Assembly (NCBI GenBank): GCA_904420535.1
Contig: CAJFVQ010000011.1
Coordinates: forward strand, 1 to 55,823
DNA: 55,823 bases
Source of the DNA: Candidatus Cryptoclostridium obscurum
GTDB taxonomy: Bacteria > Bacillota > Dehalobacteriia > UBA7702
Direction: 5' to 3'
Under the pieces are notes generated by a model, which was given only the letters and a program-made list of their open reading frames with translations, made no database searches and had not been told where the DNA came from. Both the position numbers and the translations under genes were made by a program. This document shows positions 1-55,823 of this stretch, piece after piece; the stretch's first letter is position 1; each line of letters opens with the position of its first letter.

Positions 1-305
1 ATTTCGATGCCGAATTTTGCGATTTTGTCAGTATCGCGGCCTGTGGTGCTGCCACAGCCGAGAACAGCCTCGGCAATTTCCGCACCGGGGATGGTGAGGA
101 TTACTTTCTTGTTCTTTCGCGCCATTTCTCCGCTGTAGGAGGTTTTCGCCATGGCGTAGGCGATCATATTTGGGTGAAAAGAAAGATGCATCCACCAAGA
201 GACAGTGGCAAGGTTTGTGGAACCGTCCGGTTTTTCCGTACACACAACTGATACAGAGTTAGGGGAAGTTAGTTTAGAAGCCTGAGGCAATTTGATTTTT
301 TCCAA
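1..305 (-). CDS. flavin reductase-like (flavoredoxin family) protein, partial
   Basis: This is the N-terminal part of an FMN-binding flavin reductase-like protein; the 3' end lies beyond the window. About 101 codons read openly from a TTG at 303-305, the only start after an in-frame TGA just upstream, with an AAAGGA ribosome site about 10 bases before it. Recognisable family segments are the stretch around DGSTNLATVSWWMHLSFHP, where the protein meets the FMN, then MIAYAMAKTSYS and the later GCGSTTGRDTDK loop. Family members bind FMN and pass electrons between NAD(P)H, flavin and redox partners. It is last in a minus-strand series of flavoprotein genes, 23 bases after the preceding stop, so it is probably co-transcribed with them. 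Confidence 0.75.
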   Translation of the reverse strand, partial: MEKIKLPQASKLTSPNSVSVVCTEKPDGSTNLATVSWWMHLSFHPNMIAYAMAKTSYSGEMARKNKKVILTIPGAEIAEAVLGCGSTTGRDTDKIAKFGIE

Positions 306-328
306 GGAAGTCGTTTCCTTTCAGTAGT

Positions 329-880
329 CTATTGAATGGATTTCCCTAGTTCGTAGGCTTTTTGAATTTCAGGTTTCCCTTCAATGTCTCCGATATCACC
401 ATTTCCACCGGCAAGAACATGCCCGAGATTCTTCCACCGCAGATGTTCCATCAGGTGATTGTAATAAGTAAGCACATCTTCAAAGCCGTGGCCTTCCGCA
501 GCCATCAGAAGCGCGCAAGCTCTGTCGTGACCTCTGAGAAGATTTCCATCGTTTTCTTCCAAGGCGAACAGACGGTCAAAAGCCGTTCTGAGCTGTCCGC
601 TCATGTTCCAGTAGTAGAGAGGGGTCGCCAGTACAATTACATCGCATTCCTTCACTGCCGGGTAAATTTGACTCATATCGTCATTCTGGACGCAAGGGCG
701 TTCTCTGCTGCTGTGTCCGCCGAAACATCCTTTGCAGCCATGAATGTTCATACTGTTGAGAAAAAATTTTGTTACGGTGTTGCCTGCGCTTTCCGCTCCT
801 TCAATGAAGGCCTTGACAAGGGTAGATGTATTTCCCTTTTTGCGGGGACTTCCGTTCAGTATTACAATTCTTTTGCTCAT
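329..880 (-). CDS. NAD(P)H-dependent flavodoxin-fold oxidoreductase
   Basis: A 183-residue member of the NADPH-dependent FMN reductase / iron-sulfur flavoprotein superfamily. The N-terminus has a beta strand followed by the FMN phosphate loop NGSPRKKGNTS. A Cys pair follows (MNIHGCKGC), with a further Cys in RPCVQNDDM, and the second flavin loop reads ATPLYYWNMSGQLR. The start at 880 is chosen because a GGAGG site lies seven bases upstream; a longer reading with no ribosome site is rejected. Members reduce quinones, nitro- or azo-compounds, or carry electrons; the substrate cannot be told. The preceding gene is a broken paralogue, and a flavin reductase follows. Confidence 0.88.
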   Translation of the reverse strand: MSKRIVILNGSPRKKGNTSTLVKAFIEGAESAGNTVTKFFLNSMNIHGCKGCFGGHSSRERPCVQNDDMSQIYPAVKECDVIVLATPLYYWNMSGQLRTAFDRLFALEENDGNLLRGHDRACALLMAAEGHGFEDVLTYYNHLMEHLRWKNLGHVLAGGNGDIGDIEGKPEIQKAYELGKSIQ

Positions 881-893
881 AGCAATCCTCCAT

Positions 894-1417
894 TTAAATT
901 TTATTGGCAAGTGCAGCCGCCTGTTGACAGCCATCGGTCTTTTCGATATCGCCAACGTTCAGTACGCCGGGGATCAATACTTCGCCGACCATTTTCCATT
1001 TGTTCAAAGCGGCTGTGCGTTCCATGGGAATGCGCACTCCATCCAATACGGATAGGTCTTCTTCTTCACAGCAAGCGATAAGGGCGCATTCTTTGCCCGC
1101 GATATCTTTGCCGCCTACCACTAGGGAATAAATACGGTCGATCACGCCTTTTATTTGCGCTGGTATTGAATACCAGTATACCGGCATGGTAAAGACCAAA
1201 ACGTCCGCTTCCAGAATCTCCGGGGCAATGGTGTTGAAGTCATCGTCAAAGGAGCATGCTTTGTCCGTTTTATAGCAAGTTTTGCAAGCATGGCAGCGTC
1301 AAATCTTGTTACAGTGTGACCTTTTTCTTCTGCCGCTCTGATAAAAGCTTCTGTCATTGCAAAGCTGTTTCCCTTTTTCCGGGGGCTGCCTGTGATTACA
1401 ACAATTTTTTTACTCAT
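894..1417 (-). pseudogene. flavodoxin-fold NAD(P)H oxidoreductase, frameshifted
   Basis: This is a paralogue of the downstream oxidoreductase split over two frames. The first frame starts at 1417 with a GGGAGG site and gives the FMN loop TGSPRKKGNS, then runs on as nonsense. The true continuation, CKTCYKTDKACSFDDDF and then VFTMPVYWYSIPAQIKGVIDR, is in the other frame and ends at 894. The switch lies between about 1284 and 1290, near an A4 run in coding sense, and fits loss of one base. Everything else, including spacing of the Cys motif and length (about 174 residues), matches the family. It is either a real mutation or a sequencing error. Confidence 0.8.
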
Positions 1418-1470
1418 AGGTTGATCCTCCCAGTCAAAAATCGGCTAATTTTGCAGCCGCTATTGTTGAT

Positions 1471-1854
1471 TTATTTTTCAATGGTATCTGAATTCTGGTT
1501 GTAAGCTTTTGCAACGCATTTCCACTGGCCGTTCATTTTTAACATCAGTAGGACATCGGTGAAATCGATTCTGTTTCCCCAACCTTCTTCCAGCACGCGA
1601 ACAACGGCTAAAGATTCTTCTACCATTAGAACGTCTACGCGGGCTTTGAAGTGATCTCCGCCGGGTACGGTGTCGACATTACGGTAAAACTGTTCGATGG
1701 AGCCATGCTCCAATTCACCGTCCAGATAGCCAAATAATACTGCCTCGTCGATAAACAGCTCTTTGGCGTATTTGCTGTTGCCTTCAGCAACGCTTTTTAC
1801 AAATTTCATTGCTGCTTCTTCTACGGCCTGATACTCTTTGATTTCTGATCGCAT
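1471..1854 (-). CDS. NTF2-like / SnoaL-like protein (putative lumazine-binding type)
   Basis: A 127-residue cytosolic protein with the alpha+beta cone fold pattern of the NTF2-like superfamily: an N-terminal helix (EYQAVEEAAMKFVKSVAEGN), an acidic segment with FIDEAVLFGYLDG, and a C-terminal set of beta strands ending in WKCVAKAYNQ. Many relatives are annotated as putative lumazine-binding or SnoaL-like proteins, and often sit beside flavin-dependent enzymes. The start at 1854 has GAGGAGG nine bases upstream. It is the first gene of the minus-strand flavoprotein series and faces the HxlR regulator, which suggests a role in the same redox or detoxification response. The substrate is unknown. 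Confidence 0.75.
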   Translation of the reverse strand: MRSEIKEYQAVEEAAMKFVKSVAEGNSKYAKELFIDEAVLFGYLDGELEHGSIEQFYRNVDTVPGGDHFKARVDVLMVEESLAVVRVLEEGWGNRIDFTDVLLMLKMNGQWKCVAKAYNQNSDTIEK

Positions 1855-1890
1855 GGGGTGTTACCTCCTCAGTTTTTAAAGTATTTTATG

Positions 1891-1912
1891 TGTTATAAAG
1901 TATGTTATAAAG
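1891..1912. repeat. 10-bp direct repeat in the divergent intergenic region
   Basis: TGTTATAAAG occurs at 1891-1900 and again at 1903-1912, two bases apart. It lies between the start of the NTF2-like gene and the HxlR promoter, and could be a regulator site or simply AT-rich promoter sequence for the minus-strand operon. Confidence 0.35.
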
Positions 1913-2034
1913 CCTTTTTCTCTATCACATCATGATAAAACATAGTTTCCAATTTCATCGTTATATGATCCTGATTCGTATTTGTCTGCCTGAATGTTCA
2001 TTGCTTTGCATGGATGATGATCTTTTTTATAAGA

Positions 2035-2063
2035 TTGACTTTTTTCACTGTCGATATTATAAT
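2035..2063 (+). promoter_or_regulatory. sigma-A promoter of the HxlR gene
   Basis: TTGACT at 2035-2040 and TATAAT at 2058-2063 are separated by 17 bases, an excellent vegetative promoter. The transcript would start near 2070 and carry the 2087-2115 dyad in its leader. Confidence 0.7.
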
Positions 2064-2086
2064 CTTAACAAGAATTGATAAAAAAA

Positions 2087-2115
2087 CAAGTACGCACATA
2101 AAAGTGCGATACTTG
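2087..2115. promoter_or_regulatory. inverted repeat in the HxlR leader, possible operator
   Basis: CAAGTA.CGCAC and GTGCG.A.TACTTG form a near-perfect dyad around an ATAAAA centre, with one unpaired A. HxlR-family regulators bind inverted repeats of this kind next to their own gene and the divergent target. As RNA it would also form a strong hairpin, so a leader role is possible. Confidence 0.5.
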
Positions 2116-2152
2116 CACATAAGCCATGTACTTACTAAAAGGAGAGTGTGAA

Positions 2153-2485
2153 ATGAGCAAACGATGTATCTCCAATGAATGCCTTGATACCACTGGTTTT
2201 AGCTATACCTTATCGTTAATCAACGGTAAATATAAAATGACAATCCTTTATACGCTCATGGAATTTGGAGTCGTGCGTTTCAATGAAATGAAGCGCTACA
2301 TTGGCGGTATTTCGTACAAAACCCTGAGTTTATCCCTAAAGGAGTTAGAAGCTGATCAGTTGATTCATAGGGAAGAATATCCTCAAATCCCACCGAAAGT
2401 AGAGTACAGTTTGACGGAGCGAGGGAAATCTCTAATTCCCATTCTAGACGGTATGTGTGAATGGGGAGATCAAAATAGGTTGTAA
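2153..2485 (+). CDS. HxlR-family winged-helix transcriptional regulator
   Basis: A 110-residue DNA-binding protein of the HxlR family. A Cys near the N-terminus (MSKRCISNECLDTTGF) precedes the winged helix: INGKYKMTILYTLMEFGVVRFNEMKRYIGGIS, then KTLSLSLKELEADQLIHREEYPQIPPKVEYSLTERG, shown here only in outline. The PPKVEYSLTERG wing is diagnostic. The start at 2153 is preferred because GGAGAG lies eight bases upstream; an ATG 27 bases earlier lacks a site. HxlR proteins often sense electrophiles, aldehydes or oxidants through an N-terminal Cys and control adjacent flavin-dependent reductases. Its divergent position beside the flavoprotein genes fits that role. This is inferred from context. 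Confidence 0.9.
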   Translation: MSKRCISNECLDTTGFSYTLSLINGKYKMTILYTLMEFGVVRFNEMKRYIGGISYKTLSLSLKELEADQLIHREEYPQIPPKVEYSLTERGKSLIPILDGMCEWGDQNRL

Positions 2486-2572
2486 GCTGAATTTAACAAA
2501 TTCATAAAGGCAAAACTCCCGATAATTCCGTAAATTTTAGAGAACGAATTCACAAAACAGGGAGTGAATTTC

Positions 2573-2689
2573 ATGGCATTTTATAAACAAAGCACTCCAA
2601 AAGATATCGCAGTAAGATGCCGAGATAACGATATGGTTGGAGGATCCAATGAAAGCATATCCCATTCTTTCCTATATGTAGAATGGTGA
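2573..2689 (+). other. 38-codon reading frame in frame with the sigma-54 activator, ended by TGA
   Basis: An ATG at 2573 with GGGAG eight bases upstream opens 38 codons (beginning MAFYKQSTPKDIAV) and stops at TGA 2687-2689. The same frame then stays open through a further 47 codons (2690-2830) into the sigma-54 activator. It could be the old N-terminus cut off by a TGG-to-TGA change, a small leader gene, or chance. The good ribosome site at the internal ATG 2831 makes it unnecessary for making the activator. Apart from this, nothing else was seen between 2486 and 2830. Confidence 0.3.
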
Positions 2690-2830
2690 TTGGCCAATAC
2701 TTTTCATGTCATTAGAATTAACGACATATTGGGGCTTAATTTCGCTGACGAAAATCATAAATCGGAGATGTATTTATATTTTTATGGATTAGTCATATTA
2801 GCAATGAAAGAATCTTTGCGGAGGAAAGGC

Positions 2831-4333
2831 ATGAATTTGTTTTTGGAAGTATTTGACAATCGAAGTTTATACTTTGATACTTTTGATCGAATGGTTGATG
2901 CCGTTTATGTAATTGATGCTGAAAGAAGAACTGTATATATCAATAAGGCAGCAGAAGCACTTGATGGGTATTTTTTAAAGGATATTAAAGGTAAGACAGT
3001 ACAAGATTTATATGGTCTTGAAGGAATCAATAGTCCCGCATTGAGAGCTTTGGTAATGGAATGTCCGGTGATGAATGAAGAATTCTCATATTACGTAAAC
3101 GGAAAAGAAGTGATTCAGCTTTGCAATGCGGGTCCTATTTATGAGGATGGTCGTCTGGTGGGAGCCTACAGTATTCAGCGAGATATGACACGTTTTAAAA
3201 ATATGGTGGAAAAAAATATTGCGCTGCAACGGGTCATCAATAAGCAAAAAAACTTTGATCGCAGCCTGAAACAAGATCCTTTTTCCCGGATTATTGGCAG
3301 CAGCGACGTATTCTCTCGTACTGTGAGCCAGGCGCAGCAAGCAGCAAAAACAGATTCTTCCGTAATGTTGATCGGCAGTACCGGCAGTGGAAAAGAAATT
3401 TTTGCCCGAGCGATCCATAATGGAAGCAATCGGGTGAAAAAACCGTTTTTGGCACTAAACTGCGCCGCCATTCCCGAAACACTGATCGAAAGCATTCTTT
3501 TTGGTACCGTCAAAGGGGTCTATACCGGAGCGGTAGAGAAGGATGGCATTCTCGCCCAAGCCGACGGTGGGACTGTATTTCTCGATGAAATCAATTCCAT
3601 GCCTTTGGCATCCCAAGCGAAGCTTCTCCGCGTTTTGGAAGAACGCCGCATCATGAAGCTGGGCAGCAATAAAGAAGTCCCCATTGATATTCGTGTAATC
3701 AGCAGCACCAATGAAGATCCTGTTGATGCTGTGCGTAACCAACATATGCGAGAGGATCTGCTTTATCGTCTTTCTGTTGTTCCCATCGTGATACCTCCAC
3801 TGCGGGAACGGAAAGAGGATCTACCGGAACTTATTGACTATTTCATTAAAAAATATAATGATCGCTTTGATAAACACATCCTTGGGGTAGATGACGCAGT
3901 TATGACCTGCTTTTATGAATTTTCGTGGCCCGGTAATGTCCGTCAACTGAAAACGTGTATTGAGTCGGCAATGAATTTTGCCGAGGACGGGAATTATATC
4001 TGTCTTAAAGATCTGCCCGTTTATGTTTTTGAAGACAACGATACCCCGGAAAATCGCTATCGTCGTTATTTGACGCAATCGGAGAGCAATCATGAAAAAT
4101 CCTCCGAGTTTTCGCAAAAGGAAAACACTTTCGCATCTTTGTCAGGAAATAACAGAATTGCTTTCGACGATGAAAATGATGGTTTGTTGCGCTCTATTGA
4201 ACGAGCAAAACGCAGCGAGATCATCGAGGCCATTCGAAATGCCGAGGGAAATCTGGCCAAAGCGGCTCGATCATTGGGGATCAGCCGCCAACTGATGTAT
4301 TACCGCGTGAAAAAATATAATATCAAGCTGTGA
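2831..4333 (+). CDS. sigma-54-dependent transcriptional activator, PAS / AAA+ / Fis HTH
   Basis: A 500-residue enhancer-binding protein. Order: PAS sensor (about 12-110, FDRMVDAVYVIDAERRTVYI), AAA+ domain with Walker A GSTGSGKE near residue 182, a sigma-54 contact loop GVYTGA near 229 (usual GAFTGA), Walker B GGTVFLDEIN, the sensor stretch RVISSTNED, and WPGNVRQL; then a C-terminal Fis-type helix-turn-helix (EGNLAKAARSLGISRQLMYYRV). The LFGTVKGVYTGAVEKDGIL form resembles RocR-type activators. The ATG at 2831 has GGAGG six bases upstream; an in-frame TTG at 2690 lacks a site. A textbook sigma-54 promoter occurs before the next gene, so that methyltransferase gene is its likely target, with the PAS domain sensing the substrate. 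Confidence 0.93.
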   Translation: MNLFLEVFDNRSLYFDTFDRMVDAVYVIDAERRTVYINKAAEALDGYFLKDIKGKTVQDLYGLEGINSPALRALVMECPVMNEEFSYYVNGKEVIQLCNAGPIYEDGRLVGAYSIQRDMTRFKNMVEKNIALQRVINKQKNFDRSLKQDPFSRIIGSSDVFSRTVSQAQQAAKTDSSVMLIGSTGSGKEIFARAIHNGSNRVKKPFLALNCAAIPETLIESILFGTVKGVYTGAVEKDGILAQADGGTVFLDEINSMPLASQAKLLRVLEERRIMKLGSNKEVPIDIRVISSTNEDPVDAVRNQHMREDLLYRLSVVPIVIPPLRERKEDLPELIDYFIKKYNDRFDKHILGVDDAVMTCFYEFSWPGNVRQLKTCIESAMNFAEDGNYICLKDLPVYVFEDNDTPENRYRRYLTQSESNHEKSSEFSQKENTFASLSGNNRIAFDDENDGLLRSIERAKRSEIIEAIRNAEGNLAKAARSLGISRQLMYYRVKKYNIKL

Positions 4334-4345
4334 GGACAGCTTGAG

Positions 4346-4385
4346 AATCAAGTATCGTTAATCTGCGGTACTTGATTTTTTATTT
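4346..4385 (+). terminator. rho-independent terminator of the sigma-54 activator gene
   Basis: AATCAAGTA (4346-4354) pairs with TACTTGATT (4369-4377), followed by a T-rich run. It starts 12 bases after the activator stop codon. Confidence 0.75.
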
Positions 4386-4442
4386 CGATTGGAATAGAAG
4401 GTAGATGGTAAAATTTGATAAAAATTGAGTGAAAGAAGGGAT

Positions 4443-4556
4443 ATGTTTTACCAATTTGGATTTTACTGTGGCAGCACTCCGAGTGTTATCCACAATTCAT
4501 ATAACAAATTTGAGCGGGAAGGGGAGATGATCGTTTTATACTGGACGCTCATTTGA
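4443..4556 (+). other. 37-codon open frame in the activator-mttB gap, doubtful
   Basis: ATG 4443 to TGA 4554-4556 encodes MFYQFGFYCGSTPSVIHNSY and 17 more residues. A GAAGGG site lies too close for good initiation, and no family is recognised. The gap 4386-4640 holds nothing else I can support. I list it only so the stretch is accounted for. Confidence 0.12.
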
Positions 4557-4639
4557 GAGTAATGAATCTTTTGAAATATTGTAGGGTTCAAAGATTATGA
4601 TGACTCAAAAGCTGAATCTAAAGTATAAAAAAGACAAAA

Positions 4640-4690
4640 AAAGAAAAAAGAAAACCGCAATGTGAGACAATTGCGTTTTTCTTTTTTTTA
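4640..4690. terminator. A-flanked and T-flanked hairpin, bidirectional terminator
   Basis: GAAAACCGCAAT (4650-4661) pairs with ATTGCGTTTTTC (4670-4681) with one mismatch, preceded by an A run and followed by a T run, so it could end transcripts on either strand. It insulates the sigma-54 promoter from upstream readthrough. Confidence 0.65.
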
Positions 4691-4807
4691 CATAATTTTA
4701 CATGATTTCTTTTGTCTTTAGTTAGATTGTCCGATTTTTCTTGCTTGTAGTGTTTTCATACATGATTTAGCAGGTGGAATAAAGTTTTTCCTTAAAAGTA
4801 TTATGTT

Positions 4808-4822
4808 TGGCACATTATTTGC
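4808..4822 (+). promoter_or_regulatory. sigma-54 (-24/-12) promoter of the MttB-family gene
   Basis: TGGCAC (4808-4813), five bases, then TTGC (4819-4822) matches the RpoN consensus TGGCAC-N5-TTGC exactly, with the required GG-to-GC spacing. It sits 121 bases before the methyltransferase start. The sigma-54 activator gene is the next gene upstream. Enhancer sites should lie within about 200 bases upstream; none was identified with confidence. Confidence 0.88.
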
Positions 4823-4943
4823 GATATGATTTGGTATCAAATTGCTCCGAGGAACAGCATAAATTTCTGAATAGGCAACAGCCATTTAAAACAAGATAAC
4901 AGCAACAAGGAGCTTTGTGATTGTTAAAAAGGAGGTTATGATT

Positions 4944-6413
4944 ATGGCAATCGAAGGATTAAAATCGTATTACAAAGAAAATTGGACAAGCTACCACGCG
5001 CTCACCGAAGAACAGGTAGAACAGGTCATTTTGGGCGCTTTTGAGATTTTGGAAACCATTGGAATCAAATCCAATCAAAGAATCTGCGAATTGTATAAAA
5101 AATCTGGTGCTCCTGTAGAAGATGACATCGTCAAAGTTCCCAGAGAAATGGTGATCAAAGCCATCAACTCCGCGCCGAAAAGCGTCAAACTTTATAACAG
5201 AAAAACCGATGAATATATCGAAGTCAGCGGGACCAACGCTTTTGTCGGCAGCGGCCCCACCAATCCTTTTTTCCAAGACTTTGAAACTAACGAACGTCGT
5301 CGTTCTACCTTAGCTGACTGTGAAAACTGTGCAAAGATTATGGATGCGCTTCCGGAATTTGATTTTCTCATGAGTTTATCAGATCCCGTTGACTGCCCTC
5401 CGGAACTGAAAGACCTTTACAGCCTTCAGGCAATGTTAGAGTACAGCGACAAACCAATCTGCTCTTTGCCCACGAACCGTTATACCATGGAAGAACAAGG
5501 CGAAATGATAGAGGCTCTGTACGGAAGTTTGGAAGCCTTTGCAGAGAAACCATCTATCATCATGCTTTCAGGCGAGACGGCAACGCCTCTCTGTTCGGAA
5601 GATGAGATTTTTACCGACAAACAATTCTATTGTGCGGAACATAACATTCCCCAAAGTGTAATCAGCTATATTCAGCTCGGCAGCGTTGCTCCCGTAACCT
5701 TGGCAAACGCCATCATGATGGCTATTGCGGAAAATTTCTATCTTTTGACCATGACCCAGTTGATTAATCCTGGCTGCCCTGATCTTTGCAGCTTAATCTC
5801 TGGTTCCGTTGATATGAAGAGTACTAGGACTTGCTACAGCACTCCCGAACACGTACTGTGTGAAGCAGCCGGCGCCGATGTGTTCCATTACCTGAACTTG
5901 CCAACCCTCGGTACCGGCGGCACTACGTGTTCCAAAATGGTGGATGAACAATGTGCTATTGAACAGACCTTTACCTTAGGTTTTGCAATTTTGGACGGCG
6001 GTAATTTAATTCATGACGTTGGCTTTATGGAAGATGGTCTGACTTCCCATTATGATGCTTTGACCATGGTAAATGATATTGCCGGTTATGCCCGCCGTAT
6101 TAAAGAAGGTATCCGTTTTGATAAAGATACCATGGATCTCAATGTTCTTAAAGAAGTCGGTCATGGCGGCGAATATCTCACTGCAATGTCTACTTTTACA
6201 AATTGCAGAAAAGAAATTTGGTATCCCGAACTTCATGACAGATACAATAATGAAAAATGGATGAAAGAAGGGGCCAAGGATCTCCGCACCCGTATCCATG
6301 AAAAAACCAAAGCAATTTTGGCAGAGCCGACCCCTGAAAGAATCCCTGCTGATGTAAAAGCAAAGTTCGCTGAAATCCTCGAACGGGCCAATGCCCGCAT
6401 CAATAATAAATAA
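4944..6413 (+). CDS. MttB superfamily corrinoid methyltransferase, non-pyrrolysine type
   Basis: A 489-residue TIM-barrel methyltransferase of the trimethylamine methyltransferase (MttB) superfamily. It reads through with no in-frame TAG, so it belongs to the branch without pyrrolysine. Studied members of that branch demethylate quaternary amines such as glycine betaine, proline betaine, carnitine or gamma-butyrobetaine and pass the methyl group to a cobalt corrinoid protein. Family marks include EILETIGIKSNQ near the start, VGSGPTNPFF, the GTGGTTCSKMVDEQ segment and IHDVGFMEDGLT. The ATG at 4944 has AAGGAGG eight bases upstream; a GTG nine codons earlier lacks one. No corrinoid protein or second methyltransferase is encoded here, so partners must be elsewhere. 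Substrate unknown. Confidence 0.92.
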   Translation: MAIEGLKSYYKENWTSYHALTEEQVEQVILGAFEILETIGIKSNQRICELYKKSGAPVEDDIVKVPREMVIKAINSAPKSVKLYNRKTDEYIEVSGTNAFVGSGPTNPFFQDFETNERRRSTLADCENCAKIMDALPEFDFLMSLSDPVDCPPELKDLYSLQAMLEYSDKPICSLPTNRYTMEEQGEMIEALYGSLEAFAEKPSIIMLSGETATPLCSEDEIFTDKQFYCAEHNIPQSVISYIQLGSVAPVTLANAIMMAIAENFYLLTMTQLINPGCPDLCSLISGSVDMKSTRTCYSTPEHVLCEAAGADVFHYLNLPTLGTGGTTCSKMVDEQCAIEQTFTLGFAILDGGNLIHDVGFMEDGLTSHYDALTMVNDIAGYARRIKEGIRFDKDTMDLNVLKEVGHGGEYLTAMSTFTNCRKEIWYPELHDRYNNEKWMKEGAKDLRTRIHEKTKAILAEPTPERIPADVKAKFAEILERANARINNK

Positions 6414-6420
6414 AAAATTT

Positions 6421-6466
6421 AAAAGATCCTTTCGCCTGTGCTCAATACCGAAAGGATCTTTTTTTG
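6421..6466 (+). terminator. rho-independent terminator after the MttB-family gene
   Basis: AAAGATCCTTTCG (6422-6434) pairs perfectly with CGAAAGGATCTTT (6449-6461), followed by T residues. Confidence 0.9.
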
Positions 6467-6540
6467 TCCGTTTTTATCTGAACTTCATTAGCGTCCTTTT
6501 TGCAAATTCCGTTAGCGTCTCCTCGCCTCTTCTGCGACTC

Positions 6541-6590
6541 CTTTTTGCGAAACCTGTGAACGGAAATCCGTGGAAGGGATTCGCAAAAAG
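6541..6590. repeat. 50-bp imperfect palindrome
   Basis: CTTTTTGCGAA (6541-6551) and TTCGCAAAAAG (6580-6590) are perfect inverted arms; inside them ACGGA-AA-TCCGT forms a second stem. It resembles a long hairpin or a small palindromic repeat. Whether it recurs elsewhere in the genome cannot be seen from this window. Confidence 0.5.
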
Positions 6591-6644
6591 CATTTCTCAA
6601 AAGCATTGATTTTACAAGGTTTCTGACCGTTTTTACCGAAAAAA

Positions 6645-6685
6645 ACAGACCTCAAAGGGGATTCCCTTCAAGGTCTGTTTCTCTT
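6645..6685 (+). terminator. hairpin with T-rich tail
   Basis: AACAGACCT pairs with AGGTCTGTT and an inner AGGG/CCCT pair extends the stem, followed by a pyrimidine-rich tail. It ends a 230-base stretch after the methyltransferase that contains three hairpins and no gene. From 6700 to 7028 the sequence is AT-rich, with a small CACTAA/TTAGTG palindrome near 6815-6832, and no coding region that I can support. Confidence 0.55.
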
Positions 6686-7028
6686 CTTTTTCTGTATTTT
6701 TTTGTCCATCGTCATTCTTTTTTGGGGATAACGGATTTTGTGAGAAATACGCTATCAGCACTTGTGAAATGACAACTTTCTTATTCCCACTCGGCGTGTT
6801 CATTCAAACACTAAACATATGTATTTAGTGTCTATATCTATTTTGCCTATTTCTTGTCCGATTTATGCCGTTTTTCATACAAAAACAGTTGTTTCAGTAT
6901 CAAAACAGTATCACTTATTGAAATGAATTTTTAACCTAAATTATACGATTATTAGTGGCTCTACTATCAACATTATATTATCATATAAATTTCATAATTT
7001 CAATACTTTAGTATGTATGATTTGAGTG

Positions 7029-7057
7029 TTGATTAAAATTATGTTTTCTGTTACTAT
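7029..7057 (+). promoter_or_regulatory. probable promoter of the small zinc-ribbon gene
   Basis: TTGATT (7029-7034) and TACTAT (7052-7057) are 17 bases apart in a very AT-rich stretch, 51 bases before the start codon. Confidence 0.4.
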
Positions 7058-7108
7058 ATATTAGTAATTCATATCTATTGTATATAATTAGTTAAAAGGT
7101 GAAGAAAA

Positions 7109-7354
7109 ATGTTGAATTATATTGAAGCACATAAGTATTCTATGAATCATCGTAAAGAGCTTGAGAGTGATACAAAATGTGGTTGCTTTTATTGTTTAAA
7201 AATTTTTAACCCGAAAGAAATCACTGAATGGATAGAGGATACTTCAGAAACTGCAATATGCCCATATTGCGGTGTAGATTCAATAATAGGTTTGTATGCA
7301 GGATATCCAATTACCAAAGAATTTCTTGAAAAAATGTACCGATATTGGTTTTGA
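7109..7354 (+). CDS. small zinc-ribbon cytoplasmic protein
   Basis: An 81-residue protein with two Cys pairs: CGCFYC at about 25-30 and CPYCG at about 54-58, which should hold one zinc ion. The flanking pattern (HRKELESDTKCGCFYCLKIF, later TKEFLEKMYRYWF) matches a widespread family of small bacterial cytoplasmic proteins of unknown function. AAAGGTGA lies eight bases before the ATG. The gene has its own promoter, sits alone between terminators in AT-rich DNA, and is richer in A+T than its neighbours, which suggests it was acquired separately. No function should be assigned. Confidence 0.8.
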   Translation: MLNYIEAHKYSMNHRKELESDTKCGCFYCLKIFNPKEITEWIEDTSETAICPYCGVDSIIGLYAGYPITKEFLEKMYRYWF

Positions 7355-7362
7355 CAAAAATA

Positions 7363-7402
7363 CAAAAGAGCTATTTGACTTAAAAGTCAAATAGCTCTTT
7401 TG
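7363..7402. terminator. strong bidirectional terminator
   Basis: An 18-bp perfect inverted repeat (CAAAAGAGCTATTTGACTT and its complement) nearly abuts itself. With A residues on one side and T on the other it can end both the zinc-ribbon gene and, from the other strand, guaA. Confidence 0.88.
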
Positions 7403-7493
7403 GCAGTATCAATATTGTATCATTGTATTGTTGCAGTATAACTAAACCCCAGAACAGCTGATTTTTTATTCAAAAAACTTTACCCATTTTCCA

Positions 7494-9026
7494 TCATTCC
7501 CACTCAATGGTGGCCGGGGGTTTTTGGGTGATATCATAAACAACGCGGTTGATATGGCGTACTTCATTGGTGATGCGGTTGGATACTTTGACCAAAGTGG
7601 GGTATGGAATTTTTGCCCAATCTGCTGTCATAAAGTCTGAAGTTGTGACAGCGCGTAATGCCAAAGTGTAGTCATAGGTTCTTTCATCTCCCATCACACC
7701 AACGCTTCTCATATTAGTAAGTACGGCAAAATATTGATTGATCTCTTTAGCAATGCCATCCTTTTCCAGTTCTTCACGGAAAATTGCGTCTGCATTTTGA
7801 AGAATTTCTATCTTCTCCGCTGTAATATCTCCAATAATACGTACGGCTAAACCAGGGCCCGGGAATGGTTGGCGAAAAACTAGAAATTCAGGAATTCCCA
7901 GTTCCAAACCGAGCTTCCGAACTTCATCTTTGAACAAATCCCGTAATGGTTCCACAATTTCTTTGAAATCCATAACGTCGGGAAGTCCACCAACATTATG
8001 GTGGCTTTTGATGACCTGCGCATTTTTACTACCGCTTTCGATCACGTCAGGATAAATGGTACCTTGAATCAAAATATCACATTGTCCCAGTTTTCTGGCT
8101 TCCTCTTCAAAAACCTTAATGAATTCAGCGCCGATGAGTTTTCTTTTCTTTTCCGGCTCGGTGACTCCTGCCAAAAGATCCAAAAAACGCTGTTTACAAT
8201 CGACACGGATAAGATTCATGGCGAATTGCTTTTTAAAAATGGCTTCTACTTCATCGCCTTCATTTTTTCTTAAAAGGCCGTGATCCACAAAAATACAGGT
8301 CAAATTATCGCCAATGGCTTTATGGGCCAAAACTGCGGCCACAGAAGAGTCAACACCACCGGAAAGGGCGCAAAGTACCTTTTGACCCTTCATTTTCTTT
8401 CGCAGTTCTTCAATGGTGCGTTTTGCATAAGAATCCATTTGCCAATCACCGCTGACACCGCATACTTGAAAGAGAAAGTGATGTAACATTTTTTGCCCGA
8501 AAGGAGTATGTTCCACTTCGGGATGGAACTGGACTCCATAAAATTTCCTGTTTTGATCCATAACAGCAGCATTGGGGCAAGTCGCCGTATGGGCAATGGA
8601 CTGGAACCCTGGGGGTAAGACATCCACTTGATTGGTATGGCTCATCCAACATTGGGTTTCACCGGTGAGTCCCTGAAAAATTGGTGATTCTTCCAAAGTG
8701 ATGGTTTGGGCACCATATTCGCGTTTTTCTGTGCGGTCGATGGTTCCTCCCAATACTTGCGACATGCTTTGTAAACCGTAGCAAATTCCCAAAACGGGGA
8801 TTCCCAATTCAAAAAGGGCTTTGGCCGGTAAGGGGGCGTCTTCCTCGTACGCATTATAGGGGCCGCCGGTAAGGATGATTCCTTTCGGAGAGCGGGCCTT
8901 TATTTTTTCAATATCTGTATCATAAGGCAGTAATTCGCAATAGACGCCGCATTCGCGCACCCTTCTGGCGATGAGCTGATTATATTGTGCGCCGAAGTCT
9001 AATAATACAACGGTTTCGTTTTTCAC
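7494..9026 (-). CDS. guaA: GMP synthase (glutamine-hydrolysing)
   Basis: Converts XMP, ATP and glutamine to GMP, the last step of guanine nucleotide synthesis. The 510-residue protein has the class I glutamine amidotransferase domain first ([18 protein letters not shown], catalytic Cys in GICYGLQ near residue 80, His/Glu in [11 protein letters not shown]), the ATP pyrophosphatase domain with the P-loop [10 protein letters not shown] near 220, and the C-terminal dimerisation domain ending KPPATIEWE. The start is taken as GTG 9026 because AAAGGAGC lies seven bases upstream; an ATG eight codons earlier would place the ribosome site inside the gene. Length is normal for the family. It is monocistronic and divergent from the exchanger gene. 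Confidence 0.98.
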
Positions 9027-9146
9027 TATGTTGGCTCCTTTATTTCTCATGTGTTTTTATTGAATCTTTGGGAAACATAAGCTTACTTTACGGGATTCAG
9101 TATCTTTTATTGATGATTTCCCGCAATTTAGTAATATCTATTCTAC

Positions 9147-9175
9147 ATTTTACCCCTTAAGTCGAAAAATGACAA
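9147..9175 (-). promoter_or_regulatory. guaA promoter
   Basis: On the minus strand TTGTCA (9175-9170) and TAAAAT (9152-9147) are 17 bases apart, about 120 bases before the GTG start. The leader holds a CGGGA/TCCCG hairpin but no purine riboswitch that I can recognise. Confidence 0.55.
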
Positions 9176-9233
9176 TAGAAATCCAATGAAAACTAGAAAA
9201 AATCACTGTGGGGGTTCATAGAATAGTGGTAAA

Positions 9234-9247
9234 GATTGTAAACAATC
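9234..9247. promoter_or_regulatory. GATTGT-AA-ACAATC palindrome before the exchanger gene
   Basis: A perfect 6-bp inverted repeat with a 2-base centre lies 19 bases before the exchanger start, in operator position. The regulator is unknown. Confidence 0.4.
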
Positions 9248-9266
9248 ATGACATATGAGGGAATTT

Positions 9267-10199
9267 ATGAATTATATATTTTTAGTCATTGGTTTTTTCT
9301 TATTGATTAAAGGGGCAGATTGGTTTGTCTCCGGGGCTTCAGGAATCGCTCGTCTGTTGCGTATACCGTCGGTAATGATTGGTCTAACGGTTGTTGCCAT
9401 GGGGACGAGCGCTCCGGAACTTTCTGTGAGTATTGCAGGTGCTTTAGGAGGACAAAGCGGCATTTCTGTAGGAAATGTGGTTGGTTCAAATCTTTTTAAC
9501 TTGTTGTGCGTTGGCGGCATTTCGGCAATGATCCGCCCTATCATGATAGATGGTGTTTTGTTAAAGAGGGATATTCCCATTTCCTTAATAGCAGCAGTTC
9601 TGTTTTTTATCTCAGCTGCCAATGGTTATATCTCCCGCTGGGAAGGGACTCTTTTTCTCATTCTATTTACTGCCTTTTTAGGATTCATGTTAAAAGATGC
9701 TTTTCATTTCCGTGCTTCTTCAGGACCCAAATCAGAAATGCAAGAGGCTATAAAACCGTGGAAAGCAGTGTCGTTTGTACTATTTGGTCTATTAGGCGTT
9801 ATTTGGGGCGGCAATTTAGTGGTGGATTCCGCTACAGCCATTGCACTGCAATTTGGCTTGAGTGAATCATTGATAGGCCTAACCATTGTTGCACTGGGGA
9901 CATCGCTTCCGGAGTTCGTTACCTCTTTGGTAGCGGCCAAAAAGGGAGAAAATGATATCGCTATGGGTAATATTATCGGTTCCAACATTTTCAATCTTGG
10001 CTTAGTGTTAGGAACTGCCGCTGTAATTCGACCCATGGATGTGGAACGCGCTGTAACTGTGGATGGAATTTTTCTCTGCATCGTCACGCTGGTGCTCCTC
10101 TTTTTTATTTTGCGGGATAAAAAGCTTGGCCGGGGCCGAGGAACTATACTGTTTTTGCTCTATCTTCCTTACTTGCTTTATATTATTTTACGGGGTTAA
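9267..10199 (+). CDS. calcium/sodium antiporter, YrbG-type (CaCA superfamily)
   Basis: A 310-residue integral membrane exchanger with about ten hydrophobic helices. Both alpha repeats are clear: GTSAPELSVS with GNVVGSNLFNLL in the first half, and GTSLPEFVTS with GNIIGSNIFNLGLVLG in the second. These hold the ion-binding acidic and Ser/Asn residues of the CaCA superfamily. Members move Ca2+ out of the cell against Na+ or H+. The ATG at 9267 is favoured because GAGGGA lies four bases upstream; an ATG four codons earlier is possible. The gene appears to be transcribed alone. Confidence 0.93.
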   Translation: MNYIFLVIGFFLLIKGADWFVSGASGIARLLRIPSVMIGLTVVAMGTSAPELSVSIAGALGGQSGISVGNVVGSNLFNLLCVGGISAMIRPIMIDGVLLKRDIPISLIAAVLFFISAANGYISRWEGTLFLILFTAFLGFMLKDAFHFRASSGPKSEMQEAIKPWKAVSFVLFGLLGVIWGGNLVVDSATAIALQFGLSESLIGLTIVALGTSLPEFVTSLVAAKKGENDIAMGNIIGSNIFNLGLVLGTAAVIRPMDVERAVTVDGIFLCIVTLVLLFFILRDKKLGRGRGTILFLLYLPYLLYIILRG

Positions 10200-10257
10200 A
10201 TCGTATTCTACCTGGACATAAACACAGAGAGTTCACAATAAAAACCAATATAAAACA

Positions 10258-10285
10258 TTGCATTCCTCAATTCCTGTGGTATAAT
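10258..10285 (+). promoter_or_regulatory. promoter of the phospholipase C-like gene
   Basis: TTGCAT (10258-10263) and TATAAT (10280-10285) are 16 bases apart, 40 bases before the start codon. Confidence 0.6.
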
Positions 10286-10325
10286 TGCAACAGCGATCCG
10301 CAAGGAAGAAAAGGTGTATTTTTAA

Positions 10326-10880
10326 ATGTTAATTCCCAGCCATACCGTTTTGGCAAGCCGTATCAGCGATTATGCCAAGGAAAAATACGGTTTCCATTTT
10401 GTCCTCAATGCAATCTATCGTGGCAGTATTATGCCGGATCTCAGAGACAAGGAGCACGGTTCTCATTATGAAGAAGCATGTTTGGAGTCGGCTTCTGTTT
10501 TGTGGGAGGAAATCCTGGATCTGGAAGTAAATGATCTCCGTTCTTTTAGCTATAAGGTCGGTCAAATGCTCCACTTTATTGCGGATTATTTTACAAATGC
10601 CCACAATAAAAAGTATTTGGAGAAAAATATGCGCCGCCATATGCTTTACGAAATGCGTCTTCATTTTCGTTTGACGAAGTGTGAGCGCTTGCCCCATTTT
10701 CGTTTCCCGGAAGTAGGGAATCCCATGGTTCAAATTAAAGCATGGCATGATGAATATATGGTAGGACGTGGCAGTATTGAAAAGGATCTTCGCTTTGCCT
10801 TGCGCGCGTGTTTTTATTTGACCGATCTCATCGTCGCAATTCAGCAGGAGAAGCGGGCGCAACGCCTTTTGGCTGCATAA
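10326..10880 (+). CDS. zinc-dependent phospholipase C family protein
   Basis: A 184-residue protein of the zinc-dependent phospholipase C / S1-P1 nuclease-like fold. It shows the His/Asp pattern expected of the family: SHTVLASRI near the start, GSIMPDL, HGSHYEEA, then GQMLHFIADYFTNAHN, in which His and Asp residues would bind zinc. There is no signal peptide, unlike the secreted clostridial toxin, so it is probably a cytosolic housekeeping member of unknown substrate. The first ATG is used; an AAGGAAGAAAAGG stretch lies upstream. It has its own promoter and terminator. The catalytic role is inferred from fold only. Confidence 0.82.
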   Translation: MLIPSHTVLASRISDYAKEKYGFHFVLNAIYRGSIMPDLRDKEHGSHYEEACLESASVLWEEILDLEVNDLRSFSYKVGQMLHFIADYFTNAHNKKYLEKNMRRHMLYEMRLHFRLTKCERLPHFRFPEVGNPMVQIKAWHDEYMVGRGSIEKDLRFALRACFYLTDLIVAIQQEKRAQRLLAA

Positions 10881-10908
10881 AATTATAAAATAACAAGAGA
10901 AAAATTTT

Positions 10909-10936
10909 AGAGGGAGCATCATGCTCCCTCTTTTTT
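10909..10936 (+). terminator. terminator of the phospholipase C-like gene
   Basis: AGAGGGAGCAT and ATGCTCCCTCT pair perfectly around a single C, followed by six T residues. Confidence 0.92.
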
Positions 10937-11001
10937 GATAGTTTGGAAATGATTGGAGCGATTGTTTTGCGTCATATTTATTTTTGAATGAGAGCATAGC
11001 C

Positions 11002-11031
11002 TTGACAAAGTGGTTTGAGGTGGGATATAAT
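11002..11031 (+). promoter_or_regulatory. leuS promoter
   Basis: Consensus TTGACA (11002-11007) and TATAAT (11026-11031) with an 18-base spacer, immediately ahead of the T-box leader. Confidence 0.85.
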
Positions 11032-11037
11032 AATTTC

Positions 11038-11252
11038 GATATTGTTTGGGCGATGATGAGAAGTAGTAAGCCTTTTGCCATTTTCAGAGACGTGTCGGCA
11101 GCTGTGAGACACGATGGAGAGGCTGAACTCGTCTCGGAGCTTCTGTGGGAAACCATAGCGGGGTGAGCCGTTATCCTCTTTGCAAGTGGGCCGAAAGGTC
11201 AATTTGGGTGGTAACGCGGAATTGTCCGTCCCATGGAGGGACGGCTTTTTTT
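11038..11252 (+). ncRNA. T-box leader (tRNA-Leu sensing) of leuS
   Basis: A T-box riboswitch that binds uncharged tRNA and permits leuS transcription. Visible parts: the Stem I base GATGATGAGAAGTAGTAA with AGTA on the 5' side of the specifier loop; GAA followed by specifier CTC (Leu) at 11128-11130; and the T-box proper GGGTGGTAACGCGG at 11206-11219, whose TGGT pairs with the ACCA end of the tRNA. The terminator follows: CCGTCCC (11226-11232) pairs with GGGACGG (11238-11244) plus seven T residues. The Leu specifier agrees with the leuS gene downstream. It accounts for most of the 468 bases between genes here. Confidence 0.95.
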
Positions 11253-11348
11253 ATGATAGATATGCCACTCGATGACGATTCGCTTCATGTATGGAAGGTC
11301 ATTATCAGTTCAGTAATGGAAATATAAAGTAAATTAGGAAAGGATGTA

Positions 11349-13832
11349 TTGGTCACAATTATGGAAGTGAAATACAATCCCCAGGCCATTGAAGCCAAAT
11401 GGCAGAAACGCTGGGAAGAAAAACAAACTTTTAAAGTGACGGAAGACACGGAGAAAGAAAAATATTACCTTTTGGAAATGTTTCCTTATCCTTCGGGAAA
11501 TCTTCATATGGGACATGTTCGCAATTATTCCATCGGTGATGTGGTGGCACGATTTAAGCGGATGCAAGGTTATAATGTGCTCCATCCCATGGGATGGGAT
11601 TCTTTTGGGTTACCCGCAGAAAATGCCGCGATTAAGCACAAGGTTCATCCTGTTGATTGGACTTTAAAAAATATGGATAATATGCGTGCCCAGCTAAAGT
11701 CTCTAGGCATTAGTTACGATTGGGATCGGGAGGTGGCAACATGTCTTCCCGATTATTATAAATTTACCCAATGGATCTTTTTACAGCTATATAAAAATGG
11801 TTTGGCTTACAAAAAAAAGGCCGCGGTAAATTGGTGCCCCTCCTGTGCCACAGTGCTTGCCAACGAACAGGTCGTGGATGGAGCATGTGAGCGGTGCGGC
11901 GCCACCGTGGAAAAGAAGAATCTGGAGCAATGGTTCTTTAAAATCACCGATTATGCCCAACGTCTCCTGGACGATTTGGAACTGCTTCCCGGTTGGCCCA
12001 ATAAAGTGAAAACGATGCAGGAAAACTGGATCGGGCGGAGCACCGGGGTAGAGATTGATTTCGATATTGAGGGATACGATGATAAGCTCTCTGTGTTTAC
12101 CACCCGCCCCGATACCGTTTACGGCGTGACTTATCTTGTTTTCGCGCCGGAGCATCCTCTTGTCGATGTTTTGGTGGCAGGATCGGAATATGAAGCAGAT
12201 GTCAAAGCCTTTCAGAAAAAGATGCATAAACTTTCGACGGTGGACAGAACCTCCGCAGATCTGGAAAAAGAGGGGATGTTCATCGGACGCTATGTGATCA
12301 ACCCATTGAACGGAGAGCGCGTTCCCATTTGGATCACCAATTATGTCATTATGGATTACGGTACCGGCGCCGTCATGGGGGTGCCCAGCCATGATCAGCG
12401 CGACTTTGATTTCGCCAAAAAATACGATTTAGGTATCAAAGAAGTTATTTTACCTCCGGATCAGCCCGATATGAAAGCCGCCGATATGACGGAGGCCTAT
12501 ACGGAAGAGGGAATTTTAACAAATTCCGGACCGTTTAATGGCTTGAATAACAAAAAGGCCATCGAAAAAATTGCCGATTATTTAGAGGAAAAATCCATTG
12601 GCCGCAGGGTCGTCAATTACCGCCTCCGCGATTGGCTGATTTCCCGTCAGCGTTATTGGGGCGCTCCTATTCCCATGGTATATTGTGATCAATGCGGCAC
12701 CGTTCCGGTGCCGGAAGATCAGCTTCCGGTATTGCTCCCCACGGATGTGGAATTTAATCCCGGCGGTGATTCCCCGCTGAAGACCAGCAAGAGCTTTATG
12801 GATACGGTTTGCCCCTGCTGCGGCGGTCATGCTACCAGAGAAGTGGATACCATGGATACCTTTGTTTGTTCTTCCTGGTATTATTTGCGCTATACGGATC
12901 CTAAAAATGCGGAAAAAGCCTTTGATAAGGCAAAGAGCGATTACTGGATGAATGTGGATCAATACATCGGTGGGGTGGAGCATGCCATCCTCCACTTAAT
13001 GTATGCCCGTTTCTTTATGAAAGTCTTTTATGATTTGGGACTCAGCAAGGCCAAAGAACCCTTTGAAAACCTTTTGACCCAGGGTATGGTGTTAAAAGAC
13101 GGTACCAAAATGTCAAAATCCTTGGGCAATGTCGTAAGTCCCGAAGCGATTATTGAAAAATACGGCGCTGATACCGCGCGACTTTTCATTCTTTTTGCCG
13201 CTCCTCCGGAAAAAGATTTGGAATGGAACGATTCCGCAGTAGAAGGATGCTACCGCTTTTTGAATCGCGTTTGGCGTATCGTGACGTCGCATACAGAACT
13301 GAAAGATGACTATGATATTTCTACCCTTTCCAAAGAGGATAAAGATGTTCGTCGTTTGATTCATTCAGTGATGAAAAAAGTTACTGACGATATTAGTCAA
13401 CGCTTTAACTTCAATACGGCCATCAGCGCCATTATGGAATTGACCAATGGGTTGGTGAGTTATGCTGACAGCGAATCCATGAAGGAAGGGCTGCTGAAGG
13501 AAGGGCTTGATACGTTGATTTTGCTTCTTTCTCCCTTTGCTCCCCATATTACGGAAGAAATGTGGGAAATAATGGGACATGGTGAAGCCATCATAGACTT
13601 GCCTTGGCCCCAGTATGATGAAACTGCTTTGACTGTAGATGAAGTGGAAATCGTGATTCAGGTCAATGGAAAAGTCAAGGAAAAATTAGTAGTTCCCTCT
13701 GGTCTTGATAAAGTGGCTTTGGAGGAATACGTCAGAGGAAGTGAAGCCTTTGAACGGCTGACTGCGGGACAAAATGTGGTAAAAATTATTCCCATTCCCA
13801 ATAAGCTTGTCAATATTGTAGTGAAACCTTAA
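11349..13832 (+). CDS. leuS: leucyl-tRNA synthetase
   Basis: An 827-residue class Ia aminoacyl-tRNA synthetase that charges tRNA-Leu. Signatures in order: the HIGH-type HMGH in [16 protein letters not shown] near residue 45, a zinc-ribbon CPSC...CERCG near 160-180, the CP1 editing domain with TTRPDTVYG, a second zinc-type CDQCG and CPCCGG insertion, KMSKS in [11 protein letters not shown] near residue 585, and the anticodon-binding helices followed by the C-terminal domain. Length is normal for bacteria. The TTG at 11349 has AAGGA four bases upstream; an ATG four codons later is an alternative. Expression is set by the T-box leader. Confidence 0.98.
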
Positions 13833-13842
13833 AGAAATTGGA

Positions 13843-13880
13843 GACGGCGGTTCGGTGCTCATCGATCCGCCGTTTGTTTC
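13843..13880 (+). terminator. hairpin between leuS and holA
   Basis: ACGGCGG (13844-13850) pairs with CCGCCGT (13867-13873), followed by TTGTTT. It probably ends part of the leuS transcript, with some readthrough into holA. Confidence 0.65.
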
Positions 13881-13906
13881 CATGCGATGACAGAAAGGAG
13901 AACGCC

Positions 13907-14905
13907 ATGGAGATCAAACCTGTTTATCTGTTTTACGGAGAGGAAACTTTTTTGTTGCAAAAAGATCTCGCTTATTTTCGTAATTATTTTGACGGAGAAG
14001 AATATGGAACCGAAGTGTTTGACGGCGCCAAAGATTCATTGGATTTGATTTTGGCTGCAGCCGAGGCAAATCCGTTGTTTGCGGAAAAACGGTTGATCAT
14101 CGTGGAGAATTCTCCCTGGTTTAAAAAGAAAGAATCCAAAAGGGAAGGGAAAAGTAAAAAGACCGATGGTGACGAGGAGTTGCTCTTTGATTATCTCTCA
14201 CATCCCAATGAAGATGCCTGCCTGGTGTTTACTGCCGATAAAGCGGACCAGCGCATGAAATTGGTGAAAGCTGTGGCTTCCTGCGGTAAAGTGCGGGAAT
14301 ATAAACCTTTGAGCCGTTGGGAATTGCCGGATTACCTCCGAAAACATTTGGCGCGTCTCGGCAAACAAATTGACAGCCGCGCTTTGGACCTGTTGCTGAT
14401 GCTCTGTGGGGAACAGTTGGGCGCTCTTGTGAATGAAGCGGAAAAAGCTGCTATTTTTGTGGGAGAACAAAAAAGAATCGAAGAAAATGATATTTTACGG
14501 GTGGTGTCCCGCAGCGCTGAAGTGAATAGTTTTCAACTGTCCGATGCTCTGGGAGAAAGAGATCCTCGGAAAATTTACCGTCTCGCTTCGGAACTGGTAG
14601 AAACGATGAAGCCTGGAGAGTATATGGCCTTATTCGGATATATCTCCAATTATCTTCGAATTTTGATTCGCGTCAAAGAATTGGCTGCCAGGGGAAAATC
14701 CCCCGATATGATTGCAAAGGCCACAAAGATACACAGTTTCCGTGTGAAAAAGGCCATGCCCGCAGCGGAACGATATACCATGGAGGAATTGATTCAGGGG
14801 CTGGCGTTATTGATGGAGGTGGATTACCAGATGAAATCTGGCGCCGGCGAGTTCCGTCAAACATTTCCTTCGGCCTTGGTAAAATTGGCGATCCGTGATT
14901 CCTAA
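13907..14905 (+). CDS. holA: DNA polymerase III subunit delta
   Basis: A 332-residue clamp-loader delta subunit, which opens the beta clamp. The N-terminus KPVYLFYGEETFLLQ is the usual degenerate P-loop of delta (no ATP site). The stretch AAEANPLFAEKRLIIVENSPWF contains the clamp-opening hydrophobic residues, and LDLLLMLCGEQLGALVNEAEK is typical of the second domain. The start at 13907 has AAAGGAG eight bases upstream. It shares no operon partner downstream; the next genes are on the other strand. Confidence 0.93.
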   Translation: MEIKPVYLFYGEETFLLQKDLAYFRNYFDGEEYGTEVFDGAKDSLDLILAAAEANPLFAEKRLIIVENSPWFKKKESKREGKSKKTDGDEELLFDYLSHPNEDACLVFTADKADQRMKLVKAVASCGKVREYKPLSRWELPDYLRKHLARLGKQIDSRALDLLLMLCGEQLGALVNEAEKAAIFVGEQKRIEENDILRVVSRSAEVNSFQLSDALGERDPRKIYRLASELVETMKPGEYMALFGYISNYLRILIRVKELAARGKSPDMIAKATKIHSFRVKKAMPAAERYTMEELIQGLALLMEVDYQMKSGAGEFRQTFPSALVKLAIRDS

Positions 14906-14948
14906 TGGGTTTTGCGGTAACGGGTATGATCTGCGAAGATCACATGAA

Positions 14949-14985
14949 AAAAGGGCGACGAATTTTTCGCCGCTCTTTGTCTTTA
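14949..14985. terminator. terminator between convergent holA and the GNAT pseudogene
   Basis: AAAGGGCGACGA pairs imperfectly with TCGCCGCTCTTT, followed by a T-rich tail. Confidence 0.6.
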
Positions 14986-14994
14986 TGATGGTTA

Positions 14995-15471
14995 TTATGA
15001 TTTAAGTTGGTATCTTCGTATTTTTGAATGTAAGTTCTTTTGTGTGAAATTTTCTTCAGAAATCAGTTGGAAACCATAGTGTTTGAGAATCTTTTCACTG
15101 GCAATATTGTCAACGATCACATCTGCTACCAAGATAAACCGGGAATACTTTTTTCGCATAAAATTGAGCAACCAACCCACGGCTTCGGTATCATTCCCTT
15201 GTCCTCAGGCCGATTTCCGCAACTGGTAAAATAAGCCGAAAAGCTTTTTTTTGCAGTCCATCCGCAGGCAACCGACAATGCCCAGGAAGTCATTGCCGCG
15301 AAAAATCGCGAATACATCGTGGTCTTGCAATAGGCTGCATTTCGTTTCGACTTCCTTTCGGGTACATGGGGTTCCGATGCTGGTATAACGGATTACATCC
15401 TCATCGCACCAAACAGAGGTCAGGGCGTCGTTATGGTATTGCCGTAATGGTTCATAGCGTAAAGAGTTCAT
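14995..15471 (-). pseudogene. GNAT acetyltransferase interrupted by an in-frame TGA
   Basis: A RimJ/RimL-like GNAT acetyltransferase of about 158 codons. From MNSLRYEPLRQYHNDALTSV the frame runs to FGLFYQLRKSA, meets TGA at 15205-15207, and resumes in the same frame as GQGNDTEAVGWLLNFMRKKY and then NIASEKILKHYGFQLI. In this family the residue before GQG, here the stop, is usually Trp (WGQGYATEA), so a single TGG-to-TGA change explains the break. TGA is a normal stop in neighbouring genes, so recoding is unlikely. No good ribosome site was seen at the start. The gene overlaps nothing and follows the SH3-repeat gene by 50 bases. Confidence 0.8.
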
Positions 15472-15521
15472 TTGGTCATACTTTGCGTACTCGAAAGTAG
15501 TTGATTCTGGCGATAACATTT

Positions 15522-16889
15522 TTAATATTGTGCAAGGCAGCGACGGTTGACATATCCCGTCATATTGTATTCCTCGGAGTAAACCTCCCAAAAATCGTCG
15601 TTGGTTCTGTCGATCAGAATCACAACTTCATCCGGGTATAATGTTATCATTTCATTGTCGTCGGATTGTTCCGGAGAAGAACGCAAGGCCAATTCATCGG
15701 TTCCTGCGACATAATAGGTGTTTGCTTCCGTGGCTTCCGGGATTTCCCCCGCAGTACCCCGGTCTTCTTCTTCCGCTATGTCCGCACCGTCGATATTACT
15801 GCATTCCACATAGGCGAATTGTTGGCTGGTATCGTCATAGATCAACCAAAATTGCTGATTGGTCTGTTCGACAATATTGATTTCGCTGTGGTTTCGAATG
15901 CGGCCGGTGACAAAATCCTCATTGGCAGATGGGCGGGAATAAAGACTGGCGAAGCTGTCGTCTGTTTTGATCTCAGCAGTGCCAATGATTTCGGTAGCGC
16001 CGGAGCGTACTTCGCCGTAATCCCCTGTTAAATAGGCGCATTCTACATAGCCCGTGGATTTGCTGTGGAAATCAAAGACCCGCCAAAACGTATTGTTTGT
16101 TTGCTCGATGACCCCCAGGGCGTAACCGTTGTTGGCGGTATCCAGAGTAATGACATCGTCAAAGCCCAATTCTTCTCGAATGGCCAACCCTTCTTCGGTG
16201 TTGGTGACAAAAGAGATCGATTTGATGGAACGGTCTGTAGATAAATCTCCTTCATTGATGCGGCCCGTATCTCCCGTTAAGTTTTGTGTCGGAAGATATC
16301 CCGTTTCACCGCTCTCATAATCCATAACCTCCCAATAATCTTCGTTGGTTTTGTCCACTAATTCCACTGCGCTTCCGCTGTAAAGCGTCGCCAGGGAGTC
16401 GCTGTCATTATCGGCGCTTTGACGGAGATCAATGCTGTCGCCGGCATTAGTCACATAATAAATGTCCGCTCCGTAGGAAGAAGATGTCGTTGTATGATCT
16501 CCGGAGCGGTAGGTGAAGATCAATGTAACGGTAATAATCAAAGCAATGATTAAAATACCAATGATCAGTGCTTCGATTCCGATGATTAATCTTGTAATGC
16601 TTGTTGCTTCTTGGGAAGAAGATTGATTTTCATCGTTGTTTTTTGAAATCCTGCTTCCCAGTTTTTCTATGCTGGATTTGAGAGAAAATCGTGATTTATC
16701 CCTTTTGGGGGACGTGCTCTCGTTGTGCTTTGGAGAAATCGGAGCGGTTGTCTGCCTACTTTCAAGCTTGTCAACCTGTATATTGGCATCGGCGTCTTGT
16801 TCTTTTTTCGATGTGAAATTAACAGCGCCGCAATAAGGACAGATTATTTCGTCTGCGGAAACTTCTTTGCCGCATTTCTCACATTTCAT
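15522..16889 (-). CDS. zinc-ribbon membrane protein with four SH3-like repeats
   Basis: A 455-residue protein of modular build. Residues 1-25 form a zinc ribbon (MKCEKCGKEVSADEIICPYCGA). A polar Ser/Lys-rich linker reaches to about 100, one membrane helix follows at about 103-130 (LIIGIEALIIGILIIALIIT), and the rest is outside. There, four diverged bacterial SH3-like repeats of about 65 residues recur, each with a pattern of (I/V)DxTNxxFWxVxD...GYV. Such repeats usually bind cell-wall peptides. The ATG at 16889 has AAGGGGTG five bases upstream. The topology, an inner zinc ribbon linked to an outer wall-binding domain, suggests sensing or anchoring. No known family is assigned. Confidence 0.85.
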   Translation of the reverse strand: MKCEKCGKEVSADEIICPYCGAVNFTSKKEQDADANIQVDKLESRQTTAPISPKHNESTSPKRDKSRFSLKSSIEKLGSRISKNNDENQSSSQEATSITRLIIGIEALIIGILIIALIITVTLIFTYRSGDHTTTSSSYGADIYYVTNAGDSIDLRQSADNDSDSLATLYSGSAVELVDKTNEDYWEVMDYESGETGYLPTQNLTGDTGRINEGDLSTDRSIKSISFVTNTEEGLAIREELGFDDVITLDTANNGYALGVIEQTNNTFWRVFDFHSKSTGYVECAYLTGDYGEVRSGATEIIGTAEIKTDDSFASLYSRPSANEDFVTGRIRNHSEINIVEQTNQQFWLIYDDTSQQFAYVECSNIDGADIAEEEDRGTAGEIPEATEANTYYVAGTDELALRSSPEQSDDNEMITLYPDEVVILIDRTNDDFWEVYSEEYNMTGYVNRRCLAQY

Positions 16890-17105
16890 GTAATCACCCC
16901 TTACAAGTATAGTGGATTGTCTCGTGAAATATACTATCCAATTGCTGGTATGTCCATTATATGAGGGTTTGCGCAAAATGTCAAACATGGCAAAGACGAA
17001 AGAATCATTTGGCAGTTATGATCAATTTTTGTCGATGATTGGATGTATTTGCAATGGCATCACAGAACCCAAGATTGAAATTGAGTCGGAAAAATATCAA
17101 AATAA

Positions 17106-17131
17106 AAAAGCACCCTGATGGGGTGCTCTTG
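17106..17131 (-). terminator. rpsT terminator
   Basis: On the minus strand GAGCACCC pairs with GGGTGC around CATCA, followed by six T residues, just after the S20 stop. Confidence 0.88.
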
Positions 17132-17132
17132 G

Positions 17133-17396
17133 TTACGCCATAGCGTTAAAAGCTTTTTGCAGTTTGGATTTTTTTCTCGCAGCTGCGTTTTTATGGATCA
17201 GCTTTTTGCCGGCAGCTTTGTCAAGGAGGCTAATGAGATCTTTCAACAAAGGCTGAGCTAATTCTTTGTTGCCGGCTTCCACTGCTTCTTTATATTTTCT
17301 GGTTGCAGTCTTGATTCTGGATTTCGCAGCCATATTGCGCATTCTGCGAACTTCGGCGACTTTCACTCTTTTTGCTGCAGATTTAATATTGGGCAT
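17133..17396 (-). CDS. rpsT: 30S ribosomal protein S20
   Basis: An 87-residue basic protein that binds 16S rRNA early in 30S assembly. MPNIKSAAKRVKVAEVRRMRN at the start and KAAGKKLIHKNAAARKKSKL at the end are the S20 signature. The start at 17396 has GAGGTG six bases upstream. It is transcribed alone and divergently from spoIIP, an arrangement common in Bacillota. Confidence 0.97.
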   Translation of the reverse strand: MPNIKSAAKRVKVAEVRRMRNMAAKSRIKTATRKYKEAVEAGNKELAQPLLKDLISLLDKAAGKKLIHKNAAARKKSKLQKAFNAMA

Positions 17397-17448
17397 TTTT
17401 TCACCTCCTCGTATTGCGAATCAATCATACGCATCATTGCACCAAAAT

Positions 17449-17477
17449 ACTATATCATACTTCTTTCAAAAAGGCAA
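17449..17477 (-). promoter_or_regulatory. rpsT promoter
   Basis: On the minus strand TTGCCT (17477-17472) and TATAGT (17454-17449) are 17 bases apart, 53 bases before the S20 start. Confidence 0.65.
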
Positions 17478-17544
17478 GAGGAAATTGAGAAAAGTTATTT
17501 TTTCTTTCTCTGTGGCATAGGATTTTTGTTAAGGAGGATGTGGT

Positions 17545-18510
17545 ATGACGTCAATTTATTACCGCCGTTATCGGCGGAAACGATATAAAAAATGGAAAGC
17601 TTTTCTGGGAGTCGGTATTTGCGTTCTTTTTTTGTTGTCTGTTGCATTCATTTGGGGAATGCCCAACCAAAAACAACCGTTGTCATTGGTTGCCCGTTCC
17701 ATGTTCTTTTATGGTGGGGATTTTATTTCATTGCGCGGTGCGGAAAAGCAATTTCCTGTTTTGGCCGAGGAAGAGTATGATTCTGTTTTAGTGGACTGGA
17801 GCATCGATTACGATCCTGGCGTTGAAGGGGAATCGGAAATACCTGTTTTTGTTCGTAGGGAAATTTCAGCAGATCAGACCATTTCTACAACGACATCGAA
17901 TTTAACGGGACAACCTGCCGTTACCGTTGATGAAACTGTACGGGTTCTGATTTATTGCACCCATACTTCGGAATCCTATGCCGACGGCGCCACTGTGTTG
18001 GACGGTGCTGCGTATCTCAGGGATGTGCTGCGAGAGCAGTATGGTATTACAGCGGTGGTCAGCGAAACGGTCCACGACTCACCAGAGTGGTACAAAAGCT
18101 ACGCCAATTCACGGAAAACTGCCGCTGCTATGATGGAGGAATATCCAGATGCCCAGTTATTGATCGACTTTCATCGCGATTCCGGCGTCTCTAAGGAAGA
18201 TTGTACGGTGTCGTTACCTCAAGGGGATGCCGCTACGCTCCTGTTGGTGGTAGGCAGTAATATGACAATGGAACATCCCAATTGGGAAGAAAACCAGAAA
18301 ACTGCCGAAGCTCTTGGAACCGAAATTTCTTCAGTAAACAGCGATATTCTACGCGGTGTTCGCGTGCAAAAAGGACGCTATAATCAGCATTTAACGAAAA
18401 ATGCTGTGTTGCTGGAGGTTGGTACTGACCTCAATTCCTATGAGGAGGTGCAGCGAGGGGTAGAAATCGCCGCGCAGGGGATTGCGTCCTATTTACAATC
18501 ACAGTCATGA
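17545..18510 (+). CDS. spoIIP: stage II sporulation protein P, peptidoglycan hydrolase
   Basis: A 321-residue membrane-anchored amidase/endopeptidase that, with SpoIID and SpoIIM, thins the septal wall during engulfment. A basic N-terminus (YYRRYRRKRYKKWK) precedes one membrane helix at about 18-40. The SpoIIP domain occupies the C-terminal two-thirds: VLIYCTHTSESY, LLIDFHRDSG, GRYNQHLTKNAVLLEVGTDLNSYEE, whose His, Glu and Asp residues form the metal site. AAGGAGG lies eight bases before the ATG. Its presence indicates that the organism, or a recent ancestor, made endospores. The position between rpsT and lepA is the usual one in Clostridia. Confidence 0.95.
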   Translation: MTSIYYRRYRRKRYKKWKAFLGVGICVLFLLSVAFIWGMPNQKQPLSLVARSMFFYGGDFISLRGAEKQFPVLAEEEYDSVLVDWSIDYDPGVEGESEIPVFVRREISADQTISTTTSNLTGQPAVTVDETVRVLIYCTHTSESYADGATVLDGAAYLRDVLREQYGITAVVSETVHDSPEWYKSYANSRKTAAAMMEEYPDAQLLIDFHRDSGVSKEDCTVSLPQGDAATLLLVVGSNMTMEHPNWEENQKTAEALGTEISSVNSDILRGVRVQKGRYNQHLTKNAVLLEVGTDLNSYEEVQRGVEIAAQGIASYLQSQS

Positions 18511-18569
18511 GGGAGAGGGGGATGTTTGATCCTCTTCACAAGAAAAAGTCGAATATTACAAAAAATATT

Positions 18570-18598
18570 TTGAAACCATCCTTATTTTGTAGTATACT
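18570..18598 (+). promoter_or_regulatory. murJ promoter
   Basis: TTGAAA (18570-18575) and TATACT (18593-18598), 17-base spacer, 33 bases before the murJ start. Confidence 0.65.
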
Positions 18599-18631
18599 AT
18601 ACGATAGACTATTTTTAGGGTGGAGCAAGTA

Positions 18632-20236
18632 ATGGCAGAAGAAATCGGAAAAGAAAATAAACTGGTAAAATCCACAGCTGTATCGGCTATGATGATTATG
18701 ATGTCCATGGTGATCTCCCGCATCCTCGGTTTTGTGCGAGATATGATTATTTCCAACCAATTTGGGCAGAGTTATTATACCGACGCTTATAACGCGGCTT
18801 TCAGCATTCCCGATTTTATTTATATGATTTTGGTAGGAGGCGCTTTCAGCGCCGCCTTTGTGCCGACGTTTTCTTCCTATATTGCCAAAGGCAAGGAAGA
18901 TGAAGCATGGAAGATCGCCAGCATTACTTTGAACGCTGTTTGCGTCGGCCTTCTGGTATTGCTGGGGGCTGCTTTCGTGTTTACTCCTCAGCTTTTAGGG
19001 CTGATTGTAAAAAACTTTGACGCTGTCACCATGGATCTGGCCATAACACTTACCAGAATTATGTTGCTGCAGGTAGTCTTTATGGCTTTGGCCGGGATTT
19101 GTTCCGGAATTTTGCAGTCATATAAAATTTTTGGCCCCACAGCTTATGGCGGTGTTGTTTATAACCTAGGTATCATAGTGATCGGCGGTTTTTTTAGCGG
19201 CATTGTGGAAAAATATTTTCCTGGTTATGGGATTGCTGCTTTTTCCATTGGTGTTGTCGTTGGGGCTTTTGGTAACTTTTTGATTCAAGCGGTATCTTTG
19301 AAAAGTGTCGGTATCCATTACACGCCTTCTTTTGACGTGCGGAATCCGGGTTTCAGTAAGATGCTGGGATTGATGGTACCGGTGCTCATTGGTCTTTCCG
19401 CCAATGAATTGAGTTTATTTGTGAATCAGTATTTAGCCTCGGGACTGTCGGAAGGATTGCTTTCTGCATGGAAAATGGCGTCCCGTTTCATGCAACTTCC
19501 TATTTCAATCTTCGCCATTTCCATTGCTATGACCCTATTTCCCGTTTTGACCAGGGAAGCAGCTACGAATCGGATTGATGATTTCCGTAAGGATTACAGT
19601 AACGGTTTGCAAACCATCTTTTTTATTTGTATTCCTTGTTCTGTGCTGTTGGCTGTTTTGGGAGAACCTTTTATCCGCTTATTATTTGAAACGGGGAAAT
19701 TTACGGCAGAAAATACCGAAAATACTGCTTTCGCATTGGTACTTTTTTCTTTTGGCATTTTTGCCCAAGGGGGAATCCATTTGTCCAGCCGTGCGTTTTA
19801 TGCTTTTCAGGATACAAGAACTCCGGTGCTCATGGCGGTATTGGGGATTATTGTTAATATCATTTTGAGCATTCTGTTGATCGGCCCCCTACAGCACGGC
19901 GGTTTGGCCTTGGCCTACTCTATTGGTGGTATTGTCAATCTGTTTTTATTGATGTGGGCATTGCGCCGCCGCTTGGGTCATGTCAATATCCGTTCGATTT
20001 TAAAATCATCGCTGCAAACCCTTTTTGCTTCGGGGATCATGGGGATTGCTGCATGGCTGATCGCCTGGGCTTGTGAAGCGCTGTTTGGTATCGAAGGGAA
20101 AGGCGCCCAAGCGGTGCAGCTGTTCTCTGCGGGGATCCTTTCGGTTATCGTTTTTATGTTGGTAGCGAAGTTAATGAAAATGCCTGAAGCCGATACTGTT
20201 TTTCGTATGATGAAACGCCGCTTTCACCGCGGTTAA
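18632..20236 (+). CDS. murJ: lipid II flippase MurJ
   Basis: A 534-residue polytopic membrane protein with about 14 helices, MOP superfamily, which flips lipid II to the outer face of the membrane. The family start VISRILGFVRDMIISNQFG, with the essential Arg residues, the AFSIPDFIYMILVGGAFSAAFVP segment (only in outline here), and RLLFETGKFT are all present. The start at 18632 is chosen for the GGTGGAG site six bases upstream. It has its own promoter and lies just upstream of lepA, with 21 bases between them. Confidence 0.95.
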   Translation: MAEEIGKENKLVKSTAVSAMMIMMSMVISRILGFVRDMIISNQFGQSYYTDAYNAAFSIPDFIYMILVGGAFSAAFVPTFSSYIAKGKEDEAWKIASITLNAVCVGLLVLLGAAFVFTPQLLGLIVKNFDAVTMDLAITLTRIMLLQVVFMALAGICSGILQSYKIFGPTAYGGVVYNLGIIVIGGFFSGIVEKYFPGYGIAAFSIGVVVGAFGNFLIQAVSLKSVGIHYTPSFDVRNPGFSKMLGLMVPVLIGLSANELSLFVNQYLASGLSEGLLSAWKMASRFMQLPISIFAISIAMTLFPVLTREAATNRIDDFRKDYSNGLQTIFFICIPCSVLLAVLGEPFIRLLFETGKFTAENTENTAFALVLFSFGIFAQGGIHLSSRAFYAFQDTRTPVLMAVLGIIVNIILSILLIGPLQHGGLALAYSIGGIVNLFLLMWALRRRLGHVNIRSILKSSLQTLFASGIMGIAAWLIAWACEALFGIEGKGAQAVQLFSAGILSVIVFMLVAKLMKMPEADTVFRMMKRRFHRG

Positions 20237-20257
20237 TAGATAGAGAGGTAGATCCAA

Positions 20258-22063
20258 TTGACCACTGAGTTGAAAACGACAAGAAATTTCTGTATTATTG
20301 CCCATATTGACCACGGCAAAAGTACTTTGGCCGATCGTATTTTGGAAATGACCGGCGCCATTGCCCATAGAGACATGGAAGCCCAGATCCTTGATCAAAT
20401 GGATTTGGAACGGGAACGGGGCATTACCATTAAATTGCAGGCCGTGCGTTTGAATTACAAAGCCAAAGACGGCGTGGAATACACCTTGAATCTGATCGAT
20501 ACCCCGGGACACGTAGACTTTACTTATGAAGTTTCCCGCAGCCTTGCCGCTTGTGAAGGGGCACTGCTCGTCGTTGACGCGGTTCAGGGCATCGAGGCCC
20601 AGACCTTAGCCAATGCTTATTTGGCGGTGGAAAATGATTTGGAATTGATCCCCGTCATCAATAAGATCGACCTTCCCAGCGCCGATCCCGATGCGGTAAA
20701 AGAGCAGATTGAAGAGGTTTTGGGGATCGATGCCTCTGAGGCGCTCCTTGTTTCTGCCAAAACGGGACAAGGCGTTGATGAGGTCTTGGAAGCCATTGTG
20801 AATTTGATTCCGCCGCCTCAAGGCGACCGCGACGGTGATTTACAGGCTTTGATCTTTGATTCTCATTTTGATTCTTATAAAGGAGCGATTCCTTATGTTC
20901 GTGTGATAAACGGTTCTGTTTCCAAAGGCTCTAAAGTTTTAATGATGGGAACAGGAAAAGAATTCGACATTACGGAAGTCGGCGTGTTTACTCCTGCCTT
21001 AAAAATTGTGGACAAACTTCAGGCCGGCGATGTGGGGTATCTTGCTGCCAGCATCAAACACGTTAAGGATACCCAAGTGGGCGACACTGTTACCAATGCG
21101 GAACATCCGGCGTTGAATCCATTACCCGGTTATCGCCAGGCAATGCCCATGGTTTATTGCGGAATTTATCCCATTGAAAACAACGACTATGATAATTTGA
21201 AGGACGCCTTGGAAAAACTAGCATTGAATGATGCGGCCCTCGTTTACGAACCGGAGACTTCTGCAGCCTTGGGGTTCGGCTTCCGCTGCGGTTTTTTGGG
21301 ACTTCTCCATATGGAAATCATTCAGGAACGTCTGGAACGAGAATACAACCTAGACCTACTTACCACAGCACCCAGCGTGGATTATATCGTTTACGGCATT
21401 GACGGCAGTATTCAGCACGTGGAGAATCCCAGTTCCATGCCGGAGGTACAGAAAATCGAGCATATGGAAGAGCCTTATGTCAAGGCGACCATCATGTCGC
21501 CAAAGGATTATATCGGCGCGATCATGGAAATGATCCAAGATCGCCGGGGCATCTTTAAAAATATGGAATATATTTCTACAACGCGGGTGATGCTCACCTA
21601 TGAAGTGCCCCTGTCAGAAGTGATCTTTGACTTCTTCGATCAGCTGAAATCACGAACCCGGGGATATGCCTCTCTCGACTATGAATTAGCCGGATATCGG
21701 GCTTCCAATTTGGTGAAGTTGGATATTCTCGTCAACGGCGATGTAGTGGATGCTCTCTCCGCCATTGTTCATAAAGACAATGCCTATCATCGTGGCCGTC
21801 AGCTTACGGAAAAACTGCGGAAACTCATCCCCCGCCAGCTCTTTGAAGTGACGATTCAGGCGGCTGTGGGCAATAAGGTCATTGCTAGGGAATCAGTAAA
21901 GGCTTTGCGAAAAAATGTCATTGAAAAATGTTATGGCGGCGATATCAGCCGCAAACGCAAACTGTTGGAAAAACAAAAGGAAGGGAAAAAACGCATGAAG
22001 CAAATGGGGAATGTGGAAATCCCCCAGGAGGCTTTCATGGCTGTTTTGAAATTGGATGATTGA
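20258..22063 (+). CDS. lepA: elongation factor 4 (LepA) GTPase
   Basis: A 601-residue translational GTPase, EF4, which acts on ribosomes during elongation or assembly. The G motifs are AHIDHGKST (G1), GITIK (G2), DTPGHVDF (G3), NKIDLPSA (G4) and SAKTG (G5). The LepA-specific C-terminal domain ends with [17 protein letters not shown]. The start is TTG with a GAGAGG site eight bases upstream. The stop TGA overlaps the hemW ATG (TGATG), so the two are translationally coupled. Length is standard. Confidence 0.98.
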
Positions 22064-23193
22064 TGAGATCCCTTTATGTCCATATCCCTTTTTGTCGGGA
22101 AAAATGTAATTACTGTGATTTTGTGTCGGACAAAGCCTCTCGCGCCCAGCGGGAGGCTTATTTGGCGTTGCTGGTGCGGGAAGGGGAGTTATACCGCAAC
22201 CTCGCGCCGAAAGACGGTTTGTCCACCATATTTTTTGGCGGCGGTACGCCATCCCTGCTCCGTCCCGAAGATTTTGCATTTTTGTTGGATTGCTTTCGTA
22301 ATTCTTTCGGGTTCGACAGCGATATGGAGATCACTGTAGAAGCCAATCCGGAAGGAATCGACGGTTCCTATTGCAAGGAATTGTCTTCTTTGGGCATCAA
22401 CCGTATTTCCTTTGGTGCCCAAGCGTTTCAAGATCATCTTCTGAAAGCCATGGGACGCCGCCATCGGAGCGATGATATCGCCAAGGCTGTTTCCCTGGCA
22501 AGGGAGAGCGGTTTCTCTAATATCAACCTTGATTTGATTTACGGCCTGCCTGGACAGACCATGGCGGATTGGCGGGAGAGTTTGGTGGCTGCGGCATCGT
22601 TGCCCATCACTCATCTCTCGACTTATGGTTTAAAGCTCTCCCAGGCTTCTCCCTGGGGACGGCGGCTTTCGGCAGGGGATCTTTCCTTACCCCATGAGGA
22701 TCTCAATGCAGATATGCAGCTTTATGCTATGGATTTCCTGGAAGGGCAGGGGATTCATCGTTACGAGATTGCCAATTTTGCGAAATCCGGTTTTAAATGC
22801 CGTCATAATCTCGCTTATTGGCGGAGACAGGACTATTTAGGATTGGGATTAAACGCTTCTTCCTTGCTTTCTCGGGATGTGCGGACTAGGAATTATTCTT
22901 CCATGAATTTCTACCGAGATGCGGTGGAACGGGGAACGTTTCCCCATGAAGAGAAAGAAAATCTTTCAGACCAAGAGGTCATGGAGGAGGAATTATTTTT
23001 ATCACTTCGCTTGGTTGAAGGGATTTCTTTGAAAAGTTTTGAGGAAAAATATGGGTACAATTTTTTTACACAAAAAAAAGGTCAAATGGTCAAACTTTTT
23101 GAAGCGGGCCTGATTATAGTGGAAAAAGACCAGCTCAAGATAACAAATAGGGGCGTTTTGCTGAATAATGAGATCGCTTCTTTGTTAATTTGA
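22063..23193 (+). CDS. hemW: radical SAM heme chaperone HemW
   Basis: A 376-residue radical SAM protein, formerly HemN-like, that carries heme to target proteins. HIPFCREKCNYCDF holds the CxxxCxxC cluster ligands (Cys 11, 15, 18), and the extra Cys after the third ligand that marks true HemN is absent. Other family features are FFGGGTPSLL, EANPEG, NRISFGAQAFQD and DLIYGLPGQT, and the C-terminal HemN domain. The ATG overlaps the lepA stop by one base. It ends just before the heat-shock promoter. Confidence 0.95.
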   Translation: MRSLYVHIPFCREKCNYCDFVSDKASRAQREAYLALLVREGELYRNLAPKDGLSTIFFGGGTPSLLRPEDFAFLLDCFRNSFGFDSDMEITVEANPEGIDGSYCKELSSLGINRISFGAQAFQDHLLKAMGRRHRSDDIAKAVSLARESGFSNINLDLIYGLPGQTMADWRESLVAAASLPITHLSTYGLKLSQASPWGRRLSAGDLSLPHEDLNADMQLYAMDFLEGQGIHRYEIANFAKSGFKCRHNLAYWRRQDYLGLGLNASSLLSRDVRTRNYSSMNFYRDAVERGTFPHEEKENLSDQEVMEEELFLSLRLVEGISLKSFEEKYGYNFFTQKKGQMVKLFEAGLIIVEKDQLKITNRGVLLNNEIASLLI

Positions 23194-23207
23194 CCGCTTT
23201 TGCCCTA

Positions 23208-23236
23208 TTGACAATTTTGTTTTGCGGTGTTATCCT
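23208..23236 (+). promoter_or_regulatory. hrcA-grpE-dnaK-dnaJ promoter
   Basis: TTGACA (23208-23213) and TATCCT (23231-23236) are 17 bases apart, directly upstream of the CIRCE element. Confidence 0.8.
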
Positions 23237-23240
23237 TATT

Positions 23241-23267
23241 TTAGCACTCGATGATGATGAGTGCTAA
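23241..23267. promoter_or_regulatory. CIRCE operator for HrcA
   Basis: TTAGCACTC, nine bases, GAGTGCTAA: a perfect match to the conserved heat-shock inverted repeat. HrcA binds here and represses until protein stress ties up GroEL. Confidence 0.98.
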
Positions 23268-23283
23268 CAAAGGAGATGGTATT

Positions 23284-24324
23284 ATGGACGAACGCAAGCA
23301 AAAGGTCCTGAGAGCCATAATCACCGACTATATCAATACCGCGGAGCCGGTGGGCTCCAGAACCATTGCGAAAAATTACGATCTTGGTGTTAGTTCTGCC
23401 ACCATTCGCAATGAAATGTCTGATTTGGAAGATATGGGGTTGATTGAACAGCCCCACACCTCTGCCGGGCGAATCCCTTCCCAACAAGGATATCGTTATT
23501 ACGTCGACTTTCTCATGGATGAAGGCACTCTGGTTCCCGGAGAACGCGAAGCCATTCAGGCATTTTTTGGCGAGCATTTGCCCCGCCTTGATCGTCTGTT
23601 CAATGATACTTGTAAAGTTCTTTCTGACCTTTCTCAGTATATTACCATGATCATGACGCCGGCAAAGAGTACCGGAACGTTGGAAAAGATGCAGCTTTTA
23701 TCGCTGAATCCTTTTCAGGCAGTATTAGTTATCGTAACCGACGTGGGATTAGTGCATCACCGTACCATTGATTTTCCTATCCCCGTCAGCGAAAAACGTT
23801 TGGAAGAAATCAATCAGGCGTTGTTGAAAAAATTGAAAGGTCGCAATATCGGAGATGTAAATAATACTTTGATGCAAGAAATTTCCGGAGAGCTGTCTAA
23901 GGAAATGTCAATCGTAGACAGTATTTTGGAAATGATGTCCGATGCGGTGAAAGCCAGCGGCGAGGAGAAGATTTTCCTGGAAGGTACTTTAAATATTTTG
24001 AACCAACCGGAATTCCGGGATATCGAAAAAGTGAAAGAAATTCTTTCCTTCCTTACCAATGAAGAAATATTAAAGGAACTGCTTCACGGCAAAAATGCGG
24101 AAGGTACTAGTTTTGCCATTGGTGAAGAATTATCTCATGGGCAGATTCATCAATGTTCCATGGTGACCTGTACTTACCATATCAACGGAAATACCGTTGG
24201 CACCATTGGTATTCTGGGTCCCACCCGTATGGAATACGCGCGCAGCGCCTCGTTGATTCAAGAAGTGGCGGGTCAATTATCTTCGGTGCTGCAAAATATC
24301 AATAAAAACGGAGGCACAAAGTGA
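23284..24324 (+). CDS. hrcA: heat-inducible transcription repressor HrcA
   Basis: A 346-residue CIRCE-binding repressor. The N-terminal winged helix reads LRAIITDYINTAEPVGSRTI, then SSATIRNEMSDLEDMGLIEQ and PHTSAGRIPSQQGYRYYVD, all characteristic of HrcA; the C-terminal GAF-like domain follows. The ATG at 23284 has AAAGGAG eight bases upstream and sits 17 bases after CIRCE; a GATGATGATG reading inside CIRCE is rejected. The stop overlaps the grpE start by four bases (GTGA). The operon order hrcA-grpE-dnaK-dnaJ is typical of Bacillota. Confidence 0.97.
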   Translation: MDERKQKVLRAIITDYINTAEPVGSRTIAKNYDLGVSSATIRNEMSDLEDMGLIEQPHTSAGRIPSQQGYRYYVDFLMDEGTLVPGEREAIQAFFGEHLPRLDRLFNDTCKVLSDLSQYITMIMTPAKSTGTLEKMQLLSLNPFQAVLVIVTDVGLVHHRTIDFPIPVSEKRLEEINQALLKKLKGRNIGDVNNTLMQEISGELSKEMSIVDSILEMMSDAVKASGEEKIFLEGTLNILNQPEFRDIEKVKEILSFLTNEEILKELLHGKNAEGTSFAIGEELSHGQIHQCSMVTCTYHINGNTVGTIGILGPTRMEYARSASLIQEVAGQLSSVLQNINKNGGTK

Positions 24325-24908
24325 CAAAGGAAACGAGTGAAAAGGATCCCCAGAAAACCTCATCTTCTGCGGAGCCTCAAAAAGAAGACGATACGAAAAA
24401 AGAGCCCCAGACCTTGGAAGAATGTTTGACCGCGGAGAACGAAAGTCTCATTGCTGAGCTGGAGGAAGTAAAACAACAGCTGGAACAAGCCGAAAAAGAA
24501 AAGACGGAGCTCACCGATACGCTCCAGCGGCACCAGGCGGAGTTTGATAATTTCCGTCGCCGTACTTTAAAGGAAAAAGACGATTTGCGCCTTACTGCCG
24601 CCAGCAATTTGCTGACTGATTTGTTGCCGGTTCTTGATAATTTTGGTCGGGCCTTGATCCATGGCAAAGATGATCCTGTTTTGGAAGGCGTCGTGATGGT
24701 GCAAAAGCAGATGCTGGATATTTTGATCAATAACGGTCTCTCGATTGTGGGTGCCGAAGGTGAGGAATTTGATCCCAAAATCCACGATGCCATTGTTCAG
24801 GAAGAAAAAGAAGGGGCGGCAACTAATACGATTATCGAAGTATTGCAGCCCGGCTATATGTTTCACGACAAGTTATTGCGTCCCGCTATGGTGAAAGTTG
24901 CAAAATAG
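24321..24908 (+). CDS. grpE: nucleotide exchange factor GrpE
   Basis: A 195-residue DnaK exchange factor. A long charged N-terminal region precedes a coiled coil (about 35-85), then the conserved core FDNFRRRT...DLLPVLDNFGRAL and the C-terminal beta domain ending GYMFHDKLLRPAMVKV. It starts at GTG 24321, overlapping hrcA by four bases, so translation is coupled. The 139-base gap before dnaK has a small AGGAT/ATCCT hairpin, possibly a processing site. Confidence 0.96.
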   Translation: MTKETSEKDPQKTSSSAEPQKEDDTKKEPQTLEECLTAENESLIAELEEVKQQLEQAEKEKTELTDTLQRHQAEFDNFRRRTLKEKDDLRLTAASNLLTDLLPVLDNFGRALIHGKDDPVLEGVVMVQKQMLDILINNGLSIVGAEGEEFDPKIHDAIVQEEKEGAATNTIIEVLQPGYMFHDKLLRPAMVKVAK

Positions 24909-25047
24909 TGGCGACGGTGATGAAAAACCGCGGAAGATCGCGTCTGAAACCAAAGGGTTTCTAATACAATATAGGATAGGAAATCCTGTATTCATTGTTG
25001 TTGCTCAATAAAAATTTTACATAATTTGAAACTGGAGGTAATTTGTA

Positions 25048-26898
25048 ATGAGTAAGATCATAGGTATTGACTTGGGTACCACAAATTCCTGCGTTGCCGT
25101 GATGGAAGGCGGCGAAGCAGTCATTATTCCCAACGCTGAAGGAGGTAGAACCACCCCTTCTGTTGTTGCTTTTTCCAATTCCGGCGAACGTCTTGTCGGG
25201 GCGGTGGCCAAACGTCAGGCCATTACCAATCCTGATAAAACCGTAATGTCGATTAAACGTCATATGGGCCAGGATTATAAAGTACATATTGATAATAAAA
25301 CCTACACCCCTCAGGAAATTTCCGCAATGATTTTGCAGAAATTGAAAGCTGATGCCGAAGCGTATCTGGGAACCACCGTTGATAAAGCTGTCATTACCGT
25401 TCCCGCGTATTTTACCGATAGCCAGCGCCAGGCGACCAAAGATGCCGGCACCATTGCCGGTTTGGAAGTGCTTCGTATTATCAACGAGCCCACGGCGGCA
25501 GCTTTGTCCTACGGCCTCGATAAAGGCGACGACCATACGGTTCTCGTTTTTGACTTGGGCGGCGGTACCTTCGACGTTTCCATCCTTGAATTGGGGGACG
25601 GCGTCTTTGAGGTAAAAGCCACTAACGGTAATAATCTGTTGGGCGGCGATGACTTTGACCAAAAGATCATCGATTATTTGGTTGCTGAGTTTAAAAAAGC
25701 CGAAGGCATTGATCTTTCCCAGGACAAAATGGCGATGCAGCGTCTGAAAGAAGCTGCGGAAAAAGCTAAGATTGAACTTTCCGGCGTCATGACCGCCAAT
25801 ATCAATTTGCCTTTTATCACCGCTACAGCTGACGGCCCTAAACATATGGATATTACTTTGACCCGGGCCAAATTTGATGAACTTACCAAGGACTTGGTGG
25901 AAAAAACCATGGGGCCCACGAAACAGGCGATGCAGGACGCGGGACTTTCTGCTTCCGACATTGATAAAATTATCCTCGTCGGCGGTTCTTCCCGTATCCC
26001 CGCAGTGCAGGAAGCCATTAAAAATCTCTTGGGGAAAGAGCCCCATAAAGGCGTCAACCCTGATGAATGCGTTGCTTTGGGCGCTTCGATCCAAGGTGGT
26101 GTTCTCGGCGGTGAAGTGAAAGATGTTTTGCTTTTGGATGTTACCCCCCTCTCTCTGGGGATCGAAACTTTGGGCGGCGTCAATACGGTACTGATCGAAA
26201 GAAATACTACCATTCCCACATCAAAGAGTCAGGTATTCTCTACGGCTGCCGACAATCAGCCTGCTGTAGAAATCCACGTTTTGCAGGGTGAACGTCCCAT
26301 GGCTGTGGATAACAAAACGCTCGGCCGTTTCAACCTCAACGATATTCCCCCGGCTCCTCGCGGTGTGCCCCAGATCGAAGTAAAATTTGATATCGACGCC
26401 AACGGCATTGTTCACGTCAGCGCCAAAGATTTGGGTACCGGGAAAGAACAGTCAATCACCATTACCGCTTCCAGCGGTCTCAGTGACGAAGATATTCAAC
26501 GTATGGTGGATGATGCAGAAAAGTATAAAGAAGAAGACGATAAACGAAAAGAACAGATCGAACTTCGCAATCAGGCAGACACCGCTGTTTACCAGGTGGA
26601 AAACACCATGAAAGATATGGCGGATAAACTGACGGACAGTGAAAAGAATGATTTGGAATCGGCAAAATCCGAATTAAAAGCTGCTTTAGACGGAAGCGAT
26701 AGCGACGCCATTAAGACGAAACTCGACGCGCTTTACAGCGTACTCCATAAAGTTTCCGAACGAGTATACGGCGAAATGGCACAGCAACAAGCGCAAGCTA
26801 CCGGTGATAATTCAAATGCTGGTCAATCTTCCGGTGGCGGTGATGACGATGTAGTGGATGCCGATTATACTGTAGTTGATGACGACGATAAAAAATAA
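25048..26898 (+). CDS. dnaK: molecular chaperone DnaK (Hsp70)
   Basis: A 616-residue Hsp70. The ATPase domain has [29 protein letters not shown] and [11 protein letters not shown]; the linker [15 protein letters not shown] leads to the substrate-binding domain, and the helical lid follows, ending in an acidic tail [13 protein letters not shown]. The short bacterial Gram-positive form (lacking part of the N-terminal lobe insertion found in proteobacteria) is consistent with its length. GGAGG lies eight bases before the ATG. It works with DnaJ and GrpE in folding and stress response. Confidence 0.99.
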
Positions 26899-26921
26899 TC
26901 GACGCAGGGAAAGGGAGACCA

Positions 26922-28109
26922 TTGGCGGATAAAAGAGATTATTATGAGGTTCTCGGTATTTCTAAGGGAGCTTCAGACGAAGAAATAAAAAAGGCCTATA
27001 AAAAAATGGCCAAAAAATACCATCCCGACCTTCATCCCAATGATCCCGAAGCGGAAGCGAAATTTAAGGAAGTCAATGAAGCCGCCAGTGTTTTGACGGA
27101 TCCTGACAAACGCGCCCGCTACGATCAGTTCGGTCATGCCGGTGTGGACAATAACGGCATGGGCGGCGGTTACAGCGGCGGCGGCTTTGGTGATTTCGGC
27201 GGTTTCGGCGGTTTCGGTGATATTTTCGATACCATTTTCGGCGGTGGTGGCAGTATGTCCAACCAACGCAATCGCCCAAGAAGAGGTGCTGATATCGAAA
27301 CAACTATCACCGTTACATTTGAAGAAGCTGCCTTCGGAACGGAAAAAGAAGTAAAAATTCACCGTATGGAAGACTGTACGGTCTGTCACGGTACCGGCGC
27401 GGCGGCGGGGACGTCACCAAAGATTTGTCCTCAATGCGGTGGCAGCGGTCAGGTGCGTACGGTGCAGAATACCCCGTTCGGTCAAGTACAAAATGTTCGC
27501 CCGTGCCCCCAATGCGGCGGGGAAGGCACCGTAATTGAACAACCGTGTTCAGCCTGTGGCGGAAAGGGAAAAACTCGTAAAACGCGAACCATCAAAGTAA
27601 ATGTGCCGAAAGGTATGGAAAACGGCTCCACTTTGCGTATGAACGGAGAAGGGGAAGATGGTTACAAAGGCGGCGGAAAGGGTGATCTTTTCGTCCACGT
27701 GCAGGTAAAGCCGCATCCAGTGTTTACCCGCATTGGAGACGATACCCATGCGCAATTTGATTTGACCTTTGCCCAGGCGGCTTTGGGGGCCACCATTGAG
27801 GTTCCTACATTGGATGGGAAAGTTTCATTCCATATTCCCCCGGGAACCCAGAATAACGCGGTATTCCGCTTGAAAGAAAAAGGAATTCCTCATCTCCGCG
27901 GCAAAGGCCGCGGCGACCATAAGATCAAAGTACGGGTCTTGGTTCCCACCGACTTGAATGAAAAACAAAAAGAGTTGCTGCGGGCATTTGAGGAAAGTCT
28001 GGAAGACGATAATTATCATCGTGTTGGGAAACGAAGTGACAGCAAAGAAAAGGAAAAGGATAAGGATAAAAACTTTTTCGATAAAATGAAGGATGCTTTC
28101 CGTAGTTAA
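26922..28109 (+). CDS. dnaJ: chaperone DnaJ (Hsp40)
   Basis: A 395-residue type I J-protein. J domain (1-70) with HPD in KKYHPDLHP, then the Gly/Phe linker, four zinc repeats [32 protein letters not shown], and two C-terminal substrate domains. The start is TTG with AAAGGGAG four bases upstream. A Lys/Asp-rich tail ([12 protein letters not shown]) closes the protein. It stimulates DnaK ATPase and is the last gene in the HrcA operon. Confidence 0.98.
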
Positions 28110-28126
28110 TTGCATGATGAATTTCC

Positions 28127-28167
28127 GTCCGATTGGTACGTTTACGTAACAATCGGACATTTTTTCA
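28127..28167 (+). terminator. dnaJ operon terminator
   Basis: GTCCGATTG (28127-28135) pairs with CAATCGGAC (28150-28158), then six T residues. Confidence 0.9.
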
Positions 28168-28245
28168 TCTTAGGAACAAGGAATCATAGAGGAAGAATTT
28201 TGGCGTATTTCGCATGAAATTTGAATTTCCCGAGGTATGGACCTA

Positions 28246-28274
28246 TTGCATAAATCTTTTATCTCAAGTACAAT
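28246..28274 (+). promoter_or_regulatory. promoter of the prmA-rsmE-mtaB-hinT operon
   Basis: TTGCAT (28246-28251) and TACAAT (28269-28274), 17-base spacer, 70 bases before prmA. Confidence 0.6.
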
Positions 28275-28343
28275 ATACTAGAATCCTTATGTTTATTGTT
28301 ACCAATAGAGCCGTTTTGTCTGGATTGATGGGGAGGTGACTTG

Positions 28344-29279
28344 ATGGCCTATTATATTGCGGAAATCAAAAGTCACAAAGATTTGGAGGATGCGATATCC
28401 TCTCTGCTGTTGGATCAGGGAGCAGAAGGCGTTTCTTCGGAGGGGGCCCATCTGATCAAAAAAAGCATTGAAGCGGGTCTGGCGGAAATTTGGGATGATG
28501 AAGATCTTGAGGATTGCGGTGAAGTGATTGTCAAAGGATATTTTCCCGAGGATGACGCTTGGGAAGATAAAAAATCTCATGTAGCGGCTGCTGTCGCTGT
28601 TTTACGATCTGTATTCCCTGAATATCCCATAGAAGATACGTACTGGCTTTTGGATGACGAAAGTTGGCAAGATTCCTGGAAACAATACTATAAGCCTTTT
28701 CGGATCGGAAACCATTTGGTCATTAAACCTCAATGGGAGCCTTACGAAGAGAAAGATGGCGATATTGTATTGGAATTGGATCCTGGCTTGGCTTTTGGAA
28801 CAGGCAGCCATCCCACCACTGGTGGTGCTTTGAAATTGTTAGAACAGGAAACAGCTCAGGGGATGAAAGTCATGGACTTCGGATGCGGTACCGGAATCCT
28901 TGCGGTAGCCGCGGGATTATTGGGTGCCAATGAGGTTTATGCCGTGGATGTAGATCGCGAGGCCATCCAAGCAACGGTGAAAAATATCCGCATCAACGGA
29001 CTGATGACAACAGTGGAAGTCTTAGAAAAAGACTTATTGAAAGAAAATGTAACATATTTAAGGAATTTTGATATCATTGTGGCCAACATTGTGGCCGATG
29101 TAATCATCGCTCTGCTGCCCCAGGTGGATGAAATGCTGAAACCTGGCGGTGCTTTGATTGCGGGCGGTATTATTGATACGAAACAGAATCAAGTATTTCA
29201 TGCCCTGGAAGAGCGCGGCTTTCGTGTCGCCGAAGTGATTACCGAGGGAAATTGGATTACGATTCTAACACGGCGGTGA
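28344..29279 (+). CDS. prmA: ribosomal protein L11 methyltransferase
   Basis: A 311-residue SAM-dependent methyltransferase that modifies ribosomal protein L11. The N-terminal substrate-binding domain is followed by LDPGLAFGTGSHPTT, the SAM motif MDFGCGTGILAVAA, and the VANIVADVI catalytic region, all typical. The ATG at 28344 has GGGGAGGTG five bases upstream. It is the first gene of a tight operon with rsmE, mtaB and hinT, so it belongs to translation maintenance. Confidence 0.96.
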   Translation: MAYYIAEIKSHKDLEDAISSLLLDQGAEGVSSEGAHLIKKSIEAGLAEIWDDEDLEDCGEVIVKGYFPEDDAWEDKKSHVAAAVAVLRSVFPEYPIEDTYWLLDDESWQDSWKQYYKPFRIGNHLVIKPQWEPYEEKDGDIVLELDPGLAFGTGSHPTTGGALKLLEQETAQGMKVMDFGCGTGILAVAAGLLGANEVYAVDVDREAIQATVKNIRINGLMTTVEVLEKDLLKENVTYLRNFDIIVANIVADVIIALLPQVDEMLKPGGALIAGGIIDTKQNQVFHALEERGFRVAEVITEGNWITILTRR

Positions 29280-29284
29280 GGTAA

Positions 29285-30034
29285 ATGGCAACGTTTTTTC
29301 TTGCAGCAGAGCAGCTTGGAGAAAATGAAATCAATATTGAAGGGGATCTGTATCACCATCTGGCCAATGTCCTTCGTTTTCAAGTAGGAGATCCCATCCA
29401 TTGTTCTGATGGGAAATCTATTTGTATTGATGGCCATATTGCTGCCATTGATAAAAAAAGAATTATTGTCACTGTACATCGAAGGACAGGTCTGATAGGC
29501 GAGGCTCCGTTGTTTGTCACGTTAATCCAATGTTTGCCACGAGGGGATAAGATGGAGCTGATTGTGCGTCAGACCACGGAATTAGGCGTCGGAGCTGTGA
29601 TCCCAGTGGAAAGCGATAATTCCCAGATCCGTTTGAAGGGGAAGGGCGCAGAAAAATCGCAACGTTGGCAAAAAGTAGCCGATGCTGCGGCGGAACAATG
29701 CGGCCGTGGAAGAATTCCCAAAGTTTTTGCTCCGTGTTCTTTGGAGCGGGCCTTGGACATGCTGGGAAATGATACCGAGATTGTTTTTTGTTATGAAAAA
29801 GAGAATGCGGTAGGACTGCGTGAAAAGCTTTTGCAAGTAAAGAGCGGCTCCATTGCCGTATTGATTGGCCCTGAGGGCGGCTTTTCCCAACGGGAAGCTG
29901 ATTTAATTGTTGATCGCGGTGGCGTCAGCGTCACCATGGGGCCGAGAATTTTGAGGACGGAAACTGCCGGAACTGCCGCCTTGGCGGCAATCATGTACGA
30001 GTTGGGAGACTGGAGGGGTATGTTTGAAAATTGA
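29285..30034 (+). CDS. rsmE: 16S rRNA m3U1498 methyltransferase RsmE
   Basis: A 249-residue SPOUT-class methyltransferase that methylates U1498 of 16S rRNA. The N-terminal PUA-like domain (YHHLANVLRFQVGD) precedes the trefoil knot with IGPEGGFSQREADL and MGPRILRTETAGTAALA, the SAM-binding end. It begins six bases after prmA and overlaps mtaB by 11 bases. Confidence 0.96.
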   Translation: MATFFLAAEQLGENEINIEGDLYHHLANVLRFQVGDPIHCSDGKSICIDGHIAAIDKKRIIVTVHRRTGLIGEAPLFVTLIQCLPRGDKMELIVRQTTELGVGAVIPVESDNSQIRLKGKGAEKSQRWQKVADAAAEQCGRGRIPKVFAPCSLERALDMLGNDTEIVFCYEKENAVGLREKLLQVKSGSIAVLIGPEGGFSQREADLIVDRGGVSVTMGPRILRTETAGTAALAAIMYELGDWRGMFEN

Positions 30035-31337
30035 GAAGGTCGCGATTGTAACTTTGGGCTGTAAAGTCAACCAGTATGAGAGCGACGTCATTGGCCACGA
30101 TTTTTCCGAACGTGGCTATGAACTGACCCGTACCCGTAAAACTGCTGATATTATCATTGTCAATACGTGCTGCGTCACTAAAATGGCGGAAAGCAAAAGC
30201 CGTCGCATGATCCGGCACTTGCGAAAAGAGAATCGCAATGCTATGATGATTGTAACGGGTTGTTACAGTCAACGGGCCGGTCATGAACTTCTCGATGAAG
30301 GTGTGGCTCTCATTACCGGCAATGCCGAGAAAGAAAACCTTGTGGATCTGGTGGAGGAAGTTCGGCGGAAACCTCAGCCCCAAATGGAGGTTAGCAATGT
30401 GATGTGCCGCCATCAATATCCCAAATCAGGGGTGAAGGAGAAAGAAACCAACCGCATACGTTCCTATCTTAAAATTCAGGATGGTTGCGATCAGTGCTGT
30501 ACTTATTGCATTGTTCCCTATGTTCGCGGGCCCGTGGTGAGCCGTCCCTATGATGATATCATGGCAGAAGCGCGTTGTCTTTCCTCTCAGGGTTTCAAAG
30601 AAGTGGTGCTTACGGGGATTCATACCGGCTTTTACGGAAAAGATTTGGCAGTAGAGACCAATGTTACAAAAGTATTAAAAGGTTTGCTTGCGGAAACCAA
30701 GATTGACCGTATCCGTATTAGTTCCATTGAACCCAGGGAAGTGACCGATGAGTTGATTGATTTAATGGCATCGGAACCCAGAATATGCCCTCATCTTCAT
30801 ATTCCTCTACAAAGCGGTGATAACGGTATTTTGGAAGCTATGGGACGTCATTACAGCCGAAAATTTTATTTAGATTTGGTGGATCATATTTATCAAAGAA
30901 TTCCCTCAGCTGCTGTGAGCGCCGATATTATGGTGGGATTCCCCGGCGAGAGCCAGGGTGCTTTTGAAAACACCATTGACGTGGTAAGACGGGCGAAATT
31001 TGCCTTCATTCATGCTTTTCCTTATTCCCCTCGTCCCGGAACGAAGGCGGCAATCTTTCCCCACCGTGTGCCCGGTTCCTTGAAGGAATCACGGCAGCAG
31101 AAGCTTTTGGCTTTGGGAGAAGAGACAAAACGTAATTTTGCGGAAAAATTTTTGGGAAAGCCTCTAGAGGTCCTGGTGGAAAATAAAGATAGTAACGGTT
31201 ATTACCAAGGGCATACCGGCAATTTTTTGTTGGTAAAATTTTCCGGTGAAAAACGAAATCTAGCCGGAAAAATCGTATCCGTTATGGCGGAGACCAATGA
31301 AAACGGTGTGATTTTCGGTAAAGAAATAAAGGAGTGA
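30024..31337 (+). CDS. mtaB: tRNA t6A37 methylthiotransferase MtaB
   Basis: A 437-residue radical SAM methylthiotransferase that adds a methylthio group to t6A at position 37 of certain tRNAs. Domains: UPF0004 with its first cluster Cys residues (TLGCKVNQYESD, NTCCVTK, VTGCYSQ), the radical SAM motif QDGCDQCCTYCIVPYVRG, and the C-terminal TRAM domain. KVNQYES identifies the MtaB branch rather than MiaB or RimO. The start is TTG 30024 with GGAGGGG six bases upstream, overlapping rsmE. Confidence 0.95.
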   Translation: MKIEKVAIVTLGCKVNQYESDVIGHDFSERGYELTRTRKTADIIIVNTCCVTKMAESKSRRMIRHLRKENRNAMMIVTGCYSQRAGHELLDEGVALITGNAEKENLVDLVEEVRRKPQPQMEVSNVMCRHQYPKSGVKEKETNRIRSYLKIQDGCDQCCTYCIVPYVRGPVVSRPYDDIMAEARCLSSQGFKEVVLTGIHTGFYGKDLAVETNVTKVLKGLLAETKIDRIRISSIEPREVTDELIDLMASEPRICPHLHIPLQSGDNGILEAMGRHYSRKFYLDLVDHIYQRIPSAAVSADIMVGFPGESQGAFENTIDVVRRAKFAFIHAFPYSPRPGTKAAIFPHRVPGSLKESRQQKLLALGEETKRNFAEKFLGKPLEVLVENKDSNGYYQGHTGNFLLVKFSGEKRNLAGKIVSVMAETNENGVIFGKEIKE

Positions 31338-31342
31338 TTCCA

Positions 31343-31684
31343 ATGTCCGATTGTATTTTTTGTCGTATTATCAATCAAGAAATTCCGTCTAAAATCGTAT
31401 ATGAAGATGATGAAATCTTGGCTTTTGAGGATGTCAACCCCCTTGCTCCCATTCATATTCTGCTGATTCCCAAAAAGCATATTGCCACCATGGATGATGT
31501 AACAGAGGAAGACAGCGCCGTTTTAGGCCGTATTCTGCTGAAAGCCAAAGAAATCGCTGCAGAAAAAGGTTTGAATGAAAATGGTTATCGTATCGTCAAT
31601 AACTGTAAAGCCCATGGCGGCCAGGAGGTCTTTCACATCCATTTCCATCTGTTGGGCGGCGAAAAATTGGGACTTTTTGTATAA
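31343..31684 (+). CDS. HIT-family nucleotide hydrolase
   Basis: A 113-residue HinT-type protein that hydrolyses AMP-lysine and related phosphoramidates. CIFCRIINQEIPSKIVYEDD opens the fold, and the catalytic triad HIHFHLLGG lies near residues 96-104. The ATG at 31343 is six bases after the mtaB stop, with AAGGAG eight bases upstream. It ends the operon. Confidence 0.95.
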   Translation: MSDCIFCRIINQEIPSKIVYEDDEILAFEDVNPLAPIHILLIPKKHIATMDDVTEEDSAVLGRILLKAKEIAAEKGLNENGYRIVNNCKAHGGQEVFHIHFHLLGGEKLGLFV

Positions 31685-31755
31685 TTGTTTGAAGGGGTCA
31701 ACGTGTCTTTTGGAAGAAATTCGTTTGTAAGATCGCAGGTAGTAAAATTATTTAG

Positions 31756-31784
31756 TTGACGAATCGACACAGATTTGTTATAAT
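31756..31784 (+). promoter_or_regulatory. rpsU promoter
   Basis: TTGACG (31756-31761) and TATAAT (31779-31784), 17-base spacer. Confidence 0.8.
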
Positions 31785-31844
31785 GCTATGGTACATTGTA
31801 TTCATCACTCTATCTATATGGTAGTAGCGGAGGGAGGGATAAGA

Positions 31845-32021
31845 ATGAGCGAAGTACGAGTTGGCAAAAACGAAAGTTTGGATAGTGCCTTGCGCCGCTT
31901 TAAACGCAGTTGCCAGAAAGCTGGGGTAATGGCTGATATAAGACGTCATGAGCATTATGAAAAACCGAGCGTAAGGAGAAAGAAAAAATCCGAAGCCGCC
32001 AGAAAAAGAAAGTGGAAATAA
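31845..32021 (+). CDS. rpsU: 30S ribosomal protein S21
   Basis: A 58-residue basic protein of the small subunit, located near the anti-Shine-Dalgarno end of 16S r[23 protein letters not shown] and the basic tail [15 protein letters not shown] are diagnostic. The start at 31845 has GGAGGG seven bases upstream; 19 extra codons upstream overlap the promoter and are rejected. It has its own promoter and terminator. Confidence 0.97.
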
Positions 32022-32064
32022 GCCTTCCTCATTGCCGGTTTCTGAAATTTGACATCGTAAATCC

Positions 32065-32097
32065 AAAGGGAAGAACTGTGCGTTCTTCCCTTTCATA
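32065..32097 (+). terminator. rpsU terminator
   Basis: AAAGGGAAGAAC (32065-32076) pairs perfectly with GTTCTTCCCTTT (32082-32093). Confidence 0.85.
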
Positions 32098-32104
32098 ATG
32101 CAAT

Positions 32105-32212
32105 CAAAGGCAATATGGCGCGAATTCTGGAAAGGAATTGCGTGGGAAAGGCGCTATTGAAAGGGAACTTTTTAAGATTCTATGGGGAAGAACGTTTTGT
32201 TCTTCCTTTTCT
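32105..32212 (+). ncRNA. candidate structured RNA or leader before the DUF2284 gene
   Basis: Between the rpsU terminator and the next gene lies a foldable element. CAATA (32111-32115) pairs with TATTG (32155-32159); GCGC (32118-32121) with GCGC (32151-32154); inside, GAATTC (32122-32127) with GAATT (32135-32139). A second terminator follows: GGAAGAAC (32186-32193) pairs with GTTCTTCC (32199-32206), plus a T-rich tail. The end hairpin nearly copies the rpsU terminator stem. It could be a small RNA, a cis-acting attenuator for the downstream gene, or just tandem terminators. No known RNA family is recognised, and no strong promoter was seen within it. Confidence 0.4.
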
Positions 32213-32257
32213 TTATATGTTTTTTTGTAAGAGATAAAAAAGGGGGCAGAAGGCAAT

Positions 32258-32800
32258 ATGAGTGAAAATCGGCAAGAAACCATTGAGGGGTTTATTTACG
32301 AATACCCTGTTTGTGAAATTTACCACATTGATACTAAGGATTTGATTATTACGGAAGAAGTACGACAGATGTGTGCCAACGAATTTCGCGGCGGTGTTCC
32401 CGAATGGTACTATCCGCCTGCCTTGGATTCCATCGAGGAATGTAGGGAACGAATTCTCCATTACCGATATGGTTTTCTTTTTTCTACGGTAGCAGAAGTC
32501 AACGACGCCCAGGATTTTATGGGCTGTACGGAAGTTCGCCGGGAACATGAACGTCTTTCCTATGAGATCCAGGAACGCTTTCGGGAATATTTTAACGATG
32601 TGATGACCCTTACCACCGGCTGTGCTCTTTGTGATCCCTGCCATTGCGCCCAAGGAGAGTGTATTTATCCTGAAAAACGTCTTTACACTATGGAAAGTCA
32701 CGGTATTATGATCATGCGCACCATTGTGGATGTGGGACTCACTTATCAGTATGGCAATCAGGTGGCTACCTATTTTACCTTAATCCTTTATAATGATTGA
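32258..32800 (+). CDS. DUF2284 putative metal-binding protein
   Basis: A 180-residue Cys-rich cytosolic protein of the DUF2284 group. MCANEFRGGVPEWYYPPALDS corresponds to the usual metal-site stretch near the N-terminus, and GCALCDPCHCAQGECIYPEK to the C-terminal cluster. These Cys residues probably bind a metal or iron-sulfur cluster. DUF2284 proteins occur mostly in anaerobes, often near corrinoid or radical enzymes; their role is unknown. The first ATG is used. A hairpin terminator lies 46 bases upstream, so expression may depend on readthrough or attenuation. Confidence 0.82.
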   Translation: MSENRQETIEGFIYEYPVCEIYHIDTKDLIITEEVRQMCANEFRGGVPEWYYPPALDSIEECRERILHYRYGFLFSTVAEVNDAQDFMGCTEVRREHERLSYEIQERFREYFNDVMTLTTGCALCDPCHCAQGECIYPEKRLYTMESHGIMIMRTIVDVGLTYQYGNQVATYFTLILYND

Positions 32801-32875
32801 GTCTTTATTTGATAGATACTGTAGGCTCTAGGTTTGGAAGAAAGAAGAAATTTGATGGAGGAAAGGAGGAATTTT

Positions 32876-34753
32876 ATGCCATTGCTTCCATCCTCTCCCG
32901 CGGAATTAAAAGAACGTCAATGGGAGACGCTTGATTTTGTTTTGGTCACAGGAGACGCTTATATTGATCATCCCAGTTTCGGTGCTGCCATCATTGGGCG
33001 CGTGTTGGAACAGGATGGCTTTCGTGTGGCGATTTTGTCTCAGCCAAATTGGAAAGAAAAAGAAAGCTTTGCTGTTTTCGGTCGTCCGCGTTTGGGATTT
33101 CTCGTTACCGGAGGGAACATGGACAGCATGGTGGCACACTACACTGCAGCCAAACGAAAGCGCCACGATGATCCGTATACTCCTGGTAACGTGGCGGGGA
33201 AACGCCCGGATCGCGCGGTTTTGGTTTATTGCAAAAGGATCAGAGAGCTTTATCCTGATCTCCCTTTGATTATTGGAGGGATTGAGGGGAGTTTGCGCCG
33301 TTTTGCTCACTACGATTATTGGGACGATATTGTGCGCCCCTCGATCCTATGGGAAAGCAACGCGGATTTACTCGTCTACGGCATGGGGGAACGTCAAATT
33401 TCGGAGATTGCTAAGAGATTGCGTCAAGGCGAAAAGGTCGAGAACCTTCGGGATATTCGAGGTACGGTTTATAAAATTCCTTCCCACATCGGATTACCCA
33501 AAGATCACGTTTCCCTTCCTTCTTTTGAAAAGGTGGTCCGTGATAAAAGAGCCTATGCCCAGATGACTCAGAGGCAAATGGAAATGGCCGATCACGTGCG
33601 AGGAAAAGTTTTGGCACAACGTCACAGAGATGATGTGATCGTCCAAAATCCACCTGCTTTGCCATTGGAGCAGAAGGAATTGGACCGCATTTATGAACTG
33701 CCTTATACCTATTCCTATCCCAAAATTTATGATCATCGGGGCGGTGTCAAAGCTTTGGAAGAAGTGGAGTTCTCCCTGATCCATAATCGCGGTTGTTTTG
33801 GCGGGTGTAACTTTTGTTCTATTGCCGTCCATCAGGGGCGTTATGTCACTGCCCGAAGCCATGATTCCCTGTTGGCGGAAGCGCGTCGCATGACGGAAAA
33901 TCCGCGTTTTAAAGGGTATATCCACGATGTCGGCGGCGCTACAGCGAATTTCCGCAGCCCGGCCTGTGATAAACAAAAAGATCACGGTCTGTGTGCTCAC
34001 AAAAAATGCCTGTTCCCGGATATTTGTCCATCGGTTCATGCCGACCATCAAGATTATATTTCTCTTTTACGCAAGCTGCGTAATTTGCCAAAGGTGAAAA
34101 AGGTATTCATCCGCAGCGGGATCCGTTACGATTACCTCATGGCAGATGAACGCCGTGACTTTTTAAAAGAGTTGGTGGAATATCATGTGAGCGGCCAGCT
34201 TCGCGTTGCGCCGGAACATGTTTCGGCCCAGGTATTGAAAGCTATGGGAAAACCGGGAATTGATGTTTATGAGAATTTTTCCAAGGCCTTTTATGCCGCG
34301 ACGAAAAAAGCGGGAAAGGAACAGTATGTGCTGCCTTACCTCATGAGTTCTCATCCAGGCTCCACGATGAACAGCGGGGTGGAACTGGCGCTTTGGCTTC
34401 GGAAACATCGTATCCGTCCCGAGCAGGTACAGGATTTTTATCCCACGCCGGGCACAATTTCTACTTGTATGTACTACACCGGGTTGGATCCTATGACGAT
34501 GAAAAAAATCTATGTACCCCGTAGTGCTAAAGAGAAACGGCTTCAGCGCGCTTTGCTCCAGTCTTATCGACCGGAGAACAGAGAGCTGGTCAAAACAGCT
34601 CTGGAATGGGCGCACCGTACTGATTTGCTGCATGGCCCCAACGCTTTGATCTCAGACTCCGGGGCCGAGCGCCCTATGAGAAAAGTAAGTTCCAAGAAAA
34701 CGAAAGACAAAACAAAAAAAAGGCGAAATAATCCTCCTAGGCGTAAATTTTAG
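32876..34753 (+). CDS. YgiQ-family radical SAM protein
   Basis: A 625-residue radical SAM protein of the YgiQ family, function unknown. The N-terminal domain (DFVLVTGDAYIDHPSFGAA) resembles a B12-binding fold; the radical SAM site is RGCFGGCNFCSIAVHQGR, and a later cluster-like CPSVHADHQDY with DHGLCAHKKC is also conserved. The basic tail (KTKDKTKKRRNNPPRRKF) may bind nucleic acid. The ATG at 32876 has AAAGGAGG five bases upstream. Just upstream, the sequence GAAGAAAGAAGAAATTTGATG is almost repeated as GAGGAAAGGAGGAATTTTATG, a duplicated start region. Confidence 0.92.
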   Translation: MPLLPSSPAELKERQWETLDFVLVTGDAYIDHPSFGAAIIGRVLEQDGFRVAILSQPNWKEKESFAVFGRPRLGFLVTGGNMDSMVAHYTAAKRKRHDDPYTPGNVAGKRPDRAVLVYCKRIRELYPDLPLIIGGIEGSLRRFAHYDYWDDIVRPSILWESNADLLVYGMGERQISEIAKRLRQGEKVENLRDIRGTVYKIPSHIGLPKDHVSLPSFEKVVRDKRAYAQMTQRQMEMADHVRGKVLAQRHRDDVIVQNPPALPLEQKELDRIYELPYTYSYPKIYDHRGGVKALEEVEFSLIHNRGCFGGCNFCSIAVHQGRYVTARSHDSLLAEARRMTENPRFKGYIHDVGGATANFRSPACDKQKDHGLCAHKKCLFPDICPSVHADHQDYISLLRKLRNLPKVKKVFIRSGIRYDYLMADERRDFLKELVEYHVSGQLRVAPEHVSAQVLKAMGKPGIDVYENFSKAFYAATKKAGKEQYVLPYLMSSHPGSTMNSGVELALWLRKHRIRPEQVQDFYPTPGTISTCMYYTGLDPMTMKKIYVPRSAKEKRLQRALLQSYRPENRELVKTALEWAHRTDLLHGPNALISDSGAERPMRKVSSKKTKDKTKKRRNNPPRRKF

Positions 34754-34806
34754 TAAATTTTATTTTGGAAATATCAAATTTTAACCAAACCTTTGGTCCG
34801 AGTTGG

Positions 34807-34835
34807 TTGTAACTATGGGACTTTTGAGGTATAAT
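34807..34835 (+). promoter_or_regulatory. promoter of the nfeD-floA operon
   Basis: TTGTAA (34807-34812) and TATAAT (34830-34835), 17-base spacer. Confidence 0.6.
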
Positions 34836-34906
34836 ATAAAATATAAATATTTTCTAACTTGGTTCCATGTCCCGTGATACTGTGATCAAGGGGAAAGGGG
34901 AATGGT

Positions 34907-36208
34907 ATGAAGCGATTTTTGCTTGTTTTATGTTGTATTTTATCGATTCTACTTGGGGCCCTTGGTGTTTTTGCGGCAGAGGGGAACGTTTACCGAGTCG
35001 TTTTGGACGATACCATTGATAACGGCTCGGTTCATATGGTGAAAAAGGCCATTGAGGAAGCAGACGCCTCCATGGCGGATTTACTCATTGTGGAAGTTGA
35101 CACTTATGGCGGATACATTGATTCCGCCATCGAGATCAAAGATGCTATTTTATCCTCTCCAGTGAAAACGGTGACCTATGTTAATAAGAAAGCCATGTCC
35201 GCCGGGTCCCTGATCGCTGTGGCCGGGGAAAAAATGTATATGGCTCCCGGCAGTACTATCGGCGCAGCCGAGGCCAGAGAAGGAGAGGAAAAAGCGGACT
35301 ATAAGGTGACTTCCGCTTGGGTCTCCGAAATGCGCTCCACTGCAGAGGCACGGGGAAAGGATCCGAAATTGATGGCGGCAATGGCCGAGGAATCCATTGT
35401 CATTGACGGCCTGGTTGATGAAGGAGAATTGCTGTCTTTGACGGATAATGAGTCGTTGGAACTGGGGCTCGCCGACGGTTCCGCTTCGTCTCTCCTTGAT
35501 GTTTGTACGGCGGAAAATCTTACTGACGACACCATTACAACAGTGGAGGAATCGGGATTGGAAAAGATCGCGGCATTTTTAACCAGTCCTGTCGTATCAG
35601 GTTTATTGATTGCCATTGGTGTCGTGGGGCTTTTGATTGAATTGCTCACCACTGGAATTGGTGCTGCGGGAATCATTGGCATCAGCGCTTGGGTCCTTTA
35701 TTTTGCGGGCCACGCACTGCTCGATAACATTGGTTGGACCGCTGTGATTTTTTTTGCAGCAGGTCTGGTATTCATTATTTTAGAGGCATTTGTGATTCCT
35801 GGATTTGGCGTTGCTGGCATTGCCGGGATTGCGTCTATTTTATTCAGTGTATTTTTAATTGCTCCTTCTGTGGAGTCGGGTTTGATAACAATCGGCGTGG
35901 CCTTAGTGGCTGCGGTGTTGCTTATGGTGATTAGTATGAAGAATAAAAAAACAAGAAGTCTTTGGAAAAAACTGGTTTTAAAAGACAGAACCGATGCTGA
36001 AAATGGCTATACCTCGCCCAATATGGACAATTCCTCTTATCTTGGTAAAGAGGGCGTTGCCCTGACGCCGTTGCGTCCGGCGGGAACCATTGACATTGAT
36101 GGCGACCGAGTTGATGTTGTAACCGAAGGAGATTTTTTGGCTACCGGTACCAAGGTAAAAGTCATTGGTCTCGATGGTACGCGAATTGTCGTTCGTCTTG
36201 TAAAATAA
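34907..36208 (+). CDS. NfeD-family membrane-bound serine protease
   Basis: A 433-residue long-form NfeD protein. A signal sequence (about 1-25, MKRFLLVLCCILSILLGALG) is followed by a ClpP-like protease domain: EVDTYGGYIDSA, then the nucleophile region NKKAMSAGSLIAVAGEKMYM with Ser in SAGS. Four to five membrane helices come next (about 225-335), and a C-terminal OB-fold domain GKEGVALTPLRPAGTI faces the cytosol. Such proteins pair with flotillin-like FloA and take part in membrane microdomains and quality control. The gene lies 26 bases before floA. AAGGGG lies eight bases before the ATG. Confidence 0.92.
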   Translation: MKRFLLVLCCILSILLGALGVFAAEGNVYRVVLDDTIDNGSVHMVKKAIEEADASMADLLIVEVDTYGGYIDSAIEIKDAILSSPVKTVTYVNKKAMSAGSLIAVAGEKMYMAPGSTIGAAEAREGEEKADYKVTSAWVSEMRSTAEARGKDPKLMAAMAEESIVIDGLVDEGELLSLTDNESLELGLADGSASSLLDVCTAENLTDDTITTVEESGLEKIAAFLTSPVVSGLLIAIGVVGLLIELLTTGIGAAGIIGISAWVLYFAGHALLDNIGWTAVIFFAAGLVFIILEAFVIPGFGVAGIAGIASILFSVFLIAPSVESGLITIGVALVAAVLLMVISMKNKKTRSLWKKLVLKDRTDAENGYTSPNMDNSSYLGKEGVALTPLRPAGTIDIDGDRVDVVTEGDFLATGTKVKVIGLDGTRIVVRLVK

Positions 36209-36234
36209 GATATAATTAAAAGGAGGATTTTATA

Positions 36235-37218
36235 TTGTCTATTTTAGCTGGGCTCGTGCCAATTATCATTGTCATCGTCGTGCTCATCATCCTGTTCAGT
36301 TTTGTGCCCATCGGCCTTTGGATTTCCGCTCTGGCCGCCGGCGTAAAAGTCGGGATTTTTGATCTGATCGGGATGCGTTTGCGCCGTGTTTCCCCTTCCA
36401 AGATTGTAAATCCGCAGATTAAAGCGGAAAAAGCCGGTCTTGATGTGGTTGTTTCCAAATTGGAAGCTCATTATTTAGCCGGTGGGAATGTGGACCGCGT
36501 TATCGACGCTTTGATTGCTGCAGAACGCGCCAATATTCCTTTGGTATTTGAACGCGCCGCTGCCATTGATTTGGCGGGACGTAATGTTTTAGAAGCCGTT
36601 CAGATGAGCGTTAACCCCAAAGTGATTGAAACCCCTGTTGTCGCCGCTGTGGCAAAAGATGGGATCGAAGTAAAAGTAAAAGCCCGGGTCACGGTTCGTG
36701 CCAATATCGAACGCCTCGTAGGCGGTGCCGGTGAAGAAACCATCATCGCCCGTGTTGGGGAAGGGATTGTTACGACCGTGGGTTCTTCGGAAAGCCACAA
36801 AGCCGTTTTGGAAAATCCCGATTCGATTTCCCGTACAGTATTGAGCAAAGGTCTCGATGCCGGTTCCGCCTTTGAGATCTTGTCCATTGATATTGCCGAC
36901 GTTGATGTCGGCCGCAATATCGGTGCGCAACTCCAAACCGACCAGGCCGAAGCAGATAAACGTATCGCCCAGGCGAAAGCGGAAGAACGCCGGGCTATGG
37001 CGGTTGCCAAAGAGCAGGAAATGAAGGCTGCAGTAGAAGAAATGCGTGCAAAAGTCGTAGAAAATGAGGCACAAGTTCCTCTTGCTATGGCAGAGGCCTT
37101 TAAGGAAGGCCATCTTGGCGTGATGGATTATTACAATATGCAGAATGTGATTTCCGATACAAAGATGAGAGATGGTATTGCCTCGGTCAACCAGGGGACG
37201 GAGAAAGACCAGAAATAA
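36235..37218 (+). CDS. floA: flotillin-like protein FloA
   Basis: A 327-residue flotillin-like scaffold of membrane microdomains. A hairpin-like hydrophobic N-terminus ([20 protein letters not shown]) inserts in the membrane; the SPFH-type domain follows ([20 protein letters not shown]), then Ala/Glu-rich coiled coil ([20 protein letters not shown]). The start is TTG with AAGGAGG eight bases upstream. It is preceded by nfeD, as in Bacillus, and followed 32 bases later by an unknown gene likely in the same operon. Confidence 0.95.
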
Positions 37219-37250
37219 ACCGTTCCATGAGAATGACATGGAGGTGAATC

Positions 37251-37889
37251 ATGGATTCTTTGATTGATTTAATATTTGATAATATATGGCTGATTATTGC
37301 CGGTATTGTTTTTCTTGTCGGATTTAGAAAATCCAAAAAGAAAAAAGATCGCCCGACAAAGCCTTCTCCTCCGCAAGCTCCAGAAACATATACGGATGCA
37401 GGGCACGAGGCGGATCCTTCTCCAAAAAACCCTTGGGACACTATGGATGATCTTCCCATACCGGAAGTGTTGAAAAAAGCTGTGAGAGAACAGTTTGATC
37501 CGGAGGAATCTCGTCGGAAAGACGCTCCTTGGAGCGAACCAAAAAAGGAAACGTCTCGATCAGAAGGCAAACCGCTCGGCGGCGGTCATTACGATACTCC
37601 TTGGAGCGGAGAGGGAAAAGTCCTGCCTCATCGTGAAGTAACTCCATCAATAAAAAACAACCGCGAACAACACTATGATGCCCCATGGAGCGGAGAAGGG
37701 AAAGTAGCGCCTCATCGCGAAGTCTCTGCTTCAGTTCGTCCTTCCAATGTTGCTGCGGCCATGAAGCCATTAGAAAGGAACAGTTACGCCACCACTTCTG
37801 TGTTGACACCGCAAAAAATGACAGAAGCTGTAATTCTCTCAGAAATTTTGGGGAAACCAAAAGCCCTTCGTGGGAAGAATCAACGATAA
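37251..37889 (+). CDS. membrane-anchored protein with PWSGEGK repeats, unknown
   Basis: A 212-residue protein with one N-terminal membrane helix (about 8-24, IWLIIAGIVFLVGF) and a long, polar, probably disordered cytosolic part rich in Pro, Lys and Glu. A motif recurs: HYDTPWSGEGKVLPHREV, HYDAPWSGEGKVAPHREV, and a shorter DAPWSEPKKE earlier. The C-terminus is helical and basic (LTPQKMTEAVILSEILGKPK). GGAGG lies seven bases before the ATG. No family is recognised. Because it is the third gene of the NfeD-FloA operon, the repeats may be binding motifs for these or for a cell-wall partner, which is inference. Confidence 0.8.
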   Translation: MDSLIDLIFDNIWLIIAGIVFLVGFRKSKKKKDRPTKPSPPQAPETYTDAGHEADPSPKNPWDTMDDLPIPEVLKKAVREQFDPEESRRKDAPWSEPKKETSRSEGKPLGGGHYDTPWSGEGKVLPHREVTPSIKNNREQHYDAPWSGEGKVAPHREVSASVRPSNVAAAMKPLERNSYATTSVLTPQKMTEAVILSEILGKPKALRGKNQR

Positions 37890-37895
37890 TTGATG

Positions 37896-37926
37896 AGCGC
37901 CGACCATTTCCGGTCGGCGCTTTTTC
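37896..37926 (+). terminator. terminator of the nfeD-floA operon
   Basis: AGCGCCGACC (37896-37905) pairs with GGTCGGCGCT (37912-37921), then T residues. Confidence 0.93.
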
Positions 37927-38046
37927 TGATTGCCGGCAATCCATTGTGAGGATGAAAAAAGAATGGAATATAAACCGTTGAATTTCAGGTGAGAAAAGGA
38001 TGGACAGAAGATAAGTATACTTTCACGAAAAAACCATGGTTTTTCA

Positions 38047-38075
38047 TTGGAAAAATGCTAGAATTATGGTAGAAT
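38047..38075 (+). promoter_or_regulatory. promoter of the macroglobulin-like operon
   Basis: TTGGAA (38047-38052) and TAGAAT (38070-38075), 17-base spacer. An AAAAACCATGGTTTTT palindrome lies just upstream (38028-38045). Confidence 0.5.
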
Positions 38076-38118
38076 AACACTATATGCTCAAAAAGGCCAA
38101 TATGGAGATCTTAATCAT

Positions 38119-41100
38119 ATGAACGGAACGATTCAAAAGAAAAAAATGATATATTTAGGTGCAGCCATTGTCATGGTTGTAGTGGCGTCATTTCTTGTTT
38201 ATTGGTTTGCTTTACGGAATGTGAATCATTTTCCTGAGTTTGATGGTGTTTATGATAATGGGGAGCCGATCTCTATTATATCCGTAAGTCCATCGGATCT
38301 CAGCGGTGTGGCCCAAGATGAGCCTTTGATCATTCAGTGGAATCGCCCGGTTACCGCGGATGCCGCTGATGCCATTACCATTTCTCCTTCTGTTAAAGGG
38401 CATTGGACTGCCATCGGAGATCAGCTAATTTTTGAGCCCCAACGTTGGAAGAGCGGTACTTATTATACCGTTTCCATTGAGGAGGGAACAGAAATCCCGG
38501 GCAGTGGAAGCTTTGTTCAAAAAAGCACGGCTTTTTCTTTCGAAACCCAGGATTCTGCGTTGCGAATCCCCAGTACCAGTGGATTATTTTTAAATTCCCG
38601 CCAGTATTTTTTTGGTGAAGAAGAGGATATTGCGATCCCTGTTTCTTTTAACGATTCCACTGGTGCTGTACCTGAAGTTTCTTTAGAATTGTGGTCCTGT
38701 GAGGATAATGATCGTTTTATTGAAACATTTCTTCCTCTTTTTTCCCTACCGCAATGGGCAAATATTACGTCTGGCCATTTTGAGGCGGAGACTTCGGGAT
38801 TAAAACGTGTCAATGATATCGGATGTCGTTTGGAAGATGGGGAATTGCGCTTTGAGAATCCTGGAAATGGTCAGTATTTGGTTCGATTAACTGTGGGGGG
38901 AATCCGCAGGGATGTCGCTTTGACCGTAGGTTCTCTGAATCATTGTTTCTATTACGATGGCAGAACGCTCCTTTATGCTGATGCCAATGGTACAAGTTCC
39001 ACTGTGACCTGGGGGAATCTTTCCGCTGATACGGATGAAAATGGCTGCGTTTTATTGCGCCAAGAAGAATTCTCCTATGATGATTGTCTCTTAGATCCCA
39101 ATAAGAACGTGGTGCAGATTTCCAATGGCAGTGAGACGCAAACCATTTTTTTGCCTATGACTAAGGAGTTCGATCGATACACCGGTGAAATCACGGCATC
39201 ATCGCATCAGATAGAGCAAGGGGATAACCTTCGCTTATTTGGTTATCTGATTCCCACACTTACCTTGGATTCTTTGCCGGAAGAAGTAACAGTTTCTCTG
39301 GAAAATGAAAATGGCGTTGTGGAATCTGCCGTGGTTGCCCTGGATGAACAGGGGTGCTTCTCGGTAGAGTGGGAAAACTTGTCCTTGCCGAAAGGTCAAT
39401 GGAATGCCATAGTTTCCGTGGGAGATGAAGTCGTTACCTCCTGTAATTTTTCTGTTACGGACAAGAATGCCAATGAGCCGTATCTGATTGCGGAGGTCGG
39501 TTCTTCTTCTTATGAAAATGGCGATGAAATTTCCTTTACGGTCCATGCTTATGATGAAAAGGAACGCCCCATAGAAGGTTTAACCATTACTGCATCGGGA
39601 GATGTCGGGAAACGAATCACCGATGAAAACGGAGAAGCTATTTTCTATTTCCATGCGATGGACTCCAATATTCTCCCGGTATTGGATCAGAGAGTTGTTT
39701 TTACCGCAACATTGGATCATGGTGTTGTTTTGGAAACGGAATGCCGTTACTCGATTGCCAATTCTGAAATTGAAACAACTGCCAGCCCAAACAAGGCAGA
39801 GCAAACAGATGATAATGTAAAGGTTCTGTATGGTTCCATACAGGAGGGAGCTCTGGTTACTTCTTCTGAGGCGGATTCCGCTTATGATTTTATGATGACT
39901 TTAGAAGAGGATTCATTGGAAATCGCGCCGGAGAATATGGTGCAACCCAATCCTGATTTCCCGCAGGAGTTGACAGCGACAGCCGGCAGCGTATTGGAGT
40001 TTTCTCCCAATGATGACGGTGTTACCTATTTCGCTGCATTGTATGAAGGAAATCCCGCCGGTTCTTCGCTGGGACAAGGTATTTCTTCTTCTTTTGGCGA
40101 TGCGTTGGGAATGAATGCTTTTGCGCTGGATATGATTTCATCTGGCGATGCTACTTTCTCTTTGAATGTACCCTCTGATTCTGGCAGTTATTTTGTGCGG
40201 CTCTATGGAGTCATTCCTTCCCAAGGTGGGATTTATTGGGATATCCCCGTCACCATTACCGATGGTGTCCGGCTTTGGAATGCCAGTGAAGCCAATATTT
40301 CTTCCGATGACGATGTCTCTTTGGTTTTCCGAACCAGGGGGGAAGCTGATCGTTTTACATTAACTTTAGCAGATGGGATTACCGTTGAAGGCGATGTCGC
40401 AGAAACATTTACAGTCTCTTTGGGAAATTTGGCTGAGGGCAATTATCACGGGATTATCACCTTACAGCAGGATAATCGCGAAATATTTAACCAGGAAGTA
40501 TCTTTCTCCGTAGGAAGGGAAGAACCGCTCTTAAGAGTTAGTGGGGAAAAGACTGAAAAAGATAAAGTTTGGCAGTCTTACAAAGTTTCCGATGATATGA
40601 GGGATTATGTGACGAAACTGTTCCAGCTGAACCTCATCCATGGTGACCAGATTTTACAGATTATGGCTAGAAATGATTTTTACAGCGCTCTGGGTGAAGA
40701 TGCCGGTTCCTTTATTACTTATTGTAACAATGATCTATTATCCTATCAAAATAACGATGGCAGTTTCGGCCGTTTGCCGGGACTCGACGGCGATATGCTT
40801 CTTTCTGCTTTGGTGGCAGAGAACGAGTATGCTGAATTCCATCGTGATGCTTTGCTCCAATACGCCAAAGCGCGAAGCGGATATGATACGGATTTGGAAG
40901 TTCTTGCATTATGCTATTGGACCATGAGTTCTTTGGGGGAACCCCCGCTTGACGATATGAAAGCCCTTCTCCACGAAGATGACCTTTCGGATCTCGCGGC
41001 GCTTTATTTGGCAAAAGCTTTTCTTGCTGCCGGTGAGGTTGCCATTTCTGAAGACATTTATCATGAATTGAGTAATTCTCTAAACCGCGATGGGGATTCC

Positions 41101-41694
41101 GCTTATTTCCCTGATAACGATGGACAGCGTGCCATCATGAAAACATTGTTTATGTTGGATTTATCACTCTCCTTTGAAGGGAAGGACCAGGATCGCCAAA
41201 GTTATCTCAATCATTTAATGAATGTGGAGATGACCACTCAGACGAACCGTTATTTGTTGTCTCGCTGTCTTTTACAGTTACTCGATGTTGAACAGATTTC
41301 GTTGGCGGATGACGGTAATCTATTCTTACTAGAGGATACTCCTGAAACCGAAGAGATTCTCACGGCCTCTTTCCAAATTGGGGACCGAAATATTGCTAAG
41401 TGCGATGCGGGAGATACCGTAACCCTTGAGATACAATGGGAAGGGCTTTACAGAGAGAATAATCTTTATCTTGTTTATTTTGTCCCCAATGATGGAGTGG
41501 AAGTAATTGCGAATGAAAGAACCTCTTTGGGACATGGTTATGCCACAATCATCACGGAAGGCAGTAGTGCTCAAGTACAGTTTAGAGCAGGAAAGGCTTC
41601 TGAAGGTGTGATGAAAGAAGTCTACGTCTATGATTTGACTGCCGGAGTCCTGCTGGGTAAAACCGATGGGAAAGGACTGGTGGTTGAAGAATGA
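38119..41694 (+). CDS. alpha-2-macroglobulin-like surface protein without thioester
   Basis: A 1191-residue protein held in the membrane by a helix at about 10-32 (MIYLGAAIVMVVVASFLVYW), with the rest outside. An SbsA-type Ig-like domain comes first (about 52-145, ISVSPSDLSGVAQDEPLIIQ). Several beta-sandwich domains follow, two resembling macroglobulin domains: around EITASSHQIEQGDNLRLFGY, and SSSYENGDEISFTVHAYDEK. The C-terminal third (about 810-1090) is helical and looks like the macroglobulin thioester-type toroid: SYQNNDGSFGRLPGLDGDM, later MTTQTNRYLLSRCLLQL. The thioester motif CxEQ is missing, so it cannot trap proteases covalently. A last beta domain closes it. Its stop overlaps the next start (ATGA). 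Function unknown; the family assignment rests on pattern only. Confidence 0.7.
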   Translation: MNGTIQKKKMIYLGAAIVMVVVASFLVYWFALRNVNHFPEFDGVYDNGEPISIISVSPSDLSGVAQDEPLIIQWNRPVTADAADAITISPSVKGHWTAIGDQLIFEPQRWKSGTYYTVSIEEGTEIPGSGSFVQKSTAFSFETQDSALRIPSTSGLFLNSRQYFFGEEEDIAIPVSFNDSTGAVPEVSLELWSCEDNDRFIETFLPLFSLPQWANITSGHFEAETSGLKRVNDIGCRLEDGELRFENPGNGQYLVRLTVGGIRRDVALTVGSLNHCFYYDGRTLLYADANGTSSTVTWGNLSADTDENGCVLLRQEEFSYDDCLLDPNKNVVQISNGSETQTIFLPMTKEFDRYTGEITASSHQIEQGDNLRLFGYLIPTLTLDSLPEEVTVSLENENGVVESAVVALDEQGCFSVEWENLSLPKGQWNAIVSVGDEVVTSCNFSVTDKNANEPYLIAEVGSSSYENGDEISFTVHAYDEKERPIEGLTITASGDVGKRITDENGEAIFYFHAMDSNILPVLDQRVVFTATLDHGVVLETECRYSIANSEIETTASPNKAEQTDDNVKVLYGSIQEGALVTSSEADSAYDFMMTLEEDSLEIAPENMVQPNPDFPQELTATAGSVLEFSPNDDGVTYFAALYEGNPAGSSLGQGISSSFGDALGMNAFALDMISSGDATFSLNVPSDSGSYFVRLYGVIPSQGGIYWDIPVTITDGVRLWNASEANISSDDDVSLVFRTRGEADRFTLTLADGITVEGDVAETFTVSLGNLAEGNYHGIITLQQDNREIFNQEVSFSVGREEPLLRVSGEKTEKDKVWQSYKVSDDMRDYVTKLFQLNLIHGDQILQIMARNDFYSALGEDAGSFITYCNNDLLSYQNNDGSFGRLPGLDGDMLLSALVAENEYAEFHRDALLQYAKARSGYDTDLEVLALCYWTMSSLGEPPLDDMKALLHEDDLSDLAALYLAKAFLAAGEVAISEDIYHELSNSLNRDGDSAYFPDNDGQRAIMKTLFMLDLSLSFEGKDQDRQSYLNHLMNVEMTTQTNRYLLSRCLLQLLDVEQISLADDGNLFLLEDTPETEEILTASFQIGDRNIAKCDAGDTVTLEIQWEGLYRENNLYLVYFVPNDGVEVIANERTSLGHGYATIITEGSSAQVQFRAGKASEGVMKEVYVYDLTAGVLLGKTDGKGLVVEE

Positions 41695-42536
41695 GCAGTA
41701 AAATAAGTCAAAAGGTAAAAATTCGTTTGTTTCTCGCCTTTGCGATCATTTGTTGGGCCGTTGTGGCCTGTTGGGCAATGTACAGCCAACAACAGGGGTC
41801 TGCGGTAGATCCAATTTATCCTACGTTACACGGTGATATTTATAGTAATGCAGAGAATTTCCAATCGAGCAGCTCTGATCTCTCATCCCTTTACAGCGGC
41901 GGTATCAATACTTTGCTGGTAGCAAATCCTCAAGACGCTCCGAAAGCTACGGGAGAAGCTCTCTCGCTTTTGGCGCTCCACCGTCGCAGTGACCCCGTGA
42001 TTTTAATTTGCTTTCAAGACGGTATTGGTAGTGTCCCTCTTTACGGAGATGAACATTGGCAAACCGCCTATGGGGTTACCAATGTAAATCGAGATTTTTT
42101 AAAATATTTTGATCAGATGGGAGCCGTTTCCGATAATGAGACATTAAACCGCTGCAATGATTTAGGTGCTTTGATGACCTATTTTAGCTATTCTATGCCG
42201 GGTATTACCGTGGCGCCGCTGGTTTTTGATACTGCGACGGATTTATCCATGATAGAATCGACGATGCAAAAATTGCGACAGATTGCAAAGGAATCTTCGA
42301 TCGTGGTGATGCTGCCCCAAGGGGCTTCCGAAGCAGAGCTTTGTTCCGATAACGTTGATGATTTGGAGCGGTATTTCGGTGATGAAAACAGCGATTTTTC
42401 TGCGGTTCTGGGATCTGCGGCCACCGTGGCTCTTACAGCCTTTCACAGTCTTTCCGATGAAGAAACGGAAATTTATTTATGGAGTGAAGAAAAACCGCAA
42501 AAACTTTCTGATCTGCTGATCGTATCGGGAGAATAA
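41691..42536 (+). CDS. membrane-anchored partner protein, unknown function
   Basis: A 281-residue protein with one N-terminal membrane helix (about 12-30, LFLAFAIICWAVVACWAMY) and an outer domain of alternating strands and helices. INTLLVANPQDAPKATGEAL, VILICFQDGIGSVPLYGDEH and GITVAPLVFDTATDLSMIES resemble in order the MEMO / AmmeMemoRadiSam B fold, but the His ligands of that family are not apparent, so I treat this as a weak idea. The ATG overlaps the stop of the macroglobulin-like gene by four bases, so the two products are probably made in fixed proportion and act together at the surface. Otherwise unrecognised. Confidence 0.8.
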   Translation: MSSKISQKVKIRLFLAFAIICWAVVACWAMYSQQQGSAVDPIYPTLHGDIYSNAENFQSSSSDLSSLYSGGINTLLVANPQDAPKATGEALSLLALHRRSDPVILICFQDGIGSVPLYGDEHWQTAYGVTNVNRDFLKYFDQMGAVSDNETLNRCNDLGALMTYFSYSMPGITVAPLVFDTATDLSMIESTMQKLRQIAKESSIVVMLPQGASEAELCSDNVDDLERYFGDENSDFSAVLGSAATVALTAFHSLSDEETEIYLWSEEKPQKLSDLLIVSGE

Positions 42537-42575
42537 TTCTGAAATAATGATATTGATGAAATTGAGGTGGAAATA

Positions 42576-43445
42576 GTGAAACCATTAAAAGATTTTTTAA
42601 AAGAGGAGCGATTGATTCTCCATTGTGGAGGTACTGGACCGGAACTGATCAAACGGGGCGGCGTTGTTCCCGGTGCTCTTTCCTGTTTGCTTTATCCGGA
42701 TTTGGTTCGGGATATTCAAAGAGAATATGTGGAGGTTGGAGCAACTTTGATCCAGGCCTGTACCTTTGGTATGAACCCGATTTACGCTAAAATGCACATT
42801 CCCGACTACGACTGGGAAGAGATCAATCGACGGGGCGTCGCCTTGGCAAAGGAGTCCGCCGGTGGTAAGGCTTATGTATTGGCCAACATTGGTCCCACAG
42901 GGTTGATGCTGGAGCCCTTCGGCCCATTGACTCCCGCCGATGCGGAAGAGTCTTTTGCTGCCCAAATCAGAATTCTTTTGGAATGCGGTGTTGACGGCTT
43001 TTCTATTCAAACCTTTTACAGTTTGGAGGAATTGGCGGCGGCAGTACGGGCGGTACGCCGCTATTCGGATCTGCCCGTCATTGCCAGTGTGGTTTTAAAT
43101 CCTAACGGTGCCACGTTAATGGGCGAGACATTGGAACAGGCTTACGAAACTTTAATGCCGTTGGGAATTGAGTCCCTGGGGCATAACTGCGGCGATATTT
43201 CCGCAGAGCGTTTGGCGGAATTGATGGCACCCCTGGCGGCTAGTGCTGAAATTCCTCTTATTGCATGTCCCAATGCCGGCGTTCCCAGAGTGGTGGAGGG
43301 AAAAGCCGTTTATGATATGACGCCAGAAGAATTTGCTAGCGGCATTGCGATTTTGAAATCATGCGGTATCCGAATTTTAGGCGGCTGCTGCGGTACGGAT
43401 CGCCATCATATTGCCGCTGCCGCCAAAGTTCTGTTTCAGGATTGA
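42576..43445 (+). CDS. homocysteine S-methyltransferase-domain protein
   Basis: A 289-residue stand-alone Hcy-binding methyltransferase domain. It has LILHCGGTGPELIKRGG at the start, the NCG zinc ligand in LGHNCGDIS near residue 205, and the paired Cys GGCCGT near 268. The three Cys residues hold zinc for the thiol acceptor. It lacks the other modules of MetH, so the methyl donor (a methylated corrinoid protein, SAM or SMM) is not known. The start is GTG 42576 with GAGGTGG six bases upstream. It converges on and overlaps ylmC by ten bases. Confidence 0.88.
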   Translation: MKPLKDFLKEERLILHCGGTGPELIKRGGVVPGALSCLLYPDLVRDIQREYVEVGATLIQACTFGMNPIYAKMHIPDYDWEEINRRGVALAKESAGGKAYVLANIGPTGLMLEPFGPLTPADAEESFAAQIRILLECGVDGFSIQTFYSLEELAAAVRAVRRYSDLPVIASVVLNPNGATLMGETLEQAYETLMPLGIESLGHNCGDISAERLAELMAPLAASAEIPLIACPNAGVPRVVEGKAVYDMTPEEFASGIAILKSCGIRILGGCCGTDRHHIAAAAKVLFQD

Positions 43446-43714
43446 TCGTAGGGTTCTTCCAAAAGATAGGTGGGAACTTGTTGACCAAAACTTTCGATGA
43501 GTATAACATCGAAACCGATTTTCTTAATTTGATTCCAGTTGATGGTAATTTGTTCCTTACGGCGAAGGAAACCGTTTCCTCCGTGATTCGGCAAAACGAT
43601 GCTGCGTATTTTACCCGCTTGTAAGTCAATTTCAATATCTTTTAGGCGACCCAAATAACGGCCGTCGGCAATGTTGATGATGTCTTTTTCCTGCATTTCC
43701 GAAATACGTATCAT
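43436..43714 (-). CDS. YlmC/YmxH-family PRC-barrel protein
   Basis: A 92-residue PRC-barrel protein found in spore-forming Bacillota. IRISEMQEKDIINIADGRYLG and DIEIDLQAGKIRSIVLP are characteristic. The biological role is not settled; some relatives are induced in sporulation. The AGAAGG site lies six bases before the ATG at 43714. Its 3' end overlaps the converging methyltransferase gene. Confidence 0.9.
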   Translation of the reverse strand: MIRISEMQEKDIINIADGRYLGRLKDIEIDLQAGKIRSIVLPNHGGNGFLRRKEQITINWNQIKKIGFDVILIESFGQQVPTYLLEEPYDQS

Positions 43715-43828
43715 GGAAAACCTTCTTTCTTGTGATTTACTGTTTTAATCATTGACCGCGTTTTCACATATTATTTCGTTTCATGAAACATTTGTCATAA
43801 TGAAAAAGAACTTTGAAGAAATCCCCGC

Positions 43829-43858
43829 CGCCGGATTTGCAATGCGGCGGTTTTCTCT
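43829..43858 (+). terminator. GC-rich hairpin with T tail
   Basis: CCGCCGC pairs with GCGGCGG around a 12-base loop, followed by TTTTCTCTTTC. It would stop any plus-strand transcript from the methyltransferase that passes over ylmC, and protects the CoA-transferase promoter. Confidence 0.7.
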
Positions 43859-43921
43859 TTCATTGTATGACTGAAGCTTGTTAATTATCTCGCTGTATAA
43901 TAAAGCGTTGCGAAAATAAAT

Positions 43922-43950
43922 TTGCAAAAATATGTCGATTGTTGTATAAT
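43922..43950 (+). promoter_or_regulatory. CoA-transferase promoter
   Basis: TTGCAA (43922-43927) and TATAAT (43945-43950), 17-base spacer. Confidence 0.75.
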
Positions 43951-43998
43951 CAAACTATTCATATTGTTGGATACATAAGTTTTAAGGGGTGATATTTC

Positions 43999-45498
43999 AT
44001 GGAGGACCATCTATTATGCGATGCTTTGAAACATAAAATTTGTAGTCCGGAAGAGGCAGCGGAAATCATCCAAAACGGTATGACCATTGCCGTTAGTGGT
44101 TTTACTTTATCATCATATCCCAAAGAAGTGCCGTTGGCTTTGGTAGAACGGGTGAAGACTACCGGTGAAACTTTAAAAGTAAATCTTTACAGTGGTGCCT
44201 CTACCGGTGTGGAATTGGACGGTGCTTTTGCGGAAAACGGGTTGATTGATCATCGTTTTCCTTTTATTACCAATAAAACCGTTAGAACATCGATTAACAG
44301 CGGCGATATCAATTTTGCCGATATTCATTTGGGAAAATTTCCTCAGGATCTAATGTATGGTTTCTTCCCAAAGCCTGATCTTGCCATTGTAGAAGCTGTG
44401 GGAATTACGGAAAAAGGCGACATTATTCCCGCCAGTTCCGTTGGCATTATGCCCCAAGCCATTCGTTTGGCAGACAAAGTGATTGTTGAAATTAATACCG
44501 ACTATTCCATGGACTTTTACGGTCTTCATGATATTTATATGCCGAAAAATCCTCCGCATCGAGGGGTCATCCCCATCCGTCATGTGGGCGATCGCATTGG
44601 AAAACCTTATATTTCCTGCGGAAAAAATAAAATTGCTGCAATTGTGTTCACAAATCGTGAGGATTCTCACCGTCAAATGAACCGAGAAGATGATGTGTAT
44701 CGTCAGATGACTGGTCATATTATGGATTTCCTTCAGTCAGAAGTGGAGCATGGCCGTTTGCCCAAAAATTTGTTGCCCATTCAGAGCGGCGTCGGCGCTG
44801 TCGCAAATGCGGTTTTATCCGGTATGACAGAGGCACCCTTTGAGCATATGGAATTTTTCACCGAAGTTGTACAGGAAGCTGTGATGGATCTCATCGATGC
44901 CGGAAAGGTGTCGATGGTTTCAGGTACGGCCATCTCTCCGACGCCCAGCGGACTGGTGCGATTAAAAAAAGAAATCAACCACTATAAAAAATATATGGTT
45001 TTGCGTCCTCAAGAAATCAGTAATCATACGGAAGTGATTCGTCGTTTGGGCGTGATTGCCATCAATACCCCCATTGAGTGCGATATTTATGGAAATGTCA
45101 ATTCCACCCACGTTGCGGGAACTTCCATGATGAACGGCCTCGGCGGTTCTGGCGATTTTGCCAGGGAAAGTTATCTTTCTATTTTTGCGGCCCCCTCAAC
45201 TGCCAAAGGGGGATTGATTTCTACCATTGTACCCATGGTGAGCCATGTAGATCATCCCGAGCATGATGTAAAAGTGATTGTCACCGAATGGGGAGTCGCG
45301 GATCTTCGAGGACTTACCCCCAAAGAACGTGCAGTACGTATTATTGAAAATTGCGCTCACCCTGATTACAGGGATATGCTGCGTGATTATTTTGAACGAG
45401 CTTGCAAGTCAGGGCCTCTGCAAACACCTCACATCCTCAACGAGGCGTTGTCATGGCACCAACGTTATGTGGATACCGGTACCATGAAGATCAAATAA
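43999..45498 (+). CDS. acetyl-CoA hydrolase/transferase family CoA-transferase
   Basis: A 499-residue class I CoA-transferase of the acetyl-CoA hydrolase/transferase family, most like succinate/propionate or succinate/acetate CoA-transferases. The catalytic Glu is in FFTEVVQEAV, near residue 289. Other marks: VSGFTLSSYPKEVP, SGVGAVANAVLSGM (the oxyanion Gly loop) and NGLGGSGDFARES. In propionate-forming anaerobes this enzyme swaps CoA between propionyl-CoA and succinate and saves ATP; the exact acids cannot be decided here. AAGGGGTGA lies eight bases before the ATG. It appears to be transcribed alone. Confidence 0.92.
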   Translation: MEDHLLCDALKHKICSPEEAAEIIQNGMTIAVSGFTLSSYPKEVPLALVERVKTTGETLKVNLYSGASTGVELDGAFAENGLIDHRFPFITNKTVRTSINSGDINFADIHLGKFPQDLMYGFFPKPDLAIVEAVGITEKGDIIPASSVGIMPQAIRLADKVIVEINTDYSMDFYGLHDIYMPKNPPHRGVIPIRHVGDRIGKPYISCGKNKIAAIVFTNREDSHRQMNREDDVYRQMTGHIMDFLQSEVEHGRLPKNLLPIQSGVGAVANAVLSGMTEAPFEHMEFFTEVVQEAVMDLIDAGKVSMVSGTAISPTPSGLVRLKKEINHYKKYMVLRPQEISNHTEVIRRLGVIAINTPIECDIYGNVNSTHVAGTSMMNGLGGSGDFARESYLSIFAAPSTAKGGLISTIVPMVSHVDHPEHDVKVIVTEWGVADLRGLTPKERAVRIIENCAHPDYRDMLRDYFERACKSGPLQTPHILNEALSWHQRYVDTGTMKIK

Positions 45499-45597
45499 TG
45501 GCTTTGGGATGCGGAAAAGAACACAAAAAAACAATGAAGAATTAATTGCTTTTTCTTGTTGTTTCGGAGTATGATAAGAGTAACAGGAGGCGATTTT

Positions 45598-46152
45598 ATG
45601 GCAAATTTTGATTTTTTGAAAAAACAGGCGGCCAAGGCTGTTAATCGAGTCTCCCAGGTTGCAGAAGTGGCCGTGGAAAAAGGCTCTGAAATGGCTGAGA
45701 TTGGCAAGTTAAAAATGAAAATTAGCGGGAAAGAACGGCAGATAGAAGATTTATATTATAAAATTGGCAAAGCGGTTTACGAATCATGTTCTGAATCGGG
45801 TTCTTACCCCGGTTTTGTGGCAACAGACTGTGAAGCCGTTACCGCTTATCGTAAGGAAATTGAAGACTTGAAGGGAAAAATTGAATGGATCAAAGGCGGT
45901 AATGTGGAGGAAGAATCCGATGACGAATTTGCGGTGCCGGAAGAGGAAGTTGTGGTAACTTCCATGGAACCGGTAACTGAAGAAGAGCATGAAGAAGAAG
46001 CGGAAGTTTCAGACGAGGGGGGAGGGGATCTTTCTGATGATGATTTCTCTGGTATTGAAATTCCGGTAGATTCAACACCGACATCAGAAGCCAACGATTC
46101 TCCATCAGAGTCCGGAGAATCGGAGCAGAAAACAGATGAGACCGAGAAATAA
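45598..46152 (+). CDS. coiled-coil protein with acidic C-terminal tail, unknown
   Basis: A 184-residue protein. The first 90 residues are helical (MANFDFLKKQAAKAVNRVSQ, then GKLKMKISGKERQIEDLYYKIGKAVYE) and match the N-terminal part of small Bacillota proteins that usually end in a zinc ribbon. Here the ribbon is absent and is replaced by a long acidic, disordered tail rich in Glu, Asp and Ser. The start at 45598 has AGGAGG six bases upstream; 14 earlier codons are rejected. A terminator follows. No function is known. Confidence 0.82.
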   Translation: MANFDFLKKQAAKAVNRVSQVAEVAVEKGSEMAEIGKLKMKISGKERQIEDLYYKIGKAVYESCSESGSYPGFVATDCEAVTAYRKEIEDLKGKIEWIKGGNVEEESDDEFAVPEEEVVVTSMEPVTEEEHEEEAEVSDEGGGDLSDDDFSGIEIPVDSTPTSEANDSPSESGESEQKTDETEK

Positions 46153-46180
46153 TGATAAGTTTTCAAAAAGGCGGAAAGAT

Positions 46181-46207
46181 AGGTAGCGCGAAGGCGCTAC
46201 CTTTTCT
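46181..46207 (+). terminator. terminator of the acidic-tail gene
   Basis: AGGTAGCGC (46181-46189) pairs with GCGCTACCT (46194-46202), then T residues. Confidence 0.9.
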
Positions 46208-46264
46208 TGAAAAATTTGCCTTACTGTCGGATATTTCAAATATTTGGCAAAACCAAAGATTGTC

Positions 46265-46293
46265 TTGCCAAATCTTGTGATTTTCGATATAAT
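46265..46293 (+). promoter_or_regulatory. promoter of the OPT transporter operon
   Basis: TTGCCA (46265-46270) and TATAAT (46288-46293), 17-base spacer, about 105 bases before the start. Confidence 0.65.
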
Positions 46294-46399
46294 CTTTTCT
46301 AATTCAGCAAATAGATGAACAAGTATTGTTTTAAAATATGAAAATATATGATGACAGTAAGGAATTTACAGAAAGTGAAATAGTGGAAAGGTGGTTTTA

Positions 46400-48037
46400 A
46401 TGTCTGAGAAAGAAGTGCAATACGCAAAGAGTTTTAAAGAACAATTTACCCTGCGTGGAATGATTATCGGTACCATTGGTGCTATGATTATCACCACGTC
46501 TTCCATGTATGTGGCGCTAAAAATGGGAGCTTTGCCCTGGCCGATTATTTTTGTGGCTTTGGTTTCCATGTTTTCTTTGAAAATTTGCGGTCACACAAAT
46601 ATCAATGAAATCAATGTTACCCATACAGCGATGTCCGCCGGGGCTATGGTTGCTGGAGGGATCGCATTTACCATCCCCGGTATTTGGATGCTGGACCCCG
46701 ATGCCGTGGTTTCGTATTTACCTTTGGTGATCGTCTCCATGAGTGGCGTCATTTTAGGGCTGATTTTTACGGCTCTGATTCGTAAGTACTTTATTGAGGT
46801 AAAGGAATTGCCTTATCCGATGGGACAAGCCGCAGCGGAAACTTTAATCATCGGAGACCAAGGCGGCAAAAAATCCGGCCTGCTTTTTGGTTCGATGGGA
46901 TTTGCCGCTCTTTGGACGGTGATTCGCGATTGGTTTGGGAAAATACCTACCTTAGTTACAGGAGGCGTTGCCATTCCCGGCGTTACTTTTGGTCTTTATA
47001 TGTCTCCCATGATGTTATCAGTGGGGTATCTTGTGGGACCGTTGTTTTTGACGGTTTGGTTCATCGGTGCGCTCATTGGTGATATCGGCATTGTATTTGG
47101 TGGCACAGAACTGGGATTCTGGGATTTGACAACGGCTTCCGGAATTAAATCCAGTCTCGGTATGGGAGTCATGGTCGGTACTGGTATTGGGATTCTTGTT
47201 AAGGGCATTCTTCCCCAGGCCAAGGCTATTTTCGGCCCTATGTTTTCAAAAAAACGAATGTCCGAAGGGATCATCAATTTGCGTTGGGCTCCCTTTGTTA
47301 TGGTGATTCTGGCCTTCGTGTTTACCTTTGCTTTGGATATGGGAATCATCGCCAGCATTATTACCATTCTCGGCGTTTGGATTGCCACTTCCATGTCTGC
47401 TCAGATTGTGGGGCAGTCGGGAATTAATCCTATGGAAGTTTTCGGGGTGATCGTGCTTTTAGCTGCAAAAGTAGCTTCCAATATCGGCCAAACCGAAGCC
47501 TTTTTTGTCGCGGCTATTGTTGCGGTGGCTTGTGGTCTGGTTGGCGATGTGATGAACGATTTTAAAACAGGATATATTGTCAAATCCAATCCCAAAGCCC
47601 AGTGGCTTGGAGAAGTCATTGGAGGATTGGTCGGTTCTGTTGTATCCATTGGGATTCTATTCATTCTCATTAAGGCCTATGGTGTATCGGCCTTTGGCGG
47701 TACGGAGCTTCCAGCCCCCCAAGCCGGCGTTGTTGCCGCCATGGTGGGGGGAATTCCTAATTTGCCGGCTTTCTGGATCGGATTGGTTGCCGGTGTGATT
47801 TTGTATGTTGTAGGATTGCCCGTTATGACGTTGGGGTTAGGGATCTATCTGCCCTTTTATATGTCTTTTACTGCGTTTCTCGGCGGTATGTTGAAGTTGA
47901 TTTTCGATAAGGCCAAACCTCAATGGAGCGACAATGGCACCGGGCTGATTGTGGCTTCCGGTTTGCTTGGGGGGGAAGCTGTTGTTGGCGTGATCATTGC
48001 CCTGATTCAAGTTGTGATGGGTATGGGAACACTGTAA
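46400..48037 (+). CDS. OPT-family oligopeptide transporter
   Basis: A 545-residue membrane protein with about 14 helices, prokaryotic type of the OPT family, driven by the proton gradient. FTLRGMIIGTIGAMIITTSS, the ELPYPMGQAAAETLIIGDQG segment and MSAQIVGQSGINPMEVFG are typical. Substrates are small peptides or, in other branches, metal chelates. The ATG at 46400 has AAAGGTGG seven bases upstream; a GTG three codons earlier overlaps the ribosome site. It lies 12 bases before a P1 peptidase gene, so import of a peptide and its hydrolysis are likely coupled. Confidence 0.92.
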   Translation: MSEKEVQYAKSFKEQFTLRGMIIGTIGAMIITTSSMYVALKMGALPWPIIFVALVSMFSLKICGHTNINEINVTHTAMSAGAMVAGGIAFTIPGIWMLDPDAVVSYLPLVIVSMSGVILGLIFTALIRKYFIEVKELPYPMGQAAAETLIIGDQGGKKSGLLFGSMGFAALWTVIRDWFGKIPTLVTGGVAIPGVTFGLYMSPMMLSVGYLVGPLFLTVWFIGALIGDIGIVFGGTELGFWDLTTASGIKSSLGMGVMVGTGIGILVKGILPQAKAIFGPMFSKKRMSEGIINLRWAPFVMVILAFVFTFALDMGIIASIITILGVWIATSMSAQIVGQSGINPMEVFGVIVLLAAKVASNIGQTEAFFVAAIVAVACGLVGDVMNDFKTGYIVKSNPKAQWLGEVIGGLVGSVVSIGILFILIKAYGVSAFGGTELPAPQAGVVAAMVGGIPNLPAFWIGLVAGVILYVVGLPVMTLGLGIYLPFYMSFTAFLGGMLKLIFDKAKPQWSDNGTGLIVASGLLGGEAVVGVIIALIQVVMGMGTL

Positions 48038-48049
48038 GGAGTGTGGCAT

Positions 48050-49021
48050 ATGAAGGAAATTACCATTACAGATATTGACGGATTTTTTGTGGGAAACGCA
48101 CAGGATCAAGAAGGTGGTACCGGATGTACGGCAATTTTGTGCCCATCGGGAGCTGTGGGCGGTGTTGACGTTCGGGGAGGAGCTCCCGCTACTCGGGAAA
48201 CGGATTTATTGAATCCTGTGAATACAGTGGAGCGAATTCATTGTGTTATGCTCAGTGGCGGCAGCGCTTATGGCCTCGCGGCGGCCGACGGTGCCATGTC
48301 CTATTTGGAAGAACGAAACATTGGTTTTGACGTTCAAGTTGGCGTCGTCCCTATTGTACCATCTGCTTGCCTTTTTGATTTGGTGGTAGGAAATCCCAAA
48401 TGCCGTCCCGATCGGGAAATGGGGTATCAGGCGTTAGTCAATGCGGAGAAAGAAACTCCCCGCCAGGGCAACGTTGGCGCCGGAACCGGCGCTACCGTAG
48501 GAAAATTGTTGGGGCCTCAGCGGGCGATGAAATCGGGCTTGGGAATTTATGCCGCCCAAGCCGGTGATGTGAAGGTTGGCGCCGTAGTGGCGGTGAACGC
48601 CTTGGGTAACGTGGTAGATCATGAAACGGGAAAAAATCTTGCAGGACTTCTGAATGAGGAGGGCACAGAAATTGTATCAACTCGCGATGCAATTTATCAG
48701 ATGGCCGATACCTCTTTTGATGTTTTTCGTGGCAATACTACCATCGGCTGTATTGTGACCAATGCAAAGTTGACCAAAGCCGCCGCTTCCAAAGTGGCTT
48801 CCATGGCTCATAATGGCTATGCTCGTGGGATTATGCCTGTCCATACTTCCAATGACGGTGATACGATTTTTGCCATGGCTGCCGGTGAGGTGGAAGCAAT
48901 GACTGATGTTGTGGGAACTTTGGCTGCCGATGTCATGGCAAGAGCTATTAAATCAGCGGTGCTTTCGGCGGAATCCGCTTACGGATTTTTATCTGCGGGG
49001 GCGTTATCTCATGGATCATGA
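48050..49021 (+). CDS. P1-family (S58) peptidase, DmpA-like
   Basis: A 323-residue N-terminal-nucleophile hydrolase of the P1/S58 family (DmpA/BapA-like), which cuts itself in two and then releases N-terminal residues from short or beta-amino peptides. VGNAQDQEGGTGCTAIL, MLSGGSAYGLAAADG and GNVGAGTGATVGKLLG are family marks; the self-cleavage site is in RGNTTIGCIVTNAKLTK, with a Thr at about 230-231 as nucleophile. It follows the OPT transporter and overlaps mutY by 11 bases. GGAGTG lies six bases before the ATG. Confidence 0.9.
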   Translation: MKEITITDIDGFFVGNAQDQEGGTGCTAILCPSGAVGGVDVRGGAPATRETDLLNPVNTVERIHCVMLSGGSAYGLAAADGAMSYLEERNIGFDVQVGVVPIVPSACLFDLVVGNPKCRPDREMGYQALVNAEKETPRQGNVGAGTGATVGKLLGPQRAMKSGLGIYAAQAGDVKVGAVVAVNALGNVVDHETGKNLAGLLNEEGTEIVSTRDAIYQMADTSFDVFRGNTTIGCIVTNAKLTKAAASKVASMAHNGYARGIMPVHTSNDGDTIFAMAAGEVEAMTDVVGTLAADVMARAIKSAVLSAESAYGFLSAGALSHGS

Positions 49022-50048
49022 AGTCTATGAACAATTAAAAGCGGCACGTGAGCCGCTTTTATTGTGGTATGATACAAATCAAAGAGAGTTGCCGTGGCGC
49101 GGAAACGTCTCTCCCTATGAGACGTGGATTTCCGAAATCATGCTTCAGCAAACGAGGGTAGAAGCGGTGAAGGAATATTATCGCCGCTTTTTAGAGAGAT
49201 TTCCCGATATTCCTACCCTTGCTGCGGCAGATCGCGATGAGGTATACTGTCTTTGGCAGGGTTTGGGATATTATCGCCGTGCCGATATGCTCCACAAGGC
49301 CGCGAAAATAGTGACAGAACAGTACGGCGGAGTTTTGCCAGGGGACCATCGTTCCTTACTGTCTTTACCTGGTATTGGGCGTTACACTGCAGGCGCCATT
49401 GCTTCCATCGGTTTTGGACTGCCCTATCCTGCTGTAGACGGAAATGTCTTGCGAGTCATCATGCGTCTTCTCGGCCGAAGGGATGATATTGCCGAGGAAC
49501 GATTAAAAACCACCGTGGAACAATGGCTGAAAGAGATCTATCCTCGGGATCGCGCCGGTGATTTTACCCAGGCTTTGATGGAGTTGGGGGCTATTGTTTG
49601 TGTTCCCAACGGTGCCCCTCTTTGCGAGGAATGCCCTTGGCGCAAGCTTTGCTGTTGCAATGCTGAAGGTAATTGGCAAGAGATCCCTGTAAAGTCCGGG
49701 AAAAAATCTCGGAAAATTGAGGAGAAAACGGTCTTCCTTCTACGTTATGACAATGCCGTTGCACTTCATCGTAGAGATAGGGAAGGACTTCTTGCGAATC
49801 TTTGGGAGTTTCCCAATGCGTTGGGACATTGGACAGAGCAAGAAGTGATCGAACATTTCCCGGGAGCCAAAATAAAAAAAGTGGGCAAAGCAAAGCACGT
49901 CTTTACCCACATAGAGTGGCATATGATTGGTTATGAAATTTGGTTCCGACAGAAAAAGAAACCGCTGGATCTCATCTGGGTGGAGAAAACAGATTTGGAA
50001 CAATACGCCATTCCCGCGGCTTTCAAAGCGTTTAAAAAAGCTTTGTAA
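49011..50048 (+). CDS. mutY: A/G-specific adenine glycosylase
   Basis: A 345-residue base-excision glycosylase that removes adenine opposite 8-oxoguanine. IMLQQTRVEAVKEYYRRFLE holds the catalytic Glu, LPGIGRYTAGAIASIGFG the helix-hairpin-helix, VDGNVLRV the Asp, and CVPNGAPLCEECPWRKLC the 4Fe-4S cluster (C-x6-C-x2-C-x5-C). The C-terminal NUDIX-like domain that recognises 8-oxoG (LLRYDNAVALHRR, LLANLWEFPN) is complete. The start at 49011 overlaps the P1 peptidase by 11 bases; a longer upstream reading lies inside that gene. Confidence 0.95.
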   Translation: MDHEVYEQLKAAREPLLLWYDTNQRELPWRGNVSPYETWISEIMLQQTRVEAVKEYYRRFLERFPDIPTLAAADRDEVYCLWQGLGYYRRADMLHKAAKIVTEQYGGVLPGDHRSLLSLPGIGRYTAGAIASIGFGLPYPAVDGNVLRVIMRLLGRRDDIAEERLKTTVEQWLKEIYPRDRAGDFTQALMELGAIVCVPNGAPLCEECPWRKLCCCNAEGNWQEIPVKSGKKSRKIEEKTVFLLRYDNAVALHRRDREGLLANLWEFPNALGHWTEQEVIEHFPGAKIKKVGKAKHVFTHIEWHMIGYEIWFRQKKKPLDLIWVEKTDLEQYAIPAAFKAFKKAL

Positions 50049-50736
50049 TGAGCGCGACAACTGGTTGATAAAGTATGGGTAGGAAAACTGCTGGCAGCAT
50101 ATTTCCTACCTTAATTTTTTTAAGTTTTAGCATATTGATAGCAATACCGATCATAAGGATACCGCCTATGGCGGACATCTCAAGGACTACGGTATCTTGT
50201 AGATAGGGAGCGGCTATTGAGGCCAATAAAGTAATCATTCCCTGGTAAAGAAGAACGCTGATTCCGGAAAAGGCAACGCCGATCCCCATGGTCATGGAAA
50301 GAGAGATTGCGGCAATGCCATCAATGACTGACTTAGATAATATGATGGTGGGATTGCCGTTGATTCCCGCTTCCATGGAACCCACAATGGCCATAGAGCC
50401 AATGCAAAAGAGAAGGGAACCGGACATAAATCCCTCAGTAAAGGAGTTGTTTGCCCCCGATTTCGGCAGAATCCTTCGGCGGATCCCATCGCCCATGCGT
50501 TCCATCCGTTCTTCAATGCGAAGCCCTTCCCCCAATAGGGTGCCGAGGGACATGCAGACGATCATTCCTAGGACGTCTTCGGTGTTCAAAGCATAACTTG
50601 CTCCGAGAATCAACACAACGATGGCAAGTCCTGTTAAAATGGAGTCTGTATAACGGGGATTGAGTTTGCTTTTAAAAACAACCCCCAAAATACTGCATAC
50701 AATAATCGTCGCAGCATTGACGATAGTTGCAAACAT
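50032..50736 (-). CDS. DUF554 membrane protein
   Basis: A 234-residue membrane protein with about seven hydrophobic segments, DUF554 family (YdfK/YqgA-like), function unknown. The first helix (MFATIVNAATIIVCSILGVV), GMIVCMSLGTLLGEGLRIEE and GSLLFCIGSMAIVGSMEAG are typical. The ATG at 50736 has GAAAGGA eight bases upstream. It overlaps the converging mutY by 17 bases and is in line with the lipoprotein gene upstream. Confidence 0.9.
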   Translation of the reverse strand: MFATIVNAATIIVCSILGVVFKSKLNPRYTDSILTGLAIVVLILGASYALNTEDVLGMIVCMSLGTLLGEGLRIEERMERMGDGIRRRILPKSGANNSFTEGFMSGSLLFCIGSMAIVGSMEAGINGNPTIILSKSVIDGIAAISLSMTMGIGVAFSGISVLLYQGMITLLASIAAPYLQDTVVLEMSAIGGILMIGIAINMLKLKKIKVGNMLPAVFLPILYQPVVALITKLF

Positions 50737-50826
50737 GGGTCTTTCCTTTCCTGCTTCATATGAAATCAACATATAGTATAGCAGGGGATATTTGCTCTGT
50801 AAAGTAATTTTTTTGTTGATTCAGGT

Positions 50827-51336
50827 TCAGTGATGGACGGAAAGCATAAGGGCGTTTTCATATTTGGCCAGATGATACTGACAATCAAAGCAGTTCCAAT
50901 AAGCGTCGGCGGTATTCTCTTGGTTTACCACCGAGGCGGCATCGCCAAGTTGTTGGCTGATACCGGTTACGGCGTCGGAAAATGTGACACCGCGAAACAC
51001 TACCATTACTTCGTCAATAATCAGTTCTTCATTTCCTGCCGTAAAAATATAGTACACATTTCCCATAAAACCCAATACATTTTCATCATAGCTGCGGCTA
51101 GCAATATCGCCGCTGCTGTCTACGCGGATTTCTCCCTCTCCCTTTTGGGCGATGAGATCGCCCTCGCTGCGGCCCAGCATTTCACTGTAGTCCATCAATT
51201 GGCTGGTGATGATTTCATTACCGACGGTGAGACTTGTCCCCGTTTCGTTGATTGTTTCCCTGGTTTCACTTTCACAGGCGGAAAAGCACAGCAAAGCTGA
51301 AAATACCAAGGTGAATAGTGCTGCTGCTTTTTTCAT
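50827..51336 (-). CDS. putative lipoprotein, unknown function
   Basis: A 169-residue exported protein. The signal peptide ends in a lipobox-like LLCFSAC with Cys at position 20, the expected diacylglyceryl site. The mature part has a run of acidic, beta-rich segments with no recognised domain and a CFDCQYHL stretch near the end. GGAAGG lies nine bases before the ATG. It may share a transcript with DUF554, 90 bases downstream. Confidence 0.75.
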   Translation of the reverse strand: MKKAAALFTLVFSALLCFSACESETRETINETGTSLTVGNEIITSQLMDYSEMLGRSEGDLIAQKGEGEIRVDSSGDIASRSYDENVLGFMGNVYYIFTAGNEELIIDEVMVVFRGVTFSDAVTGISQQLGDAASVVNQENTADAYWNCFDCQYHLAKYENALMLSVHH

Positions 51337-51464
51337 ATAAAACTACCTTCCTTTCTGAAACGCAGTTAGTAGTTATATTATGACATAGCCTCGATGATAT
51401 TTCCAGAAAGAAGAATCATGAACCAACATAGAGAATGACGAAAAAAGTTTTTTTGTGCCCGCTA

Positions 51465-51493
51465 TTGACATCGATGAATCAGTATACTATACT
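51465..51493 (+). promoter_or_regulatory. promoter of the GntR-ABC operon
   Basis: TTGACA (51465-51470) and TATACT (51488-51493), 17-base spacer. Confidence 0.85.
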
Positions 51494-51497
51494 TTAA

Positions 51498-51520
51498 CTG
51501 TATTAATGATATCAATACAG
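51498..51520. promoter_or_regulatory. operator-like inverted repeat for the GntR regulator
   Basis: CTGTATT-N9-AATACAG starts four bases after the -10 box, where bound repressor would block initiation. YtrA-type GntR proteins repress their own operons from such sites. Confidence 0.7.
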
Positions 51521-51560
51521 TAGGTACATATCCCAATCTTCGGCGAAAGGAGGAGACAAC

Positions 51561-51962
51561 GTGATCGTTCTCGATCTAAAAGATAAACGCCCTCTTTACT
51601 TACAAGTCATCGATGGTATTGAAGATTTGGTGTTAAAAGGGGTTTTAAAACCCAATGAACAACTGCCGTCGGTACGCAATTTGGCTATGGAATTGTCTAT
51701 CAATCCTAATACCATTCAGAGGGCCTATCTTGAGTTGGAAAAACGGGGGACAACCTATTCCATTCAGGGGAAAGGTTCTTTCATTAATGAAGATTTTGAA
51801 CGGTTGACCTCAGCTAAAAAAGAAATTCTTTTAACAGAAGTTGACTCCTTGGTGGAACAAGCCATTACTTTGGAAATGAAGGAAGAAGAATTGCACGATG
51901 CCATTTCTGTCTCTTATCAACGGCATCAAAGTGGTCAAAAGAAAGAGGGTGATCCGAAATGA
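51561..51962 (+). CDS. GntR-family regulator, YtrA subfamily
   Basis: A 133-residue regulator. The winged helix PLYLQVIDGIEDLVLKGVLK and LPSVRNLAMELSINPNTIQRAY are standard for GntR, followed by only a short helical effector part, as in the YtrA subfamily, which controls adjacent ABC transporters, often induced by cell-wall antibiotics. The start is GTG with AAAGGAGG seven bases upstream. The stop overlaps the ATPase start (ATGA). Confidence 0.92.
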   Translation: MIVLDLKDKRPLYLQVIDGIEDLVLKGVLKPNEQLPSVRNLAMELSINPNTIQRAYLELEKRGTTYSIQGKGSFINEDFERLTSAKKEILLTEVDSLVEQAITLEMKEEELHDAISVSYQRHQSGQKKEGDPK

Positions 51963-52858
51963 TTGAGATCAAAGGAGTTTCCAAAACTTTTGATGATGTC
52001 AAAGCGCTGCATCGTGTAAATTTAGAAATCAAAGACGGCTCAATCTTCGGTTTGGTAGGAACTAACGGCGCGGGAAAGTCTACATTGCTCCGGATTATGG
52101 CTGGAATCATACGGCAAGATGAGGGCGATGTCTCGATAGATGGCGCCCCCGTATTCGAAAATGTGACAGTAAAAGAGCGTCTGTTTTTTATTCCCGATGA
52201 AACTTATTATTTCGGGAACGCTACTCCATTGCAAATGGCTCATTATTATAAACGATTCTATCCACATTTTGACGAGTCATATTTTCTTCATTTATTGAAA
52301 AATTTTGATTTGGAACCGCAAAGAAAGCTAAATACCCTCTCCAAAGGGATGAAAAAACAAGTGGCTGTTATCACGGCTTTATCTACCAAAACAAAGTACA
52401 TCTTTTGTGACGAGACCTTTGACGGTCTTGATCCCGTCATTCGTCAAGGTGTAAAAAGCCTGCTGGCGTCGGCGCTGTCTGAGCGAGCGATGGCAGTGAT
52501 TGTAGCTTCTCATAATTTGAGGGAACTGGAAGATATCAGCGACCATATTGGCCTTTTACATAAAGGCGGTGTGCTCCTGTCGAAAGACTTGGACGATATG
52601 AAATTATCAATTCATAAAATTCAAGCAGTGTTCGACCATGAAATTATGAAAGAGCATTTTGCGGATCTGAAAATTTTAAAGATGGATCGCAGGGGTTCCC
52701 TCTATACCCTTGTGATCCGTGGTGACATCGATGATATCATGACGATTTTAAAACGGGAAAATCCTTTGTTTATAGAGACATTGCCCCTAACATTGGAAGA
52801 AATCTTTATCAGTGAAACGGAGGTGAAGGGTTATGATCTTAAAAAATTGCTGCTCTGA
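51959..52858 (+). CDS. ABC transporter ATP-binding protein
   Basis: A 299-residue ATPase. Walker A GTNGAGKST, a weakened signature LSKGMKKQ (usual LSGGQ), Walker B YIFCDETFDGLD and the H-loop VASHNLRELE are present, followed by a C-terminal regulatory part. It starts inside the gntR stop and overlaps the permease start by 26 bases, so all three are translated together. With YtrA control, it is likely an efflux or cell-envelope stress transporter. Confidence 0.93.
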   Translation: MIEIKGVSKTFDDVKALHRVNLEIKDGSIFGLVGTNGAGKSTLLRIMAGIIRQDEGDVSIDGAPVFENVTVKERLFFIPDETYYFGNATPLQMAHYYKRFYPHFDESYFLHLLKNFDLEPQRKLNTLSKGMKKQVAVITALSTKTKYIFCDETFDGLDPVIRQGVKSLLASALSERAMAVIVASHNLRELEDISDHIGLLHKGGVLLSKDLDDMKLSIHKIQAVFDHEIMKEHFADLKILKMDRRGSLYTLVIRGDIDDIMTILKRENPLFIETLPLTLEEIFISETEVKGYDLKKLLL

Positions 52859-54973
52859 ACTGGGATTGATTTTTCAGGCGGTAAAAAATAGAATCTGGTT
52901 CCTTTGCTTTACAACGGTATTGTTCTTTTTTTCTCAAGCCGTGCCCCTCACCTTGATGCTTCAGCGGTATCATATGCTTTATGAGAAAAAGAATCTTAGT
53001 TTTGTTTCCGATGTTACTTCTTCTTTGGAGCAATTATTAAGCTATAACGTGTTAACTGCCATGATTATGATTGGTCTGGCGGTACTATGCGGATTAATCT
53101 TTTTCCGCTATCTTCATAATAAACAAAAAGTTGATTTCTATCATTGTCTCCCAGTGAGTCGAGGACGATTCTATCTGGCGCAGTATTTTGCCGGTGTGGC
53201 AACGGTGATTTTGCCCTATATCTTTTTCTATCTCATCAGCCTCTTGATTATCGCGATGTTCGGCGATTTCCGTTATCTCACCTCTGCGATGATTTGGTCG
53301 GGACTTTTACGTCCTATTGTATATTTTTTGCTGGTTTACAGTTTTACAGTGCTGGCGGCGATTCTCACCGGTAATACCCTAGTGCAAATATGTACTGTGG
53401 TTTACCTGTTCTTTATTTTCCCTTTGATATTGCTTTTGGTTTATCTCATCATGTCTTCTTTTTATGCAACTTTTATGATGGCCGGTGCCATTTGGGATCA
53501 GTTGCTTTTCTGGTCGTCTCCGGTGATCCATTATCTGATGGTGGCGATGGAATATCAACCGGAACCGTGGTGGGCCATGGTGATTTCCTTTGTCGTGGCT
53601 GTTGTTTTTACCGGTATTGGTCTGCTCCTCTATCGGATTCGTCCCAGTGAAACGGCGGGGAAAGCCATTGCGTTTCCCTGGTTTAAGCCACTGATAAAAT
53701 ATCCCCTCTCCATTGCTGGAGGTATTTGCCTTGGTGTCTTTTTGAATTCCATGTCTTATTCCACAGAAATTCTCGATGCATGGTTTATTCTCGGTACAAT
53801 TTTCGGGGTTATCCTGATTAATCGCGTCGTTGAGGTGATTTTTGCCTTTGATATTGGGGCTCTAAAAACGAATTGGCTGGGAGTCATCGTTTCTCTTGTT
53901 GTGACCGCGGCGATGATTGCAGTCCCCGCTCTGGATCTCACGGAGTATGATTCTTATTTGCCCGATGAAAACGATGTCGCCAAAGTTGTGCTTCAATTTC
54001 CGGAATGTTCCGTTTATGGTGATGGGATGCTGACAGCATACGATTCCGGCGGCAGTATGCCAGTGACCAATAACTTTGAAGAGGAAAACCAGCGGTTTGC
54101 TCTGGATGAGGAAGATGAAATTGCTGCCGCGATGGAGTTGGCTCGGAGCGGCATCGAGCATTTAGAATATTATGATCATGTAGAGAAGGATGGAGATAAT
54201 ATTCTTGTGACAGAGGATGAGATAATTCCCACAGATGTTTCCATTGCCTTTGTATTAAAAAATGGAAAAACAGTCTACCGTCATTATACCTGCGTTGATA
54301 AAAGAGAAACCATTGACGCGGTGGAGACTATTGTGACCAATGAATCCTTCCGTCAACAGCAGCTGGCATATTTGGATCAAGAATATATGCTTATTTCCAC
54401 CGTTGAACTCTACGCTTTGGAAACTGATACCGGATCGTTCTCCAGAGAAAACAGGAAATTCTTCTTGAAGCGTACCGCCAGGATATGAACGATTTAACCT
54501 TTGATATGATGAAAGAATCTCCGGTCATTGGTCTCATCCAAATTGCCGCGGATTATGAAACACTGGATCAAGCCGGTATCGGAACTGGCAAAACTCCCAT
54601 TTATGTTTGGGAGATCAGCGCCCCCATCTACGACGCCTGTGAACGAACTAAGGCGGTCTTGGAAGATCTTGGCTTCGCCGTCAGCACCGCGGACTTTACC
54701 GTGAATTCCATGGAGTATTATGCTTTTGACGAAGACGCTATGGAGATTGATAGCGCCACTGAAATCTCTCCCAATGATTTCGACACGGTATTGTCCTCGA
54801 CTGTCCAATCGAATGAATTATACGTAAACTATTTCTGTACAGGCGGCGATGTTGAAACTCCTTATTATGAAGTTAGCTATTATTCGGTGACATGGAAAGA
54901 TGAGGACTCCGGAAAGCTGTTTACAACGACCCGGCAGACTGGGGAACGGTGGGCATTGGACACGGCATCGTAA
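52833..54973 (+). pseudogene. ABC transporter permease with C-terminal outer domain, frameshifted
   Basis: A permease of about 713 codons broken by one frameshift. The first frame (52833-54488, 551 codons) gives several membrane helices and the start of a large outer domain, then ends after FSRENRKFFLKRTARI. Reading one base back at the A4 run 54448-54451 gives SREKQEILLEAYRQDMNDL and continues without break to 54973, including ETLDQAGIGTGKTPIYVWEI. This fits loss of one A. The C-terminal domain resembles that of YtrA-linked permeases (DUF6449-type). The separate ATG at 54485 has no ribosome site. Real mutation, sequencing error or a programmed slip cannot be told apart. Confidence 0.75.
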
Positions 54974-55080
54974 CCATTTCAATTGGGGCCCGCCTTACGT
55001 TACCGTTTCTTGATCGGTATCGTCGAAGCACGAAAAATATCGGTGAATAATAACTGATAACGATTAACAATCATTTATCA

Positions 55081-55114
55081 AAAAGAGGTAAGGGAGGCCC
55101 TTACCTCTTTTTTG
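55081..55114 (+). terminator. terminator of the ABC operon
   Basis: GAGGTAAGGG (55085-55094) pairs with CCCTTACCTC (55098-55107), preceded by A and followed by T residues. Confidence 0.93.
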
Positions 55115-55189
55115 ATAATTCTAAAAAATAAATAATATGTATTTTTTGTGAATATTTTGAGATAAATTGAAAAAAATTAAGAAGACGTC

Positions 55190-55217
55190 TTGATATAATT
55201 TTTTCTTTTGATATAAT
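55190..55217 (+). promoter_or_regulatory. promoter of the leader and CNNM gene
   Basis: TTGATA (55190-55195) and TATAAT (55212-55217), 16-base spacer, in AT-rich DNA. Confidence 0.6.
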
Positions 55218-55255
55218 AATAAATATTAGATAATAGCATGAAAGGAGAATCATTC

Positions 55256-55312
55256 TTGGACGAGGTTCCTTTATCTACGTCGCCCGTTGTTGAATTATAT
55301 ATGGCAGATTGA
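55256..55312 (+). CDS. possible leader peptide (18 codons)
   Basis: TTG 55256 has AAAGGAG nine bases upstream and opens an 18-residue frame, MDEVPLSTSPVVELYMAD, stopping at TGA 55310-55312. An ATG at 55238 in the same frame is an alternative start. The stop lies three bases before the hairpin 55316-55354, the spacing seen in ribosome-controlled attenuators. The short product, acidic and Pro-containing near its start, recalls Mg2+-sensing leader peptides of the mgtL type, but that comparison is inference. Confidence 0.45.
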   Translation: MDEVPLSTSPVVELYMAD

Positions 55313-55315
55313 GTT

Positions 55316-55362
55316 CGCAACAAGGAGAGCAGCTATGCTCTCTATTGAGTTGCGTCTTTTTT
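55316..55362 (+). terminator. attenuator-like terminator before the CNNM gene
   Basis: CGCAAC (55316-55321) pairs with GTTGCG (55349-55354) and GAGAGC (55325-55330) with GCTCTC (55337-55342), then a run of seven T residues. It stands between the promoter and the CNNM gene, so transcription must pass it. Confidence 0.8.
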
Positions 55363-55416
55363 TATGTTTTATATAGGAATAATACCTATAACATTCAAAG
55401 GAGAATGAGAATAGAA

Positions 55417-55823
55417 ATGTCGATTGCGATAAGCTTGATTTTGGTTGTTTTCTTTTTATTGATGAATGCGTTTTTTGTTGTAGCAGAATTTTCTTTGGTT
55501 CGTATCAGAAAATCGCAAGTAGATATGCTGGTCGCTAACGGTGCCGTTGGGGCAAAATATGCCCAACTGGTATCCAACAATGTAAATGCTTATCTATCCG
55601 CCTGCCAGCTGGGGATCACCTTGGCATCTTTGGCCCTTGGTTGGTTGGGGGAACCTGCGATTTCAGACTTGATTCGTCCACTTCTTGAGCCTCTTGGCTT
55701 AAGTTCTGCTATGATCTCTACCATTGCTGTAGCCATTGGTTTTATCGTAATGACGGCGCTCCATATTGTCGTTGGAGAGCTGATCCCCAAATCCCTTGCG
55801 ATTTTCAGTACAGAGCGCTGGGC
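55417..55823 (+). CDS. CNNM/HlyC-CorC family transporter, partial
   Basis: The first 135 codons of a membrane protein of the CNNM (DUF21) family; it continues past the window edge. MNAFFVVAEFSLVRIRKSQV, YLSACQLGITLASLALGWLG and IVVGELIPKSLAI are the conserved DUF21 segments, with helices at about 1-22, 61-82 and 100-125. Members export or regulate Mg2+ and related ions and normally carry CBS and CorC domains later on. ATG 55417 is used; another ATG (55405) in frame is too close to the GGAG site. Attenuation by the leader upstream is possible. Confidence 0.85.
   Translation, partial: MSIAISLILVVFFLLMNAFFVVAEFSLVRIRKSQVDMLVANGAVGAKYAQLVSNNVNAYLSACQLGITLASLALGWLGEPAISDLIRPLLEPLGLSSAMISTIAVAIGFIVMTALHIVVGELIPKSLAIFSTERW

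Follow-up and report, generated by a model that had tools for sequence, protein, structure and literature searches.

A diverged, thioester-less macroglobulin coupled to a degenerate Memo-family protein in Candidatus Cryptoclostridium obscurum

In the 55,823-nucleotide stretch of Candidatus Cryptoclostridium obscurum DNA analysed here (the window), two overlapping genes encode a diverged, thioester-less bacterial alpha-2-macroglobulin (A2M) and a degenerate member of the Memo family, assignments in which we have high confidence. The two proteins probably belong to a class of membrane-anchored envelope complexes built from an A2M and a Memo protein, with the window pair serving as a scaffold or sensor. 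The observations behind this proposal are homology, predicted folds, gene coupling, motif loss and a clade-wide link between Memo and a missing thioester; from them we infer a physical complex, an envelope location beyond what the anchors indicate, a scaffold or sensor role and, in some relatives, signalling.

Identity of the two proteins

Searched directly, neither window protein matches Pfam or NCBIfam, and a direct sequence search of the PDB placed neither; phmmer against the PDB pointed weakly to Salmonella A2M over residues 385-490 of the larger protein. Long homologues from the same class (1611-1729 aa) carry Big_5, MG2, bMG3, A2M_BRD and A2M domains, and most of these pass the Pfam cut-offs. 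Several of MG2, bMG3, A2M_BRD and A2M are found in each of the homologues L039, L041, L047 and L052, and Big_5 is over its cut-off in the sister copy L036 as well as in the long homologues. In a profile-profile comparison the window family matched a profile of 19 A2Ms of its clade, nearly all of them Memo-paired, at 100% (E 4.4e-53, 1170 columns). Foldseek on the AlphaFold model, which is poor overall (pLDDT 51.5, pTM 0.25), returned E. coli A2M (5a42, E 5.6e-26) and Salmonella A2M first, followed by human A2M-family and complement proteins. The window protein has the MG/Ig-like beta-domain array of the bacterial A2M superfamily, and its description in the initial annotation as an anchored, 1191-residue protein with an Ig-like start and macroglobulin-like beta domains is borne out by the membrane segment, by Big_5 in relatives and by these fold matches (Table 1).

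Two further features of the initial annotation concern the C-terminal part. Its helical, toroid-like character may correspond to residues 825-1053, where the low-confidence model has about 11 helices at the place of the TED, followed by a C-terminal beta domain. The absence of a thioester was confirmed: no CxEQ motif was found in the window A2M, and the aligned site reads GDQILQ.

The 281-aa product of the second gene, which the initial annotation could not place, is a degenerate Memo-family protein. The gene directly 3' of the longer A2Ms belongs to the Memo family (at L040, Pfam E 2e-32 and TIGR04336 E 6e-36), and the sister copy L036 scores 28.1 bits against TIGR04336 (AmmeMemoRadiSam-B; cut-off 26) and 25.3 against Pfam (cut-off 27). 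The profile of the window family matched that of 23 exported Memos at 99.5% (E 2.9e-23), with most of the N-terminal two thirds aligned. For an AlphaFold model built from window-family sequences alone (pLDDT 73, pTM 0.71), the best Foldseek matches in the PDB were human MEMO1 (E 4.2e-6), followed by LigB-type extradiol dioxygenases, and the predicted model has the Memo/PCAD fold of the Memo family (PF01875). A paired-Memo profile alone matched MEMO1 in the PDB, while a profile mixing window-family and canonical Memos matched no PDB chain.

The metal-site histidines of Memo are gone in all four window-family copies. Of the 23 exported Memos from other families, 21 retain PHH and two have PHF; GPNH or APNH is present in every one, as are the histidines of EH/DH (GH in one) and DFSH/DYSH. 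By alignment these motifs include counterparts of H49 and H81, which are metal ligands of MEMO1 (PMC11081632). The third MEMO1 ligand, C244, has no evident counterpart in the exported Memos, which mostly have TNSG, so that metal binding by the canonical exported Memos is unproven; the primary molecular function of human MEMO1 itself is still called unknown (PMC11081632). The window copy resembles MEMO1 and AmmeMemoRadiSam-B proteins in its predicted fold and core motifs and through its sister over the TIGR04336 cut-off, but differs from them in being membrane-anchored outside the cytosol, in being paired with an A2M and in lacking the His ligands. Protocatechuate/LigB-type extradiol dioxygenases share the fold superfamily, but with the metal ligands absent a dioxygenase function is not expected in the window copy.

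Table 1. Features of the gene pair and its surroundings (nucleotide positions in the window; aa, residues of the protein concerned)
Feature	Position	Strand	Basis or remark
Terminator-like hairpin, strong, 11 pairs (8 GC)	37895..37922	+	divides NfeD/FloA/small-TM genes from the pair
Promoter-like site, TG before second hexamer, 9/12	38047..38075	+	candidate A2M operon start; consensus match alone
Thioester-less A2M-like protein, 1191 aa	38119..41694	+	single N-terminal membrane anchor
A2M TM segment, aa 8-26	38140..38196	+	only TM segment found, N-terminal
Big_5-like Ig domain, aa 50-143	38266..38547	+	L041 Big_5 alignment, 29/94 identical
bMG3-equivalent region, aa 270-337	38926..39129	+	domains of relatives, alignment
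MG2-equivalent region, aa 357-446	39187..39456	+	alignment; phmmer and profile matches to Salmonella A2M here
Acidic low-confidence stretch, aa 547-690, in bait-region (A2M_BRD) place	39757..40188	+	model, alignment
Putative helical toroid (TED-equivalent), aa 817-1054	40567..41280	+	predicted helices; YfhM TED alignment
GDQILQ, aa 842-847, Cys absent	40642..40659	+	aligned to thioester YGCxEQ of other A2Ms
C-terminal beta domain, bMG10-like position, aa 1081-1191	41359..41691	+	model, alignment
Degenerate Memo-family protein, 281 aa	41691..42536	+	N-terminal membrane anchor
Memo-like protein TM segment, aa 8-26	41712..41768	+	only TM segment found, N-terminal
Memo core, aa 72-207	41904..42311	+	WQTxxG kept; PHH/GPNH/EH/DFSH metal-site motifs lost
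Homocysteine S-methyltransferase-like gene	42567..43445	+	30 bp 3' of Memo-like gene; order kept in sister genomes

The gene pair in the window and across the phylum

The four-base overlap of two anchored genes seen in the initial annotation is the ATGA at 41691-41694, common to both ORFs, in which the A2M stop overlaps the Memo-like start. The promoter-like site upstream is one of 22 such matches in the region, against 11.7 expected. The homocysteine S-methyltransferase-like gene is possibly co-transcribed with the pair, and we do not claim it as a member of the system.

The two genes are also neighbours in three further genomes of the family, where they overlap by 4 bases (two genomes) or by 19 (the third); the large protein is 28-29% identical to that of the window and the partner 24-25%. 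One of the three is RUG14212, which is listed among Dehalobacteriia genomes (PMC10327494). As far as the contigs extend, the sisters share the neighbourhood of the window: NfeD, FloA, small TM protein, large protein, partner, homocysteine methyltransferase and CoA transferase. The NfeD of the window (34907-36208) is a long form of 433 aa with a ClpP-like N-terminal domain, whereas in two sister genomes the gene at this site before FloA encodes a short NfeD-like protein of 245-250 aa.

Between the window and L036, FloA is 86% identical and the pair only 29%; the pair therefore evolves fast. Together with the loss of the bait domain, the thioester remnant and the metal ligands, identities of 24-29% among family members against 86% for FloA could be taken, contrary to our preferred reading, as decay, the pair being the remnant of an A2M-Memo system that the lineage no longer needs. 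The same could be said of the sister L037 (7951-8430), in which the Memo-like partner shifts reading frame before its C-terminus, a change that may be real or an assembly error. We consider decay decidedly improbable, as all four family genomes keep both genes in order, full-length large ORFs, the anchors and the core motifs WQT, SxVDP and GDQxLQxM, and chance would not be expected to leave a 3.6-kb ORF open in four genomes so diverged.

Beyond the family, we surveyed 43 genomes of the class (Dehalobacteriia) and 249 of the phylum. Exported Memo was found in 13 of the 43 class genomes; in 11 it shares a contig with an A2M_BRD gene, on the same strand and about 3 kb 3' of the A2M_BRD domain, and in the remaining two it is on another contig than the A2M. 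In the 249 phylum genomes all 15 strong matches to Memo of about 300 aa (two of them from the class) lie downstream of an A2M. Combined, every exported Memo gene of about 300 aa that is on the same contig as an A2M (24/24) lies directly 3' of it, with gaps mostly of -20 to +62 bases. The initial annotation had staked its reading on a macroglobulin or toroid fold and on the two genes staying adjacent in related genomes; the macroglobulin fold was found, and the adjacency is conserved.

None of the 24 Memo-paired A2Ms has a CxEQ thioester in its toroid (there is one chance CTEQ, at residue 15), and the aligned site is mostly GxRx[ED]Q, with Arg replacing Cys, or GDQxLQ in the window family. All 24 A2Ms without Memo in the phylum survey have CxEQ. 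Fisher's test on 24/0 against 0/24 gives 6e-14, a value that ignores kinship: the Memo-paired thioester-less A2Ms form a single clade in the tree (support 1.0), so that the link between Memo and the missing thioester counts as one or few events. The initial annotation had seen in the thioester-less form and the unfamiliar partner a sign of another surface task. Both features are there, but the partner can be placed as Memo, and absence of the thioester characterises the whole clade of Memo-paired A2Ms and is not a quirk of the window copy. A2M_BRD is kept in most Memo-paired relatives. Shorter (984-1186 aa) thioester-less A2M-like proteins without an adjoining Memo gene also occur (L043-L046, L051, L053, L055).

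A possible envelope scaffold or sensor

In nine members of the thioester-less clade (L047, L049, L052, L054, L094, L098, L107, L108 and L112) a gene of sigma-factor size lies directly upstream of the A2M, and in all six checked it encodes an ECF sigma factor; L047 and L049 have no Memo gene. In these nine A2Ms about 50-115 aa precede the TM segment as an N-terminal extension (partly masked in one case), whereas the A2Ms checked without a sigma gene have short N-termini. By its position alone the extension suggests an anti-sigma domain, and in the sigma-linked members an anti-sigma factor may have the A2M as its ectodomain. At the window locus no sigma gene is linked to the pair, and signalling is therefore unsupported there.

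We propose that the complex would consist of two subunits, an exported Memo-family protein and the ectodomain of a thioester-less A2M. Most relatives retain the bait-region domain in the A2M and the metal-site histidines in the Memo, and in them the complex would most likely be a conformational device, in which cleavage of the bait or binding of a ligand alters the A2M and this change is coupled to Memo as the partner subunit. Where an ECF sigma factor and a cytosolic N-terminal extension are present, the change would be passed on to transcription. The window family would keep the two-subunit architecture but has lost a recognisable bait domain and the metal site; because both are gone, a non-enzymatic scaffold or sensor role is the most likely one there. 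The pseudo-Memo may then stabilise or anchor the A2M, by analogy with MagB, the membrane-anchored stabilising partner of MagD (PMC5764988).

Non-covalent protease trapping, as suggested in the initial annotation, loses weight, since the window copy has no detectable bait-region domain. A Type II-like trap, with the acidic, flexible stretch at residues 547-690 as a divergent bait as in MagD, nevertheless keeps a small share of our belief: MagD, which lacks CxEQ, traps protease after bait cleavage (PMC5764988), A2M_BRD is kept in the Memo-paired relatives, and the stretch is predicted to be disordered, as a bait could be, and could in that case count against a scaffold or sensor. However, A2M_BRD had no match in the window protein or its genome, the weak alignment to it is identical at 8 of 74 positions, YfaS (Type II) falls outside the clade, and the mag-type partner genes are absent. 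Thioester-less bacterial A2Ms are already known (Type II, MagD; PMC5764988), and the window protein is like MagD/YfaS in lacking the thioester, in having an operon partner and in the precedent of a MagB-type stabilising partner (PMC5764988). In the tree, though, YfaS groups (on a long branch) with the thioester A2Ms, outside the window clade, and its neighbours encode DUF1175, DUF2138, DUF2300 and DUF2135 proteins, none of which is present at the window locus. We rejected a Type II classification on the tree and the partner genes.

The YfhM-PbpC pair of E. coli (Type I A2M and PBP1c) shares with the window pair an architecture of MG domains and (putative in the window protein) toroid, membrane association and tight two-gene coupling. 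Unlike it, the window protein has neither CxEQ nor a recognisable bait or A2M domain, and its partner is Memo-like; as the initial annotation had foreseen, a gene other than PbpC adjoins the A2M. The Pfam domains of the neighbours ruled out a PBP-type partner: no PBP1c gene is adjacent at the window locus, and the transpeptidase (PF00905) matches in the same genome are on other contigs. A further reading is that the pair guards the wall against attack on envelope or peptidoglycan by capping or stabilising envelope sites. MagD defends against peptidoglycan-targeting T6SS effectors (PMC12663445), and related A2Ms pair with PBP1c or VanW; but the window locus has no wall gene, and T6SS is a threat to diderms. 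We regard such a defence role as unlikely, and keep the scaffold or sensor as the preferred reading of the window pair.

Partners of related macroglobulins

Other A2Ms have other partners. In one group of thioester A2Ms the downstream partner is about 780 aa long, and at L069 it has Transgly, Transpeptidase and BiPBP_C domains (PBP1c type). In another group an N-terminally anchored AMMECR1 lies directly upstream of the A2M at 12 of 12 loci tested, from several families (L077, L080, L081, L083, L084, L086-L090, L093 and L095). When YfaS is left out of the tree, this AMMECR1-linked group is sister to the Memo-paired clade, and all 14 of its genomes carry two AMMECR1 genes, a number listed for just 16 of the 249 genomes. 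In the usual cytosolic AmmeMemo fusion AMMECR1 forms one half and Memo the other. The window genome has a LigB/Memo-AMMECR1 fusion and a radical SAM gene elsewhere (L115:3026-5362; G000:C61); since both window proteins are anchored and this canonical set is encoded elsewhere in the genome, we rejected membership in a cytosolic AmmeMemoRadiSam system.

With AMMECR1, Memo and, at one locus described below, radical SAM next to A2Ms, parts of AmmeMemoRadiSam therefore recur beside A2Ms; AMMECR1 and radical SAM partners were not found at the window locus. We put forward tentatively, at somewhat less than even chances, that thioester A2Ms with exported AMMECR1, and thioester-less ones with exported Memo, make up an unrecognised family of envelope sensor or trap complexes, that some of these A2Ms are transmembrane anti-sigma ectodomains, and that the window pair is a reduced form with both active sites gone. 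No literature joining A2M with Memo or AMMECR1 was found in a search that did not extend to Burroughs et al. 2019 on Memo contexts (cited in PMC7159879), and an earlier description of the A2M-Memo pairing is possible, likeliest there. No paper in that search, which was aimed at A2M together with Memo or AMMECR1, describes either partner or the sigma link.

The function of Memo and AMMECR1 is an old open question, for which a strict genomic link of their exported forms to macroglobulins offers a concrete partner to test. The pairing also extends the classes of bacterial A2Ms beyond the PBP1c and Mag types, ties thioester loss to one specific partner, Memo, and suggests that A2Ms can serve as the ectodomain in ECF-sigma signalling proteins. 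The window family, whose subunits have decayed in parallel, is a natural experiment on a pair without bait domain and metal.

Two single loci show further neighbours. At L111:494-6346 (G024) a radical SAM gene similar to that at L115 comes 12 bases after a thioester-less A2M, and the Memo gene of that genome is on another contig than the A2M. At L084:4965-5864, the one locus tested in this respect, a VanW-domain gene lies directly 3' of a thioester A2M that has AMMECR1 upstream, the two overlapping by 4 bases.
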